In this document: positions 1 through 61,410 of the stretch, piece after piece
Numbering within the stretch: position 1 is the stretch's first letter
How the letters are laid out: each line of letters starts with the position of its first letter
Notes under the pieces: generated by a model
Seen by the model: only the letters and a program-made list of their open reading frames with translations
Databases searched by the model: none
Told to the model about the DNA's origin: nothing
Assembly (NCBI GenBank): GCA_014764515.1
Contig: JACXWD010000017.1
Span: forward strand, 2,757 to 64,166
Source: Candidatus Polarisedimenticola svalbardensis
Lineage (GTDB): Bacteria > Acidobacteriota > Polarisedimenticolia > Polarisedimenticolales > Polarisedimenticolaceae
Reading direction: 5' to 3'
Length of the DNA stretch: 61,410 bases
Position numbers and translations under genes: made by a program

Positions 1-98
1 CCTCGGCTGTGCTGTCCGGAGAGGTGACCAGAGCGCCGGAAGAACTGGATCCAGGCGAGGCGGATCGCATCCTCAAGGAAGGCTGGATATACGGCTAA
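1..98 (+). CDS. C-terminal end of an unidentified protein (partial)
   Basis: A reading frame open from the window edge (first full codon at base 3) ends in TAA at 96-98 and gives about 31 residues finishing in EADRILKEGWIYG. The composition looks coding, but the piece is too short to assign to a family. The gene starts outside the window. Its stop lies two bases before a long palindrome, and the next gene on the far side converges on it. Another frame is also open here, so even its being a gene is not certain. Confidence 0.45.
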   Translation, partial: SAVLSGEVTRAPEELDPGEADRILKEGWIYG

Positions 99-99
99 A

Positions 100-187
100 A
101 AATGGGGACATTGCACATTATATTTAAATACTTGATCGCGGAATTGGGGTCATAAGTATTTAAATATAATGTGCAATGTCCCCATTT
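100..187. repeat. Perfect palindrome, 34-bp arms, between convergent genes
   Basis: Bases 100-133 and 154-187 are exact reverse complements around a 20-base loop. Each arm begins AAATGGGGACATTGCAC and continues into an AT-rich part, far below the GC content of the neighbours. The right arm runs into the TAA stop codon (188-186) of the minus-strand gene, and the left arm starts two bases after the plus-strand stop. It shares the GGGGACA core with the repeats near 6000, 40531, 55716 and 59496. It could terminate transcription from both sides, or be a REP-like mobile repeat; the sequence supports the structure, not the mechanism. Confidence 0.9.
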
Positions 188-776
188 AATCTTTGAGGCT
201 GTCCCGGACCCTTCCGAGTTCCAGCACCAGATCCCGGATCTTTCGGGACTGCTCCATGATGGTATCGACGCTGTTCCTCGCGCCATCCGGGAGGTCCTCG
301 CGACCGGACAGCAGTTCGGCGTGGCCGAAGATCCCCATCAACGGGTTGTTGATGTCATGGCGGATATCCGACAGCTGTTTGACGCTGTTCCGCAACAGCT
401 TGGCGGCGTTGCGATTGTCGTCACCGGTCTCTACGACCTCGAAGATCACAAGGATGGCCTCGCCGGTTCCGCCGTCGAAGCTTTCCAGCCTGATTTGAAC
501 CGGTAGCCTGCCTTTGCCGTCGCCGCGGAGGCCGGTGTCGAATGATTCCCGTATCTTCCCGTCCCGGGTCGCGATGATGAACCGGTCCCGGATCTCCTGA
601 AGATCTTCCAGCCCTTCAAACGCATCGAAGAAATCCTTGCCATCCAGGATGTCGCCGTCGCAGGTCGGCAGATCCCGGGCAGCTTGATTGGCATCCAGGA
701 TGGCGCCCTTGGAGTCGAGTAGAAGCAGACCCATGGGAAAGGTCCGAAACATCTCCAGATAGAGACCAGAGTTCAT
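186..776 (-). CDS. PAS-DHp signalling protein lacking a kinase ATPase domain
   Basis: This 196-residue protein has a PAS-like sensor region (about 5-115) followed by a HisKA-type dimerisation helix with the H-box SDIRHDINNPLMGI (His140). It then stops without the N, G1 and G2 boxes of a HATPase domain. It cannot phosphorylate itself unaided; it may be a phosphotransfer or dimerisation partner of another kinase, or a truncated kinase. The start at 776 was chosen because GGAGGTGG lies just upstream; an earlier in-frame ATG at 842 would overlap the preceding gene. The stop codon overlaps the palindrome at 100-187, so repeat insertion may have trimmed the end. The THEP1-like gene lies 16 bases upstream, probably in the same transcript. 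Confidence 0.7.
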   Translation of the reverse strand: MNSGLYLEMFRTFPMGLLLLDSKGAILDANQAARDLPTCDGDILDGKDFFDAFEGLEDLQEIRDRFIIATRDGKIRESFDTGLRGDGKGRLPVQIRLESFDGGTGEAILVIFEVVETGDDNRNAAKLLRNSVKQLSDIRHDINNPLMGIFGHAELLSGREDLPDGARNSVDTIMEQSRKIRDLVLELGRVRDSLKD

Positions 777-792
777 TGATCCACCTCCACGA

Positions 793-1338
793 TTACCGGC
801 CTGCGCCAATCCCGTCCCGGGCCAGCCGTCGCAGGATTTCACCGATCATTCCATCCCTCGATTTCCGAGTCAACCGGACCAGTTCTACATTTTTGTGCTG
901 GCGGACCCTTTTGACGAACCCGACGCCGTGAGGCGCCACGGTCCCCAGAACCGGGTTGGGCCCTTCAAGGAGAGCGAGTACCGCTTCCTGGAACGGCTCG
1001 GAAAACGATTCCATTTTGCTGACCACGTCCAGCACGATCAGTACATCCGGCGAAGCAGGGATCAGCGCCGGTATTCCGATGGACTCCAGCCCTTCAAGGA
1101 CGATCCCGTACGGGCCCAGGCGATATGGGCTCTCCACGCCGACCCGGGCCAGATCGAACCGCTGCCCGTCCAGGGTAACGCCCCGGAACCCTGCCCGTCG
1201 CCCGTCTTTCCGGAACTCCTCGGTAGTGAAACCGGTCATGGCCAGATGGGGTTTCAGGCGTTCCGTCAGTTTGCGGATCGCCGTGGTCTTGCCGCAGCCC
1301 GGATCACCTGTAAGGAACAGTTTCAGTGCGTTTTGCAT
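793..1338 (-). CDS. THEP1-type nucleoside-triphosphatase
   Basis: The 181-residue product begins with a P-loop, LTGDPGCGKTT (about 9-19), and has a hydrophobic Walker B strand, VLIVLDVV. Size and layout match the THEP1 family (NTPase of the KAP/RecA-like P-loop fold), which hydrolyses several NTPs in vitro; its cellular role is not well established. An in-frame start further upstream (1386) would run into the tRNA gene, so ATG 1338 is used. The tRNA-Trp gene ends 18 bases upstream and could be processed from the same transcript. The name is a family assignment; substrate and partner cannot be read from the sequence. Confidence 0.75.
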   Translation of the reverse strand: MQNALKLFLTGDPGCGKTTAIRKLTERLKPHLAMTGFTTEEFRKDGRRAGFRGVTLDGQRFDLARVGVESPYRLGPYGIVLEGLESIGIPALIPASPDVLIVLDVVSKMESFSEPFQEAVLALLEGPNPVLGTVAPHGVGFVKRVRQHKNVELVRLTRKSRDGMIGEILRRLARDGIGAGR

Positions 1339-1356
1339 TTTTAAAAGACTCTGGAA

Positions 1357-1432
1357 TGGCAGGGGAGACAGGACTCGAACCTGCAACCGCCGGTTTTGGA
1401 GACCGGTGCTCGACCAATTGAGCTACTCCCCT
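1357..1432 (-). tRNA. tRNA-Trp (anticodon CCA)
   Basis: Read on the minus strand this is a complete 76-base tRNA including an encoded 3' CCA. The acceptor arm pairs AGGGGAG with CTCCCCT. The anticodon loop is CTCCAAA between CCGGT and ACCGG, giving anticodon CCA for UGG. The T arm contains GGTTCGAGTCC. The D loop carries the usual AGCTCAATTGGT. A good sigma-70 promoter lies just upstream at 1458-1486. Confidence 0.97.
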
Positions 1433-1457
1433 GTACGGAGGGCGTTAGGAATCGGGT

Positions 1458-1486
1458 AGTGTACCGGGCAGTCCGAACCATTTCAA
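1458..1486 (-). promoter_or_regulatory. Sigma-70 promoter for tRNA-Trp
   Basis: On the minus strand TTGAAA (1486-1481) is followed after exactly 17 bases by TACACT (1463-1458). Transcription would start near 1451, about 20 bases before the mature tRNA. The -35 box sits directly next to the trmB stop codon. Confidence 0.6.
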
Positions 1487-2119
1487 CTAGGGCCGCAGCT
1501 TCCAGGAGCCCCGGTACCGGTTTCGCCCCTCCACCCGGTACTTGACCTCGAAATTGGTTAGCGGCTCGTCCACCGGAAGGGGGAAGCGGTCGCCGCCGAA
1601 TTCCGGCAGCCGGATGAACTCTTCTCGGCCGTCCATCAGCGGCTCGATGGCGCTCCAGTAGTCCGAGTGGTCGGTGGCGGCATGCACACAACCGCCTGGA
1701 ACCAGGGTCCTGGCCAGATGATCGACCGTCCCGGGCTGAAAAAAACGCCTTTTATTGTGGCGTTTTTTCGGCCATGGGTCGGGATAGAACACGTAGTAGC
1801 AGTCCACCGAGTCGTCGGGGATACCCTGCTGCACCAGTTCACGGGCATCAACCCTGGCAAAGCGGACGTTCTCAAGGGATCGGCGAACGGCACGGGATTC
1901 TGCGATTCTCAGGTAATGATTCGCCCACTCAACCCCCAGCATCCGGATATCGGGGCGGAGTTCTGCCGCAGCCAGGAGGAAGCGGCCCTTACCGATCCCG
2001 ATCTCCACTTCCACCGGTCCGGGAGTTCCGAAAACTTCGGTCCAGTCCAGTCCTTCCACCGCCCGCAGCGGGTCCAGGCGGAATTCCGACTCCACGATGA
2101 GTAGTCTGTCCCTGAGCAT
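1487..2119 (-). CDS. trmB: tRNA (guanine-N7-)-methyltransferase
   Basis: The protein (210 residues) makes m7G at position 46 in the tRNA variable loop using S-adenosylmethionine. It has the family's SAM-binding segment VEVEIGIGKGRFLL and the strongly conserved PDPWPKKRHNKRRF block, plus the late TNFEVKYRVEGR segment. Length is normal. Its ATG shares one base with the folC stop (TGATG), so translation is probably coupled to folC. The codons for KKRHNKRRFF contain a terminator-like inverted repeat (1740-1768). Confidence 0.93.
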   Translation of the reverse strand: MLRDRLLIVESEFRLDPLRAVEGLDWTEVFGTPGPVEVEIGIGKGRFLLAAAELRPDIRMLGVEWANHYLRIAESRAVRRSLENVRFARVDARELVQQGIPDDSVDCYYVFYPDPWPKKRHNKRRFFQPGTVDHLARTLVPGGCVHAATDHSDYWSAIEPLMDGREEFIRLPEFGGDRFPLPVDEPLTNFEVKYRVEGRNRYRGSWKLRP

Positions 2120-3423
2120 CAATCGATCTCGTTTTCAATCAGTTCCATGATCCGGCCCACAAGATACAGGGAGCCGGCCACCAGCACCATGCCGTCCGTT
2201 CCGGCCAGATCCCGGGCCGCTTTGAGCGCATCTGCCGGGTCCGGCCGGAGCAGCACCGGGGCGAACCGGTCCCGGCCGTAGTTTACGATCTGTTCCGGCT
2301 CCATGGCCCGGTTGATATCCGGCCGGGAGGCGACCAGGCCGGAAACATGAGCCGCCAGCGGCTCAAGCACCTGATCCAGATCCTTTTCCCGGGTCGCCCC
2401 GAACAGCAGGACCGGTTTCACATCGTTGTGCCGCTCCTTCAGGTACCGGGTGAGGGTCGCCACACCGGCCGGGTTGTGGGCGCCGTCCAGCAGCAGTGGA
2501 GGTTTCCCGGGCACGGTCTCCAGTCTTCCTGCCCAACGGGTTTCGGCCAGCCCACGAGCCACACCCTCCGCCGTCAGCTGGAAGCCGGCTACGTCTGCCA
2601 GCTTTTCGAGGGCGACGATGGCGCAGCGGGCGTTATGCCACTGGTGATCGCCGGGGAGCGACAGCCGCAGGCCTTCATAGTCGCCGCGGGCTGTTTCGAT
2701 AGAGGGCAGGCCATCGTTACCTGTGGAGAGGCGGGATTCCTCAAGGACATCGATAAACGGTGCGGAACGCTCGCTTGCGATCTTCTGCAACACCTGGCGG
2801 GGCACCTGGCGGCGGACGCCGCAGATCACCGGTTTCCCTTCCTTGATGATGCCGCCCTTCTCACCGGCGATTTCGGTCAGGGTCGGCCCCAGGCTTTTCG
2901 TATGGTCGTAGTCGATGGAAACAATGATGGAAAGTTCGGCGTTATCCACGGCGTTGGTGGCGTCCAGCCTTCCGCCCAGGCCGATTTCAAGGAGACCGAT
3001 GGTGACGCCGGATTCCTGGATGGACCGGATCGCCGCGGCGGTGATGGTTTCGAAGAACGACGGCTGTACGGAAATATGGCCGGCGGCCATGCCCTGCTCC
3101 ATCACCTTTCTTACCGCCGTGAGTTGTTGCTCCAGCAATGGCGTTGTGATGTCCAGGCCGTCGATCCGGATGCGCTCGTTGAGACGCACCAGGTGAGGCG
3201 ATGTGAACATACCGGTTCGCACGCCGCAGGCCCTCTGTATGGCGTCCATCATGGCGGTAACCGAACCCTTGCCGTTGGTCCCGCCGATCAGCACAGGTAT
3301 GAACGCCTGTTCCGGGTGATCCATGCATTCAAGGAGCTGACGGATGTTTTCAAGTCCCAGCTTGAGCCCGCTGTGTTGCAGATCGTACAGCCACTGCACT
3401 GGGTTGATCGGGCCGGCGGTCAT
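2119..3423 (-). CDS. folC: Folylpolyglutamate synthase / dihydrofolate synthase
   Basis: A 434-residue Mur-ligase-type ATP-dependent ligase that adds glutamate to folates (and in many bacteria joins dihydropteroate with glutamate). The P-loop GGTNGKGSVTAMMDAIQ lies near residue 50. The FTSPHLVRLNERIRIDG segment and the central LLEIGLGGRLDATNA are hallmarks of FolC, as is LLLDGAHNPAG in the C-terminal domain. ATG 3423 is preceded by GGAGAG; the frame stays open further upstream, but that part has no family similarity and would overlap the divergent glycosyltransferase gene. FolC is often encoded next to accD; here accD lies about 1.7 kb away on the other strand. Confidence 0.93.
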   Translation of the reverse strand: MTAGPINPVQWLYDLQHSGLKLGLENIRQLLECMDHPEQAFIPVLIGGTNGKGSVTAMMDAIQRACGVRTGMFTSPHLVRLNERIRIDGLDITTPLLEQQLTAVRKVMEQGMAAGHISVQPSFFETITAAAIRSIQESGVTIGLLEIGLGGRLDATNAVDNAELSIIVSIDYDHTKSLGPTLTEIAGEKGGIIKEGKPVICGVRRQVPRQVLQKIASERSAPFIDVLEESRLSTGNDGLPSIETARGDYEGLRLSLPGDHQWHNARCAIVALEKLADVAGFQLTAEGVARGLAETRWAGRLETVPGKPPLLLDGAHNPAGVATLTRYLKERHNDVKPVLLFGATREKDLDQVLEPLAAHVSGLVASRPDINRAMEPEQIVNYGRDRFAPVLLRPDPADALKAARDLAGTDGMVLVAGSLYLVGRIMELIENEID

Positions 3424-3459
3424 GGATCTCTCCGGTTGTGAATAGGAGCGACGGTTCCT

Positions 3460-5070
3460 ATGATAGCGTTCATGAGCCATCGATGGGTCTTCAGGCTGGT
3501 CCTTGCCGCCGCAGCGTTGCTGCTGCTGGTCCGGGTCGGCTCGGTGCCGATCATGGACCCGGATGAGGCCCGCTACGCCAGAACCTCCCTTGAGATGATG
3601 CGGTCCGGTGACCTGGTTGTTCCGACGTTCGAGGAACAGCCCCGTCTGGCCAAGCCTCCGTTGCTGCATTGGCTGCACCTCCCGCTGTTCCGGCTTTTAG
3701 GGACCTCCGAGTGGGTGGTGCGGCTTCCCTCCGTACTGTCGACCCTGTTGGCGATCTGGATTACCGGCTGGATCGCCCGCAGGCGGTTCGGGGAGGAAGG
3801 GGCGGTCTGGGCCGCCTTGATCATGACGACGTCGGTCCTGGTGGTCTGCATCGGCAGGTTGAACACCCTGGACGCACTGCTTGCAGTCCACATCCTGGCG
3901 GTAGTCGCCCTGGATATCGCCGAGCCCGAGGAGGTCGGGCGTTACCGCTCCCTGGTGGTTGGCTGTCTGCTGGGCCTGGCTTTCCTGGCCAAGGGTCCGG
4001 TAGGGGTGATCCTGCCGTTGCTGGTGATGGTGGCCGGGAGGACTGCTGCCGGTCGGCCGGTTGTACCGTCCCTGTCAGGGGTGCTCCGTGCTCTGGCAGG
4101 ATTGTGCGCCGTGGCATTGCCGTGGGGACTTGTATTCCTGAAAAGGCTGGGAGCCGGCTCAACCGGTGGCTTGTTGCAACGTGAAGTGCTGGATCGTTTT
4201 TTCGATGGAACCGATCATGTTGAGCCGCCGTGGTATTACGCAGGGGTCCTGCTGGTCGGGTTCATGCCGTGGGTTGCCCCTCTTGCGGTCGGACTTTTCC
4301 GCGTGGCTTTCCTGGGGCGAGGCAAGAAGGCCAGAACCGGCCTGTACGCAGGGGCCGGTCTGTTGGCGGGGCTTCTGTTCTTTTCTCTGGGCCAGGGCAA
4401 GCTTCCGACCTACATCCTTCCTCTGGCGCCGCTGGTTGCGATCCTTGTCACCTGGGAACTGGGGCAGGAGTTGCAGGCGCCTCACGAACGACGGTTCGCC
4501 GCCGGGCTGCTGGCGGGAACCATGGCCGGGTTCGGGGCGCTGCTGGCTGTTGTTTCCGCGTTGGACCTGCCTGCCGAGGCAGGGACAACCGCGTTGATCG
4601 GCGCCGGCGTTTATATAGTCGGAGCGATCATTGCGTTCATCGGAGTATTGAGGCACAAGCCGCGACATGTGTTCGGAGCAGCAGCCACCGCTTCAGGGCT
4701 GTTCCTCCTGTTGATCATGACCGTCTTCCTTCCCTCTCACGCCCGCTCCCGGTCATCCCTGCCCCTGCTGGAGGCGGTGCCGGCCCTGAAAGCTGGTCGG
4801 CCACTCGTCGTCGTCGGCATGAATCTGCCGAGTCTGACCTGGTACCTGGATCAGGTGCCGGAGAAAGTCAGGGTAGTCCACTTGAGTGAACGGCTGGACC
4901 GGGATGACGCTGTGGTGCTGATCATGGATCGCCGGGACGTACCTGCAGCGGGAGCCCGAACCCTGCGACGCCTGGAAGAGATCGGCTCGCTGGAGAAGTT
5001 CGTTGTTTTAGAGGAAATTGCGCCGAATCCGGACCTAATACCAGACTCCCGGGACTCCCCGATCCCTTGA
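3460..5070 (+). CDS. GT39/ArnT-like membrane glycosyltransferase
   Basis: A 536-residue integral membrane protein with about ten or more hydrophobic segments. The N-terminal periplasmic-loop motif MDPDEARYARTSLEMMRSGD followed by FEEQPRLAKPPLLHWLHLP is typical of GT39/PMT-type transferases such as ArnT, which move a sugar from a polyprenyl-phosphate carrier to lipid A or protein; the Asp-Glu pair near residue 31 is the presumed catalytic site. The acceptor and sugar cannot be told from sequence, so I do not call it arnT. AGGAG lies 11 bases before ATG 3460. It is divergent from folC with a 36-base gap and is followed 35 bases later by accD. Confidence 0.8.
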   Translation: MIAFMSHRWVFRLVLAAAALLLLVRVGSVPIMDPDEARYARTSLEMMRSGDLVVPTFEEQPRLAKPPLLHWLHLPLFRLLGTSEWVVRLPSVLSTLLAIWITGWIARRRFGEEGAVWAALIMTTSVLVVCIGRLNTLDALLAVHILAVVALDIAEPEEVGRYRSLVVGCLLGLAFLAKGPVGVILPLLVMVAGRTAAGRPVVPSLSGVLRALAGLCAVALPWGLVFLKRLGAGSTGGLLQREVLDRFFDGTDHVEPPWYYAGVLLVGFMPWVAPLAVGLFRVAFLGRGKKARTGLYAGAGLLAGLLFFSLGQGKLPTYILPLAPLVAILVTWELGQELQAPHERRFAAGLLAGTMAGFGALLAVVSALDLPAEAGTTALIGAGVYIVGAIIAFIGVLRHKPRHVFGAAATASGLFLLLIMTVFLPSHARSRSSLPLLEAVPALKAGRPLVVVGMNLPSLTWYLDQVPEKVRVVHLSERLDRDDAVVLIMDRRDVPAAGARTLRRLEEIGSLEKFVVLEEIAPNPDLIPDSRDSPIP

Positions 5071-5105
5071 CTGGAGTTGGGCGGCGGGGTAGCTTGGTTC
5101 CCGAT

Positions 5106-5999
5106 ATGCCCTGGTTCAAAAAAGAGAAAGCGCCGAAACAGCCTGCTGTGGACAGGCGGTTCCAGATGCCCGAAGGGCTGTGGGTCAAGTGCGACGGCTG
5201 CCGGGAAATCATCTACAAAAAAGAGGTCGTTCTCAACGCCAACGTTTGTCCGAAGTGCAACTACCACTTCCGGGTCAGCGCCAGGGAACGTTTGACCGCT
5301 CTTCTGGACGACGGCAAGTACGTCGAGTTCGACCAGGATATCTCTCCTCTGGATCCGCTGGAGTTCAAGGACACCAAGCCGTACAAGGGGAGGTTGAAGG
5401 ACTACCAGAAGAAAACCGGCGAAAAGGACGCGCTGATCGCCTGCCGCGGCACTATCGGCGGACAGCCGGTCATCATGGCGGTCATGAATTACGCGTTTAT
5501 GGGCGGCAGCATGGGGTCGGTCGTCGGCGAGAAAGTGACCCGTTGCGCCGAAGCCGCTTTGAGGGAACGTGCGCCGCTGATCGTGATCTCCTGTTCCGGT
5601 GGCGCCAGGATGCAGGAGGGCGCCCTGTCGTTGATGCAGATGGCGAAGATATCCTCTGCACTTGCGATGCTGGACGATGCCGGTGTGCCGTTCCTGTCGA
5701 TCCTTACCGATCCGACCACAGGTGGTGTGACCGCGTCCTACGCCATGTTGGGCGACATGAACATTGCCGAACCAAGGGCGTTGATCGGGTTTGCCGGTCC
5801 CAGGGTCATCGAGCAGACGATTCGGCAGACACTCCCCAGCGGATTCCAGCGCAGCGAATTCCTGATAGAGCACGGCATGCTGGACTGTATCGTCGAGCGG
5901 TCGAAGATGCGGGACGTCCTGATCCACTGCCTGCGGTTCATGACCTCGGATCAGTCAGCCCAGGCAGGTTCCGTCACACCATTCATGAACCGGGACTAG
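5106..5999 (+). CDS. accD: Acetyl-CoA carboxylase carboxyltransferase, beta subunit
   Basis: The 297-residue product is the beta half of the carboxyltransferase that moves CO2 from biotin-BCCP to acetyl-CoA, the first step of fatty acid synthesis; the partner AccA is not in this window. The N-terminal zinc ribbon is complete (Cys29, Cys32, Cys48, Cys51). The crotonase-like core has SCSGGARMQEGALSLMQMAK and LTDPTTGGVTASYAMLGD, both characteristic of AccD. ATG 5106 gives the usual MPWFKK-type start; a TTG at 5067 would add 13 residues without family support. The TAG stop is immediately followed by the repeat element at 6000. Confidence 0.95.
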   Translation: MPWFKKEKAPKQPAVDRRFQMPEGLWVKCDGCREIIYKKEVVLNANVCPKCNYHFRVSARERLTALLDDGKYVEFDQDISPLDPLEFKDTKPYKGRLKDYQKKTGEKDALIACRGTIGGQPVIMAVMNYAFMGGSMGSVVGEKVTRCAEAALRERAPLIVISCSGGARMQEGALSLMQMAKISSALAMLDDAGVPFLSILTDPTTGGVTASYAMLGDMNIAEPRALIGFAGPRVIEQTIRQTLPSGFQRSEFLIEHGMLDCIVERSKMRDVLIHCLRFMTSDQSAQAGSVTPFMNRD

Positions 6000-6287
6000 T
6001 TTCGGGGACACCTTAAAATTCAAGCCAGCCGTAAGTCAGCTGATTGGAGCTGCCCGCATTAAGCAGCCCCCTCCTCTTCGATTGCAGCGCCCTTGTGCAA
6101 CCGTCTTGAAGTGACGATTTAAAAAAGAGTCCCGCTTGCGCGGGACTGTTTTCAAATCGCCACTTCGAGACGGTTAATAATAAGAGGATGTTGGATGGGG
6201 CAGTGAGACTGTATTCGATCACCACGGCACAGGTGATCCCGAATTTAAGGGTGTCCCCGAAACCCTAGTTACGTGCCTGTCCCCGAA
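6000..6287. mobile_element. Nested palindromic non-coding element, copy 1
   Basis: A 288-base stretch without a credible gene lies exactly between the convergent stop codons of accD and the cobalamin adenosyltransferase. It starts with TTTCGGGGACACC (6000-6012), ends its inner unit with the inverse GGTGTCCCCGAAA (6250-6262), and then has GTGCCTGTCCCCGAA (6273-6287), the right half of an outer hairpin seen whole at 59496-59539. The core shares long identical blocks with copy 2 at 40531-40845: GTCAGCTGATTG, CAGCGCCCTTGTGCAACCGT, and a 77-base stem. No transposase is present, so this looks like a non-autonomous element, perhaps moved by a REP-associated (Y1/RAYT) transposase elsewhere; that last point is inference. 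Confidence 0.75.
6099..6175. other. Conserved 77-base stem-loop in element copy 1
   Basis: The 15-base arms 6099-6113 and 6161-6175 pair with one wobble, then CGATTT (6115-6120) pairs with AAATCG (6154-6159), and an apical hairpin GTCCCGC-TTGC-GCGGGAC closes at 6129-6146. Compared with copy 2 (40653-40729), two arm positions change on both sides so that pairing is kept (T-A to C-G and A-T to G-C) and the wobble becomes a normal pair. This is evidence that the folded form matters, as RNA or single-stranded DNA. The active strand is unknown. Confidence 0.7.
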
Positions 6288-6851
6288 TTAAGCGTGGCTG
6301 TCCCAGAGGATGTCCGGGACGTCCTTCTTCCGGTTTTCGCTTCGGGCCATTGCGAACAGGAGGTCCGAGAGCCGGTTGAGGTAGTGCAGCGTATTCGGGT
6401 TGAGTTCTTCCCGTTTACCCAGTGCGACCAGGAGCCGTTCCGCCCGGCGGCATACGGTTCGGGCGACGTGCAGGTGAGCGGCGGCAGCGGTGCCGCCTGG
6501 GAGGATGAAATTGGTCAGTGGACCGGTTTCTTCCGAACAGCGGTCGATCTCGTGTTCCAGGGTTTCTACGTGTCGCGGCTCGATGACCGGAACGGGCATC
6601 TTTTTCTTGTCCTGTTCCAGGATGCAGAGATCCGATCCAAGGTTGAACAGTTCGTTCTGGATGCGTGTAATCGTTGAAGTAAGATCGGGATGGAGGCCGG
6701 CTGCGACGGCGAGGCCGAGGTGAGAGTTCAGTTCGTCTACCGTGCCGTAGGTTTCGATCCGCAGATCGTCCTTGCCGACCTGCTGGCCGCCGCCCAGGCG
6801 TGTCGTGCCGTCGTCACCGGTCTTCGTATAGATCTTTGTGATTCTCGGCAT
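6288..6851 (-). CDS. PduO-type ATP:cob(I)alamin adenosyltransferase
   Basis: A 187-residue enzyme that transfers the adenosyl group of ATP to cob(I)alamin, forming coenzyme B12. The ATP-binding N-terminus [17 protein letters not shown] and the later segment [20 protein letters not shown] and [11 protein letters not shown] are the PduO/MMAB family signature. Normal length. No strong ribosome site precedes ATG 6851; it lies 12 bases after the receiver gene stop, so it is probably read from the same transcript. Its TAA stop begins exactly where the outer hairpin of element copy 1 ends. No B12-dependent mutase is in the window. Confidence 0.92.
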
Positions 6852-6863
6852 GGCGCAGTGGCG

Positions 6864-7391
6864 TCAGCCGGCGGCGGAGTTCTGGTCGGGCGTACCGAAC
6901 GCAAGATTCTCCAGGGTCTGGTCGATATCCTCTTCCGTGATGGGGCCCACCGGTTCGGAGGCCTTGGGCTCGGTTGACGCCTCCGCCTCTTCGGCCGGGA
7001 CCGCCACCGGAGCCACCACCTTGAGAAGGCGGCGGCAGATCTCCACCAGGGTGGTGTCTTCAACCGGCTTTTCGATGTACTCGTCGCAGCCGTAAAGGTG
7101 GGTGGCCTGGGTGCGATACCGTCTGCCCTTGTAGACGCTGGTGATGATGGCGACCGGCGTATTTTTGCCTTCAGGTGTCGCTTTCAGTTCCTGGCAGACT
7201 TCGAATCCGTGTTTTTTGGGAAGCATCGCCTCGAGAAGCACCATGCTCGGTCGAAGTTCCTTGAATTTCTCCAGAGCCGCCAGACCGTCATGAACCACCT
7301 CGACATGGAACCCGGCGCCCAGCAGACAACCTTGAAGTTGTTGAATGCTGCGCGGCTCGTAGTCAACGAGGAGTATCGTATAATCCGACAT
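6864..7391 (-). CDS. Receiver-domain protein with Glu at the phosphorylation site
   Basis: The 175-residue protein is one response-regulator receiver (1-125) plus a Pro/Ala/Glu-rich tail ending in a short predicted helix. The site normally occupied by the phospho-accepting Asp is Glu54 (VLLEAMLPKKHGFE), and the acidic pair is Asp10-Tyr11-Glu12 rather than two adjacent acids before the Pro. The switch Thr84 and Lys108 (YIEKPV) are kept. Asp-to-Glu often mimics the phosphorylated state, so it may be fixed on, or regulated by binding only. ATG 7391 has AGGA eight bases upstream. It precedes the cobalamin adenosyltransferase and has its own promoter at 7470-7498. Confidence 0.85.
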   Translation of the reverse strand: MSDYTILLVDYEPRSIQQLQGCLLGAGFHVEVVHDGLAALEKFKELRPSMVLLEAMLPKKHGFEVCQELKATPEGKNTPVAIITSVYKGRRYRTQATHLYGCDEYIEKPVEDTTLVEICRRLLKVVAPVAVPAEEAEASTEPKASEPVGPITEEDIDQTLENLAFGTPDQNSAAG

Positions 7392-7469
7392 CGGTGGTTC
7401 CTGCAATCTTTTTTGAGACCCGTTGCCCATTTTGGGCGAGTTTAGGGACCACGCCAGGTCCATGCCATG

Positions 7470-7498
7470 AAGATAAGCCAAAGAACGGTCGGTTGCAA
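7470..7498 (-). promoter_or_regulatory. Sigma-70-like promoter for the receiver/adenosyltransferase pair
   Basis: Minus strand TTGCAA (7498-7493), 17 bases, TATCTT (7475-7470). The predicted start near 7463 leaves a leader of about 70 bases before ATG 7391. The divergent tldD-like gene begins at 7569. Confidence 0.5.
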
Positions 7499-7568
7499 GC
7501 GACCCTCCGGAAAGCCCTGAGCTTTGACGCATTCACCTGTTGAACACCTCCAACCGTTCGCCGACCCC

Positions 7569-8867
7569 ATGGAAAGGGGCGTCGAAGCCCTTGCGCAGCG
7601 CTTTCCCGACCCGCTCATTTTTCTTGAGGAGGTCCATGATCGCAGGGTTGAGTTCGGGCGCAGTGGAGTAGTCCGCGCCGCCACTTCCGAAAGCAGGGGT
7701 ATCGCTCTTGAAACAGGAGGCGAAACCGGTGCTGCTGCCCATCTTTCGGGGCCTTCACCGGATCGGGTAGGGGATGCGGTGCGATCCCTGATCCGGGGGG
7801 AGCGCCTGCCGGTCGCCTATGCCTCCGTCTGTCCGGTTGGCGACCTGCCGGAGCCGGAGGCCGCCGGTGGGCTGGTGCACAGCTTTCTGTCCCGGGTGCC
7901 CCTGGGGCACGATGGCGCCAGGGTCCGGGTTCGAGGCCGCTATGTTCAATATTCTCAGGTAGTTCGGGTCGCAACCCCGTCCGCCGGCCAGGTTGTGGAA
8001 CTTCGCCAGGGCCAACGGCTGCGCCTTGAGGTTGATCTTCACCGCAACGGCCGGGAAGGCACCGGGACGGTGGATTGGGTATGGCGCCCAGGCCGGGTTC
8101 TGGACCCTGCAGGGCTGGTGGCAGGAGCCCTGGGCCGGGCCGAGGCCAGGCTCGACGCCAGGCCGGCGCCTCGTGGCCGCCACCCTGTAGTGATGGGTCC
8201 CGGAGTCGGCGGTATCCTGGCTCACGAAATGTTCGGCCATGCCCTGGAGGCCCGGGGGGCATCCGGCGAGCTCAGCGCGCTGATCCGTATGGGAGACGGC
8301 ACACGGTCCCGGGAGATCAGGATCATTGACGACCCCAGGAGGGGCCGTATCCCCTGGCGCAGGGACGACGAGGGGGAGCGCAGCCGTGCCGTGGCACTGG
8401 TGGCCGACGGCAGATTGGCCGGCGCGCTCCACAACCGGACCACCGCCCGGGCTGCAGGCGAAACCAGAACCGGACATGCCAGACGATCGTCCTACCTGGT
8501 GTCGGCCTTGCCGAGGATGGGCTGTACCTTTATTGCTGCAGGCGATCACGGCCCCGAGTCCCTCATTGGGGAGACCGGGGACGGGCTCTATATCCGTCGC
8601 ATGGCGGCAGCCTCCGTTGATCTTTCCTCCGGGGAGGCGATGTTCCGGGTGTCCGATGCCGACCGCATTGAAGGAGGGCGCATCGCAGAGCCGCTGGAAC
8701 CGTTTGTCCTGTTCATAACCCTGGCCGAAACCCTTGCCACCCTTGGCCAACCGGCGAATGACCTCCAGTTCGACACCTGTCTCGGCACCTGTTTGAAGGA
8801 CCACCAACCCCTGGCCGTGAGTGTCGGCGCGCCGACGGTAAGACTAGGGGTTGCGACGGTTTTATAA
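7569..8867 (+). CDS. TldD-type metalloprotease subunit
   Basis: The protein (432 residues from ATG 7569) belongs to the TldD/PmbA family, whose TldD subunit carries the zinc site and works with TldE to cleave unfolded peptides and to process peptide toxins such as microcin B17. The zinc motif HEMFGH is present (His219, Glu220, His224), within VGGILAHEMFGHALEA as in true TldD. The late GETGDGLYI and SGEAMFRVSDADRIEGGRI segments also fit. Start: no ATG has a clear ribosome site; a TTG at 7524 would add 15 residues. The partner-like gene follows after 77 bases. Confidence 0.85.
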   Translation: MERGVEALAQRFPDPLIFLEEVHDRRVEFGRSGVVRAATSESRGIALETGGETGAAAHLSGPSPDRVGDAVRSLIRGERLPVAYASVCPVGDLPEPEAAGGLVHSFLSRVPLGHDGARVRVRGRYVQYSQVVRVATPSAGQVVELRQGQRLRLEVDLHRNGREGTGTVDWVWRPGRVLDPAGLVAGALGRAEARLDARPAPRGRHPVVMGPGVGGILAHEMFGHALEARGASGELSALIRMGDGTRSREIRIIDDPRRGRIPWRRDDEGERSRAVALVADGRLAGALHNRTTARAAGETRTGHARRSSYLVSALPRMGCTFIAAGDHGPESLIGETGDGLYIRRMAAASVDLSSGEAMFRVSDADRIEGGRIAEPLEPFVLFITLAETLATLGQPANDLQFDTCLGTCLKDHQPLAVSVGAPTVRLGVATVL

Positions 8868-8944
8868 TGAAAAAAATTCAAATACATCTGTGTCTGATAA
8901 GGGTTGTAGCGGAACGTGGCCAGGGTAGTGGGAGGGCCTGATCC

Positions 8945-10255
8945 ATGAGTTCCGATATCGGATCAACCCTGTCCTCCCGTGATCCCGATTCACTCCTGGA
9001 ACACCTGCAACATCTAATGGAATCCGGCCCCGGAACTCCTGTGGGCCAGGCCCTTGAACTGTTCCTGCGCTGTACGGAGCGGGTTCGCGTGGCGTTGCCC
9101 GGATCGGATAGCGGAGAGACGCTGGCGCGAAGCTCGGAAGCGGGAATGGCGGTCCGCCGGTTCCTGGACCAGGATCGAAAGGCAGGGTTCGCCACAGCAA
9201 ACCTGTGCGACATCGGGCATTACCTCAAAGCGCTTCGCAATGCGGATCAGGATCCTGTCCCGGTCGACGCCGGCCTGGGTCCGGCAGGGCCGGACCGGGA
9301 ACGTTCCGGGTCGTCGCCGTGGCTCGATACCGGTCGAGAGGAAGGACCGGGAGAAGCCGAACTGTCCAGTTGGCTGGCCGATGCGGTGGATCAGGTGGAG
9401 GCTGCGGCAGGGAGGATCACCCCGATCCGGGTGAAACAGGGCTGGGTGGAGTCCGGAAGGACGGCAGAGGCGATCCTGACCTCCCGGGGACTCCGGGCAG
9501 GACGTTCCCGTGCAAGAACCTGGGCCGCACTGCAGGTGGTTTCCGAAGGGGGGGGCGAACTGTTCCACCGCCCCCGGTTGTTGGTCGGAGAGCGGGCCGG
9601 CGGCCTTCCGGATGTGGAGCCGGTCCTTGAAAGACTCCAGGCTTTCCCCTTTTTTCACAAGGAGGCCGGTCTGACCCCGGGCGCTCCCCTGGTATTCCTG
9701 CCTGAAGCGGCCGCCACCCTGATCCAGGCGGTGGTCACGCTGTTCCACGGTGCAGGCGAACGAACAGGGGAGCCTGTCGGCAGGGGCTGGTGTCTCACCG
9801 ACGACCCTCATCGCCTGGAGATGCCTTTCGGCGGACAATTCGATGATACCGGGAGGGGTTCACAGGTCCTGAAACTGGCCGACGGGGCCCATTCCCTTGC
9901 CACTCTGGGAGAAGAAGGGCATGGCTGGCGCCGATCGTTCCGGGATCCACCGCAGAGGAGCTTTTCGAACCTGGTCGTGGCCGAAACCGGAGAGACCCGA
10001 CCTGAGCACGGCTTCCTGGTTTCCGAGTTGAGAATCCTGCGCCTGTCCCCAAAAAGGTTCCTGGCGGTGGCTCACGGCAACAGTCTGGAAGACGGCACCC
10101 CGGCGGCTGACGGGGGCAGGATCCGGTTCACGTTCAACCCTTGGAGGATCCCGGCCCGAATCCGTGGAACGTGCGGACGTTCACGGAACACCGCCCTGGG
10201 TGTTGCTACACCGGAGCTGGTGCTGGAGTCTGGCAAGAGCGTTCATTTCGTATAG
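8945..10255 (+). CDS. Divergent TldE/PmbA-like protein
   Basis: The 436-residue product has no HExxxH zinc motif but shows the TldE-like pattern of an N-terminal RSSEAGMAVRRF strand and GFATANL, then a C-terminal barrel-like region. Its place directly after tldD on the same strand suggests it is the non-catalytic partner of the TldD/TldE heterodimer. Similarity is weaker than for the tldD product, with long Gly/Arg-rich stretches, so the pair may be a specialised version. GGAGGG lies eight bases before ATG 8945. It converges on the kinase gene ending at 10277. Confidence 0.65.
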   Translation: MSSDIGSTLSSRDPDSLLEHLQHLMESGPGTPVGQALELFLRCTERVRVALPGSDSGETLARSSEAGMAVRRFLDQDRKAGFATANLCDIGHYLKALRNADQDPVPVDAGLGPAGPDRERSGSSPWLDTGREEGPGEAELSSWLADAVDQVEAAAGRITPIRVKQGWVESGRTAEAILTSRGLRAGRSRARTWAALQVVSEGGGELFHRPRLLVGERAGGLPDVEPVLERLQAFPFFHKEAGLTPGAPLVFLPEAAATLIQAVVTLFHGAGERTGEPVGRGWCLTDDPHRLEMPFGGQFDDTGRGSQVLKLADGAHSLATLGEEGHGWRRSFRDPPQRSFSNLVVAETGETRPEHGFLVSELRILRLSPKRFLAVAHGNSLEDGTPAADGGRIRFTFNPWRIPARIRGTCGRSRNTALGVATPELVLESGKSVHFV

Positions 10256-10276
10256 GTCCGGCCGGTTATAGGCGAT

Positions 10277-11248
10277 CTATGGGACGGATTTGTCGATGAC
10301 AGGGTCCAATGCGGCAATGTTTCCTGCTAATTCGCGTATGTTCCGGATTGTTCTCGGTATGGCAGACCGGTAGCGCTCTCTTCCCATGACCGAGATCTGG
10401 TAGCCGAAAGTACCCAGCGCCTTGACCATGCGCTGTACCGCCAGGACTTCAAGAGAGTCCTGGAAATCGTCACCAGCAACGGTTTTTTCCTTAAACCGTC
10501 GGATCATCTCCTGCCTTGTGGGGTGATCGATATCCACATAGGCGTCCCAGAGCAGCGATGCCAGGTCGTATCCCAGAGGACCACGGCGTCCGTCTTGAAT
10601 GTCCACCATGGACAGCCGGCCATGTTCGGCGACGATAAGATTCCTTGAGTGGAAGTCCCGGTGACAAAGGACCGCCGGCGTCACCGCCCCAGCCTGGATG
10701 GCAAGGTCCAGAACGTACCTTTTCAATGGTTGGAAATGGGTGTCATCCGTCCGGTTGCCAAGGAAACCACAGTAATAATGTTCCAGGAAATACTCCATCT
10801 CGAACCTGAACCGCTCCTCGTCCAGAGCCGGAGACAGGGCGCGGGGGGACCTGGCGAGCGCGGCTGTTCCGGCGCCGGCCAGCTGGATCGCCAGTTCCAC
10901 GGCGCGATGGTACAGCTCCGGCGCTGCCCCCGGCGCCTCCGCCAGTCGATCCTCCAGGGTTCGTTCACCCAGGTCTTCCAGCACCAGAAACCCGCCTTCG
11001 TAACCGATATGCACTATGTCGGCCACCGGCAGGCCGGCATCCTGGAAAATCTGTGTCAGGATCATGTCGTCGGTCGGATCCTCGAACGGCCCCCCGTAGT
11101 CCATGATGACCAGCGAAGAGCCTGTTCCCGGCCCTACCCGGAAGAACCTGCGGCCGGAAGCGTCGCCGGCGATCGGGACAACATCCTGGCCGGTTTGATG
11201 ATTGGCAATATATCGAACGATATGTTTATTATTAATATCGATATTCAT
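10277..11248 (-). CDS. AmgK-like sugar kinase (aminoglycoside phosphotransferase fold)
   Basis: A 323-residue APH-fold kinase. The catalytic loop is CHRDFHSRN (His196, Asp198, Asn203) and the metal-binding Asp is in SMVDIQDGRRGP (Asp216). In Pseudomonas the similar AmgK phosphorylates the anomeric carbon of N-acetylmuramic acid so that MurU can make UDP-MurNAc during peptidoglycan recycling. The gene directly upstream is a sugar-nucleotide transferase seven bases away, the same pairing, which is the main reason for this call over generic phosphotransferase. The first dozen codons are strikingly AT-rich (AAT/ATT-rich) compared with the rest, and only a weak AGGT precedes ATG 11248. Confidence 0.72.
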   Translation of the reverse strand: MNIDINNKHIVRYIANHQTGQDVVPIAGDASGRRFFRVGPGTGSSLVIMDYGGPFEDPTDDMILTQIFQDAGLPVADIVHIGYEGGFLVLEDLGERTLEDRLAEAPGAAPELYHRAVELAIQLAGAGTAALARSPRALSPALDEERFRFEMEYFLEHYYCGFLGNRTDDTHFQPLKRYVLDLAIQAGAVTPAVLCHRDFHSRNLIVAEHGRLSMVDIQDGRRGPLGYDLASLLWDAYVDIDHPTRQEMIRRFKEKTVAGDDFQDSLEVLAVQRMVKALGTFGYQISVMGRERYRSAIPRTIRNIRELAGNIAALDPVIDKSVP

Positions 11249-11255
11249 AAAGGTA

Positions 11256-12326
11256 TTAATTACCTAAAGGCCGGAGGACCAGGTCGCCGAGTCGGTCCCA
11301 GGTCGGCGGTATGGGAGGGCCGTCGGTGTACGTGCAGACCAGTTTGCGGTCCAATACGGTTCCTGCCGGTATCTCTGCCTTGGGTCCGATGATGCACCGG
11401 GTCAGGCAGGCGCCGGCGCCGATCCAGGCCTCAGGCAGGATCAGACTGTCCTCCACCTGGCAGCCCCGGGCCAGCGCCGCCGCCAGGCCGATTGCGATCC
11501 GCCCCGTAAGGATCGCCTCCGGTGCGATAGCCGCTCCGGCCCCCACCGCGATCCGGGCACTCTGTCGTTCACGCACCGGGTCGGTGGAACTGAAGCGCCT
11601 GGCTTCGGAGAGCGGCATGTCGATCAGTCTCAGGGAGCCTTCAAGGTACTGCTCAGGCGAGCCGAACTCCCACCAGAAGCGGTCCGTTGTGTAGGCGCCC
11701 ACCGCCCCGTCCTCGAGCATCGGGAGATAGACGTCCCTCACAATGTCGCACGGGTCCGGGCCGGGGATGCGGTCCAGGACCTCTTCCTCTATAAGATGAA
11801 GACCGGTGAATAGTCCTTCCGACACCACTGCCGCCCGATCGTAGTCCCTGAGGTTTCCGAACCCGAGGATCCGGCTGTCCCGCCCTACCGGCACCGGTGT
11901 GTACCCCTGGCGGCTGCCGGCCAGCACCAGGGTCACCGGCCGTCCGGAGCTGCGGTGAAATTCCATCGCTTCGTCCAGGTCGATATCCAGCAGGAAATCG
12001 GAGTTGCGGACCAGAATGGTTCCGTCTCCTCTCAGGAAACCGGCGGCGTTTCGAATACCGCCTCCGGTTCCCAGGATGCGATCTTCTTCAAGTGAGAGGT
12101 GCAGCTTCTCCAGGCCGTAAGCCGGCATTTCGGTCAGCAGCGCCGCCAGGGAACCGGGGAGGTGATGAAGGTTGACTGTCGCTTCGCGACAACCCTGAGC
12201 CCCGAGTCCGGCCAACACCTGCTGGATCAGCGGGCGTCCCAACACTGGGATCGCAGGCTTCGGCACCTGGAAGGTCAGGGGCTGCATCCGCCGACCGCAT
12301 CCTGCCGCCAGTACCATCGCTTTCAT
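11256..12326 (-). CDS. MurU-like sugar-1-phosphate nucleotidyltransferase with hexapeptide domain
   Basis: The 356-residue protein starts MKAMVLAAGCGRRMQPLT, the nucleotide-binding loop of sugar-phosphate nucleotidyltransferases, followed by VPKPAIPVLGRPL and the metal-binding region near NSDFLLDIDLD. Paired with the downstream AmgK-like kinase it probably makes UDP-MurNAc from MurNAc-1-phosphate. Unlike Pseudomonas MurU it carries a C-terminal stretch (about 250-345) of isoleucine/alanine-rich hexapeptide turns that looks like a short left-handed beta-helix, as in GlmU or GDP-mannose pyrophosphorylases; the substrate could therefore differ. No strong ribosome site precedes ATG 12326, which was chosen because it begins the Rossmann strand. 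Confidence 0.7.
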   Translation of the reverse strand: MKAMVLAAGCGRRMQPLTFQVPKPAIPVLGRPLIQQVLAGLGAQGCREATVNLHHLPGSLAALLTEMPAYGLEKLHLSLEEDRILGTGGGIRNAAGFLRGDGTILVRNSDFLLDIDLDEAMEFHRSSGRPVTLVLAGSRQGYTPVPVGRDSRILGFGNLRDYDRAAVVSEGLFTGLHLIEEEVLDRIPGPDPCDIVRDVYLPMLEDGAVGAYTTDRFWWEFGSPEQYLEGSLRLIDMPLSEARRFSSTDPVRERQSARIAVGAGAAIAPEAILTGRIAIGLAAALARGCQVEDSLILPEAWIGAGACLTRCIIGPKAEIPAGTVLDRKLVCTYTDGPPIPPTWDRLGDLVLRPLGN

Positions 12327-12409
12327 GACACGATCCGTTTCGTTCCCATCGTAGGCCCCATGGTAGCATTCAAGTTCGCCTCCTCGAGGCGCCTCATGGA
12401 GGAGCGGCA

Positions 12410-13960
12410 TTGAACGGCAACGGCGCAAACGACAGGGTGCAATGGAAGTACCCGGTGGCGTCGGCCCTGCTGTACTACCTGTCCTACCTGACGCCTCTTC
12501 TGACTCCCAATTTCATTTTCCTGTTGCCGGTGCTGCACCGCTTCGAGCAGAGTGGCGAAACCACGATCCGGGAGCGGCTCAAGGTCGGTCTGGCGTTCGG
12601 GTTTCTCGGCTCCATGGCGGCCCTGCACTGGATCTATTCCATGGCGCAGATCTCCTGGGTCGCCTGGCTGTTGTACGTGGCGATGTCGCTGTACTTCGGT
12701 GCGATGATGGCGCTGGCGCTGGCCATCGCCGGCTGGATCCGGGAGCGCACCCGGTTGAGCTGGGGTCTGATCCTGCCTGCAGCATGGCTGCCGATCGAAT
12801 GGGTCCGGACCTTCGGCGATCTCCGGATGATCGCCGACCATGTAGGGCACTCCCTGTCTTCCTTCCCGTTCGTGGTGCAGTTCGCCGACCTTACCGGCCT
12901 GTATGGGGTCGGTGCATTCGTGCTGGCCATGAACGGCCTGCTGTACGACCTGGTGCTGGCCGATCCGGACCGGCCGAGGAAAAAGGTCGCCGTGGCACTG
13001 GCAGTCCTGATTCTCACGGTGGGGGCGTACGACACCTGGGCCTGGCGTCATTACGCCGGCGGGAGCGAGACGATCCGGGTCGGAATCGCACAGCCGAACA
13101 TCTCCCTGCCGGAAAAATGGGATCCTGCAACCAACGGCATGCAGTGGGAAACCCTGAGGCTCCAGACCCTGCAGGCGGCGGAACAGGGCGCGGACCTGGT
13201 GGTCTGGCCGGAAACCGGCAGACCGTACCGTCTGTTGCATCTCCTGGACGATCCGTCGACCTACTCCATGCCGGAAGTCCAGGCCCTGGCCCGGAACATC
13301 CAGACTCCGCTGCTGGTCGGGGTGGAATACTACCGGGTCACCGATCCGGACACCTACGACATCTACAACGCCGCCATGGCGGTTGAGGCCGACGGAACAC
13401 TGAATCCGGTATGGACCGCCAAGACCTTCCTGGTCCCATTTACCGAACAGACACCGTTCCAGTCTCTGTTCGGCCGGTTCGTGGACGGTCGGTCCGGCGC
13501 CTGGCGCTGGGTGGCCGGCGGGTTCACCCCCGGTCCGGGGGCGACGGTGCTCCCGTTTGACGATTGGAACGTCGGTGTGGTGGTTTGCTATGAACAGTTG
13601 TTCCCCAGCCTGTCCCGGGATCTGCAGAACGCCGGCGCCGATCTCCAGGTGGTCATCACCAACGACGCCTGGTTCGGCCGCAGCCAGTTCCAGCGTTACC
13701 AGGTGGACGCCCTCCGGATGCGTTCCATCGAGAACCGCACCGGCTATGTCCGTGCCGCCAATACCGGCATCTCCGGGTTCTACGATCGCAGGGGCGCCGT
13801 GGACCAGCTGACCGGCCTGTTCGAGCCCAGGGTCATCGTAGGTGACGTCCCGCTGTCGGAGGGAGTGACGGTCTATGATCGGGCAGGGGACTGGCCGGTA
13901 TGGATGGCGATGGCGGGGCTGGTCGTTCTGGCGTTCCGCGCCAGGGGACGGGCGTCCTAG
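12410..13960 (+). CDS. lnt: Apolipoprotein N-acyltransferase
   Basis: The 516-residue inner-membrane enzyme adds the third acyl chain to the N-terminal Cys of lipoproteins, the last step before outer-membrane sorting. About six N-terminal membrane helices (15-210) precede a periplasmic nitrilase-fold domain with the complete catalytic triad Glu268 (VVWPETGRPY), Lys338 (AKTFLVPFTEQ) and Cys393 (VVVCYEQLFPS), then a last helix. The start is TTG 12410 with GGAGGAG placed ideally upstream; no ATG serves. It is divergent from the murU-like gene and its TAG shares the four bases CTAG with the stop of the convergent GGDEF gene. Confidence 0.93.
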   Translation: MNGNGANDRVQWKYPVASALLYYLSYLTPLLTPNFIFLLPVLHRFEQSGETTIRERLKVGLAFGFLGSMAALHWIYSMAQISWVAWLLYVAMSLYFGAMMALALAIAGWIRERTRLSWGLILPAAWLPIEWVRTFGDLRMIADHVGHSLSSFPFVVQFADLTGLYGVGAFVLAMNGLLYDLVLADPDRPRKKVAVALAVLILTVGAYDTWAWRHYAGGSETIRVGIAQPNISLPEKWDPATNGMQWETLRLQTLQAAEQGADLVVWPETGRPYRLLHLLDDPSTYSMPEVQALARNIQTPLLVGVEYYRVTDPDTYDIYNAAMAVEADGTLNPVWTAKTFLVPFTEQTPFQSLFGRFVDGRSGAWRWVAGGFTPGPGATVLPFDDWNVGVVVCYEQLFPSLSRDLQNAGADLQVVITNDAWFGRSQFQRYQVDALRMRSIENRTGYVRAANTGISGFYDRRGAVDQLTGLFEPRVIVGDVPLSEGVTVYDRAGDWPVWMAMAGLVVLAFRARGRAS

Positions 13961-14985
13961 TCCTTCGACGGTTTCCCCGCCACTGTCGACGAGGTTCGGC
14001 TGCCGTACTTGCGCTCGTGGTCCCTGTCGATCCGGTCTCCGCCGGCTTCGGCGGCGCCTTCCACACGGTTCTTGCCCAGTTCCTTGGCCCGGTACAACGC
14101 ACGATCCGCGTGCTCGACGAGGCTGTCCACCGAATCAACCGCACCGCTGGTCGGGTAGGCGGCTACGCCGCCGGAGACGGTCATTTTTGCCGGAGCGTCT
14201 CCTGAGTTGAACTGGAATTCGGCTACCGCTGCCCGGATCCGGTCCGCCACCCGGGTTGCCATGACGATGTCGGTGTGGGGGAGGATCATGGCGAACTCCT
14301 CACCTCCGTACCTGGCGACCATATCGGTAGCCCTGGCGCCGCCGGTCATGAGGGTTGCGAACTCCTGGAGGGCGACGTCCCCTGCCGGGTGGCCGTAGGT
14401 GTCATTGAACCTCTTGAAGTCGTCCAGGTCGAACATCACCAGGGACAGGGGCGCTCCGTACCGTTCGGACCGCATCCACTCCTCCCGGAGCTTGCGGCGA
14501 AACTCCCTGAAATTGCATAGCCCGGTCTTGTCGTCCAGGGTCAGTTGATGCTCCAGCTCAAGCTTGTTCCCGGTGAGGTGGTCGATTTTGGAGTTCATGC
14601 CCAGGAGCATGTCCCGGCGCACGAGCTGGGAACCGATCCGCGCCTCGACCTCGTCGAAGTCGAACGGTTTGGTCACGAAATCGTCGGCCCCGGCGCTGAA
14701 CGCCTTGACCTTGTGTTCGGTGGAGCGGCAGGAGGTCAGGAAGATCACCGGCGTCAGGGCGGTGCGAGGGTTGCTCTTGAGCCTGTCGGCCGCCTCGATG
14801 CCGTCGATGCCGGGCATGATGAGGTCCAGGAGGATCACGTCGGGCTGAATCTCCGTCGCCTTGCGGATTCCGTCCTCACCGCTCAGTGACGCGTGGAACT
14901 CCATCGGCTTGCCGGCGAAGTTGGTTCGCAGCATGCGACAGGTTTCCGGATCGTCGTCAATGACCAGGATCTTTCGGACCGGCAT
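13957..14985 (-). CDS. Receiver-GGDEF diguanylate cyclase
   Basis: A 342-residue PleD-like response regulator: receiver (1-125) with Asp54 as phosphorylation site, a linking helix, and a GGDEF domain (about 150-315). The active site is GGEEF (227-231) and the inhibitory RxxD (Arg218-Asp221) sits five residues before it, so it should make cyclic di-GMP and show product inhibition. ATG 14985 has GAGGAGG well placed. It starts 10 bases after the ftsZ stop on the same strand, making it the last gene of the dcw operon, which could tie c-di-GMP to growth or division. Confidence 0.92.
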   Translation of the reverse strand: MPVRKILVIDDDPETCRMLRTNFAGKPMEFHASLSGEDGIRKATEIQPDVILLDLIMPGIDGIEAADRLKSNPRTALTPVIFLTSCRSTEHKVKAFSAGADDFVTKPFDFDEVEARIGSQLVRRDMLLGMNSKIDHLTGNKLELEHQLTLDDKTGLCNFREFRRKLREEWMRSERYGAPLSLVMFDLDDFKRFNDTYGHPAGDVALQEFATLMTGGARATDMVARYGGEEFAMILPHTDIVMATRVADRIRAAVAEFQFNSGDAPAKMTVSGGVAAYPTSGAVDSVDSLVEHADRALYRAKELGKNRVEGAAEAGGDRIDRDHERKYGSRTSSTVAGKPSKD

Positions 14986-14995
14986 CGGATCCTCC

Positions 14996-16279
14996 TCAGT
15001 CCATCTGTTTCCTGAGGAATGAAGGCACATCCAGGTCGTCCTTCCTATCGGCGAAATTCGGCATATGACCGTCTTCGGAAGGGTCCAGATCGGGAAGATC
15101 CCGGGTTTCCGGTCGCATGAACAGTTCCCGGTCCCGGGCAGCCGGTCGTTCGAACCCACCTGCTCCGTGAGCAGTATGTGCCGGCGGCGCCGCCTCTTCA
15201 AGCGGCATGGCCTGGTCCAGGCGTTGGGCGTCGGACTCGTGGAAACCGGTGGCGATTACGGTGACCTTGATCAGGCCCTGGAGGTTGCGATCGATGACGG
15301 TGCCGAAAATGATGTTGGCGTTGGGGTCGGCCGCTTCCTGGATGATCTCCGCCGCCTCGGACACCTCGTGCAGGCTCATGTCCTCGCCACCACAGATATT
15401 GATGAGTACTCCCCGGGCGCCGTGGATGGACGCGTCTTCGAGGAGCGGCGACGAAATCGCTCGCTGGGCGGCGTCCACAGCCCGGTGCTCGCCGTCTGCG
15501 ATACCGGTGCCCATGAGCGCCATGCCCATGCCGGCCATTACCGCCTTGACGTCGGCGAAATCCAGGTTGATCTCGCCGGAGACGGTGATCAGGTCGGAGA
15601 TACCCTGAACCGCCTGGCGCAGGATATCGTCGGCCATGATGAACGCTTCGGAAATCGGCGTTCCCTTCTCAACCGTGTGGAGCAATTTGTCGTTGGGGAT
15701 GGTGATGACGGTGTCCACCACCTGCCGCAAGGCTGCCAGTCCTTCATCGGCCTGGGCCCGCCGCCTCTTGCCTTCGAAGCCGAACGGCAGGGTGACGACC
15801 GCCACCACCAGGGCGCCGGCCTCCCGGGCCAGGTTGGCGATGATCGGCGCCGCACCGGTGCCGGTGCCGCCTCCCAGTCCGGTGGTGACGAACACCATGT
15901 CGGCGCCTTCCAGCGCCTCCACCACCTTCTCGGTGTCCTCAAGGGCGGCGTTGCGTCCGATTTCCGGGTTGGCCCCGGCGCCCAGACCCCGGGTCAGTTT
16001 CGCCCCGAGCTGGATCTTCACCGGCGCCTCGCTGCTCTCAAGGGCCTGGCAGTCGGTGTTGGAGGCCAGGAACTGCACTCCCCGGAGGTCGGCGTGGATC
16101 ATGCGGTTGACGGCGTTGCCGCCGCCTCCCCCGACGCCGATGACCTTGATGGTGGCCCCGGTTTTGGATGCATCCTCGAAGGACAGCTTGGACGAGCTAC
16201 GCTTGCCCGGGTCTTCATCGAATGTGATCATCGATGCTCCCTGTGGTCCCTTCTTGACAGTCTTTTTCCTTCCGGCCAT
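14996..16279 (-). CDS. ftsZ: Cell division GTPase FtsZ
   Basis: Tubulin-like GTPase (427 residues) that forms the Z-ring. The tubulin signature [10 protein letters not shown], the N-terminal [13 protein letters not shown] and the T7 synergy loop [11 protein letters not shown] are all intact. A variable linker (about 340-410) leads to the C-terminal peptide DVPSFLRKQ that binds FtsA. The start MAGRKK is preceded by GGAGGTG at ideal spacing, giving a basic extension of about 25 residues before the folded core. Its ATG shares one base with the ftsA stop (TGATG). Confidence 0.98.
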
Positions 16280-17523
16280 CAAAACACCTCCGAGAACCAC
16301 GACCGCAACCGGTCATTAAATGCTCCCACGATCCCCGGCCGCAACCGCAGCCTTGCTCCCGTCGTGGAAGATGCGTGATGGGCTCCGTACAAGGCGAGCC
16401 CGATCACGGTAGCAAACTCAGGACCTGAAGCCGGCTCCACCAGGCCGTCGGCGCCGGTGGGCAGGCCGTGGCGGACAGGCAGGTCGAACACCTGCTCCGC
16501 CACTTCCACCATGCCGGGCAGCAGGCTCCCGCCTCCCGTCAACACGATACCGGCATTCAGAACTCTTTCAAAGCCCGCAGTGGTGACTTCCTTCAGAATC
16601 AGGTTGAAGATCTCCTCGGCCCGGGGCTGAAGGATCTCCGCCATGACCTGTCGGGACAGCAGCCTGGGCTTCCGGCCGCCTACCGTCGGAACCTCGATGG
16701 TCTCGTCTTCCCGGACCTGGCTGGACAGGGCGCAGCCGTACCGGATTTTCAGTTTTTCGGCCTCCGGTACCGGTGTCCTGAGTCCGACCGCAAGGTCGTT
16801 GGAGAAATGGTCGCCGCCAACCGGAAGAACCGAGGTGTGCCATTTGGATCCCCGCTCGAAGATCGCAAGGTCGGTGGTGCCGCCGCCGATATCGATCAGC
16901 GCCACCCCGAGCTCCCTCTCATCATCTGTGAGCACCGACTCGGAGGAGGCCAGCTGCTCCAGTACCGTATCCTGCACTTCCACGCCGGCACGGTTGACGC
17001 AGGTCACCAGGTTCTGGACCGAGGTGCTGGCCGCGGTAATGATGTGGACGTTCGCCTCCAGCCGCGAACCGGTCATCCCCATCGGGCTGCTGATGCTGCC
17101 CTGGTCGTCCAGCACGTATTCCTGGGGCAGGACGTGGAGGATCTCCCGGTCGTTCGGTATGTTCACCGCCCGGGCGGCCTCCATGACCCTGTCGATATCT
17201 TCCTGGGTTACGGTGCGGTCCCGTCCCGATACCGCCACCACGCCCCGGCTGTTGAACGAGCGTATATGACCGCCGGCGATCCCGACGACGGCGGTCTCGA
17301 TATCGATGCCGGCCATGAGCTCCGCCTGCTGCAGGCAGTTCTTGACCGCCTCCACCGTGGCGTTGAGGTTGACCACCACACCTTTCCGCAACCCGCGGGA
17401 GGGTGTCTCCCCAAGGCCGATGATGTGGATCCTCCCGTCTTCCATCACGTCGGCGACGACGCAGGAGATCTTGGTCGTTCCGATGTCAAGTCCTACAACG
17501 TGGGTTCCGTTTTTTGCCTTCAC
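16279..17523 (-). CDS. ftsA: Cell division protein FtsA
   Basis: A 414-residue actin-fold ATPase that tethers FtsZ to the membrane and recruits later division proteins. [17 protein letters not shown] is the phosphate-1 loop, [18 protein letters not shown] the phosphate-2 loop, and [16 protein letters not shown] the adenosine motif. The C-terminal [10 protein letters not shown] forms the expected amphipathic membrane-binding helix. It is translationally coupled to ftsZ by overlap and lies 20 bases after ftsQ. Confidence 0.97.
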
Positions 17524-17542
17524 CGATCCATCTCCCGTTTCT

Positions 17543-18379
17543 TCATGATTGCCCGGGCATCAGTGCGATGCGGTCCTTCCACCTCAGGTCGAAGTAATCC
17601 ACCGGGCCGATCCTGTTGTGGATCTGCTCCCTCAATGCCAGAAAATGTTCGAAATTCATCAATACGTTTTCCGGGTCCAGCAAGAGCCGGACGTCGGAAT
17701 TGCCGCTGGTGACCGTAATCCGGTCTGCCTTCGCCAGATCCAGGGCGGCCAGACGTGAGGACCATTCCGGGTACCGGCTCTGCAAGGACTGCAGAGCGTC
17801 GAGCCCGCGCCGGATCCGTCGAGTCCGCTCTTCGTCCCCGGCGCCTGCGATCCCTTTCAGGACCGGCAAACCCTGAAATTCTCCCGGGTGCTCAAGATCG
17901 GCGACATCGTGGACGAAGCCGGTGCGGTCCACCACCATGGTTCGGTCGCCGTCCCGGAACAGTGCTGCAGGAGTACGCTCCTTCAGGCGGATACGGATGC
18001 CGCAGGGCAGGACACGCTTGACCGCCGCCTCTTCCACCCAGGGATGACGTTCGGCCGCCAGCGCCACCGCCTCCAGGTCCAGTGTCAACAGGCTGGAGCT
18101 GAGGAACGGCTGCAGTTCGCCGGTCAGCATCGCCTCGGGGGTCTGGTGCACACCCTCAACGGCGACGTTGGCCAGGCGGAACTCCGCCGCCTCGCAGGCC
18201 GCCTCGAACGTACGGCTGCATGCGGTCCAGCCGGCCCAGAGCAGCAGGCCGTTGAACAGCAGCAGGCCGGTCCAGCGGAACGATTTGCGGGTCAGCCGGG
18301 CCTTGCGGACCTTCAGGTTGCCTCGCCGCCGCCAGTACCGACGGTCCTGCTCCACATGGCGGAAGGTTTTGCCTTTCAT
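17543..18379 (-). CDS. ftsQ: Cell division protein FtsQ
   Basis: A 278-residue bitopic membrane protein of the FtsQ/DivIB family that links FtsL/FtsB with the septal synthase. A basic cytoplasmic tail (1-33) precedes one membrane helix (about 36-52), then a POTRA domain beginning FRLANVAVEGVHQTPEAM and the FtsQ domain with HPWVEEAAVKRVLP. Length is normal. It overlaps murC by four bases (ATGA). No murB or ddl gene lies between murC and ftsQ, where they are often found. Confidence 0.92.
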   Translation of the reverse strand: MKGKTFRHVEQDRRYWRRRGNLKVRKARLTRKSFRWTGLLLFNGLLLWAGWTACSRTFEAACEAAEFRLANVAVEGVHQTPEAMLTGELQPFLSSSLLTLDLEAVALAAERHPWVEEAAVKRVLPCGIRIRLKERTPAALFRDGDRTMVVDRTGFVHDVADLEHPGEFQGLPVLKGIAGAGDEERTRRIRRGLDALQSLQSRYPEWSSRLAALDLAKADRITVTSGNSDVRLLLDPENVLMNFEHFLALREQIHNRIGPVDYFDLRWKDRIALMPGQS

Positions 18380-19764
18380 CGCTTCCGCCTCCCTTGCTTC
18401 TTCCCGCTCTTGGCCAGGCTGTCGCCGATCTTCCAGACATCGCCGGCCCCGAGGGTGATCATCACGTCCCCCGGCTGCAGCAGTTCCCGGAGTTGCCTGA
18501 TGATTGCACCGTGATCCTTAACGTAGCGCACATCCGGGTGACCGTGGCGGACCAGGGCATCCTGTACCAGCGATCCGTCCACTCCCGACACCGGCTCTTC
18601 GCCTGCCGGGTAGATGTCGGTGACGAACACGATGTCCGCCAGGTGGAACGCGCCGCCGAACTCTTCCAGCAGGGCCTGGGTCCGGGAGAACCGGTGAGGC
18701 TGGAATACGACAATGGTCCGTGCGCCGAACCCTTCGCGGACGCCGTTCAGCACGGCCTCGATCTCCGTCGGGTGGTGGCCGTAATCATCCACAACCAGGG
18801 CATCGTTGTACCGTCCCCGCAACTGGAACCTGCGCTCAACACCGCGGAACGATTTCAAGGCACGGGCGATAGTCTGAAACGGGATTTCCAGCTCCATGGC
18901 GACCGCAACCGCCGCCAGGCTGTTGTAAACGCTGTGCCTCCCCGGCAGGGCAACGGTGATACGGCCCACCTGTTCGCCGAAAGCCGAAACCGTGTAGCTC
19001 GATTCGAACTGGTCTATTGACACGTCCACTGCCGAGATGTCCGCTTCGCTGGATAGTCCGTAGGTGATCACCTTGCGATCCACCCGAGGCAGGATCGACC
19101 GTACGTTCGGGTCGTCCAGGCAGACCACCGCCACACCGTAAAACGGCAGCCGGGACAGGAACTCCACGAAAGTGTCCTGGATGTCGGTGAGATCGTCGTA
19201 GTGGTCCAGATGCTCCCGGTCGATGTTGGTGACGATGGCGATGGTCGGCTTCATCTTGAGGAACGAACCGTCGGATTCGTCCGCCTCGGCAACCATCAGG
19301 TCGCCTTTACCGAGCTTGGCGCCGGATCGCAGTTTGCCTACCCGGCCTCCGATCACCACTGTCGGGTCCAGTTTTCCTTTGTCCAGGACTTCCGCCACCA
19401 GGGCTGTGGTGGTGGTTTTCCCGTGGGCTCCCGCCACCGCGATACCGGTTTTGAGCCGCATCAGTTCGGCCAGCATCTCCGCTCTCGGGATTACCGGGAT
19501 CTTCAGCCGCCGTGCTTCCACCACTTCAGGGTTGTCCGGCCGGACCGCAGAGGAAATCACCACCACATCCGCTTCCCTGAGGTTCGACAGCCGGTGACCC
19601 TTGTGGATCCGGGCGCCCATCTTTTTCAACCTGCGGGTGGCAGGGTTGGATGACAGGTCCGAGCCGGAGACCGGGTATCCCAGGTTGACCAGCACTTCGG
19701 CGATGCCGCTCATGCCGGTTCCGCCGATGCCGACGAAGTGCAGGTGTCGCGCCTTACGAAACAT
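18376..19764 (-). CDS. murC: UDP-N-acetylmuramate--L-alanine ligase
   Basis: This 462-residue ligase adds L-Ala to UDP-MurNAc. The N-terminal Rossmann motif HFVGIGGTGMSGIAEVL is specific to MurC, the P-loop is GAHGKTTTTAL, and YGHHPTEIEAVL and QPHRFSRTQAL mark the C-terminal domain. GGGGAGGTG precedes ATG 19764; an earlier in-frame start would run deep into murG. The start lies inside the last codons of murG (11-base overlap). Confidence 0.97.
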   Translation of the reverse strand: MFRKARHLHFVGIGGTGMSGIAEVLVNLGYPVSGSDLSSNPATRRLKKMGARIHKGHRLSNLREADVVVISSAVRPDNPEVVEARRLKIPVIPRAEMLAELMRLKTGIAVAGAHGKTTTTALVAEVLDKGKLDPTVVIGGRVGKLRSGAKLGKGDLMVAEADESDGSFLKMKPTIAIVTNIDREHLDHYDDLTDIQDTFVEFLSRLPFYGVAVVCLDDPNVRSILPRVDRKVITYGLSSEADISAVDVSIDQFESSYTVSAFGEQVGRITVALPGRHSVYNSLAAVAVAMELEIPFQTIARALKSFRGVERRFQLRGRYNDALVVDDYGHHPTEIEAVLNGVREGFGARTIVVFQPHRFSRTQALLEEFGGAFHLADIVFVTDIYPAGEEPVSGVDGSLVQDALVRHGHPDVRYVKDHGAIIRQLRELLQPGDVMITLGAGDVWKIGDSLAKSGKKQGRRKR

Positions 19765-20869
19765 CGGCACCTCCCCGGATTCCCAAAAGATCTTCCGCCA
19801 CGGTAGTGATCCGGCCGGTGGCATCGGGGATTGCAAGGGTTCGGGCGGCATGACCCATGCGGCCCATTTCCATCCGGTTGCCGTCCAGTTCGGCGATGAG
19901 CGCGGCGATCCGATCACCGGAAAGATCCTGGTCATCGATCATCCGGGCGGCTCCGGCCTCCACCACGGCCTGGGCGTTGAGGCGCTGGTGATCGTCGGCG
20001 GCATGGGGGTACGGCACCAGAAGAGCGCCCCTGCCGGCGGCTGCCAGTTCCGCAAGGGTGGTTGCCCCGGCGCGGCTGATGACGAAGTCGGCCCGGGCCA
20101 GCCGGGACGGCATGTCGTCCAGGTAGGCGCATGCCTCTGCGAGCCCGTGGGGATAGTTGCTGCGGTAGGCCTCCCGGACCGATTCCAGATCGGCCTCTCC
20201 GGTCTGGTGGACGATGGCCGGAGGCGCCGGCAGGGCGGCCAGGCCGGCGGCGGCGTCGGCCATGGCGCTGTTGAGGGAATGGGCGCCACGGCTGCCGCCG
20301 AATACCAGCAACGACAACCGCTCGGCCAGGGGCGGCTCACCGATTTCGGTGAAGGCGGTCCGAACCGGGTTGCCGGTGATCTCGCCGCGATTGCCGAAAC
20401 GCATCCGGGCCGCTTCCGACGGCACGCAGATACGGTGAACCAAACCGGCCAGCCAGCGATTGGTGGCGCCGGGGAAATGGTTCTGTTCCAGGATCATGGT
20501 CCGGATCATCAACAGCCGGGCCGCCACCACCGCCGGGCCGGAAGCATAGCCGCCGACGCCGATGACGAGATCGGGCCGGGAACCGATCATCGATCCGAGG
20601 CAGGTCAGCACCGCCATGGCGGCGGCGACAACCGCCTTGATCTTCCCTGCCGGGCCGGCACCCTTCATACCTCGAAGAGGCAGGGTCTTGAGCGGGAAGC
20701 CGGCTTCAGGAACCAGGCGGGTCTCGATCCCCCGCTCTGCGCCGACGAACCGGATCGAGGCGGAACTGTGCCTGCGCTTGATTTCATGCGCCACGGCCAG
20801 GGCCGGGTACAGGTGGCCGCCGGTGCCTCCGCCTGCAAACACGATGTTGTAGCTCGACTTCTTCATCAT
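19754..20869 (-). CDS. murG: UDP-GlcNAc--lipid I GlcNAc transferase
   Basis: A 371-residue GT28 glycosyltransferase that converts lipid I to lipid II on the inner membrane face. The N-terminal glycine loop FAGGGTGGHLYPALAVA and the second-domain LVFGGSRGAHSLN and SRAGATTLAELAAAGRGALLVPYPHA segments are diagnostic. The start overlaps the ftsW stop (TGATGATG); either of two adjacent ATGs may be used. Confidence 0.97.
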   Translation of the reverse strand: MMKKSSYNIVFAGGGTGGHLYPALAVAHEIKRRHSSASIRFVGAERGIETRLVPEAGFPLKTLPLRGMKGAGPAGKIKAVVAAAMAVLTCLGSMIGSRPDLVIGVGGYASGPAVVAARLLMIRTMILEQNHFPGATNRWLAGLVHRICVPSEAARMRFGNRGEITGNPVRTAFTEIGEPPLAERLSLLVFGGSRGAHSLNSAMADAAAGLAALPAPPAIVHQTGEADLESVREAYRSNYPHGLAEACAYLDDMPSRLARADFVISRAGATTLAELAAAGRGALLVPYPHAADDHQRLNAQAVVEAGAARMIDDQDLSGDRIAALIAELDGNRMEMGRMGHAARTLAIPDATGRITTVAEDLLGIRGGADVS

Positions 20870-21948
20870 CAGTTCGAATGCTGTGAAACGTTGATCAGAA
20901 GACCCAGTGCCGTCAGAGACGCCAGCAGGGAGGATCCTCCGTAACTCACGAAAGGAAGGGCCAGGCCGGTAGTCGGCACCAGGCCGACGCAGACCGCCAT
21001 ATTGGTGAATGCCTGCAGGGACAGCAGGCACGTGATTCCCAGGGCCAGGTAGAAGCCGAACCGATCCGGGGCCCTGAGGGTGGTGCGCAGCCCGCGCCAC
21101 AGAAGTATGAGGAACGAGGCCAGAACGGCCAGGGTCCCCAGGAGGCCGAGCTGTTCGCCGATTACGGCGAAGATGAAATCGGTGTGCGCTTCCGGGAGGA
21201 AGAAGGCCTGCTGGTGGCCGCGACCCAGACCGACCCCGTGGAGGCCGCCGCTGCCGATGGCGATCTGGGACTGCAGGGCCTGGCCGACCGAATTGCCAGA
21301 CAGGAATTCCACCACCCGCTGCAGGCGGTACGGCTTCAGGAGGATCGCGGCGGCCAGGGGAATGGCCCCTACGATCGCCGCCACCACGATATAGCGGTAC
21401 TTGAGACCGGCGGCGAACAGCAGCAGGGTGGTGGTCGCCACGATGATCAGGGCGGTACCCAGGTCCGGCTCCACGTACACAAGGATGGCTATAGGGGCGA
21501 CCAGGATGGCCACCGGGATGGCCACCGCCGACAACTCGTTGATCCGGTCTTCCTTGCGAGACAGGATGCTGGCGAGAAGGATGATGATGCCGATCTTCAC
21601 GAACTCGGAAGGCTGCAACCGGATTATTCCGAAATCGATCCAGCGCTTGGACCCGTTGACATCCTCGAAAAACAGCACGGCCACCAGGCTGATGACCGAA
21701 ATCAGCAGGATCGGGATAACGAACTTCTGCTCCGCCAGGCGGCGGTACGGGAGCATCATCGCTCCGAACATCAGGCCGATACCGACCACGGCGTGGCCTA
21801 TCTGCCGGTACAGGTAATAGTTCGACGAGCTGAAGTCGTATTTCATCGCCACGAACAGCGAAGCGCTCCCCAGGATCGCCATGCCGCCCAGCAACAGGAT
21901 GCAGGGAGTGACGAACAACCAGCGGTCGTATGTCATCTTCCTAGGCAT
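20869..21948 (-). CDS. ftsW: SEDS glycosyltransferase FtsW
   Basis: A 359-residue polytopic membrane protein of the SEDS family, the peptidoglycan polymerase that works with FtsI at the septum. About ten membrane helices are visible, with LQPSEFVKIGIIILLAS and the late LALPFVSYGGSSLLASL, both strongly conserved in SEDS proteins; VEPDLGTALI contains the catalytic-loop Asp. ATG 21948 has GGAGG upstream and lies inside the end of murD. Confidence 0.96.
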   Translation of the reverse strand: MPRKMTYDRWLFVTPCILLLGGMAILGSASLFVAMKYDFSSSNYYLYRQIGHAVVGIGLMFGAMMLPYRRLAEQKFVIPILLISVISLVAVLFFEDVNGSKRWIDFGIIRLQPSEFVKIGIIILLASILSRKEDRINELSAVAIPVAILVAPIAILVYVEPDLGTALIIVATTTLLLFAAGLKYRYIVVAAIVGAIPLAAAILLKPYRLQRVVEFLSGNSVGQALQSQIAIGSGGLHGVGLGRGHQQAFFLPEAHTDFIFAVIGEQLGLLGTLAVLASFLILLWRGLRTTLRAPDRFGFYLALGITCLLSLQAFTNMAVCVGLVPTTGLALPFVSYGGSSLLASLTALGLLINVSQHSN

Positions 21949-23356
21949 GGTTGCCTCCATGCCTGTGGAGACCGTTCACGGCAGCGATGAAATCGTCGCC
22001 CCGGGCTTCGAAGCCGGTGTACTGATCGAAGGAGGCGCAACCGGGGGAGAGCAGCACGACCTCCCCGGCCCGGGCGTCCTCGAATCCTGCCTGAACGGCG
22101 GCCTGTACCGTGACGCACTCCCGGTGGGCGACGCTGCTTCCGAGAGTCCGGGAGATCACACCTGCAGCCTGGCCTACCAGCAATACCGACCGGACCCGCT
22201 CCTGCAACAGAGGAAGCAGGGAGGACCATTCGCCGCCTTTGTCCTTGCCGCCGAGGATCAGGTGCACCGATCCGGTCCGGAAAGACCGGATCGCCTGCAC
22301 CACCGCGTCCAGGTTGGTCGCCTTGGAGTCGTTGTAAAAATCGATGCCGTCCACGGTATCGACCTTCTGCAATCTGTGGGCCAGCGGGCGGTAGCTCAAG
22401 AGACCCTGTGCGATCGATGCGATGTCGCACCCTGCCAGCCGGCATGCCAGGGCGGCGGCCAGCCCGTTGGCCAGGTTGTGCGGTCCCGGCAGCGGCAACC
22501 GTTCCGCTTCCAGGATCGCTTCCTCACCGTAACCGGTGCGGAGAATGATCATGCCGTCACGGACGAATGCACCGGCCGCAACAGACGATTCCAGGGAGAA
22601 CAAGTGCAGGCGGCCCTGCACCGATGACAGAAACCGTTGCGATTCGGGGTCATCGGCGTTGAGTATGCTGAATCGGGCGCTGGACTGGACCTCCAGAAGC
22701 CTGGCTTTGGCCCGGCCGTAGTCATCGAAAGAGGCGTAGCGGTCCAGATGATCCGGCGTGAGGTTGACCACCACGGCCACCTCCGGGTCCAGCGCCTCCA
22801 CAGACTCCAGCTGGAATGAAGAGAGCTCGACGGCATGGACCGCAGCCTCGCTATCCTGCTCCAGAAGTTCTGCCAGAGGTACTTCCAGGTTTCCACCGGT
22901 TCCCCCCGGTATGCCGGCAGTGCGTAAGATGTTCCCGATCATGGTGGTGACTGTGCTTTTTCCGTTGGATCCGGTGATCCCGATGATCCTGCCGCAGGTG
23001 AACCGGGCCGCCAGTTCGATCTCGCCCCAGACCGGAAGCCCTCTCTCTTTCGCCGCCTGGATCAGGTCGATGTTCAGCGGGACGCCGGGGCTGACAACCA
23101 GCAGTTCGGCGCCGGTCTGTTCCAGTAGCTCCACCGGATGCCCGCCGGCCAGTACACGGATGCCTTCGTTCTCGAGATCCAGGGCCTCCCGAGGCAGCTG
23201 TTCCCGGCTGTCGGCGCAGGTCACACGGGCGGACCGGGAGGCGGCCAGCCTGGCGGCGGCCCGTCCGCTGCGCCCGAGGCCGATGACCAGCACCGACCTT
23301 CCGGTCAGATCCGGGTTCGTGGCTGCGAAACCGGCAGGTGTCATCAACGTCCTCAT
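21941..23356 (-). CDS. murD: UDP-MurNAc-L-Ala--D-glutamate ligase
   Basis: The 471-residue cytoplasmic ligase adds D-Glu to UDP-MurNAc-L-Ala. It shows the N-terminal VLVIGLGRSGRAAARLA fold, P-loop GITGSNGKSTVTTM and the C-terminal FYNDSKATNLDAV and LILGGKDKGG segments typical of MurD. ATG 23356 overlaps the mraY stop (ATGA); a second ATG four codons later is possible. The stop codon overlaps the start of ftsW. Confidence 0.97.
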   Translation of the reverse strand: MRTLMTPAGFAATNPDLTGRSVLVIGLGRSGRAAARLAASRSARVTCADSREQLPREALDLENEGIRVLAGGHPVELLEQTGAELLVVSPGVPLNIDLIQAAKERGLPVWGEIELAARFTCGRIIGITGSNGKSTVTTMIGNILRTAGIPGGTGGNLEVPLAELLEQDSEAAVHAVELSSFQLESVEALDPEVAVVVNLTPDHLDRYASFDDYGRAKARLLEVQSSARFSILNADDPESQRFLSSVQGRLHLFSLESSVAAGAFVRDGMIILRTGYGEEAILEAERLPLPGPHNLANGLAAALACRLAGCDIASIAQGLLSYRPLAHRLQKVDTVDGIDFYNDSKATNLDAVVQAIRSFRTGSVHLILGGKDKGGEWSSLLPLLQERVRSVLLVGQAAGVISRTLGSSVAHRECVTVQAAVQAGFEDARAGEVVLLSPGCASFDQYTGFEARGDDFIAAVNGLHRHGGNHA

Positions 23357-24438
23357 CTCAGTTTCAGCGAAGCGAGGGCCAGCAGGCCGAAGATGATGGA
23401 GATGATCCAGAAACGGATCACGACTTTGGTTTCACTCCACCCGGCCAGCTCGAAATGGTGGTGGAGGGGGGACATTTTGAAAATGCGGCGCTTGCGTATT
23501 TTATAGGACCCGACCTGCAGGATGACCGACATCGCCTCCAGCACGAACAGGCCGCCGGCGATAACCAGGAGGAACTCCTGTTTCACGAGGATCGCCACCG
23601 CACCCAGCGAACCGCCCAGGGCCATGGATCCTGTATCGCCCATGAATATTTCCGCCGGATGGGAGTTGAACCACAGGAAACCGAGACAGGCCCCGACCAT
23701 GGATCCGCAGAAGATGGTCAGTTCGCCGGCCTCCTTGACGTTGGGAATCCCCAGGTATTCGGCTACCAGGGCATGGCCGGCGGCGTATGCAATGACGGTG
23801 AAGGTGGCGGCCACCATGAGGGAGGCCCCGATGGCCAGGCCATCCAGACCGTCGGTCAGGTTCACTGCATTGGATGACCCGGTCAGGACCAGGATAGTGA
23901 ACAGGACGTAGCCCCAGCCCAGGTGGGGAGCGATCCCCTTGATGAACGGCAGGGTCAGGCCGGTGTCGTACAGTCCGCGGGATTCCATGTAGAGCAGCAG
24001 CAGTCCGAACGCTGCGGCCAGCAGTACCTGCAGGAGGAACTTCCGCCTGGCGGTGAAGCCGAGGTTCTGTTTCCTGGCCACCTTGAGCCAGTCGTCGAGG
24101 AAGCCGATGGCGCCGAACAGGAACATGGAGGCGACGGCGATCCAGATGTACGGGTTCCTGAGGTCGGCCCACAGAACCGTAGGCAGGACCACGGCGGTTA
24201 TGATCAAAAGGCCGCCCATGGTTGGCGTGCCCTTTTTGGCATGGTGGGAACTGGGTCCTTCTTCCCGGATCTCCTGGCCGACCTCGAACTGCTGCAGGCG
24301 GCGGATCAGCCTGGGACCGAGCACCAGGGAGACCAGCAAGGCTGTCAGGGTCGCCATGGAAGCCCGGAAGGTGATGTACCGGAACACGTTGAATGCGTGC
24401 AGGTAATCGGTCAGCGGTACCAGCAGATGGTAAAACAT
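23353..24438 (-). CDS. mraY: Phospho-MurNAc-pentapeptide transferase
   Basis: An integral membrane enzyme (361 residues, about ten helices) that moves phospho-MurNAc-pentapeptide from UDP to undecaprenyl phosphate, giving lipid I. The active-site motifs GFLDDWLKVARKQN, NLTDGLDGLA and FMGDTGSMALGG are intact, as are the KKGTPTMGG segment and the histidine motif PLHHHFE. It overlaps murD by four bases and murF by one. Confidence 0.98.
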   Translation of the reverse strand: MFYHLLVPLTDYLHAFNVFRYITFRASMATLTALLVSLVLGPRLIRRLQQFEVGQEIREEGPSSHHAKKGTPTMGGLLIITAVVLPTVLWADLRNPYIWIAVASMFLFGAIGFLDDWLKVARKQNLGFTARRKFLLQVLLAAAFGLLLLYMESRGLYDTGLTLPFIKGIAPHLGWGYVLFTILVLTGSSNAVNLTDGLDGLAIGASLMVAATFTVIAYAAGHALVAEYLGIPNVKEAGELTIFCGSMVGACLGFLWFNSHPAEIFMGDTGSMALGGSLGAVAILVKQEFLLVIAGGLFVLEAMSVILQVGSYKIRKRRIFKMSPLHHHFELAGWSETKVVIRFWIISIIFGLLALASLKLR

Positions 24439-25835
24439 CAGCTGGCCTCCTGCCGTTTTTCCACCAGCCGCTGGACCAGCCGGTCCAGGCGGAGGCCTCG
24501 GGATCCTTTCACAAGCACAAGGTCGCCGGAGCGCAGCTTGCCCGACAGGTACTTTGCGGCGGCGCCGGCGTCGGAGGCCAGGTGGGTCTCCGCCACACCA
24601 GCTTTACTGGCAGCCTGCAGGCTGCACCGGACCAGCTGGCCGACCCCGATGAGAAGATCAACTCCGGCGGAGGCGGCCTGTTGCCCGGCCTCCCTGTGGA
24701 AACGGTCCTCTTCCTGTCCAAGTTCCAGCATGTCCCCCAGCACCAGGATCTTCCGTCCTTCGGTCCGGGTTGCTTTCAGCGTTTCCAGTACCGACGCCAT
24801 GGCGGTCGGGTTGCTGTTGTAGCTGTCGTCGATGACCACGGCGCCATAGGGCAGTTCGATGCGCTGTCCCCGGCCCGGGCCTGCTTCGAACCGCTCCATC
24901 GCTCTGCCGGCGGCTTCGATGTCTTCCCCCACCGCATGAATGGTGGCCATGGCGGCCACGGCATTGAGGGCCGAATGTCCACCGCCCAACCTGAGATCGA
25001 ACCGATGGGCAAGATCGTTGCAGCGGACGGTCAGGCCGGCGCCGGGAAGGAAGCGGTCTTCCAGTTGCTCCAGCCTCACTTCCGCCTTCCCGGACCGGCC
25101 GTAGGTCACCCGGGGCCCGGAGTGGCGCATGGACTGCAATCGCACATGAGGGTCGTCCAGGTTGACTACCGAGGTCCGGTCCGCGGGAAGAACGGCGAAC
25201 AGCTCGCCTTTGGCGGCTGCCACATCGTCAAGATTTTCGAACGCAGCCAGGTGAACCGGACAAACGTTGGTAACCAGGGCGTAGTCCGGCCTGCTGAGCC
25301 GGGCCAGGTCTGCAATTTCCCCCGGGCCGCTCATGGCCAGTTCCACGACGGCGAAGTCCGCGTCGTCGGGGCAGGCCAGGAGTGTGAGGGGGACGCCGAG
25401 GTGGTTGTTGAAATTGCCACCGGTCTTGTGGACCTTGCGGCCCCCGGCCAGGCCGGCGGCGATGAGGTCCTTGGTGGTGGTCTTGCCGGTGCTTCCGGTG
25501 ACGGCGATCACCGTGGTTTGCCGGATCGCATCCCGTGCGGCCCGGCCGCATGCGGTGAGAGCGGTGAAGCCGTCCTCCACCTGAACCAGGACCGGCGGCG
25601 CCTTGGAGTGATCCGGGACTTCACGGGAAACGATGGCGGCGGCGGCGGACCGGCCCGCAGCCTGATCCAGGAACTTGTGACCGTCGGTCTTTTCTCCCTG
25701 GAGCGCAAAGAAGAGACCGCCTTCCCGAACCCGCCGGGTGTCGATCTCAAATGAATCCACGGTGGTTTCCGGATCCCCTCGCAACAGGGTTCCGCCGGTC
25801 GCTTCCAGGATCTGTCCGATGCTAAGCCTCGGCAT
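24438..25835 (-). CDS. murF: UDP-MurNAc-tripeptide--D-Ala-D-Ala ligase
   Basis: The 465-residue ligase adds D-Ala-D-Ala to complete the pentapeptide precursor. P-loop VTGSTGKTTTKDLI, the N-terminal FEIDTRRVREGGLFFAL segment and VVIDDSYNSNPTAMASVLE are MurF-specific. GGGAGGG precedes ATG 25835; the frame is open further upstream but into murE. No ddl gene for making D-Ala-D-Ala is in the cluster, so it must be elsewhere. Confidence 0.97.
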   Translation of the reverse strand: MPRLSIGQILEATGGTLLRGDPETTVDSFEIDTRRVREGGLFFALQGEKTDGHKFLDQAAGRSAAAAIVSREVPDHSKAPPVLVQVEDGFTALTACGRAARDAIRQTTVIAVTGSTGKTTTKDLIAAGLAGGRKVHKTGGNFNNHLGVPLTLLACPDDADFAVVELAMSGPGEIADLARLSRPDYALVTNVCPVHLAAFENLDDVAAAKGELFAVLPADRTSVVNLDDPHVRLQSMRHSGPRVTYGRSGKAEVRLEQLEDRFLPGAGLTVRCNDLAHRFDLRLGGGHSALNAVAAMATIHAVGEDIEAAGRAMERFEAGPGRGQRIELPYGAVVIDDSYNSNPTAMASVLETLKATRTEGRKILVLGDMLELGQEEDRFHREAGQQAASAGVDLLIGVGQLVRCSLQAASKAGVAETHLASDAGAAAKYLSGKLRSGDLVLVKGSRGLRLDRLVQRLVEKRQEAS

Positions 25836-27342
25836 GATCCCTCCCGGTGTGGCGCGCCTCGCCCAGGATCCGCCTTGCCACTTCACGGTCGTCGAACGGC
25901 TGTGTCCGGCCGGCGGTGGTCTGGGTTGTCTCATGCCCCTTGCCGGCGATCACCAGCACGTCGCCAGGCCTGGCCGAAGCGACAGCCAGGCGGATCGCCT
26001 CTTCCCGGTCCAAGGCCCTGAAGCTGCGGGTCGGCCCGCCGGGGACGGTGGCGATCCCTTCCTCCACTTCGGCCAGGATCGCTTCAGGCTGTTCGTTCCT
26101 GGGGTTGTCCGATGTGGGGAACAGCAGGTCGGCCATCCGGGCCGCGGTGGCGCCCATGGCAGCTCGCTTGCCCCTGTCACGATCTCCGCCACAACCGAAC
26201 ACAACCAGCACCCGGCCTGACGCCAGGTTCCGGGCGGCGGCCAGCAGAGCCGAAAGGGCGTCGTCGGTATGGGCGTAATCCACGAACACGGCGAACTCAC
26301 CGCCACGGTCTACACGTTCCATCCGGCCTGGAACGGCGGCTAGCGTTTCAACCCCTTGCCGGACCGCGTCATGGTTCAGGCCGCCTGCAAGGGTGCAGGC
26401 AGCAGCAGCGGCGGCATTCTCAAGATTGAACGGCCCGGCCAGGGGGGTGAAAATCGGCAGCTCTCCCCAAGGGGTCGCCAGGATCGCCCGGGATCCACTG
26501 ACCGTTGAGGAATCGGACCGTATCTGGATGTCGGCTGCAGGATTCCTTCCGAATGTCAGAACCCGGGCACATGTTCGATCCGCCACGGCGGCGGACATCG
26601 GATCGTCGGCATTCAGGATCGCCGTGTCGTCAGGGTCCAGGGACCGGAACAGCAGCGACTTCGCTTCCAGGTAGGAATCCACATCCTGGTGGAAATCCAG
26701 ATGGTCCCGGCGCAGGTTCAGGAACGCGGCAACATCGAACCGCGCTGACCGCACCCTCCCCATGCAGAGGGCGTGTGAGGAGACCTCCATGGCGACCCAT
26801 TCCACACCTTCGTCCCGCATCTCGGCCAGCAGGGCGAAGAGGTCCGGCCCTTCGGGAGTTGTGTGTGGGGCAGGCCGTTGCACGTCGTTCCAGGCGTAAT
26901 CGATGGTGCCGACCCGGCCGGAGTTTCGGCCGGCGGCCCGAACGATGGCGTCCACCATGTAGGCGGTGGTGGTTTTGCCGTTGGTGCCGGTAATGCCTAC
27001 CAGCTTCATGGCCTCATCAGGCCGGCCGTAGAGTTCTCGGGACAGCGGCGCCACCTGCATCCGCGGGTCGTCTACCTGCAGCCAGGCCACCGCCGGATCC
27101 AGGTCCGCCGGGCGGGGCGATGCCGCCAGCACGGCAGAGGCGCCCTGCCGTACTGCCTGCTGCACGAACTGCTCTCCGTTCGAATGCAGCCCCCGGAGCG
27201 CGCAGAACAGACTGTCCGGCCCGACGGAACGGGAGTCCAGGCCGACCTGCCGGATGACAGGGTCACACTCGGGAGCTGTCAGGGGAGTGACGCCGGCGCC
27301 GCGAAGGAGGTTCGAGAGCCGCATGGCCGGCGCCGGGATCAT
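25822..27342 (-). CDS. murE: UDP-MurNAc-L-Ala-D-Glu--meso-DAP ligase
   Basis: A 506-residue ligase adding the third stem residue. P-loop ITGTNGKTTTAYM and the substrate motif TSDNPRNEQPEAIL are present; the DNPR form indicates meso-diaminopimelate rather than lysine. SHALCMGRVRSARFDVAAF matches the family's central block. The start codon overlaps the ftsI stop (ATGA); an alternative ATG lies six codons later. A 14-base overlap joins it to murF. Confidence 0.97.
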   Translation of the reverse strand: MIPAPAMRLSNLLRGAGVTPLTAPECDPVIRQVGLDSRSVGPDSLFCALRGLHSNGEQFVQQAVRQGASAVLAASPRPADLDPAVAWLQVDDPRMQVAPLSRELYGRPDEAMKLVGITGTNGKTTTAYMVDAIVRAAGRNSGRVGTIDYAWNDVQRPAPHTTPEGPDLFALLAEMRDEGVEWVAMEVSSHALCMGRVRSARFDVAAFLNLRRDHLDFHQDVDSYLEAKSLLFRSLDPDDTAILNADDPMSAAVADRTCARVLTFGRNPAADIQIRSDSSTVSGSRAILATPWGELPIFTPLAGPFNLENAAAAAACTLAGGLNHDAVRQGVETLAAVPGRMERVDRGGEFAVFVDYAHTDDALSALLAAARNLASGRVLVVFGCGGDRDRGKRAAMGATAARMADLLFPTSDNPRNEQPEAILAEVEEGIATVPGGPTRSFRALDREEAIRLAVASARPGDVLVIAGKGHETTQTTAGRTQPFDDREVARRILGEARHTGRDHAEA

Positions 27343-29120
27343 TGCCCGGCCTCCCCACCGGGGAATGCGGCGGGGGTTGCGCCGGCAGGGCCGGGGGCGA
27401 GCATCACCATCGATTCCTGATCCGGAGGGATGCGCAGGTGCCGGAACGCGTCGGACATGATCCGGCTGAAGGCGGGTGCGGCGATTTCGCCACCGTAGAT
27501 GCTTTTGTTTCTCGGGTTGTCCACTACGACCAGGAGAGCCAGTTGGGGATCGCGCACCGGACCGAACCCGGCGAAAGAGGCGAAGTACTGTTTCCCTCCC
27601 GGGCTGTCGTAGCCTGCACCCTCGACATACTTCCGGGTCGTTCCGGTTTTGCCGGCGATGCGGTACCCGGGCACCCGGGCGGCGCGGCCGGTCCCTCGCA
27701 GAACCACCCCTTCCAGCAGGTTGGTCAGGGTGCGGGCCGTCTCCGCCTTGATGACCCGCCGCGGCTTGGTGGCCGGTCTCCCATGCCAGTCGCCATCAGG
27801 CGTACGGCTCCCTTCCACCAGGGTGGGCGGCACCAGGATGCCCTGGTTCGCTACCGCCGCCACGGCGGTGGTCAGTTGCAGCGGGGTGACGCCGATGCCG
27901 TACCCGATGGAGAGGGAGGCTTTGTGCACTTCAGGCGCTGTTTTCATGACCGGTAACCGGCCGTTGGTCTCGCCCGGCAGCAGGACACCTGTTTTCCGTC
28001 CGAAGCCCAGGGCTTTTACGTACTCCATGAACCGGTCCCCATCCAGCGCTGCGGATGCTTTGATGGTGCCGATGTTGCTGGAGTGTTCCAGGACTTCCCT
28101 GAATGACAGGGTTCCGAATTTCTTGTGGTCCCTGAACGTCTGGTTGCGAACCTGGTAATCACCGTTTTCGCAGTAGTACCGCTGGCCCGGCTGGACCAGT
28201 CCCTGGTCCAGGAGTGCGGCGGCAGTGAAGATCTTGAAAGTGGAACCCGGTTCATAGCGATCCACCACCGTCCGGTTGCGTTTTGAGTTCGACCTGTATT
28301 TGCTGTAGCTCTCAAGGTTCGCCGTCGGCCAGTTGGCCATGGCCAGGATCTTGCCGGTGGCAGGCTCCATCAGGACTGCAGATGCGGCTTCGGCGCGCTG
28401 TTCCCTTACGACCTGTTTCAGTTCACGCTCGACGATGTGCTGCAGCACGGCGTCGATGGTGAGGTAGACATCCTGATGGGGATCCTCCTGTGGATTCGTC
28501 TGCAGGACGAACCCTTTACCCAGCGCATCCCGGGCTTCGAACCGGGTGATCGGCTCACCCTGAAGGATTTCATCCAGCTTGAGCTCGACCCCTTCCCGGC
28601 CGACCTGCCTCTCGCTGTCCCAGCCGGCGTAACCGACCACATGGGCGGCCAACGATCCGCCGGGATACGATCGCCGTGACAGTTTCTCCAGTTCGAACGC
28701 CGGGGAGCCCCGTCCGATGACACCGCTGCTGCGGATCTGGTCGGCCTGAACCGAGCTGAGAGTGGTGGCGATCACCTTGCGCCGGCCGGCCTTCCGGATA
28801 CGCCGGGCGATCTCCCCGGCCTCGAGACCCATGATCGGAGAAAGCTTCCTGGCCGTGTCCTCGATATCCTCCACCCGGGACGGGTAGACGTACAGCTTGT
28901 GGTGCTCGATGTTCAGGGCGAGTTCGTGGCCGTTACGGTCGTAGATCGACCCTCGTTGCCCGATCTCCGTGGTTGTCTTGTTCTGCTGATCCTGGGCGCG
29001 GATCCTGAAGTCTTCGCTCCTGATGATCTGGATGCTGTAGAGCTTGAACAGCACGCCCGAGGCCAGGGCCACGAACATCATGGCGATCAGAATCGCCCGC
29101 TTGCGGGTTACGGTCTCCAT
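27339..29120 (-). CDS. ftsI: Septal penicillin-binding protein FtsI (PBP3 class B)
   Basis: The 593-residue transpeptidase crosslinks septal peptidoglycan. One membrane helix (about 8-30) is followed by the dimerisation/pedestal domain containing RGSIYDRNGHELA, then the penicillin-binding domain with all three active-site motifs: STFK in EPGSTFKIF, SSN in EHSSNIGT and KTGTT near the end. No PASTA repeats follow. ATG 29120 has GGAGG upstream, though with long spacing. Confidence 0.97.
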   Translation of the reverse strand: METVTRKRAILIAMMFVALASGVLFKLYSIQIIRSEDFRIRAQDQQNKTTTEIGQRGSIYDRNGHELALNIEHHKLYVYPSRVEDIEDTARKLSPIMGLEAGEIARRIRKAGRRKVIATTLSSVQADQIRSSGVIGRGSPAFELEKLSRRSYPGGSLAAHVVGYAGWDSERQVGREGVELKLDEILQGEPITRFEARDALGKGFVLQTNPQEDPHQDVYLTIDAVLQHIVERELKQVVREQRAEAASAVLMEPATGKILAMANWPTANLESYSKYRSNSKRNRTVVDRYEPGSTFKIFTAAALLDQGLVQPGQRYYCENGDYQVRNQTFRDHKKFGTLSFREVLEHSSNIGTIKASAALDGDRFMEYVKALGFGRKTGVLLPGETNGRLPVMKTAPEVHKASLSIGYGIGVTPLQLTTAVAAVANQGILVPPTLVEGSRTPDGDWHGRPATKPRRVIKAETARTLTNLLEGVVLRGTGRAARVPGYRIAGKTGTTRKYVEGAGYDSPGGKQYFASFAGFGPVRDPQLALLVVVDNPRNKSIYGGEIAAPAFSRIMSDAFRHLRIPPDQESMVMLAPGPAGATPAAFPGGEAGQ

Positions 29121-29145
29121 TGCGGACCTGTTTCCTCCGCTCCGT

Positions 29146-29523
29146 TCATTGGTCCGCCTTGGCGAGGCGCTCACCGCTCTGGTCCTGGCCGGTACGAGCC
29201 CAGACGACCTTGTCCGGTTCCGTCTGTCGCAGCCCGATCCGCGGAGCGGCGCGCTCGACCCGTTGGAAGTTCTGCATGCTGGCCTTCTCGATCAGGAAGC
29301 GGCCTTCCTCTTCGACCAGACGGTCAAACTCGTTCTGGGCCTCCTGAATCTGGTACCTGGTCTTGGTGTAGCGGTTCTGTTGCACCACGTACATCACGAG
29401 GGGCGCCAGCGCTGCGGCGATGGCCAGCAGCACCATAACCAGTTTCACATTCCGGCGAGGGTCGGTCTCAAGACGCAGATCGACGTTCTTCCATCTGCGG
29501 GTAGTCTGTTCTTGCCGGCTCAT
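29146..29523 (-). CDS. ftsL: FtsL-like division protein
   Basis: A small (125 residues) bitopic protein with a basic N-terminus, one membrane helix (about 27-47) and a predicted coiled coil (about 50-90). Sequence similarity in this family is low; the call rests on size, topology and its place between rsmH and ftsI, where ftsL always sits in dcw clusters. Its start overlaps the rsmH stop (ATGA). Confidence 0.85.
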   Translation of the reverse strand: MSRQEQTTRRWKNVDLRLETDPRRNVKLVMVLLAIAAALAPLVMYVVQQNRYTKTRYQIQEAQNEFDRLVEEEGRFLIEKASMQNFQRVERAAPRIGLRQTEPDKVVWARTGQDQSGERLAKADQ

Positions 29524-30509
29524 CCGATCCTCTCCCCAACGCGCAGTTTGGCGCTTCGTGCCCGGGGGTTCTCATGAACCTCCTCGTCCCGGGCTGTAAG
29601 AGGCCTGCCGGTGATCACTTTCAGGAAGTTTTCCCTGCCGCATGCGCAGATCGGCAGGTCCCTGGGACAGGTGCAGCGGTTGGCCAGGGAGCGCATCGCC
29701 AGCTTGACCGCCCGGTCTTCAAGGGAATGGAATGAAATCACGGCGATACGGGCCCCTTTGCGCAGCATGGAAACGGCGTCGGTGATGAACCGTTCGATCC
29801 CTTCAATTTCGCCGTTGACCCGGATGCGCAGGGCCTGAAAGGTCCGTGTGGCCGGGTGGATGCGGTACTGCCGGGCGCGGGGACCGGCAACATCCGATAC
29901 CAGAGTGGCCAGATCCAGGGTTGTCCGTATCGGGCGCGTCTCCCTGCGTTTCACGATCGCCTTGGCTATGGGACGGGCCAGTTTCTCCTCGCCGTAGACC
30001 CGCAGGTCCTGGGTGAGATCGTTCAGCGAAATGGTTTCCAGCAGTTCGGCGGCGGTGATGCCGCCGGACCGATCCATGCGCATGTCCAGGGGGCCGTCGA
30101 ACCGGAAGGAAAATCCACGATCCGCCGTGTCGAGCTGCATGGAAGAAACACCCAGGTCGGCCAGGATGCCGTCGACGGCGAAGGTTCCCTGGGCCCGCAG
30201 CGTTTCGACCAGGTTCTCGTGGGAGCCGTGGACCGGCACGAAGCGGGATCCATACTGGCGGAGTCTTTCGATGGCGATGTCCAGAGCCGACCGGTCCCGG
30301 TCGATGCCGATCAAGCGGCCATCCTCTCCCACCAGTTCCATGAGAGCTTCGGCGTGGCCACCGGCGCCAAGAGTGGCGTCCACCAGCGTATCGCCGGACT
30401 TCGGGCGCAGGGCTTCCAGCACCTCTGTCAGGAGCACGGGACGGTGCGGATTAATCTTGGACGTCAAGATCGTCTCAGCGCCTCCACTGCAAAGGATCGA
30501 TGTCGACAC
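29520..30509 (-). CDS. rsmH: 16S rRNA (cytosine-1402-N4)-methyltransferase
   Basis: A 329-residue SAM-dependent methyltransferase for C1402 of 16S rRNA. HRPVLLTEVLEAL at the N-terminus, the SAM loop DATLGAGGHAEALM, DLGVSSMQLDTADRGFSF and ISFHSLEDRAVK are all characteristic. Translation begins at GTG 30509; GGAG lies 12 bases upstream, overlapping the mraZ stop. Normal length. Confidence 0.96.
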   Translation of the reverse strand: MSTSILCSGGAETILTSKINPHRPVLLTEVLEALRPKSGDTLVDATLGAGGHAEALMELVGEDGRLIGIDRDRSALDIAIERLRQYGSRFVPVHGSHENLVETLRAQGTFAVDGILADLGVSSMQLDTADRGFSFRFDGPLDMRMDRSGGITAAELLETISLNDLTQDLRVYGEEKLARPIAKAIVKRRETRPIRTTLDLATLVSDVAGPRARQYRIHPATRTFQALRIRVNGEIEGIERFITDAVSMLRKGARIAVISFHSLEDRAVKLAMRSLANRCTCPRDLPICACGRENFLKVITGRPLTARDEEVHENPRARSAKLRVGERIG

Positions 30510-30524
30510 GATTCGAATCGACTC

Positions 30525-30965
30525 CTAAATGCCGAGGTCGGCCAGGTTGTCCAGATCGGTTTCGGTGAGCGGTTCGGATTCCAGCTTCTTTTCCAGTTCG
30601 CCGTGGTTCCAGACCTCGAGGAAGTTCTGCTGGCCCAGGACGGCAACCTCGCCGCTAACGTCTGCCTTGTCCCGCACCAGGGGGTGCAGGAGAACGCGCC
30701 CCTGGGAATCCATGTTCGCTACCTGGCCGTAGTAATTCACCCTGTTCTTGAACCGGACAATCGCCGGTTTGAACCCCGAAGAGGCGGAGAGCTTCTGTTC
30801 GATTTCGACCCAGATCTCCATGGGGTAGATCCGGATCGATTCGCCGTCCAGGCTTGTGACAAAGAATTCCCGACCAAATCTCGGCTCGATAATCGAGCGG
30901 AACTTGGAAGGGAGTTTGAGCCTGCCCTTGTCGTCAACCTTGGCTAGAAAATTACCTCGAAGCAT
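30525..30965 (-). CDS. mraZ: Transcriptional regulator MraZ
   Basis: A 146-residue DNA-binding protein with two SpoVT/AbrB-like repeats: LAKVDDKGRLKLPSKFR (about 8-24) and ANMDSQGRVLLHPLVR (about 83-98). MraZ represses its own dcw promoter by binding tandem TGG-containing repeats. Such repeats are present at 31080-31114. First gene of the cluster. Confidence 0.96.
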   Translation of the reverse strand: MLRGNFLAKVDDKGRLKLPSKFRSIIEPRFGREFFVTSLDGESIRIYPMEIWVEIEQKLSASSGFKPAIVRFKNRVNYYGQVANMDSQGRVLLHPLVRDKADVSGEVAVLGQQNFLEVWNHGELEKKLESEPLTETDLDNLADLGI

Positions 30966-31079
30966 TCCGCCCGCCCGGTCCGATGGGAACTGGCAGGGAA
31001 CTCGAAACCGGTTATGATCGGAGGCCTATAACCGCCGGTTTCCGTGCCCTGTCGCCGCCCGTAATTGGAGGTTGTAGAT

Positions 31080-31114
31080 TCCCATTGGGGTCCACTTCAC
31101 TCCATTTTTGACCA
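31080..31114 (-). promoter_or_regulatory. MraZ operator: four TGG boxes at 10-base spacing
   Basis: Reading on the minus strand, TGGTC (31114-31110), TGGAG (31104-31100), TGGAC (31094-31090) and TGGGA (31084-31080) occur exactly ten bases apart, so all face the same side of the helix. This matches the known MraZ operator design of repeated TGGGN-like boxes with five-base spacers. The boxes begin at the predicted transcription start, so bound MraZ would block RNA polymerase. The rest of 30966-31079 holds leader sequence with nothing else recognised. Confidence 0.85.
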
Positions 31115-31121
31115 CCTTGGA

Positions 31122-31150
31122 ATAATAAGGAAGCGTCAGAAACCTGTCAA
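31122..31150 (-). promoter_or_regulatory. Sigma-70 promoter of the dcw operon
   Basis: A near-perfect promoter on the minus strand: TTGACA (31150-31145), 17 bases, TATTAT (31127-31122). The start is expected near 31115, right at the first MraZ box, leaving a leader of about 150 bases before mraZ. The region from here to the end of the secreted-protein gene (31151-31269) shows nothing else clear. Confidence 0.85.
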
Positions 31151-31269
31151 GGTAAATTGTTTTACGTTCAGGGGGATAATAATCCGGTGATAAGGCGAAT
31201 ATAAACCGAAAGCAGGTCCGGAAACAAAGCTATCGATTGCTGCGTACTTACGCTTCGGTTTCGCTCAGA

Positions 31270-31968
31270 TCAGCGCAGTCCCAGGGGCACGGTCGCGGCC
31301 GGGTCCTGGCCGTCCTCGCTCTGCCAGCGATCGCCGGAGTCGCCTTCATCCGAATCCCTGCCGTTTCCGATCCAGAACCAGCCCAGAGGATCCACGGCGT
31401 CCGGTCCCTCCTGAATGCCCTGGGTCGAGGCTGAGACTTCCGGATTGAACAGCGGAATGTCACGGATGACAACACCGTTGCCTGCATTGAACGCGACTAC
31501 CAGCCGATCGGCGATCACGCTGAGAGCCGGAGAGGCCTTGGGATCTCCGGCCCTTGCGATGGTCCGGGGAAGCAGCGCCGTGTCCGGTTCGCCGGCGATG
31601 GCGGTGATCCGCACCTCTCCCAGCGGCAACTCGGTGAAAGCCAGGTAGGCGACTCCATGGCTGTCGAAGACCAGCGCGGGATCGATCTGATCCAGGCCGT
31701 CGTCGCGGCCGATGAACACCGGTTCCGTCCAGACGTCGCCGGACTTGACGGCCAGGGCGATGGAGTATTCCCCACCTTCCCGATAGCCCCAGGCGGCCAG
31801 GATTGTCCCGTCTGCAGGGTTAATTGCCAGGACCGGTTCCTGGTCCAGGCTCCGTGGCGCGTAGCGATGAGGTCCCCGATCTCCGCGGGGACCTGCCAGG
31901 CTCAGGCCCAGCGTGGCGGCCAGAGTCAAACAAACGACCAAGGTGAGGATTTTTCCGCTGTTACGCAT
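31270..31968 (-). CDS. Secreted protein with sialidase/BNR-like blades
   Basis: I do not recognise a specific family. The 232-residue product has a signal peptide (MRNSGKILTLVVCLTLAATL, cleavage probably near residue 25). The mature part carries two or three short repeats of the DQEPVLAINPADGTILAAWGY and IDPALVFDSHGVAYLAFTE kind, which resemble BNR/sialidase-type beta-propeller strands, and an acidic Gly/Asp-rich tail. There are too few blades for a whole propeller. ATG 31968 has GAGGGGG upstream and overlaps the end of the XRE-TPR gene by eight bases, so the two are translationally coupled. Confidence 0.7.
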   Translation of the reverse strand: MRNSGKILTLVVCLTLAATLGLSLAGPRGDRGPHRYAPRSLDQEPVLAINPADGTILAAWGYREGGEYSIALAVKSGDVWTEPVFIGRDDGLDQIDPALVFDSHGVAYLAFTELPLGEVRITAIAGEPDTALLPRTIARAGDPKASPALSVIADRLVVAFNAGNGVVIRDIPLFNPEVSASTQGIQEGPDAVDPLGWFWIGNGRDSDEGDSGDRWQSEDGQDPAATVPLGLR

Positions 31969-33154
31969 CGCTTTTCCCCCTCTCGATGAAGCTGTCGAAT
32001 TCGACAACCTCGGGGAATTTCTTTTCGATTGTGGATCGCAGGGATTTCAGGCGTCCGAAAGCGATCCTCGTTCGGGTCGGATTGCTGTCCGCCCGAGCCA
32101 TCTGCCACTCGTACCAGGCGTTGACGAACAACAGGTCCGAGTACTGCCGGTCCGGCGTGTTGCAAATAGCTTCCGATTCGCGGAAGCAGTGCCGGGCCCG
32201 GGTGATGTTGCCGATGTTGTGGTAGGCCTCGCCAAGGTTGGTCCATGCTCGGGCTCTGAGGCGAATATTCCCTTCGTTCTGGCATTCCTGCAACGCATCC
32301 CGGAGGATTCGGATCCCTTCCCGGTGCTTGCCGAGAGCGACGTAACAGGTGCCTATGTTGATACGAATCCTGAGCGGCTCCAGGCTGACGCCCAGTTGCT
32401 CATAGCGCTCCAGGGCTTCACGGTAGCGGCCGATGGCGCCGTTCCAGTTCCGGTTCTGGGCCAGGATGAATCCGAGGTTGTGGACCGCCCGGGCAGCCAG
32501 CATGTCGTCGTTGCGGTTCTGGGCCAGGCTGTAGGCCCGTTCCGCCTCGATCTCGGCCAGGAATACGTCTTCCTGTTCAGCGTGGACGTTGGACAGGGCC
32601 AACAGGGCACGGGCCTGAAGTATCGGATCCAGGGTAGGAGCAACTTTCAGGACCCGGCGCAGTTCGGTCTCGGCCAGTGTAATTTTGCCTAGACGGGCCA
32701 GGGCCGCGGCCAGATTGATCCTGGCCTGGGCGATCCTCTCCAGGTTCTCATGGGAGCCGGCATCTTCTTCGAGCAACTCCACGGCCCGCTCGAACAGACC
32801 GAAAGCCAAGCCGGAATCCCCTGCGCCCAGGGCTGAGAGACCGTTCTGGATCAGGTCGTCCGGCTCGCCGGTTTCAGGTTTCAGGTCTTCGAACGCTTCC
32901 AGGTCAACCACGTCGGAAAAGGACTGAATGGAGACGTTGAAAACACCTGCCAAAACGCGAAGTTTGTCAAAGGATGGGTAGCAAACGCCTTTTTCATAAC
33001 GACTAAGCTGGGAGTTGTCGATCTCTCCGCCTTCGTCCCGGGCCTTTTCCTCGACCCTGCGGAGGGAATAGCCGTAACCGGACCTCAGCTGCTTCAAGTA
33101 GCTGCCGAGCCTCGGGCTTCCTTTTTGCGGCTGCGAAAGCGCTCTGGACCCCAT
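31961..33154 (-). CDS. XRE-type HTH regulator with TPR domain
   Basis: The 397-residue protein has an N-terminal helix-turn-helix of the XRE class (about 15-75, including SLRRVEEKARDEGGEIDNSQ then LSRYEKG) and then about seven TPR-like helical pairs (about 105-375). This is the build of RRNPP-type regulators, which are controlled by a peptide bound in the TPR superhelix, although many XRE-TPR proteins have other ligands. ATG 33154 has AGGGGG upstream; the earlier ATG at 33229 lacks a ribosome site and lies at or upstream of the predicted promoter. It is divergent from the kinase-ligA-NtrC operon. Confidence 0.85.
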   Translation of the reverse strand: MGSRALSQPQKGSPRLGSYLKQLRSGYGYSLRRVEEKARDEGGEIDNSQLSRYEKGVCYPSFDKLRVLAGVFNVSIQSFSDVVDLEAFEDLKPETGEPDDLIQNGLSALGAGDSGLAFGLFERAVELLEEDAGSHENLERIAQARINLAAALARLGKITLAETELRRVLKVAPTLDPILQARALLALSNVHAEQEDVFLAEIEAERAYSLAQNRNDDMLAARAVHNLGFILAQNRNWNGAIGRYREALERYEQLGVSLEPLRIRINIGTCYVALGKHREGIRILRDALQECQNEGNIRLRARAWTNLGEAYHNIGNITRARHCFRESEAICNTPDRQYSDLLFVNAWYEWQMARADSNPTRTRIAFGRLKSLRSTIEKKFPEVVEFDSFIERGKSDA

Positions 33155-33199
33155 TCTGAACCCCCTGTCTTGTGTCTGGACCGTGAAACCTTCTGCCCT

Positions 33200-33229
33200 G
33201 TTATACGCCTGTTTCCCGGTCATGCGCAA
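33200..33229 (-). promoter_or_regulatory. Possible sigma-70 promoter for the XRE-TPR gene
   Basis: Minus strand TTGCGC (33229-33224), 18 bases, TATAAC (33205-33200), predicting a start near 33193 and a leader of about 40 bases. The -10 box is good, the -35 only partial. The remaining divergent intergenic DNA (33230-33437) has no other clear signal; a TACAAT facing the kinase lacks a good -35. Confidence 0.4.
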
Positions 33230-33437
33230 ATCGTCGGATCGGCTGCCGTTTCACCATAATGAATTTGATTCACTGTTGGGCCGTTCCACTCAAGTCTTTT
33301 AAGTACAATGATCTAGGTGTCAGGTCAACCGGTGAATCCCCCTGGCCGGGAGCGATGCGGTTCATGTACAGCGGTTCCTGATCCGCAGGACATCGGGACA
33401 CGGCTCCCTGTAGAATACCAACTGGAGGCAGCGGATT

Positions 33438-38289
<4,852 letters not shown>

Positions 38290-38402
38290 GACCTGGCCCC
38301 GATAACCGCCGATTTGACGCGTCAGATTGTCGTCGATGCAGGGTTGCGGGGCTCATGGATCCAAATTCGGCGTATTTTGCGGGGAATTTGCAGCGCTCCG
38401 GC

Positions 38403-38418
38403 AGGCACAGGGTTTGCG
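38403..38418 (+). promoter_or_regulatory. Sigma-54-type promoter (-24/-12)
   Basis: AGGCACAGGGTTTGCG has GG and GC exactly 12 bases apart with GGCAC and TTGC, matching the consensus TGGCACG-N4-TTGCW at most positions. The start would be near 38429, only about five bases before ATG 38434. The NtrC-family gene ends 113 bases upstream. No other signal was seen in 38290-38433. Confidence 0.5.
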
Positions 38419-38433
38419 TAATACAGAACCGTC

Positions 38434-38847
38434 ATGACTCCTCTATCCAACGGAAACTACAAGGTACTAGTGGTGGATGACGATCCATCGGTGCTGGCCA
38501 CCTATCGCAGGTTGCTTGGCCGCGCCGGTTATTCCACCGTCACCGTAGATGATCCCCGGGATGTGCTGGCCGACGGCGGCCTTTACGAGGGAGCCGACCT
38601 GCTGCTCCTGGACTACAGAATGCCGGGGATCGACGGGATCACTCTGCTGGCGGAGCTGCGGCGCCGGGAGTTCCGGGGCCGCTGCATCCTGATATCCGCC
38701 TACCTCAATGATGAAATCCGCTCTCAGGCCAGTCATCTGGGCGTTAATCTGGTGCTGGAAAAGCCGGTTGATATCCGTAGATTACGGGGCGCATTGACCG
38801 ATCTCCTGCCTCTGGCTGGAGCCAGTCCGGCGGGGATGGGTGCCTGA
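38434..38847 (+). CDS. Stand-alone receiver-domain protein
   Basis: A 137-residue single receiver with the acidic cluster DDD (15-17), phospho-site Asp60 (LLLLDYRMPGIDG), Ser/Thr switch in LISAY and Lys in LEKPVD; there is no output domain. It may act as a phosphate sink or by protein contact. No ribosome site is visible before ATG 38434, which fits the very short leader predicted from the sigma-54-like promoter. The cognate kinase is not certain; the kinase at 33438 is a candidate. Confidence 0.88.
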   Translation: MTPLSNGNYKVLVVDDDPSVLATYRRLLGRAGYSTVTVDDPRDVLADGGLYEGADLLLLDYRMPGIDGITLLAELRRREFRGRCILISAYLNDEIRSQASHLGVNLVLEKPVDIRRLRGALTDLLPLAGASPAGMGA

Positions 38848-38949
38848 TCCGCATTCTGGCCTTACACTTACCACACGACGATGACAGAGGGAGAGGGGGG
38901 AGGCCGGCCCCGCCTTGATGAGGTGGTGCGGCTGGGAGGTCTGCGGGAT

Positions 38950-40530
38950 ATGCGACGAACATACAGCTTTTTCACATTATTGGCGGTTATCGGTATCAGT
39001 ATTGTCTTCGGGATGATCGCCGGTGGCTTCCTGAACCGGCCGCGGGTCATGTACGCCGCCGGCGCCCATACGCTCAAGAGCGGATCGGAGCCGGTGACGG
39101 CGCGGGTCTCGGGCAGGGGCGATGCAGCCGGAATCGATTTCGCGGACATCTCCGAGGCCGCCTCCCAGGCTGTGGTCAACGTCACCAACAAGCGAAAACC
39201 GGGTGGAGAATCAGGCTCCAAGCCCGGCTGGCTGGAGCACTGGTACCCGCGATCCGAGGAAGAAGAAGGGGAGACACCGGAAGGGGAAGAGCCGCGTCGG
39301 CGATTCCATCCCGGTCAGACCACCTCCGGCTCCGGGTTCCTGATCTCGGACGACGGCTACATTTTAAGTAACAACCATGTGGTGGCCGATGCGGACATCC
39401 TGACCATCCGGCTGGACGACGGCAGCCTGTACACGGCAGAGGTGGTCGGCACCGATCCGGCCATCGATCTTGCGGTGTTGAAGATCGACGCAGGTGATCT
39501 GAAGCTGCCGTATCTCGATCTCGGCGAATCCTTCGATCTTCGGGTCGGCGAATGGGTCATTGCCATCGGTAATCCCCAGGAGTTCGACCGCACGGTCACC
39601 GTCGGGGTGGTCTCGGGCCTGGACCGGCGGGTAGCGTTGCCGAATACCGATAACCTGGTGGCGGCGTTCATCCAGACCGATGCGGCGATCAATTTCGGAA
39701 ACTCCGGAGGTCCGCTCCTGGATCTGAACGGCCAGGTGGTCGGGATCAACACCGCCATCAGCCGCGGCGAGGGTTCCGAAGGGATCGGGTTCGCCCTCCA
39801 GATCGATCAAGCCAGGAGCGCCATGGAGCAGCTCATGGCCCGAGGCGAGGTCCATCGCGGATTTCTGGGCGTAACCATGAACGACCGGGGCGTCGATTCG
39901 GAGGTCCAGAAGTATTACAACCTGCCTGATCGTTACGGCGTGCTCCTGGATGTGGTCACACCGGGAGGCCCTGCGGATATCGCCGGCCTCAAGAAAGGGG
40001 ACATCATCCGATCGGTGGACGGCAAATTGATCCGGAACAACAACGGCCTGGTAGGGGTTATCGCGTCCAGGATGCCTGGTGAGACCGTGGAACTTGAAAT
40101 CATCCGGAACGGCAAAACCCTCATCAAGAAAGCCCGCCTGGTGGACCGGGGTGAAGCGATCCGATCCAGCCTCAGAACAGCTCCGCTGGAGTTTGAAGAA
40201 GATGAAGGCGACCTGGAAGAGGGTACGGCCACCGGCCTGGGTATCACGGTGGAAACCTATGACGCCGCCGAGGTCCGCCGACGATTGGGACGCCAGGTTT
40301 CCGCCGAACTCCGGGGAGCCGCGGTCACCGACGTGGAATTCGGCAGCCAGGCTGTGGACAAAGGGTTGCGGCCGGGGTGGATCGTGATCGCCGTGAACAA
40401 CCGCAGCATCCGGGATGTGGGCGACTGGCGCCACGCCATGCGCACCCTGGACCGGGACCGCCCGGTAATGCTGGAAGTCACCAGCCCTGCCGCCGCCGTC
40501 AGCAAGTACATCTTCCTCGACACCGAGTAG
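38950..40530 (+). CDS. HtrA/DegP-type periplasmic serine protease
   Basis: A 526-residue trypsin-like envelope protease and chaperone. An N-terminal membrane anchor or uncleaved signal (about 6-28) is followed by the protease domain with the triad His143 (SNNHVVADA), Asp173 (AIDLAVLKI) and Ser252 (NFGNSGGPL), then two PDZ domains (about 290-380 and 420-515). A charged insert rich in Glu (about 101-120) precedes the first protease strand. ATG 38950 is chosen for GGGAGG upstream; an ATG at 38881 would add 23 residues but has no ribosome site. The TAG stop is followed directly by repeat element copy 2. Confidence 0.93.
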   Translation: MRRTYSFFTLLAVIGISIVFGMIAGGFLNRPRVMYAAGAHTLKSGSEPVTARVSGRGDAAGIDFADISEAASQAVVNVTNKRKPGGESGSKPGWLEHWYPRSEEEEGETPEGEEPRRRFHPGQTTSGSGFLISDDGYILSNNHVVADADILTIRLDDGSLYTAEVVGTDPAIDLAVLKIDAGDLKLPYLDLGESFDLRVGEWVIAIGNPQEFDRTVTVGVVSGLDRRVALPNTDNLVAAFIQTDAAINFGNSGGPLLDLNGQVVGINTAISRGEGSEGIGFALQIDQARSAMEQLMARGEVHRGFLGVTMNDRGVDSEVQKYYNLPDRYGVLLDVVTPGGPADIAGLKKGDIIRSVDGKLIRNNNGLVGVIASRMPGETVELEIIRNGKTLIKKARLVDRGEAIRSSLRTAPLEFEEDEGDLEEGTATGLGITVETYDAAEVRRRLGRQVSAELRGAAVTDVEFGSQAVDKGLRPGWIVIAVNNRSIRDVGDWRHAMRTLDRDRPVMLEVTSPAAAVSKYIFLDTE

Positions 40531-40845
40531 TTTCGGGGACAGGCACGAAACCCGGGTTTTGGGGACACCCTTGGGGGGCCGGGTAGACGTCAGCTGATTG
40601 AGATCACCCGGCTGAAGTAGACACATCCACTTCGATTTCAGCGCCCTTGTGCAACCGTCCTGGAGTGACGATTTAAAAAAGAGTCCCGCTGGTGCGGAAC
40701 TGTTTTCAAATCGACACTCCAGGACGGTTAATCATAAGAAGTTGGATAGGGCTGAGAGGCCGGATCCGAACTGCATGGCACGGGTGCCTCACTCTTACCT
40801 TTCAAGGGTGTCCCCGAAACTAGGGTTTCGGTTGCTGTCCCCGTT
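40531..40845. mobile_element. Nested palindromic non-coding element, copy 2
   Basis: The 340-base gap between htrA and the next regulator is filled by this element. It opens with TTTCGGGGACAGGCAC (40531-40546), then a second end GGGGACACCC (40561-40570), the conserved core with the stem at 40653-40729, the inverse inner end GGGTGTCCCCGAAA (40806-40819), and a decayed outer end GCTGTCCCCG (40834-40843). Thus the inner unit seems to sit in the loop of an outer hairpin like the empty one at 59496-59539. No credible gene is inside. It differs from copy 1 in much of the outer core, so the copies are not recent duplicates. Confidence 0.75.
40653..40729. other. Conserved 77-base stem-loop in element copy 2
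   Basis: Arms 40653-40667 and 40715-40729 pair perfectly over 15 bases; CGATTT/AAATCG continues the stem and GTCCCGC/GCGGAAC forms the tip with one C-A mismatch. Against copy 1, two arm pairs changed on both strands together. The spacing and the poly-A/T internal segment (AAAAAA facing TTTT) are kept. Confidence 0.7.
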
Positions 40846-40869
40846 TCTGACACGTGCTATCCTCCGGAT

Positions 40870-42273
40870 ATGATGACGCGGCCCAAGCCTCTGATCCTTG
40901 TCGTCGATGACGAGGAGGATATCCGCTCTTCTCTCCGAATGATCCTGGAGTACGAGGGCATGGAAATGGTGGAGGCCGCATCCGGCCCCGAGGCTCTGGA
41001 ACGGGCCGCTTCCTACGATCCTGACGTGGTCCTCCTGGACATCAAAATGCCCCGTATGGACGGCCTGGAAGTGCTCTCCACACTGGTTAAAAAGGATACC
41101 CGCGCGCCGGTGGTGATGATCTCCGGCCACGGCACCATCAGCACGGCTGTGGAGGCCACACGACTTGGCGCCTTCGATTTCATGGAGAAGCCGCTGGAGA
41201 GGGATCGGGTTCTTCTGGTTATCCGTAACGCCCTGGAGCAGCTGCGGCTTCAGCAGGAGAACCGACAGTTCCGCCACTCCCGCGAGGAGCGGTTCCGGAT
41301 GGTCGGTGATTCGCCATCCTTGAAGCAGGTCCAGGACGCCATTTCCCGGGCCGCCCCGACCAAGGCCGCAGTTCTGATAACCGGCGAATCCGGCAGCGGC
41401 AAGGAACTGGCCGCACGTGCGGTCCACCGAGGCAGCACAAGGAGTCGGGAACCGTTCATCCGGGTCAATTGCGCCGCCATTCCCGAGGAATTGATCGAAT
41501 CCGAACTGTTCGGGCACGTGAAGGGATCCTTCACGGGAGCAGTGAAGGACCAGGTCGGCAAGTTCGTCCAGGCCGATGGCGGCACTATTTTCCTCGACGA
41601 GATCGGCGATATGAGCCTCAGGACCCAATCCAAGGTGCTGCGAGTGCTGCAGGACGGAGAGGTCGAACCGGTAGGCGCCGCGAAATCTTTGACTGTGGAT
41701 GTCCGGGTGATCGCCGCTACGAACAAGGACCTGCCTGATGAGATCCGCGCCGGCCGGTTCCGCGAAGACCTGTACTTCCGGCTCAACGTCATCCCGATAA
41801 CCGTCCCGCCCCTGAGGGAACGTCGAGATGATATCGAGGGTCTGACGATCTGGTTCATAGATTCGTTCTGCAAGGAGAACAACGCCCGGGTCAAACAGTT
41901 TTCGCCCCAGGCCCTGGAACTGCTTCGCAACCTTCCGTGGCAGGGGAATATCCGGGAATTGCGCAACGCGGTGGAGCGCCTGTTGATCATGACTCCCGGC
42001 GAGACCATCGAGGCGACGGACATCCCTGCCGGCCTGGGGGCCGGTCTCGGGAGCCGGTCCGACGCGCCTGCAGGCGCCATGCTGATCCCGGGGGAAGGCT
42101 TGAGCCTGCAGGAGTTCAAGGAGTCAGCAGAGAAGGCGTTCCTGGAGGCCCGCCTCCGGGAGAACGACGGCAATGTCGCCGCAACCGCCAAGGCGATCAA
42201 GACGCCCCGCTCCAACCTGTACAAAAAGCTGGAGACCTATGGTCTGCAGCGAACCCGGGGTGGCGGCGCGTGA
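40870..42273 (+). CDS. NtrC-family sigma-54 response regulator (second)
   Basis: A 467-residue activator with receiver (Asp57 in VVLLDIKMPRMDG), AAA+ domain (Walker A GESGSGKE, contact loop GSFTGA, Walker B TIFLDEIGDM) and a C-terminal Fis-type helix-turn-helix (VAATAKAIKTPRSNLYKKLE). It resembles the NtrX branch in its receiver and short C-terminus. Its GTGA junction with the thiolase gene shows it is the first cistron of a coupled run to ftsX. No partner kinase is adjacent. The promoter is not evident; element copy 2 lies immediately upstream. Confidence 0.94.
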   Translation: MMTRPKPLILVVDDEEDIRSSLRMILEYEGMEMVEAASGPEALERAASYDPDVVLLDIKMPRMDGLEVLSTLVKKDTRAPVVMISGHGTISTAVEATRLGAFDFMEKPLERDRVLLVIRNALEQLRLQQENRQFRHSREERFRMVGDSPSLKQVQDAISRAAPTKAAVLITGESGSGKELAARAVHRGSTRSREPFIRVNCAAIPEELIESELFGHVKGSFTGAVKDQVGKFVQADGGTIFLDEIGDMSLRTQSKVLRVLQDGEVEPVGAAKSLTVDVRVIAATNKDLPDEIRAGRFREDLYFRLNVIPITVPPLRERRDDIEGLTIWFIDSFCKENNARVKQFSPQALELLRNLPWQGNIRELRNAVERLLIMTPGETIEATDIPAGLGAGLGSRSDAPAGAMLIPGEGLSLQEFKESAEKAFLEARLRENDGNVAATAKAIKTPRSNLYKKLETYGLQRTRGGGA

Positions 42274-43565
42274 CGGCTCCCTCCGATGTGGTGGTGGTGG
42301 CAGGTGCGAGGACGCCGTTTATCAAGTCGTGGACCTCGTTCCGGCATATCCATCCGGTCGAACTGGGACGGATCGTTGCGCGAGAGGTTGTGGAGCGAGC
42401 CGAAATCGATCCGGCGGAGGTAGACGAACTCATCGCCGGCAACATCGCCACGCCGGCCGACTCCAGCAACATCGCCCGTGTTATCCAGCTGCGAGCCGGT
42501 ATACCCGATCGGGTCCCGGCCTTCACAGTCAATCGCAACTGTGCTTCCGGGCTGCAGTGCCTGGTGGACGCCGCCTACCGTATTCGCGCCGGCCATGCCG
42601 ACCTGATCGTGGTGGTGGCGGTGGAATCGATGTCCTCGGTGCCACTCCTGCTCAAGCCGGAGGCCGAAAAGATCTGGGTGGATGCCGGACGTTCCCGGTC
42701 CGCCCTGGGCCGGCTCGCGGCGTTCAGCCGACTGCGCCCTTCACATCTGGTCCCCGACCCTGCATTGCCCAAGGGCCTTACCGATCCGGTTTCCGGCCTC
42801 AATATGGGTGAAACCGCGGAGAAACTGGCTCGCGAGTTCGGGATCGGCCGTGAGGAGCAGGATCATTTCGCCCTCCGCTCCCACCAGCAGGCCGCTGCCG
42901 CCTGGGCCGAAGGGAAAATGGACGACGAGGTCCTGCCGGTCCCCCTGGCGCCCGGGTACAACGCGGCGGCCGACCGTGACAACGGGATCCGGGATGCCCA
43001 GACCATGGAGGCCCTGGCCGGTCTGAAACCGATCTTCGATCGCCGTTACGGTACGGTGACCGCCGGCAATGCGTCCCAGATCACAGACGGCGCCGTGGCC
43101 CTGGTGCTGGCTTCACGGCGTTTCGTCACCGAGCGGATGCTCGAGAACATGGGAACCATCAGGTCCTGGGGATTTGCAGGATGTGATCCGTCCCGCATGG
43201 GGCTGGGGCCGGTGCTGGCCACGCCTCGTGCGTTGGCCCAGGCCGGCAACATGTCTTTGTCGCGGATCGGCCTGGTTGAGATCAACGAAGCGTTTTCCGC
43301 ACAGGTTCTGGCCTGCCTCAAGGCTTTCGGCTCCAGGGAATTCAGCCGCAGACACCTGGGCGGAGAGCCTGTAGGCGATATCGATCCGTCGCGCCTGAAC
43401 GTCAATGGAGGGGCCATCGCTCTTGGCCATCCGGTAGGCGCGTCCGGAGGACGGCTGGTCCTGACCCTGCTGCACGAAATGGCCCGCCGGGATCAGGTCC
43501 TGGGGCTGGCGACCCTTTGTGTTGGCGGCGGCCAGGGCGCCGCCATGGTTCTGGAGCGCTCATGA
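42270..43565 (+). CDS. Acetyl-CoA acyltransferase (thiolase)
   Basis: A 431-residue thiolase, probably the FadI/FadA-type enzyme of beta-oxidation that cleaves 3-ketoacyl-CoA. The acylated cysteine is Cys91 (NRNCASGLQ), the catalytic His lies in GGAIALGHPVGASGGR and the second Cys in LATLCVGGGQG. Start is GTG 42270, overlapping the regulator's stop (GTGA). It overlaps the next gene, FadJ-like, by four bases; the two should form the trifunctional complex. Confidence 0.9.
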   Translation: MTAPSDVVVVAGARTPFIKSWTSFRHIHPVELGRIVAREVVERAEIDPAEVDELIAGNIATPADSSNIARVIQLRAGIPDRVPAFTVNRNCASGLQCLVDAAYRIRAGHADLIVVVAVESMSSVPLLLKPEAEKIWVDAGRSRSALGRLAAFSRLRPSHLVPDPALPKGLTDPVSGLNMGETAEKLAREFGIGREEQDHFALRSHQQAAAAWAEGKMDDEVLPVPLAPGYNAAADRDNGIRDAQTMEALAGLKPIFDRRYGTVTAGNASQITDGAVALVLASRRFVTERMLENMGTIRSWGFAGCDPSRMGLGPVLATPRALAQAGNMSLSRIGLVEINEAFSAQVLACLKAFGSREFSRRHLGGEPVGDIDPSRLNVNGGAIALGHPVGASGGRLVLTLLHEMARRDQVLGLATLCVGGGQGAAMVLERS

Positions 43566-45727
43566 GCGCAACTGCCGGCATTCGCGACCATCTCGAGGCT
43601 GATGGGATTCTCCACGTTGTATTCGACCAGCCGGAACGGCCGGTGAATCTGCTGGACGGAGAGCTGCTGAAAAGGCTGTCGGCGATCCTGGAACAGGTTC
43701 GGGTCGAAGAGCAGGTGAAGGGTGTCCTGTTCCGCAGCGCCAAGCCCGAGAATTTCCTGGCCGGGATGGATATCGATTCGTTGTCGGGTATCGATGATGC
43801 TTACAGGGCGTCGGAAGGCGCCCGGTTCGGGCAGACGGTATTCCAGAAGCTGGCCGACCTCTCGATCCCTACCGCCTGCGCCATCCAGGGCGGTTGCATG
43901 GGAGGCGGCACCGAACTGGCCCTGGCCTGCGACATCCGGCTGGCAGGAGAACATCCGACCACCCTGATCGGCCTCCCGGAAGTCCGCATCGGAATCATTC
44001 CCGGATTCGGTGGAACCCAGCGCCTCCCGCGGCTGGTTGGATTCACGAAGGCTGTGGATATGATCGTCGCCGGCCGCAGATTGAATTCTCGACAGGCGCT
44101 GCGTGCCGGCCTGGTGGACGAGATCGTTCTGCCTGGAAGGCTTGAAGCCCGGGCGGTGGCGCTGCTGCGCCAGGCTGCAGACGGCGGGGACCGGCCTCGG
44201 GCCGGTATCCGTGGCAGAAGGTCTGCCGGCACCCGGATGCTGGATTGGGCGGCCGCCACCGTTCCACCGGTGCGGCGCTGGGTCCTGAACGAGGCCCGGC
44301 GGAAACTGACCGTCAAAGCCGACCCGATGCATTACCCGGCGCCGTACCGCGCCCTGGAAGCCCTGGACGCTGCGGTCTCCCTGCCGCTGCCACAGGGACT
44401 GGATATCGAGGCCCGGATCATCGGCGAACTGATACCGGGGGAAACCGCACGGAATCTGATGTGGCTGTTCCGGAGCCAGGCCGCCTTCCGCAAACCGTCA
44501 GGGAGCGCGGGCGGTACGTCGCGCAAGGTTGCCAAGGCCGGTGTGATCGGCGCCGGCATCATGGGAGGCGGCATCGCCGCCCTCATCGCGGACCAGGACA
44601 TCCCGGTCCGCCTCAAGGATCTCCGGTTCGACCCGATCCTGACCGCATTGAGGACGGCGCGGGAGGGTTGGAATCGGAAAGTGCGGCGAGGCCGACTGGA
44701 CCCTGGACAACGTGATGAGCGCATGGCCCGGATCGCCCCGACCGTTCACACCTCCGGGTTCACCCGCTGTGACCTGGTGGTGGAGGCAGTGGTGGAGGAC
44801 CTGGAGGTAAAGCAGCAGGTGCTGGCCGAGCTGGAGCCTCTCATGGCGGATCGCGCCGTGTTCGCATCCAACACCTCCTCCATCCCGATCGGCGAGATTG
44901 CCGCTGCCGCCGCCAGGCCGGACCGGGTCGTCGGCCTTCATTTCTTCAACCCGGTGGACCGCATGCCCCTGGTGGAAGTGATCGCTGGCCCCGAAAGCTC
45001 TGCCGATGCGGTTGCCACGGTTCGGGATTTCGCGCTCCGGCTCGGCAAGTTGCCGATTGTAGTGAAGGACAGTCCGGGATTCCTGGTGAACCGGATCCTG
45101 ATGTTCTACCTGGGCGAAGCGATCCGTCTCCTGGAGGAGGGGGTCCGGATCGATGCGGTGGATGCCGCCATGACCCGGTTCGGGATGCCGCTGGGGCCGT
45201 TCGCGCTTATGGATGAGATCGGCCTGGATACGGTGCTGCATGTGGCCCGGGTGCTGCAAGCCGCCTACGGCAAGCGGGCGGAAGGATCCACCCGGGCCCT
45301 GGAATCGTTGATTCTCTCCGAACGGCGCGGCGTACGGGCAGGTGGTGGATTCTATCGATACCGGCGCGGGAAGAGGACGTTGCCGGATCCGGAAGCGTAC
45401 AGCCTGTCCGGAGCCCGTGAACCCCGGGATCTGCCGCCGGAAACGATCCAGGAGCGCCTGGTGCTGGCCATGGTCAACGAGGCGGCGGTCTGTCTTGAAG
45501 ACGGCGTGGTGGAGCGGCCGGTGGACCTGGATATCGCCATGGTGACCGGCACCGGGTTCCCACCGTTCCGTGGTGGATTGCTGCGCTATGCCGACTCCAA
45601 CGGAATTGCCGTTACCGTGGACCGGCTCGCCCGGCTGGCCGATGCCCACGGCGAACGGTTCCGGCCGGCCGGTCTTTTGCGGGAGATGGTGATGCGCCAG
45701 AAGCTGTTTTACGGGGACGGAAAGTGA
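43562..45727 (+). CDS. FadJ/FadB-type enoyl-CoA hydratase / 3-hydroxyacyl-CoA dehydrogenase
   Basis: A 721-residue fusion of a crotonase domain (about 5-190, with oxyanion segments MDIDSLSG and [15 protein letters not shown]) and an NAD-dependent 3-hydroxyacyl-CoA dehydrogenase ([17 protein letters not shown] near 330, [15 protein letters not shown], and two C-terminal helical domains). It carries out the hydration and oxidation steps of beta-oxidation with the thiolase encoded upstream. ATG 43562 overlaps the thiolase stop; its own stop overlaps the GTG of ftsE. Confidence 0.93.
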
Positions 45728-46392
45728 TCCGCCTCTACGACGTTGGAATGAAATACCCGGGCGGCGCCGTGGCCCTGGCCCATGTGGATCTGTCGGTGGC
45801 CGCCGGCGAGTTTGTTTTTCTGGTTGGGCCGTCAGGAGCGGGGAAGACAACGCTGCTTCGACTGATGCTTCGTCATGAGCTGCCTTCGGAAGGAGAGATC
45901 CTCGTTGGCGGACGCAACGTCGGCGCGCTCCCTCCGGGCAGGATACCGGCCCTGCGCCGGTCCATCGGGGTGGTCTTCCAGGACTTCAAGCTGATCCGGC
46001 GAAAAACAGCCCTTGAAAACGTGGCCTACGTCCTCAACGTGGCCGGCTACTCCCCCAAGGAGCAGAAGCGTCGAGCCTACGAGGCGCTCAGGGGAGTCGG
46101 CTTGCACCACAGGCTGGGAACCTACCCCCATGCCCTTTCGGGCGGTGAGCAGCAGCGCGTCGCCATCGCCCGGGCGATCGTCGGCGAGCCGGCGCTTCTG
46201 CTGGCGGATGAACCGACCGGTAACCTGGATCCCGACCTGTCCTACGAGATCATGAAGCTGTTCCGTGAGATCAACTCCCGAGGCACCACTGTTGTGGTGG
46301 CCACCCATGATCGGGAGCTGGTGCACCGCATGCAGAAACGAACCGTTCGTCTGGAACACGGCCGGGTGGTGGAAACGGGAGTGGAGTCATGA
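45724..46392 (+). CDS. ftsE: Cell division ABC transporter ATPase FtsE
   Basis: The 222-residue ATPase has Walker [10 protein letters not shown], signature [15 protein letters not shown], Walker [13 protein letters not shown] and a switch His in [11 protein letters not shown]. With FtsX it controls periplasmic peptidoglycan hydrolases at the division site. GTG start in a GTGA overlap with the fadJ-like gene; overlaps ftsX by four bases. FtsE rather than a lipoprotein or macrolide exporter ATPase is supported by the small size and the ftsX partner. Confidence 0.93.
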
Positions 46393-47324
46393 GCCGTCTT
46401 CGCGCCAGGCTCGGGTACTACTTCCGCGACGCCTGGGAGTCGGTCCGCTTCAGCCCGGCGGTGACCCTGCTGGCGTTCGGCACACTGCTGGTGGTGCTGC
46501 TGGTTTCCGGCGCCGCGCTCCTTCTGATGTCCAATATCGGCGCCCGGCTGGAAGGGGTGCGCAGCGAAGTCCGGGTGGACGTGTACCTCCTCGAGGAGAT
46601 CACCGAAGCGGAGCGTGCATCGATCCGCGAATCGTTGGAGTCCGCCGCAGGTGCGGCCCGGATCGACTACGTGGATAAGGAACGTGCCCTGGCCCGGTTC
46701 GAGGAATGGTTCGGATCTACCGTGGATCTGGCTGACAGCCTGCGTGACAATCCGCTGCCTGCTTCGTTCCAGGTATTCCTGGATCCGGACAGGGCGGCCG
46801 GTGGCGCCGCAGCCGGCCTGGCGAGCCGTGTCGGAGAAATGGCCGGAGTGGAGGAAGTGCGTTACGACCGGGCCTGGCTGGACCGGGTGGACGCTCTGCT
46901 GACGCTGGTGCGGGCCGGTGGCACCCTGGTCGGAGTGGCGGTGCTGGTGGTGGTGATTTTTGTAGTCGCCAGCGTTCTGAGACTGGCGGTGTTCGCCCGA
47001 AGGGACGAGATAGAGATCATGCTCCTGGTCGGGGCAACCCCCGGATTCGTCCGGGGGCCGTTCCTGGTGGCCGGACTGGCCATGGGTCTATTCAGCGGCG
47101 CCGCGGCTCTGGCGCTGGTGGAACTGCTGCGCCGGATATTTCTTTCCAACAGCGGAGAACAGGGTGCGGTGCTGGTCTCCATGCTGGCCGGCAACCCGTT
47201 GGGAACTTCCCAGTCGATCCTGCTGCTGGTGACGGGCGTACTGGTCAGCCTGCTGGCATCCTTCGTCGCGGTGCGTCAGGACATGGGGTCGCGGACTGCC
47301 GGTCAGAAATCGAAAACGATGTAG
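46389..47324 (+). CDS. ftsX: Cell division protein FtsX
   Basis: A 311-residue membrane partner of FtsE with four helices (about 22-45, 180-205, 225-250, 280-300) and a periplasmic loop after the first (RVDVYLLEEITEAERASI...). The RDEIEIMLLVGATPGFVRGPF segment is the typical FtsX coupling region. The end overlaps the convergent gene by 22 bases. Confidence 0.92.
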   Translation: MSRLRARLGYYFRDAWESVRFSPAVTLLAFGTLLVVLLVSGAALLLMSNIGARLEGVRSEVRVDVYLLEEITEAERASIRESLESAAGAARIDYVDKERALARFEEWFGSTVDLADSLRDNPLPASFQVFLDPDRAAGGAAAGLASRVGEMAGVEEVRYDRAWLDRVDALLTLVRAGGTLVGVAVLVVVIFVVASVLRLAVFARRDEIEIMLLVGATPGFVRGPFLVAGLAMGLFSGAAALALVELLRRIFLSNSGEQGAVLVSMLAGNPLGTSQSILLLVTGVLVSLLASFVAVRQDMGSRTAGQKSKTM

Positions 47325-50296
47325 AAATCCATGCGGGTGCCGCCCTTGTTCGCTTTGGTCTTGTTGATGCCGATCGGAACGGTGCCGCCGCCGAAATCGA
47401 GCTCATACTGGGTGTAATCCAGCCGCCGCGCCCAGCTCCAGTTCATCTGCAACCCCAGGATGTACGCCTGCAACCCGAAACCGTAGGACGCCCGCCCGTC
47501 CTGTAACCGGTTGTTTTCGTCATCCCAGAACGAGAACGGCACCGACTCGGAAGTGGCCGGATCGATGCGGACACCTCCGAAGCCCAGGAAGTACTCCGGG
47601 TCGTAAAAAAGGTCGTCGGGCAGGGAGGCGGCGCCTACATCAAAGAACAGGAACCCACGAACCGGCCCCAGGTTCCCGAATGTGAACGGCAAGGCCTCCA
47701 GCAACGGGAACCGCAGCTCCAGGTTGCTCCAGGCGATTTTCGAGCCGAAGAACTCGCGATACTCGAAGCCCCGTAACTGGTTGATGCCGCCGAAGGCCTG
47801 GAAGCTGACCCGGTCACCGGCGCCGTACGTGCTGCCGACTCTCCAGGCCAGGGTTGATCGCCGGGTCAGTTGTTTGTACGTCCTGAAATCCAGGTTGTAC
47901 TGCAGGATGTCGCCTTCCGTGTCCCCGGAGACGTGAGCGCCGTACAAGGCGGAAACGGAGAACCTCTTGCCCTGCGCCGGCCCGTACTGCATGTACCTGG
48001 TGGTGTCACCTACCAGTCCGATCCTTGCAGTGGCGTGGGTGCTGCCGGTCCTCGAGAACTGGGGTATGCCTCCGGGAGACGTGCCGACCAGATCGTCCTG
48101 TGTGCCGTCCAGGATGCCTACGCTGCCCTCGACCCGGTAGAACCGGCTGAATGGATACTCGATGAACACGTTGCCGCCGCTGGTGCGCTGGATCTGATCC
48201 CGGCTGATATTGCCGGCGTTGTCCGCCAGCAGGAAGTAGTCCCTCTGGTCGAACGCCACGGCGCCCCAGTTGAACCGCTTCTTTAAGTTGGTGTACTGCA
48301 CCACCGAGTTGGCGAATTCCGAAACCGACGTCAGGGAGACCATTACGCGCTGATCTCCCAGGAGATCGGAGAACCGGATAAAGGAGTTGGTGAGGAACGT
48401 GCCGTCATTGGCGACGCCGACGCTGACGCTTGGGGTCTCGATATCCCAGCTCGTTTTGAACGGATGCTTGCGGTCGGCGTCCATGCCCAGGCGCATCGGC
48501 GGCTCGAACTGCTCCGCTTCGGCAGTGTCGTCGCCGGCCCCGTCGTCGGGATCCCGCGGCTCGATGACGTTCTCCTCCGGCTGCTGCACCGGCATGCGGT
48601 ACAGCTGGAAGGCGCCGGTGAAGAACGCGTTGAATACCAGGTAGGGCTCGTCTTCTTCATCCGTCAGTTCCACAGGCTCCAGGCAACCGCCGACTACGTC
48701 GGTGAGCTGCCGGACCTGTCCGGTGGCCAGGTCCATGGAGTAAATGTTGAAGACCCCGTTCGGGTCCCGGTCCGAGGAGAAGTGGATCGTCTGGTTATCC
48801 ACGGAATAGGACGGCCCGAGATCACTGTAAGGACCGAAGGTGATCTGGGTCTTGCGGGACGAATCGCTGAGATCCACCGACAGGATTTTCCAGTGCTCGC
48901 CGATCCTGCGGTTGTACAGCAGGCTTGCACCGTCGGAGGAGTACCACGGGTTGGCGTCAAAGAAATCGTCCGAGGTCAGGTTGCGGAATTCGCCGGACGC
49001 GAAGTCGTATTCGAACAGGTCGACCACGCCCTTGAGGTTGCCCTGAAACGCGACCTTGCTGCCGTTCGGGGAAAAGGAAGGACTACCTGCCTGATAGATC
49101 TCGCCCATGGAGATGTTGTGCAGTGCCTTGCCGGTGAGGGCGTTGAACACGAACAGCCGTCGTCGCCCCTCTTTCTTCACGAACACGGCCACATCGTCGC
49201 CTACCGGTGACCACGCCAGGGAACGGCGTCCGCTGAAGGCGTCGATTTCCAGTTGCTCGTACTTGTTGGTGTAGCCCTTGGTCAGGTTCCGGATCAACTT
49301 GCCGTCGGAGGCGGACAGGATCACCAGGTCCATCTCGGGCTTGGGCGAGGAGAAAGCGGCGATCAATTCCCCGGAAGGTGAGAGCGCCGATGAGATGGTG
49401 GAAATCGATCGCCCGCGCTTTTTCAGGCCGATACGGGTGCCGTAGTCGTCGGGCGATTTCTTTTCCAGCAGCACCGGGAAGTACTTCTTCCTCAGGTAGC
49501 GATTGAACTTCCTGTTGAACTCTTCCAGATCGTACCCGAAGGAATCCTTGACCGCCTTTTCGATGGCGTTGGCCAGCAGGACCTTGCGGTACTCATAAAT
49601 GAAGTTCCTGAGCCCTTCCTTGCCGTGCTCTTGCTCGATGAAATCGAAGGCGGCGTGCCCGTACCTGTAGGCATAGAATGACTGGGTCGAGAACGCCTGG
49701 ATCGGCGGCAGGAAGTTGTTGACCACCGCGTCCCGTATGACCATGCGGTCGAAGTTGTTCTCGTCGTCGGCCAGATAGGAGGCCATGCCCTCCATCAGCC
49801 AGGTCGGGGCGTTGGAACGCAATGCCCGCCCCAGGCTTCCTTCGAAGAATATCGAGTACTGGAAAATGTGGACCAGTTCGTGGCCGATCAGGTTGTAAAG
49901 CTCGTCCGGGGGTAGGTCGATCGGCATGACCATGCGGTTCTGTACCGGTTCGGCGAAGGCGGCGACCCCGTCCGGCAGTTCGGCCAGGGTGATGTTGGTC
50001 TGGCGGAATTCCTGATGGGTCTTGTAGATGATCAGGGGAATGCGTACGCGCAACTCGTGATCCAGGTCGGCGCTGATCTTCCGGTAGTTGCTCTCGGCAT
50101 AGGAGATGATGTCTTCAAGAAAAGGCTCTTCCTCGGGGTAGTAATAGATATCGAAATGAGGCGACTCGTAACGTTCCCACTGGAACTGGTTGTATGCGAT
50201 TTTGTTCTTCCCGAAATACTGGGCGAACACCGGTGTGCCGGCGAAAAGAAACGCAACCGCGAGGAGTGCTGCGATCGATCGACTGATATTCTTCAT
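47303..50296 (-). CDS. Three-part envelope protein: HExxH peptidase, TolB-like propeller, outer-membrane barrel
   Basis: A 997-residue protein with signal peptide (cleavage likely after VFA, about residue 25). Part one (about 30-290) is a gluzincin-like peptidase: HELVH at 139-143 and the third ligand Glu169 in WLMEGMASY, 25 residues later. Part two (about 300-600) has five or six TolB/PD40-type beta-propeller repeats (SPSFSPNGSKVAFQG, NPWYSSDGASLLYN, GPSYSVDNQTIHFSSDRD). Part three (about 640-997) looks like a BamA/Omp85-type outer-membrane barrel with LRGFEYREF and a C-terminal Phe. The parts suggest a cell-surface or periplasmic protease anchored in the outer membrane. It overlaps the upstream TPR gene (ATGA). 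Confidence 0.85.
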   Translation of the reverse strand: MKNISRSIAALLAVAFLFAGTPVFAQYFGKNKIAYNQFQWERYESPHFDIYYYPEEEPFLEDIISYAESNYRKISADLDHELRVRIPLIIYKTHQEFRQTNITLAELPDGVAAFAEPVQNRMVMPIDLPPDELYNLIGHELVHIFQYSIFFEGSLGRALRSNAPTWLMEGMASYLADDENNFDRMVIRDAVVNNFLPPIQAFSTQSFYAYRYGHAAFDFIEQEHGKEGLRNFIYEYRKVLLANAIEKAVKDSFGYDLEEFNRKFNRYLRKKYFPVLLEKKSPDDYGTRIGLKKRGRSISTISSALSPSGELIAAFSSPKPEMDLVILSASDGKLIRNLTKGYTNKYEQLEIDAFSGRRSLAWSPVGDDVAVFVKKEGRRRLFVFNALTGKALHNISMGEIYQAGSPSFSPNGSKVAFQGNLKGVVDLFEYDFASGEFRNLTSDDFFDANPWYSSDGASLLYNRRIGEHWKILSVDLSDSSRKTQITFGPYSDLGPSYSVDNQTIHFSSDRDPNGVFNIYSMDLATGQVRQLTDVVGGCLEPVELTDEEDEPYLVFNAFFTGAFQLYRMPVQQPEENVIEPRDPDDGAGDDTAEAEQFEPPMRLGMDADRKHPFKTSWDIETPSVSVGVANDGTFLTNSFIRFSDLLGDQRVMVSLTSVSEFANSVVQYTNLKKRFNWGAVAFDQRDYFLLADNAGNISRDQIQRTSGGNVFIEYPFSRFYRVEGSVGILDGTQDDLVGTSPGGIPQFSRTGSTHATARIGLVGDTTRYMQYGPAQGKRFSVSALYGAHVSGDTEGDILQYNLDFRTYKQLTRRSTLAWRVGSTYGAGDRVSFQAFGGINQLRGFEYREFFGSKIAWSNLELRFPLLEALPFTFGNLGPVRGFLFFDVGAASLPDDLFYDPEYFLGFGGVRIDPATSESVPFSFWDDENNRLQDGRASYGFGLQAYILGLQMNWSWARRLDYTQYELDFGGGTVPIGINKTKANKGGTRMDFYIVFDF

Positions 50297-51312
50297 GGGC
50301 GCCTGCCTTTGTAAATGATCCGGGTTTCGATCCTTCGTCTAGGGCTGACGATGGAAAGCACGTCCCCGACAATCGTTTCGGACAACTGGTGGAATGCCGT
50401 GATCGGGTCGTTGTTCAATCCCTGGAACCGCATCTTGCGTTTCACCGTGTCCTGAAAAAGCAACTCTCCGGAGCTTCCGCTGAGGAACAGAAGTTCTACG
50501 CTGAAGTCGAAGTCCTCCATTTCCACAAATCGGGTCTGGCGGACCTTGTGACCGGTAACGGGGCTGACGATATCTACCTCTTCGTATCCCGAACTCTCGC
50601 GGCGATCGTAAAACACCCGCCCGGAGACAATCAGATCGGCGCCGTGGCGGTTCCCCAGGTGCTGCCAGAACTTGCGGTTGGCAGCCAGAGTCTCAAGGGT
50701 TTGTTCGGGGATCGGCGGCGCCGGCGAGACGTCCAGGGGGATGAGTCCCGTGTTACGCCGGAATTCACTGCGCAGGAATCGTACGATTTCCCGATTGATA
50801 TCCAGCAGGTCGGTTTCCTGAAGCAGGAAGCTGGCGACCAGGATATTGCTCATGCCGGAAACGTCCAGCTGGGCCGGCACCGGCAACGGCACCTCCACAG
50901 CCACCGAGCGTTTGGAGGTACCGGGACGCTTGCGTTCCTTCTTGCCTCCGGGAGCGACGGCGAGTTCTTTTTTCCAGAACCGGTTGTAGCCGCGGATGTT
51001 GTAGGCGATCCCCGGCGTTTCGCCGGACAGTTCGGCGATACGCTGGTACAGTTCGCCGGCCTCATCGGACCGGCCACGCACTTCGAGAGCGACCGCGATG
51101 TTGTTGAGGATCATCGGGCTCCCGGGATCGGCTTTCTCGGCGTTTCGCCAGCGGAACAACGCCTCGCGCCAGTTTCCCTTTCCGGCCATTTCAGCCGCAA
51201 ACAGGAGCGGGTCCGAAGGCGGTTTGCCCAGTACGAGACCGGTGGTGAAAATCACCGCCAAAAGGGTCAGGATGGTGGGTGTTCCCACCTGGCGAATTGA
51301 TATGTGCCTCAT
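50293..51312 (-). CDS. Secreted TPR protein with CsgG-like C-terminal part
   Basis: The 339-residue product has a signal sequence or anchor (about 10-30), two TPR-like repeats (about 38-100) and a C-terminal domain with NILVASFLLQETDLLDINREIV and HLGNRHGADLIVSGRVFYD, a pattern seen in CsgG/TolB-N-like periplasmic domains that detect or assemble at the outer membrane. The exact family is not clear. Four-base overlap with the downstream peptidase-propeller-barrel gene suggests they work together. GGAG lies very close to ATG 51312. Confidence 0.6.
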   Translation of the reverse strand: MRHISIRQVGTPTILTLLAVIFTTGLVLGKPPSDPLLFAAEMAGKGNWREALFRWRNAEKADPGSPMILNNIAVALEVRGRSDEAGELYQRIAELSGETPGIAYNIRGYNRFWKKELAVAPGGKKERKRPGTSKRSVAVEVPLPVPAQLDVSGMSNILVASFLLQETDLLDINREIVRFLRSEFRRNTGLIPLDVSPAPPIPEQTLETLAANRKFWQHLGNRHGADLIVSGRVFYDRRESSGYEEVDIVSPVTGHKVRQTRFVEMEDFDFSVELLFLSGSSGELLFQDTVKRKMRFQGLNNDPITAFHQLSETIVGDVLSIVSPRRRIETRIIYKGRRP

Positions 51313-51405
51313 TCTCCGTCAGCCCGGTCGCAGCCATTCCGAAGCCCATGCTCCAGTCATCAGAACAACCACGACACACCCCTCCATTCCATAATACACT
51401 CCGGA

Positions 51406-52701
51406 ATGATGGTAAACCGACAAATCCAACCGGTGCGGGCCGCCCTGAAAGGCGTTTTTCAGGCCCCACCCTCCAAAAGCGCAACCCACCGGGCACTGGT
51501 GACCGCGGCTCTGGCAGAGGGCCGTTCCCTGCTGATCAACCCCCTGGATTCGATGGATACCCGGGTCACCCTGGCCGGGCTTGAGGCGATAGGCGTGCCA
51601 TGCGGCGCGGGCCGGTCCGGCTGGTGGGTGGACGGGATCCCCGCCGGAATGTTGCCGGGCGGCGGGACGATCAACCTCGGCGAGTCGGGGACGTCGATGC
51701 GATTCCTGGCCGCACTGGCCGGTCTCTGCCACCGGCCGGTTGCTTTCACCGGGGTCGGCCGCCTGCCCTCAAGGCCGATGGAAGAGCTGCTCCAGGTGCT
51801 GGAGGCCGGTGGCGCCGTGATCCAACGTGCCGCAGACGGATCGGCGTTGCCGCTGGCCATCGGCTCCGGTCCGAATTCTGCCCGCGGTGGTTCGCTGCGG
51901 ATTCAATCCGGCAGGAGCAGTCAGTTTGCAAGCGCCCTTCTGCTTACAGGCTCCCGGCTGGAGGGCGGTCTGGACCTGAGCCTGTCCACGGATGCGGTCT
52001 CGGTTCCCTATGTGGCGATGACTGCGGCAATCCTGTCCAGGTTCGGAGTCGGGGTGGTGCAGGACGGCCCGTTGCGATGGAGGGTGCCGCAAGGGAGTTA
52101 CAGCGGCAGGACATGGACCGTTGAAGGAGACTGGTCGTCGGCGTCCTACCTGCTGGCGTCGGCGGCTGTCGCCGGCGGCTCGGTCCGGGTGCGCGGCCTC
52201 GAGCCCGGCTCCCACCAGCCCGACGCTGCCCTGCTGCCGGTGCTGATCCGATGCGGTCACAGAGTGACCGTTGAAGAGGATGAGGTAACGGTGGACGGCC
52301 AGGGGCCGACAGCAGGGTTCGAGGAAGATGTTTCCTCCTGCCCCGACCTTGCGCCCACGCTGGCGATCCTCGGGCTGTTCTCCAGGGAGCATTGCGAAAT
52401 CCGGTCCGCCGGAATCCTGCGGTACAAGGAATCGGACCGGCTTCAGCTTCTGGCCGAAAACCTTGGCCGCCTGGGCCGGCCGGTAGAGATCCGTGGAGAC
52501 GACCTGGTGCTGCCGGAGTGCCACGGCGCAAGGCTGGAGGGGGCTGAGATCCGAACCGACGCCGACCACAGGATCGCCATGGCTTTCGCCGTTGCGGGGC
52601 TGGTACTCCCGGGTATGGCGATCAGGGACGCCCAGTGTGTGTGCAAGTCCAATCCCGGGTTCTGGGCTCAGCTGGAGCGGCTGGAGACCGGCGCAGCCTG
52701 A
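51406..52701 (+). CDS. aroA: 3-phosphoshikimate 1-carboxyvinyltransferase (EPSP synthase)
   Basis: The 431-residue enzyme joins shikimate-3-phosphate with phosphoenolpyruvate in the shikimate pathway. PPSKSATHRALVTAALAEG near the N-terminus, LGESGTSMRFLAAL, GRLPSRPMEELL, and RYKESDRLQLLAENL correspond to the substrate-binding motifs; DADHRIAMAFAVAG is also typical. ATG 51406 (or the adjacent ATG 51409) is used; the frame is open for 34 codons upstream without family similarity and would overlap the divergent TPR gene. No other shikimate gene is nearby. Confidence 0.95.
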   Translation: MMVNRQIQPVRAALKGVFQAPPSKSATHRALVTAALAEGRSLLINPLDSMDTRVTLAGLEAIGVPCGAGRSGWWVDGIPAGMLPGGGTINLGESGTSMRFLAALAGLCHRPVAFTGVGRLPSRPMEELLQVLEAGGAVIQRAADGSALPLAIGSGPNSARGGSLRIQSGRSSQFASALLLTGSRLEGGLDLSLSTDAVSVPYVAMTAAILSRFGVGVVQDGPLRWRVPQGSYSGRTWTVEGDWSSASYLLASAAVAGGSVRVRGLEPGSHQPDAALLPVLIRCGHRVTVEEDEVTVDGQGPTAGFEEDVSSCPDLAPTLAILGLFSREHCEIRSAGILRYKESDRLQLLAENLGRLGRPVEIRGDDLVLPECHGARLEGAEIRTDADHRIAMAFAVAGLVLPGMAIRDAQCVCKSNPGFWAQLERLETGAA

Positions 52702-52705
52702 GAGA

Positions 52706-53929
52706 TCAGAACTGGAAGCTCAGGGTGGACTTTACGCCTTCGTAAACCAGGTCCTGGGAGCGGAACACCCCGCCTACCGGTTGCCCGATCCGTGCCAGCA
52801 CGTCCGGGATGGTCAACTGGGTCGGCAGCAGCACCACATCGTGGTAGGCGTTCGTTGTATACGCCACCTCGAAGAACAGGCCGGACAACAGTTGTACCCG
52901 CACCCCCGCCTCGGCGCTGACATTCCACACGTCCTTGTCGAACTCGGAGGACACTTCCGCCGGAATCGACAGCAGCGAGGAGCCGCCGCCACCCGGATCC
53001 TGCAGCAGGGTGAAGAAGCCACCGCTGTCGGTCTGCATGGACTGGAACAGGAAGGAGAGACGGGCCTCACCGAACAGCTGGAGTCGATCCCGGAAATACT
53101 TGATTTCAAATCCGAGGGAGGCGGTGGGACCGACGCCGGTGGTTTCCTGGGTGAAGATCAGCGGGTTCTGGAATCCGCCGCTGGTCCAGCCGAACTGGTT
53201 GTTGTCGTTGGAGATCCAGAACGTTGCCGGAACGTTGCCGCCGTATTCCAGGTACCGCATGCCGGCGCTCCACGTGCCTCCGTAGCGCCTGCCGCCAAAC
53301 CAGCGCCGGTACTGCACATCGTAAGTCTGAACGGAGTTCTGCATGTCGGTTTGAGCCGGATTGTCGATGACTACCACAGGCGATCCGGAGTAGATGATTT
53401 CGTTCGGATCCACTTCGCTGTCGCCGTCGGTGTCGTTTACGTCGGCGAACCAGGTCGGCAGGAACATCTCAGAGTGCAGAGTGCCGTTGCTGATTTCCAT
53501 GGTCCACCAGGGAACCAGGGGCAGGGCGGCGCTGCCGATGTCCGAATCGGAAGTCAGGGAGGCCCACTGCCCGGTGGCGGTCATGGAGTACGTGTCTTCC
53601 CGGTGGCCGTTGTAGGTGGCCTCGAAGCGACCCTTGTCGTGGGGCAACTGCCATCCGATGGTGGCCTGGCCGTATGTGAAATCGCTGAACGAGATCAGGC
53701 TGGTGGAATTGAAGGTGCCGTTGTTCCGGATATTCGCTTCAAGATTATCCATTGACATGGCGCCGCCACCGGCCTCGAGGAACAGCGCGAACCGCCGGGC
53801 GGCCGATTGCCCCTTGTCCTCGTCACTACCCGCTTCTTCGGCAGGGGCCTGCGCCAGCAGGAACTGCGCGGATCCGGCCAGCATGCATAGCAGGAGGATG
53901 GCGTACACCGGGATTCTGTTCGTTTTCAT
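52706..53929 (-). CDS. Outer-membrane beta-barrel protein
   Basis: A 407-residue secreted protein: signal peptide ending near QFLLAQA (residue 27), then an acidic linker and many alternating-hydrophobic strands rich in Tyr, Trp and Gly, ending in TLSFQF with the C-terminal Phe needed for barrel insertion. The pattern (YDVQYRRWFGGRRYGGTWSAGMRYLEYGG, split here over two strands) recalls Lpg1974-like porins, but I cannot assign it firmly. It converges on aroA with a four-base gap and has a strong sigma-70 promoter at 54019-54047. Confidence 0.75.
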   Translation of the reverse strand: MKTNRIPVYAILLLCMLAGSAQFLLAQAPAEEAGSDEDKGQSAARRFALFLEAGGGAMSMDNLEANIRNNGTFNSTSLISFSDFTYGQATIGWQLPHDKGRFEATYNGHREDTYSMTATGQWASLTSDSDIGSAALPLVPWWTMEISNGTLHSEMFLPTWFADVNDTDGDSEVDPNEIIYSGSPVVVIDNPAQTDMQNSVQTYDVQYRRWFGGRRYGGTWSAGMRYLEYGGNVPATFWISNDNNQFGWTSGGFQNPLIFTQETTGVGPTASLGFEIKYFRDRLQLFGEARLSFLFQSMQTDSGGFFTLLQDPGGGGSSLLSIPAEVSSEFDKDVWNVSAEAGVRVQLLSGLFFEVAYTTNAYHDVVLLPTQLTIPDVLARIGQPVGGVFRSQDLVYEGVKSTLSFQF

Positions 53930-54018
53930 AGACGACCGCCCCTAGACCTGCCGCACCGGTGCACCTAGCTAGCCCCGGACGACCTGATTTTGACCCTTGC
54001 GAGACTGTAGAATGCACT

Positions 54019-54047
54019 TTTATAGGTGAACCTAGTGGTTGAGTCAA
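54019..54047 (-). promoter_or_regulatory. Sigma-70 promoter for the outer-membrane protein gene
   Basis: Minus strand TTGACT (54047-54042), exactly 17 bases, TATAAA (54024-54019). Start predicted near 54012, leader about 83 bases. The leader contains the palindrome GGTGCACCGGTGC, of unknown meaning. Confidence 0.65.
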
Positions 54048-54222
54048 GGTGGCCAGGTCACGAAATATGCGATTTCCACGGTTTGTGCTGCATCGGTGCA
54101 GATTGGCTGGATCGTTGTAAATCGCAGTATTTGGTCATGTTATGATCCGGTCGCCCTGGCCGCACCGGGTTTCTGGGTTGGTGGACGAACTGTCGGTGCA
54201 TCGCGCAGGAGGGTAAGACGCT

Positions 54223-54408
54223 TTGAAAAAGCTAGTGTTATCAACAAGTACCCGCCGAATTCTCATCCTCGCCACCCTGATTTTGACTGCCGCCAGCCCC
54301 GTACTGGCCTCCGGGTTCAGCATCTTCGAGCAGAGCGCCAAGGCTTCCGGCCAGGCCGGAGCATGGTCTCCCACCCGTTTTTTTGATCGGCCGGGTGCTG
54401 TCGGTTGA
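54223..54408 (+). pseudogene. Truncated remnant of a FadL-type outer-membrane transporter gene
   Basis: A TTG start with a very strong ribosome site (AGGAGGG, nine bases upstream) opens a 61-codon frame. It encodes a good signal peptide and then ASGFSIFEQSAKASGQAGAW, the usual mature N-terminus (hatch region) of FadL/OMPP1 long-chain fatty acid transporters, which are normally about 400 residues. After AGAW the similarity is lost and a TGA follows at 54406-54408. The rest of the gene is missing; a sigma-54 promoter for the next gene begins six bases later, suggesting a deletion junction around 54365-54410. A truncated, perhaps still translated, leftover. Confidence 0.7.
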
Positions 54409-54413
54409 CACCC

Positions 54414-54429
54414 TGGCACCGGGATTGCA
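54414..54429 (+). promoter_or_regulatory. Sigma-54 promoter for the VWA protein gene
   Basis: TGGCACCGGGATTGCA fits the -24/-12 consensus TGGCACG-N4-TTGCA at all but one fixed position, with GG and GC 12 bases apart. The start is expected near 54440, leaving a 26-base leader with GGGGAGAG before ATG 54466. It needs an NtrC-type activator; two are encoded in this window. Confidence 0.75.
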
Positions 54430-54465
54430 AATTAAAAGGGTGCTGTCGAAAACCTGGGGAGAGCG

Positions 54466-55497
54466 ATGAAGAAGATCCGGATCCTGGCGCCGATAGTCCT
54501 GATGATGATGGTGGTTTTCCTGCCGGTATCGGCAGGAGAGCAAACTGCTGTGGAAGAGCCGAAAACCGCCGAGGAGCTGGTCCCGGGTTTTACCCGGTCC
54601 GGAGGGATCCCCAAGGACATCGATGACGAAACCCTGGACAAGATCCTGAGGATGCATCAGGTGGAGCAGTCCAATGTCCGGATGATTCTCCTGCCGGCGG
54701 CGGTTACCAACAAGCGGGGCCGGACGGTGCGGGGCCTGACCCAGGAAAAGTTCCAGCTCCTCGAGGACACCATCCCTCAGGAGATCGAGTTCTTCGCCTC
54801 GGAAACCACCGAGCCGATCCACATCGCATTCCTGCTGGACGTCTCCGGCAGCATGCGGCAGATCGGCAAGCTTCAGGCTGCCAAGGAGGCGATCCGGTAC
54901 TTCGTCGAGGCATTGCGCCCGGAGGACCGCTTCGCCCTGATCTGCTTTGCCGATGATCAGGTTGCCTGGGTCACCGAGTTCACTTCGGACCGTGAAATCT
55001 TCCTGGCACGGCTGGACGTCCAGCGCGGGTACGGCAAATCGGCGATCTTTGATGCGGTGGCCGCCACACCCAAACTGGTGGACGAGAAGATCAAGGGCAA
55101 GAAGGCGATTGTCATGATCTCCGATGGGGTAGACAACGCCAGCGAACTTTCCAACTGGGAGGCACTCAGGCTGGCCCGGCAGGTCAACGTGCCGATCTAC
55201 TCCCTGGGGTTCACAGGCCTGCGCAAGGAGTTGCGTCTCGAAGGCACCACGGCCATCAATCTGCGCCTCATGGCGACCTTCTCCCGGGAGACCGGAGGGC
55301 GCCTGTTCGGAGTTCACGACCCGGCGGAGTTGAAAGAGGCGGTAGCGGAAATTGAAGGTGAGCTGCGCCTTCAGTACATGATCGGTTACTACCCGAACCG
55401 CAGGCAGTGGGACGGACATTTCCGGCGGGTTTTACTGACAACCAAGGATCCGGATCACTCCGTTCGCACCCGCAAGGGCTATTACGCCGAGCCCTGA
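54466..55497 (+). CDS. Secreted VWA-domain protein (Acidobacteria-type)
   Basis: The 343-residue protein has a signal peptide (about 1-23), a short beta-rich lead-in (RMILLPAAVTNKRGRTVRGL then LTQEKFQLLEDTIPQEI), and a von Willebrand A domain with the metal site DVSGSM (about 125-130) and ISDGVDNAS later. This layout matches the VWFA-related proteins abundant in Acidobacteriota, whose function is unknown; they are presumed to bind protein partners through a divalent metal. Downstream, 55498-55906 holds no gene. Confidence 0.88.
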   Translation: MKKIRILAPIVLMMMVVFLPVSAGEQTAVEEPKTAEELVPGFTRSGGIPKDIDDETLDKILRMHQVEQSNVRMILLPAAVTNKRGRTVRGLTQEKFQLLEDTIPQEIEFFASETTEPIHIAFLLDVSGSMRQIGKLQAAKEAIRYFVEALRPEDRFALICFADDQVAWVTEFTSDREIFLARLDVQRGYGKSAIFDAVAATPKLVDEKIKGKKAIVMISDGVDNASELSNWEALRLARQVNVPIYSLGFTGLRKELRLEGTTAINLRLMATFSRETGGRLFGVHDPAELKEAVAEIEGELRLQYMIGYYPNRRQWDGHFRRVLLTTKDPDHSVRTRKGYYAEP

Positions 55498-55715
55498 TCC
55501 AGCCCGGTGAGTGTGCAATAAATACACGGTCCGGATACGGACAAGGCAGATATTGCCCGCCCCAGCCCGAAAATAGTTAAAATAATATTGAAATAAACCG
55601 GTTTTACGGTGAATTACGATCCCGAAATTCTGGCACCGGTTTTGTATTGATTCCCGGGTGGAAGGAGCCTGTCCGGTTTCCTCTCATGATTTGGCCTGGG
55701 GCATCTATCTTAGAC

Positions 55716-55768
55716 CTTCGGGGACACCCCCTTTCCCCCGGATGGTCGACGCGCCTTGATCCCCGAAG
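55716..55768. repeat. Remnant GGGGACA-type hairpin
   Basis: CTTCGGGGA (55716-55724) and TCCCCGAAG (55760-55768) are exact inverse copies around a 35-base loop that begins CACCCCC, like the inner end of the elements at 6000 and 40531. It lies in the 409-base gene-free stretch between the VWA and OmpA-like genes, which also holds a weak hairpin at its left (AAACCGGT/ACCGGTTT around 55595-55644). Confidence 0.5.
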
Positions 55769-55817
55769 CCATTGAGGGAGCCAGGACAGGCCCGTTTTTG
55801 ACTTTATTAGAGACAGG

Positions 55818-55846
55818 TTGCAACAGTTCAGACCTATGGGTAGAGT
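55818..55846 (+). promoter_or_regulatory. Sigma-70-like promoter for the OmpA-like lipoprotein gene
   Basis: TTGCAA (55818-55823), 17 bases, TAGAGT (55841-55846). The start would be near 55853, giving a leader of about 54 bases that contains GAAGGAGA before ATG 55907. Confidence 0.45.
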
Positions 55847-55906
55847 ACGCCTGTCCACGTTGGAATCCTCCCGGTGATTTCCGGGATCAGGAAGGAGATA
55901 CAGATC

Positions 55907-56563
55907 ATGAAGAGTCGCTCCATCGCCCTGTTGGCCGTAGTCGTCGCCCTGACTCTGGTGGCCTCCACAGGTTGTATCACGAAGAAGCTCTATCGTGCCG
56001 ACCTCGAAGAGAACAACCAGAAAGTGACGACCCTGGAATCGGGCATCGAAGAGAACGAACGGCGTGTTGCCGACCTCAAAACCGAAACCGATACCCGGCT
56101 GGCCGAACTTTCCGGCAAGACCGAAAAGGCAGTCGCCATCGGTAGCAATGCCATGACCGCCGCGGAAGAGGCCAAGGTCGCTGCCGCCAAGGCTGCCGAC
56201 GGAAAGCTGATCTGGAGTGAGACCCTCTCCGACGATCGGGTGAAGTTCTCCTTTGACCAGACCGAAATTCCGGATGCCGCGGCAAGTCTTCTGGACGACC
56301 TGGCCGGCAAGATCAAGGCCTACGGCAAAGCGGTCTACGTCGAGATCGAGGGACACACCGACAACATCGGCAGCGATGACTACAACATGGAGCTGTCCGG
56401 CAAGCGTGCCGAGGCTGTGCGTCGCTATATGAACGAGAAGGGCGGCATTCCGCTGCACGCCATCAGCGTCATTGCATTCGGCGAATCCAACCCTGTGGCC
56501 GACAACGGCAGTTCCGACGGTCGTTCCGCGAACCGCCGGGTTGTTGTCCGGGTTCTCGAGTAG
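55907..56563 (+). CDS. OmpA/Pal-like peptidoglycan-binding lipoprotein
   Basis: A 218-residue lipoprotein. The signal peptide ends in the lipobox VASTGC (Cys23), followed by a coiled-coil segment (about 33-95, Glu/Lys/Ala-rich) and a C-terminal OmpA domain (about 105-218) with VEIEGHTDNIGSDDYNMELS, the region that holds diaminopimelate of peptidoglycan. It would tie the outer membrane to the wall. Probable abundant structural protein: good ribosome site, own promoter and a strong terminator. The coiled coil sets it apart from plain Pal. Confidence 0.9.
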   Translation: MKSRSIALLAVVVALTLVASTGCITKKLYRADLEENNQKVTTLESGIEENERRVADLKTETDTRLAELSGKTEKAVAIGSNAMTAAEEAKVAAAKAADGKLIWSETLSDDRVKFSFDQTEIPDAAASLLDDLAGKIKAYGKAVYVEIEGHTDNIGSDDYNMELSGKRAEAVRRYMNEKGGIPLHAISVIAFGESNPVADNGSSDGRSANRRVVVRVLE

Positions 56564-56599
56564 CAGTACGCCCTCCCTTTAGGGCGCCAAGGTTTTGAC

Positions 56600-56646
56600 A
56601 GGACGCGGTGTCTGGCCTCCCGGTCAGGCACCGCGTCCTTTTTTTG
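56600..56646 (+). terminator. Rho-independent terminator after the OmpA-like gene
   Basis: AGGACGCGGTGTCTG pairs with CAGGCACCGCGTCCT (one internal mismatch region) across a ten-base loop, followed by seven T. It lies 36 bases after the stop codon and 53 bases before the next gene. Confidence 0.92.
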
Positions 56647-56698
56647 TTGGGAATACTCCTGTTGAGCCTAGAATGCCCGAGACGGCAGGGAGGAAAAC

Positions 56699-58561
56699 AT
56701 GGCCCGGGACTTCAACAAGCTGGTCGGTGAAAGGGTGGTGGTGTTTGACGGCGCCATGGGAACCCGTCTCTACGACCTGGGGGTTTTCCTCAATCGCTGT
56801 TTCGACGAGCTGAATCTTTCCGCCCCTTCCCTGGTGGAAGATGTACACCGCAGCTATGTCGACGTCGGCGTGGATGTTCTGGAGACCAACACCTTCGGAG
56901 CCAACGCAGTCAAGTTGGGCAAGCATGGCCTTGGCGAAAGCCTGGACCGGATCAACGAGACCGGGGCGGCCCTGGCCCGCAATGCGGCCGGCGAGTCGGT
57001 TCTGGTGGCCGGGGCGATCGGACCCCTGGGCGTGAGGATCGAACCATGGGGCCCGACAGCCGTTGAAGAAGCGGCCGAAATGTTCGCCGCCCAGGCTGCG
57101 GCCCTGGAACGGGGCGGTGTGGATATGTTCTCGGTGGAGACGTTCTTCGATCTGCCGGAGATCGAGGCTGCCATCCGGGGCGTAAGGTCGGTTTCAAAGC
57201 TGCCGATCGTGGCCCAGATTACTCTTGAAGACGACGGCACCAGCCTGGAAGGTGTAGCGCCGGAACTGTTCGGCCCCCAACTGGCGGCCCTCCCGATTGA
57301 CGGCGTCGGTGTGAACTGTTCCGTCGGTCCTGCGGCGATGATGGACGCGGTGGAGAAACTGGCGGCCGTAGTGGATCTCCCGGTGATCGCCCAGCCGAAC
57401 GCCGGCAAGCCCAGGATTGTTGAAAATCGCAACCTGTACCTCTGCAGTCCGGAGTACATGGCGACGTTCGCCTCCCGTTTCATCGCCGCTGGAGCCAGGA
57501 TCGTAGGCGGTTGCTGCGGGACGACGCCGGACCACCTGGCCGCCATACGCAGGGCGGTGCGGGCGGCGGCTCCAATGGCGGCCCGAACCCGGCCGCCCAG
57601 GATCGAGTTGCCGGAAGACCGCACCGGCAAGCAGGCCAAAGCGGTCCCCATGGCGAAGCGATCCAGGTTTGCCGCCCGCCTGGCGGAAGGCAGGTTCCCG
57701 ATCAGCGTGGAAATGCTGCCGCCACGAGGTGTGGAGCTGGACAAATGCCTCAAGGGAGGGGAGCGCCTCAGGGATGCCGGTATCGACGTCATCAATATCC
57801 CGGACGGCCCCAGGGCCTCGGCCAGGGTCAGTCCGATGGCCATGGCGGTCAGGCTGGAGCGGGAGTTGGGGGTCGAGACGCTGATCCACTACTGCTGTCG
57901 GGACCGCAACCTCCTGGGAATGCAGTCGGATCTTCTGGGTGCTCATGTGCTCGGCCTCAGGAACGTTCTGATCATCACCGGCGACCCACCCAAGCTTGGT
58001 GATTATCCCGATGCCACCGCTGTTTTCGATGTGGATTCCATCGGCCTCACCAACATGGTTCAGCGTCTCAACCATGGAGTGGATGTCGGGGGCAACCTGA
58101 TCGGTGAACCGACGGCGTTCTGCTTCGGTGTCGGCGTCAACCCTGGAGTGCTGGACCTGGGGCGGGAGATTTCGCGACTGGAGTGGAAAGTTGAAGCCGG
58201 TGCGGAGTTCGCCATCAGCCAACCGGTGTTCGATGTGGAGCAGTTCCTGGCCTTCAAGGAAAAAATCGCCCATCTGGATGTGCCGATCCTGGCAGGGATC
58301 TGGCCCCTGGCCTCGTATCGCAACGCCGAGTTCATGAACAACGAGGTTCCGGGGGTCCATGTTCCGGAATCGATCCTGCGGCGGATGCAGAAGACGGAGA
58401 CTGGGGAGACGGCGCGAAACGAAGGGATCGCAATCGCCCGGGAGATGCTGACGGCGCTGTTGCCCCATATCCAGGGGGCTCAGATCGCCGCCCCGTTCGG
58501 GAGGTACCTGACCGCGGTGGATGTGGCCCGGGCGGTTCCTGCGGATCGCCGGGGAGACTGA
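56699..58561 (+). CDS. Homocysteine S-methyltransferase / methylenetetrahydrofolate reductase fusion
   Basis: A 620-residue two-domain protein. The N-terminal half (about 8-285) is a cobalamin-free homocysteine methyltransferase-type barrel with FDGAMGTRLYDLG and zinc ligands Cys207 and Cys272-Cys273 (GGCCGTTPDHL). The C-terminal half (about 320-610) is an MTHFR-type FAD barrel starting ISVEMLPPRGVELDKC and containing NVLIITGDPPKLGDYPDA. It probably reduces methylene-THF and/or passes methyl groups to homocysteine; equivalent fusions (YitJ type) are known. GGGAGG precedes ATG 56699. Confidence 0.92.
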   Translation: MARDFNKLVGERVVVFDGAMGTRLYDLGVFLNRCFDELNLSAPSLVEDVHRSYVDVGVDVLETNTFGANAVKLGKHGLGESLDRINETGAALARNAAGESVLVAGAIGPLGVRIEPWGPTAVEEAAEMFAAQAAALERGGVDMFSVETFFDLPEIEAAIRGVRSVSKLPIVAQITLEDDGTSLEGVAPELFGPQLAALPIDGVGVNCSVGPAAMMDAVEKLAAVVDLPVIAQPNAGKPRIVENRNLYLCSPEYMATFASRFIAAGARIVGGCCGTTPDHLAAIRRAVRAAAPMAARTRPPRIELPEDRTGKQAKAVPMAKRSRFAARLAEGRFPISVEMLPPRGVELDKCLKGGERLRDAGIDVINIPDGPRASARVSPMAMAVRLERELGVETLIHYCCRDRNLLGMQSDLLGAHVLGLRNVLIITGDPPKLGDYPDATAVFDVDSIGLTNMVQRLNHGVDVGGNLIGEPTAFCFGVGVNPGVLDLGREISRLEWKVEAGAEFAISQPVFDVEQFLAFKEKIAHLDVPILAGIWPLASYRNAEFMNNEVPGVHVPESILRRMQKTETGETARNEGIAIAREMLTALLPHIQGAQIAAPFGRYLTAVDVARAVPADRRGD

Positions 58562-58670
58562 CCTGTCGCGAGGTCCCGGTTGTCCGCCGGAGAGGACATC
58601 TGCCGGTGGTGGAGGCCGGTCGTGGCACAGAAAACCTCTGTATTATGGGAAATGTTGATATGGATCGGTC

Positions 58671-58686
58671 TGGCCCGGCCCTTGCA
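58671..58686 (+). promoter_or_regulatory. Sigma-54 promoter for the outer-membrane protein at 58753
   Basis: TGGCCCGGCCCTTGCA has the invariant GG and GC 12 bases apart and a perfect TTGCA -12 box. The start is expected near 58697, giving a 56-base leader. About 120 bases upstream of that start is an inverted repeat GACCT-N6-AGGTC (58560-58575), a possible activator site. Nothing else is evident in 58562-58752. Confidence 0.75.
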
Positions 58687-58752
58687 ATCTCTTCTATCCC
58701 ACACAGAATCCCGGCCATGCAGGGTTGAACCCGGGCCGGTTTGGAGGCGGAA

Positions 58753-59484
58753 ATGAGATATTCAGCAAGATTCCTGATCATCCCGGCGATCCTGATCGTC
58801 CTGGCGGCGACCGGTTCCGCCATGGCGTCCGGTCCCATGGGGGAGCGTGCGTTCCAGTTCAAGTTCGGTGGCTTCTTCCCCGAGGGCGACAGCGATTTCT
58901 GGGCGGAAACCGAGGATGTGTTCACCATCGACGTGGGAGACTTCGACGGCGCCATGGTCGGGTTCACCTACCTGAGCCCTGTGAGCAACAACATGGAAGT
59001 CGGCCTGAACGTCGACTTCTACAACGAAACGGTTCTGAGCGCCTACCGCGATTACACCGACGTGGACGGTTTCCGGATCTTCCACGACACCAGCCTCTCC
59101 ATGGTGCCGCTGTCGGTGGACGTCCGCTTCCTGCCGGCGGGACGGTACGGAGCCCGGGGCAGCCGTGGCCAGGTCATGGTCCGTCGTCCGGTCTTTTACC
59201 TGGGTGGCGGGATCGGCGTGAACTTCTTCGAGTACGAGGAAGTCGGGGACTTCGTGGATTTCGAGCTGGATGAAGTTGTGTTTGACCGCTTCCGGGACAG
59301 TGGCGCGGCGTTCACGGCCCATGCCCTGGCAGGCGTCGAACTGCCGGTCTCACCTGACCTCGGCCTGTTGATCGAAGGCAAGTACACCTGGGTGGATGAA
59401 GAGCTGGGCTCTGATTTCGCGGGACTGGGCAATCTCGACCTGGGCGGGACCTCGATCTCGGTCGGCTTGTCCTACAGCTTCTAA
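58753..59484 (+). CDS. Small outer-membrane beta-barrel protein
   Basis: A 243-residue protein with a signal peptide (cleavage about residue 25, SAMA-SG) and a predicted eight-to-ten-strand barrel ending in SVGLSYSF with terminal Phe. Negatively charged loops (GDSDFWAETEDVF, FVDFELDEVVFDRFRD) are prominent. It resembles the OmpW/OprF-N size class but shows no defining motif. GGAGGCGG precedes ATG 58753. Driven by a sigma-54 promoter, so it is likely made only under a particular condition. Confidence 0.78.
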   Translation: MRYSARFLIIPAILIVLAATGSAMASGPMGERAFQFKFGGFFPEGDSDFWAETEDVFTIDVGDFDGAMVGFTYLSPVSNNMEVGLNVDFYNETVLSAYRDYTDVDGFRIFHDTSLSMVPLSVDVRFLPAGRYGARGSRGQVMVRRPVFYLGGGIGVNFFEYEEVGDFVDFELDEVVFDRFRDSGAAFTAHALAGVELPVSPDLGLLIEGKYTWVDEELGSDFAGLGNLDLGGTSISVGLSYSF

Positions 59485-59495
59485 TAATTCGGTAA

Positions 59496-59539
59496 TTCGG
59501 GGACAGGCACAAAACCCGGGTTGCGTGCCTGTCCCCGAA
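59496..59539. repeat. Simple GGGGACAGGCAC hairpin between convergent genes
   Basis: TTCGGGGACAGGCAC (59496-59510) and GTGCCTGTCCCCGAA (59525-59539) are perfect inverse copies around a loop containing the palindrome AACCCGGGTT. It is the undisturbed form of the outer hairpin of the elements at 6000 and 40531. It stands 11 bases after one stop codon and one base before the TAG of the convergent gene. Confidence 0.9.
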
Positions 59540-59540
59540 A

Positions 59541-60185
59541 CTAGCCGTGGGCTTGTTTGTCGGCACCGACGCCGAGCAGATCCCCTACCTTCTTGAACAG
59601 CATCTCCCCGACGTTCATCCCTTTCATGACCAGGTCGTCTGCGCCGTACTGTTGCAACATCTCCCAGCGTTCACCGTACATCTCCGCTTCGTCTTCGGCG
59701 GTGAAGATCAGGATCGGGCAGGGTTTCGGCTGGAGCTGGGTCAGCAGCCCGAGACCGTCTTTGGTGTGTTCCAGGCTCAGGTCCAGCACCAGTAGATCGA
59801 TGCCGCCAAGCCCAAGGATCCGAAGAGCTTCGGCTGCGGAGTCCGCTGTTTTGACTTCATAGAGCTCCCCAAGGGCGTCCTTGGCGATCTCCCGGAAGTA
59901 CTCCATATCCTCGACGACCAGGACGGTTCGACGCGTTGATAAAGGGTCCTGCACCTGGGCCACCCGGGGCACGAAATGCAACTGGCAGCGCGGGCAGATA
60001 ACTTCTTCGGCTGCTGCGGTAGCCGCAGGCGGCTCCGGTACGGAAATTTCAGGCTCGGCAATCGATACCGGAATGAGGCCCCCGCAATTGAGACAGGGTA
60101 TTTCTCCTCCGCCTGCCGGGACGGCGTTCTGTTCCAGCAGGTACAACTCATGGCACGCCGGACATTGGACTTCGAATTTGCTCAT
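59541..60185 (-). CDS. Zinc-ribbon/receiver fusion protein
   Basis: A 214-residue cytoplasmic protein: an N-terminal zinc ribbon (Cys8, Cys11, Cys31, Cys34), a second half-ribbon CPRC (Cys64, Cys67) in a Pro/Ala-rich linker, and a receiver domain (about 86-205) with acidic Glu92-Asp93, phospho-site Asp135 (LLVLDLSLEH) and a conserved Lys near 185 (LVMKGM). MJ0042-type ribbons on signalling proteins occur in Acidobacteriota and Deltaproteobacteria, role unknown. The kinase is not obvious. Its stop codon touches the hairpin at 59496-59539. Confidence 0.85.
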   Translation of the reverse strand: MSKFEVQCPACHELYLLEQNAVPAGGGEIPCLNCGGLIPVSIAEPEISVPEPPAATAAAEEVICPRCQLHFVPRVAQVQDPLSTRRTVLVVEDMEYFREIAKDALGELYEVKTADSAAEALRILGLGGIDLLVLDLSLEHTKDGLGLLTQLQPKPCPILIFTAEDEAEMYGERWEMLQQYGADDLVMKGMNVGEMLFKKVGDLLGVGADKQAHG

Positions 60186-60236
60186 GGCTCGGCCCCGATC
60201 CTTCCCCGGAAAAAAAACACCTCGCTACCTGCTCGC

Positions 60237-60265
60237 AATATAGGGCCCGGTTTCCCGGAAGTCAG
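60237..60265 (-). promoter_or_regulatory. Promoter for the zinc-ribbon receiver gene
   Basis: Minus strand CTGACT (60265-60260), 17 bases, TATATT (60242-60237) fits sigma-70. Overlapping it, GG (60248-60247) and TTGC (60238-60235) have sigma-54 spacing with a perfect -12 but weak -24 box. Either predicts a start close to 60224-60230. Confidence 0.4.
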
Positions 60266-60430
60266 GGGTCGATTACGTTCTTTGGATTTCAAAATGGTGG
60301 CCGTTCAAAGGTCCTTTTTAGTGAATCGTTGGAAATTCCCTTTTTTTATAACCAACCCGGCTGAACAAATCGGATCGATCCGGTGTAGGTAGGTTCTTCA
60401 CGTCCGGTGGAACGGGGGCATTGCCCCCGA

Positions 60431-60436
60431 TATAAT
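60431..60436 (+). promoter_or_regulatory. -10 box (TATAAT) upstream of hflK
   Basis: A perfect TATAAT lies 37 bases before ATG 60473. The spacer in front of it is a hairpin, CGGGGGCATTGCCCCCG (60414-60430). The position of the -35 box (TGGAAC) is poor, so an alternative sigma factor or an activator is possible. The rest of 60266-60413 shows no clear feature. Confidence 0.45.
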
Positions 60437-60472
60437 CGGCTTTTCCAATCATGCCTTATAGAGGAGACCTTC

Positions 60473-61410
60473 ATGGATTCCAAAGGGCCTCGCGTCATCG
60501 ACGTCAGGAACTTCCACCCACCGAACATCCCGATCCGCGGTATCGCCGGAGGGATCCTGGTACTGATCCTGATCGCCCTGGCTGCAAGCACCGTGTTTCA
60601 GGTCGGCGCTGAAGAGGTCGGTGTGATATTGCGGTTCGGTGAGTATGTCGGCGTTCGGGAACCTGGGCTTCAATTCAAGCTGCCGTATCCGGTGGACCGG
60701 GTGTTCAAGGTAGCGGTCCAGCGCCAGCTGAAATCCGAGTTCGGCTTCCGCACCGAAAGCGCCGGAGTTCGATCCCGGTACTCCGTCGCCAACCTGGAAG
60801 ACGAATCTCTCATGCTCACCGGAGACCTGAACGTTGCCGATGTGGAGTGGACCGCCCAGTTCCGGATCACCGATCCGTACAAATTCCTGTTCAAGGTCCG
60901 GAACATGGAAGACACGTTCCGTGACATGAACGAGGCGGTGATGCGCCAGGTCATCGGAGACCGCAGCGTCAACGAGGTCCTGACCATCGGTCGCCAGGAG
61001 ATCGCCGACCGGGCGGAGCTGCTGCTGCAGGAACTTTGTGACCAGTACGAGACCGGAATCCGGGTCGACCAGATCGTGCTTCAGAACGTCAACCCGCCGG
61101 ACGAGGTCAAACCGTCGTTCAACGAAGTCAACCAGGCCCAGCAGGAGAAGGAGCGCCGCATCAACGAGGCCCGCTCCGCCTTCAACAAGGTCATACCCAA
61201 GGCCCAGGGTGAAGCCAAGCGGACGGTGCAGGCGGCTGAAGGGTACGCCACCGACCGGGTCAACCGGGCCGAGGGTGACGTGGCGGCGTTCAACTTTCTG
61301 CTGGACGCCTACCGCAGGGCGCCGGATGTCACACGGCGGAGGATGTATCTGGAGACCATGGGGACGATATACCCCAAGGTCAAGCGCAAGATCATCCTGG
61401 ACAAGGATAT
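60473..61410 (+). CDS. hflK: HflK-type SPFH membrane protein (3' end outside window)
   Basis: The first 312 codons of an SPFH/band-7 protein. One membrane helix (about 23-44) is followed by the band-7 domain (GAEEVGVILRFGEYVGVREPG then LQFKLPYPVDRVFKV) and the long helical region with QAQQEKERRINEARSAFNK and AQGEAKRTVQAAEGYA, as in HflK. With HflC it forms a cage around the FtsH protease at the inner membrane. GAGGAGA precedes ATG 60473. hflC would be expected just beyond the window. Confidence 0.93.
   Translation, partial: MDSKGPRVIDVRNFHPPNIPIRGIAGGILVLILIALAASTVFQVGAEEVGVILRFGEYVGVREPGLQFKLPYPVDRVFKVAVQRQLKSEFGFRTESAGVRSRYSVANLEDESLMLTGDLNVADVEWTAQFRITDPYKFLFKVRNMEDTFRDMNEAVMRQVIGDRSVNEVLTIGRQEIADRAELLLQELCDQYETGIRVDQIVLQNVNPPDEVKPSFNEVNQAQQEKERRINEARSAFNKVIPKAQGEAKRTVQAAEGYATDRVNRAEGDVAAFNFLLDAYRRAPDVTRRRMYLETMGTIYPKVKRKIILDKD

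Follow-up and report, generated by a model that had tools for sequence, protein, structure and literature searches.

The window analysed here, a stretch of 61,410 nucleotides of Candidatus Polarisedimenticola svalbardensis, carries two copies of a dispersed repeat which, comparing sequences, we take with a probability of about 0.75 to be a miniature, non-autonomous mobile element of REP/TIR type; the enzyme that spreads it would be a RAYT/TIRYT-group transposase (Y1, HUH, IS200-like), whose gene is still present in the genome between the same repeats. Dispersed copies, unrelated gene contexts, shared nested ends, bare or repeat-only sites in a sister species, frequent abutment to TAG and compensatory evolution of a long stem are all directly seen. 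A preliminary description had presented the stem as a free-standing non-coding element, a view that is not supported in this form: the stem is the interior of what appears to be a transposable repeat, and the inverted ends of this repeat are shared with the Y1 transposase gene.

A dispersed unit with nested inverted ends

The stem at 6099-6175 and its counterpart at 40653-40729, both correctly placed in the preliminary description, form the centre of a 263-bp unit (Table 1). Its ends are the inverted repeats TTTCGGGGACACC / GGTGTCCCCGAAA, and most copies are nested in a second pair, GTTTCGGGGACAG...CTGTCCCCGAAAC, so that the whole repeat covers about 310 bases. The extent proposed earlier, 6000-6287, is one unit followed by a half-repeat, and the feature is larger than first described; copy 2 with its outer repeats covers 40531-40843. 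The block CAGCGCCCTTGTGCAACCGT is common to both window copies, as had been noticed. The full length of the unit can be aligned in fourteen copies, with GGGGACA-type inner ends in all of them except where a contig end cuts the copy (C22, C44, C85 and G1_C237), and most repeat units carry GGGGWSAS, as GGGGACAG and GGGGACAC. CGGG/CTAG flanks the inner unit on both sides, but it is part of the outer repeat, and no target duplication is established. A protein-coding interior was considered for a 70-aa minus-strand open reading frame lying over copy 1; the frame is not kept across copies.

Table 1. Positions of the repeat and its parts in the window
Feature	Positions	Strand	Remarks
Element copy 1 (263 bp)	6000..6262	+	directly after the accD TAG stop (5997-5999); same insertion in the sister species
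Copy 1, left inner terminal repeat TTTCGGGGACACC	6000..6012	+	
Copy 1, conserved left-arm part	6036..6098	+	contains block 6072-6095, TCCTCTTCGATTGCAGCGCCCTTG; column conservation averages 0.93-0.94 in the copies
Copy 1, 77-nt covarying hairpin	6099..6175	+	
Copy 1, apex hairpin with minus-strand T-run, intrinsic-terminator-like	6128..6147	-	
Copy 1, right inner terminal repeat (GGTGTCCCCGAAA)	6250..6262	-	
Copy 1, right outer half-repeat CCCTAGTTACGTGCCTGTCCCCGAA	6263..6287	-	
Copy 2, left outer repeat TTTCGGGGACAGGCACGAAACCCGGG	40531..40556	+	abuts the TAG stop codon of a trypsin/PDZ protease gene
Element copy 2 (263 bp)	40557..40819	+	
Copy 2, 77-nt covarying hairpin	40653..40729	+	
Copy 2, right outer repeat (CTAGGGTTTCGGTTGCTGTCCCCG)	40820..40843	-	
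Bare palindrome, outer repeats ATTCGGGGACAGGCAC...GTGCCTGTCCCCGAAAC, no hairpin core	59495..59540	.	between genes; third window site with the same outer repeats

The preliminary description counted two copies and would have been refuted by a lack of others. Both window copies are real and others exist, which makes two an undercount: there are nine in the genome of the window (G000, a draft of 3.69 Mb in 180 contigs). The one other member of the genus compared (G001, also a draft) has five, including a truncated copy that has diverged strongly; in its accD region G001 is identical in sequence to the record 'uncultured Acidobacteria bacterium FO_M_Acidobacteriota_03.1' (Acidobacteria MAG). With strict filters, a covariance model of the stem matched just these two genomes out of 100 and none of the 98 others, relatives as distant as phylum level; by this search the repeat is restricted to one genus. 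A phage or plasmid origin was discarded when a search of viral contigs for a related pattern and a blastn search of plasmids both came back empty. Among some 85,000 genomes, the sole match outside the genus to an exact 19-mer is in a Micrarchaeota record. It is a chance match, at a site that reads like what we take to be a dCTP deaminase gene.

The outer repeat is far more abundant than the complete unit: allowing at most one mismatch, GTTTCGGGGACAG has 28+25 occurrences in the genome, versus 2+0 for the reversed control pattern. These occurrences take the form of bare palindromes of about 50 bp, of palindromes with short unrelated loops, of hairpin-bearing units, and of the flanks of one Y1_Tnp gene. 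One further unit, at G000:C178 (1501-1660 of the extracted locus), has both arms of the element and no stem, and looks like a deletion derivative.

The genes beside the copies, called from open reading frame length and Pfam matches, are unrelated: they include accD, a cobalamin adenosyltransferase, an HtrA-like protease, NtrC-type regulators, a cytochrome c, a methyltransferase, SmpB and an aldolase. For this very reason we rejected a system that pairs an RNA with the product of an adjacent gene, such as a retron-like or omega-RNA-like one. Most copies sit directly behind the stop codon of a gene; C22 and G1_C237 are at gene 5' ends. Few tandem sites are informative on how the element is oriented relative to transcription. 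TAG, often a stop codon, precedes 18 of 50 outer units (CTAG in 8 cases, ATAG in 7, GTAG in 3). An open reading frame at G000:C44 seems to extend into the left outer repeat, in which case the repeat itself would provide the stop codon.

The transposase locus and the sites in the sister species

An IS200-like Y1 transposase gene (PF01797, Y1_Tnp) occupies one conserved chromosomal locus in the two species (G000:C54 and G001:C55). Nested GTTTCGGGGACAG repeats flank it, at 5907 and 6784 in G000:C54. The right inner repeat of G001:C55 is GGTGTCCCCGAAACCC, as at the end of the element. The left inner repeat of the transposase locus is of the GGGACAGGCATA kind, not GGGGACACC, a point against the favoured reading. 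Both proteins have the motifs NHVH and YIELNP; a C-terminal helix-turn-helix (HTH) was not detected at a Pfam E-value of 0.001. NHVH, YIELNP and a C-terminal HTH characterize TnpAY1 subclass 2.1, which according to its authors probably corresponds to TIRYT (PMC6006769). The C54/C55 enzyme may be of the RAYT/TIRYT type, these two motifs matching subclass 2.1.

Comparison of the two species gives a view of sites with and without the interior. Where the window has copy 2, the sister species has a bare palindrome only, between the same two genes. The site orthologous to that of C22 also holds a bare palindrome and that of C85 is bare, while those of C76 and C139 have a different repeat, GGGGTCAGG, instead. 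In both species the accD copy occupies one and the same position and has no left outer half-repeat, which makes it an old shared insertion. Elsewhere, flanking sequences suggest that G000:C126 and G001:C4 occupy one insertion site, with interiors about 60% identical that belong to different subfamilies; this suggests replacement or repeated insertion there.

Most likely the repeats are mobilized by the Y1 transposase that they flank, for which the bare or repeat-only sites in G001 are indirect evidence. IS200/IS605 and TnpAREP enzymes use a single-stranded DNA hairpin together with a 5' tetranucleotide guide (PMC8266576); following these enzymes, the segment would move as single-stranded DNA, the transposase binding folded single-stranded TTTCGGGGACA ends beside a TAG-like guide. 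In that intermediate the palindromic middle would be folded too, and it may be kept partly by this folding and partly by correction of one arm against the other during replication. A position behind stop codons would make the element tolerable to the host and, where it is transcribed, would give the mRNA 3' end a long hairpin.

Pairing and conservation in the interior

Folding of the surrounding 288-296 nt gives z of about -9 at both stems, and no shuffled sequence is as stable. The three pair changes first reported between the window copies are exact (arm position 8, T-A to C-G; position 11, A-T to G-C; position 9, T.G to T-A), and it was rightly supposed that paired positions do not vary independently. 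Over 13 copies, 7 of the 31 pairs changed on both sides and 96.2% of the cells pair, values reached by none of 500 shuffles; when the partner is shifted by one column, pairing falls to 41-49%. Adding a diverged fourteenth copy brings this to 8 pairs and 22 cells with both sides changed. Changes placed independently on the copy tree, in the number observed, produce a mean of 4.6 compensated cells and at most 20, so that 22 is reached in 0 of 3000 simulations, and 8 pairs in 1 of 3000. In the most diverged subfamily (G1_C4 and G1_C237) the sequence of the stem is largely replaced on both sides and the pairing is retained. Pairing is therefore maintained beyond what shared ancestry accounts for: the covariation of the stem is real.

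There are exceptions inside the helix. Pair 6131-6144, at the apex, is broken in the second copy (C-G to C.A at 40685-40698), a change missing from the preliminary description, and the apex hairpin is absent from G1_C4 and G1_C237. Some mismatches, such as that of pair 6107-6167, recur in several copies. An outer helix CCTCTT/AAGAGG, proposed from single-sequence folding, is unsupported by the alignment in the register tested. As the preliminary description had surmised, no named family fits: with Rfam 15, no family scores above its gathering threshold, weak hairpin matches lying far below the cut-offs, and a known structured RNA family was discarded as an explanation.

Conservation extends beyond the stem. 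A core of about 170 nt (6036-6205), made of an unpaired block and the stem, is conserved across subfamilies, unlike the right arm. Conservation of the unpaired block 6072-6095 equals that of the stem itself, which suggests an extra contact with protein or RNA. To be sure, a transposase that recognizes only ends does not predict a conserved middle, and this stands against the favoured reading. At the accD site, the left arm is 93% and the stem 96% identical between species, to be compared with 164 of 234 (70%) third codon positions of accD, and the right arm is far less similar than left arm and stem. The two right arms differ in type, that of the window copy at 6000 being nearest to C149 and C76, that of the sister species to C22 and C126, which suggests exchange between copies and so weakens the case for constraint. 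The similarity of the core looks like constraint, and exchange with other copies could also cause it; in any event it needs constraint, transfer, or a donor unassembled in G001.

The pairing could be kept by the need for a single-stranded DNA fold, by arm-to-arm correction, or by a role in RNA at the 3' end of messages. The earlier description saw selection on folded RNA or single-stranded DNA as the simple explanation; maintenance of pairing stands, but selection on the fold is not the sole explanation: when a palindrome is replicated, correction of one arm by the other can itself produce compensatory changes. Mutation mechanics might even be all there is, template switching converting one arm to match the other in the absence of any selection on the fold. 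Every copy is indeed a long near-perfect palindrome, subfamilies are distinguished by entire stem blocks that changed together (as in G1_C4 and G1_C237), and mispaired cells are split evenly, with 11 G.U and 10 A.C. Yet this reading leaves the conserved unpaired block of the left arm unexplained and sits poorly with mismatches as lasting as that of pair 6107-6167, and we hold it doubtful as a complete account. The even split of wobbles means that maintenance of the stem shows no visible dependence on one RNA strand, and it gives no support to RNA specifically. It weighs in particular on the idea that a hairpin transcribed after the stop codon acts as a terminator or shields the 3' end of the mRNA, host selection keeping the pairing: one-strand RNA selection should favour G.U. 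This idea would suit the location of most copies next to a stop codon, the apex GTCCCGC-loop-GCGGGAC, terminator-like with its minus-strand T-run, the terminator-like minus-strand hit with a CTTTTTT tail in both window copies, and the conservation of the core at accD above third codon positions. It is unlikely all the same, since the apex is lost in the diverged subfamily, two copies lie at gene 5' ends, and the sister species does without the element where the window has copy 2.

Alternatively, the mobile element might carry a small RNA that acts in trans: left-arm block and stem would be transcribed internally and target other RNAs or the transposase mRNA. This would account for the strong conservation of the unpaired block beside a covarying stem and for a core that is, at one orthologous site, under constraint by comparison with the right arm; a link of bacterial MITEs to small RNAs is drawn in the accessible part of PMC5896051. 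We consider it quite improbable, with no promoter-like match within copy 1, no strand asymmetry among wobble pairs, no Rfam family, and an element confined to one genus. A broader proposal, in which a functional module of structured RNA or single-stranded DNA (unpaired 5' block plus long stem) resides in the repeats and is selected in its own right, the TIRYT system spreading a regulatory element to gene 3' ends genome-wide, also strikes us as distinctly unlikely. For the function of the core, single-stranded DNA folding or palindrome correction is favoured, and a 3'-end RNA hairpin comes next.

Relation to known repeat systems

The element is most likely a mobile repeat of the published TIRtron/REP kind, and its conserved interior is the unusual part. 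TIRtrons consist of a Y1 gene flanked by inverted repeats with GGGGWSAS, which are also dispersed as dimers; one of the TIRYT groups defined for them is that of Acidobacteria (Di Nocera et al. 2013, PMC3733652). Likewise, the Y1_Tnp gene here is flanked by the same inverted repeats with GGGGWSAS. By contrast, some repeat pairs here enclose a conserved interior of about 230 nt with the 77-nt covarying stem; no mention of such an interior was found in the passages of the TIRtron description consulted. With REP, BIME and REPIN sequences (RAYT, TnpAREP), the element shares short palindromes downstream of genes, inverted pairs, an often TAG-type tetranucleotide in front and a Y1 HUH transposase (PMC8266576, PMC3116915). 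It differs from REP/BIME in an interior far longer than a simple REP doublet and in its tetranucleotide: GTAG/GTGG precedes GTAG-type REP/BIME sequences, and GTAG does not prevail here, with 3 of the 50 outer units. Bacterial MITEs are 70-300 bp long, with terminal inverted repeats (TIRs) of 15-30 bp and no coding capacity, as defined in PMC3733652. The present unit resembles them in its size (263 bp), inverted ends, lack of a conserved open reading frame and 14 copies, but its ends belong to a Y1/IS200-like system, not to a classical insertion sequence.

TIRYT systems are widespread, and no functional test of their mobility was found in the TIRYT literature searched. Two sister species with several bare or repeat-only sites offer a traceable case of TIRYT-type repeats gaining or losing a large conserved interior, and the covarying core permits a direct test for RNA or single-stranded DNA functions of such repeats beyond transposition. 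A caution goes with this: covariation within a palindromic mobile repeat is, alone, no evidence of RNA.

Three further Y1 genes are present in G000 (C15, C10 and C180), each with a different G-run inverted repeat (GGGGTCAGGCCCCTTTT, GGGGACATTGCACGTT and GGGGGACCGTCCCGG). Judged by these repeats, several TIRtron types coexist in one genome, and the ends of the element could be spread by another of its four Y1 genes.
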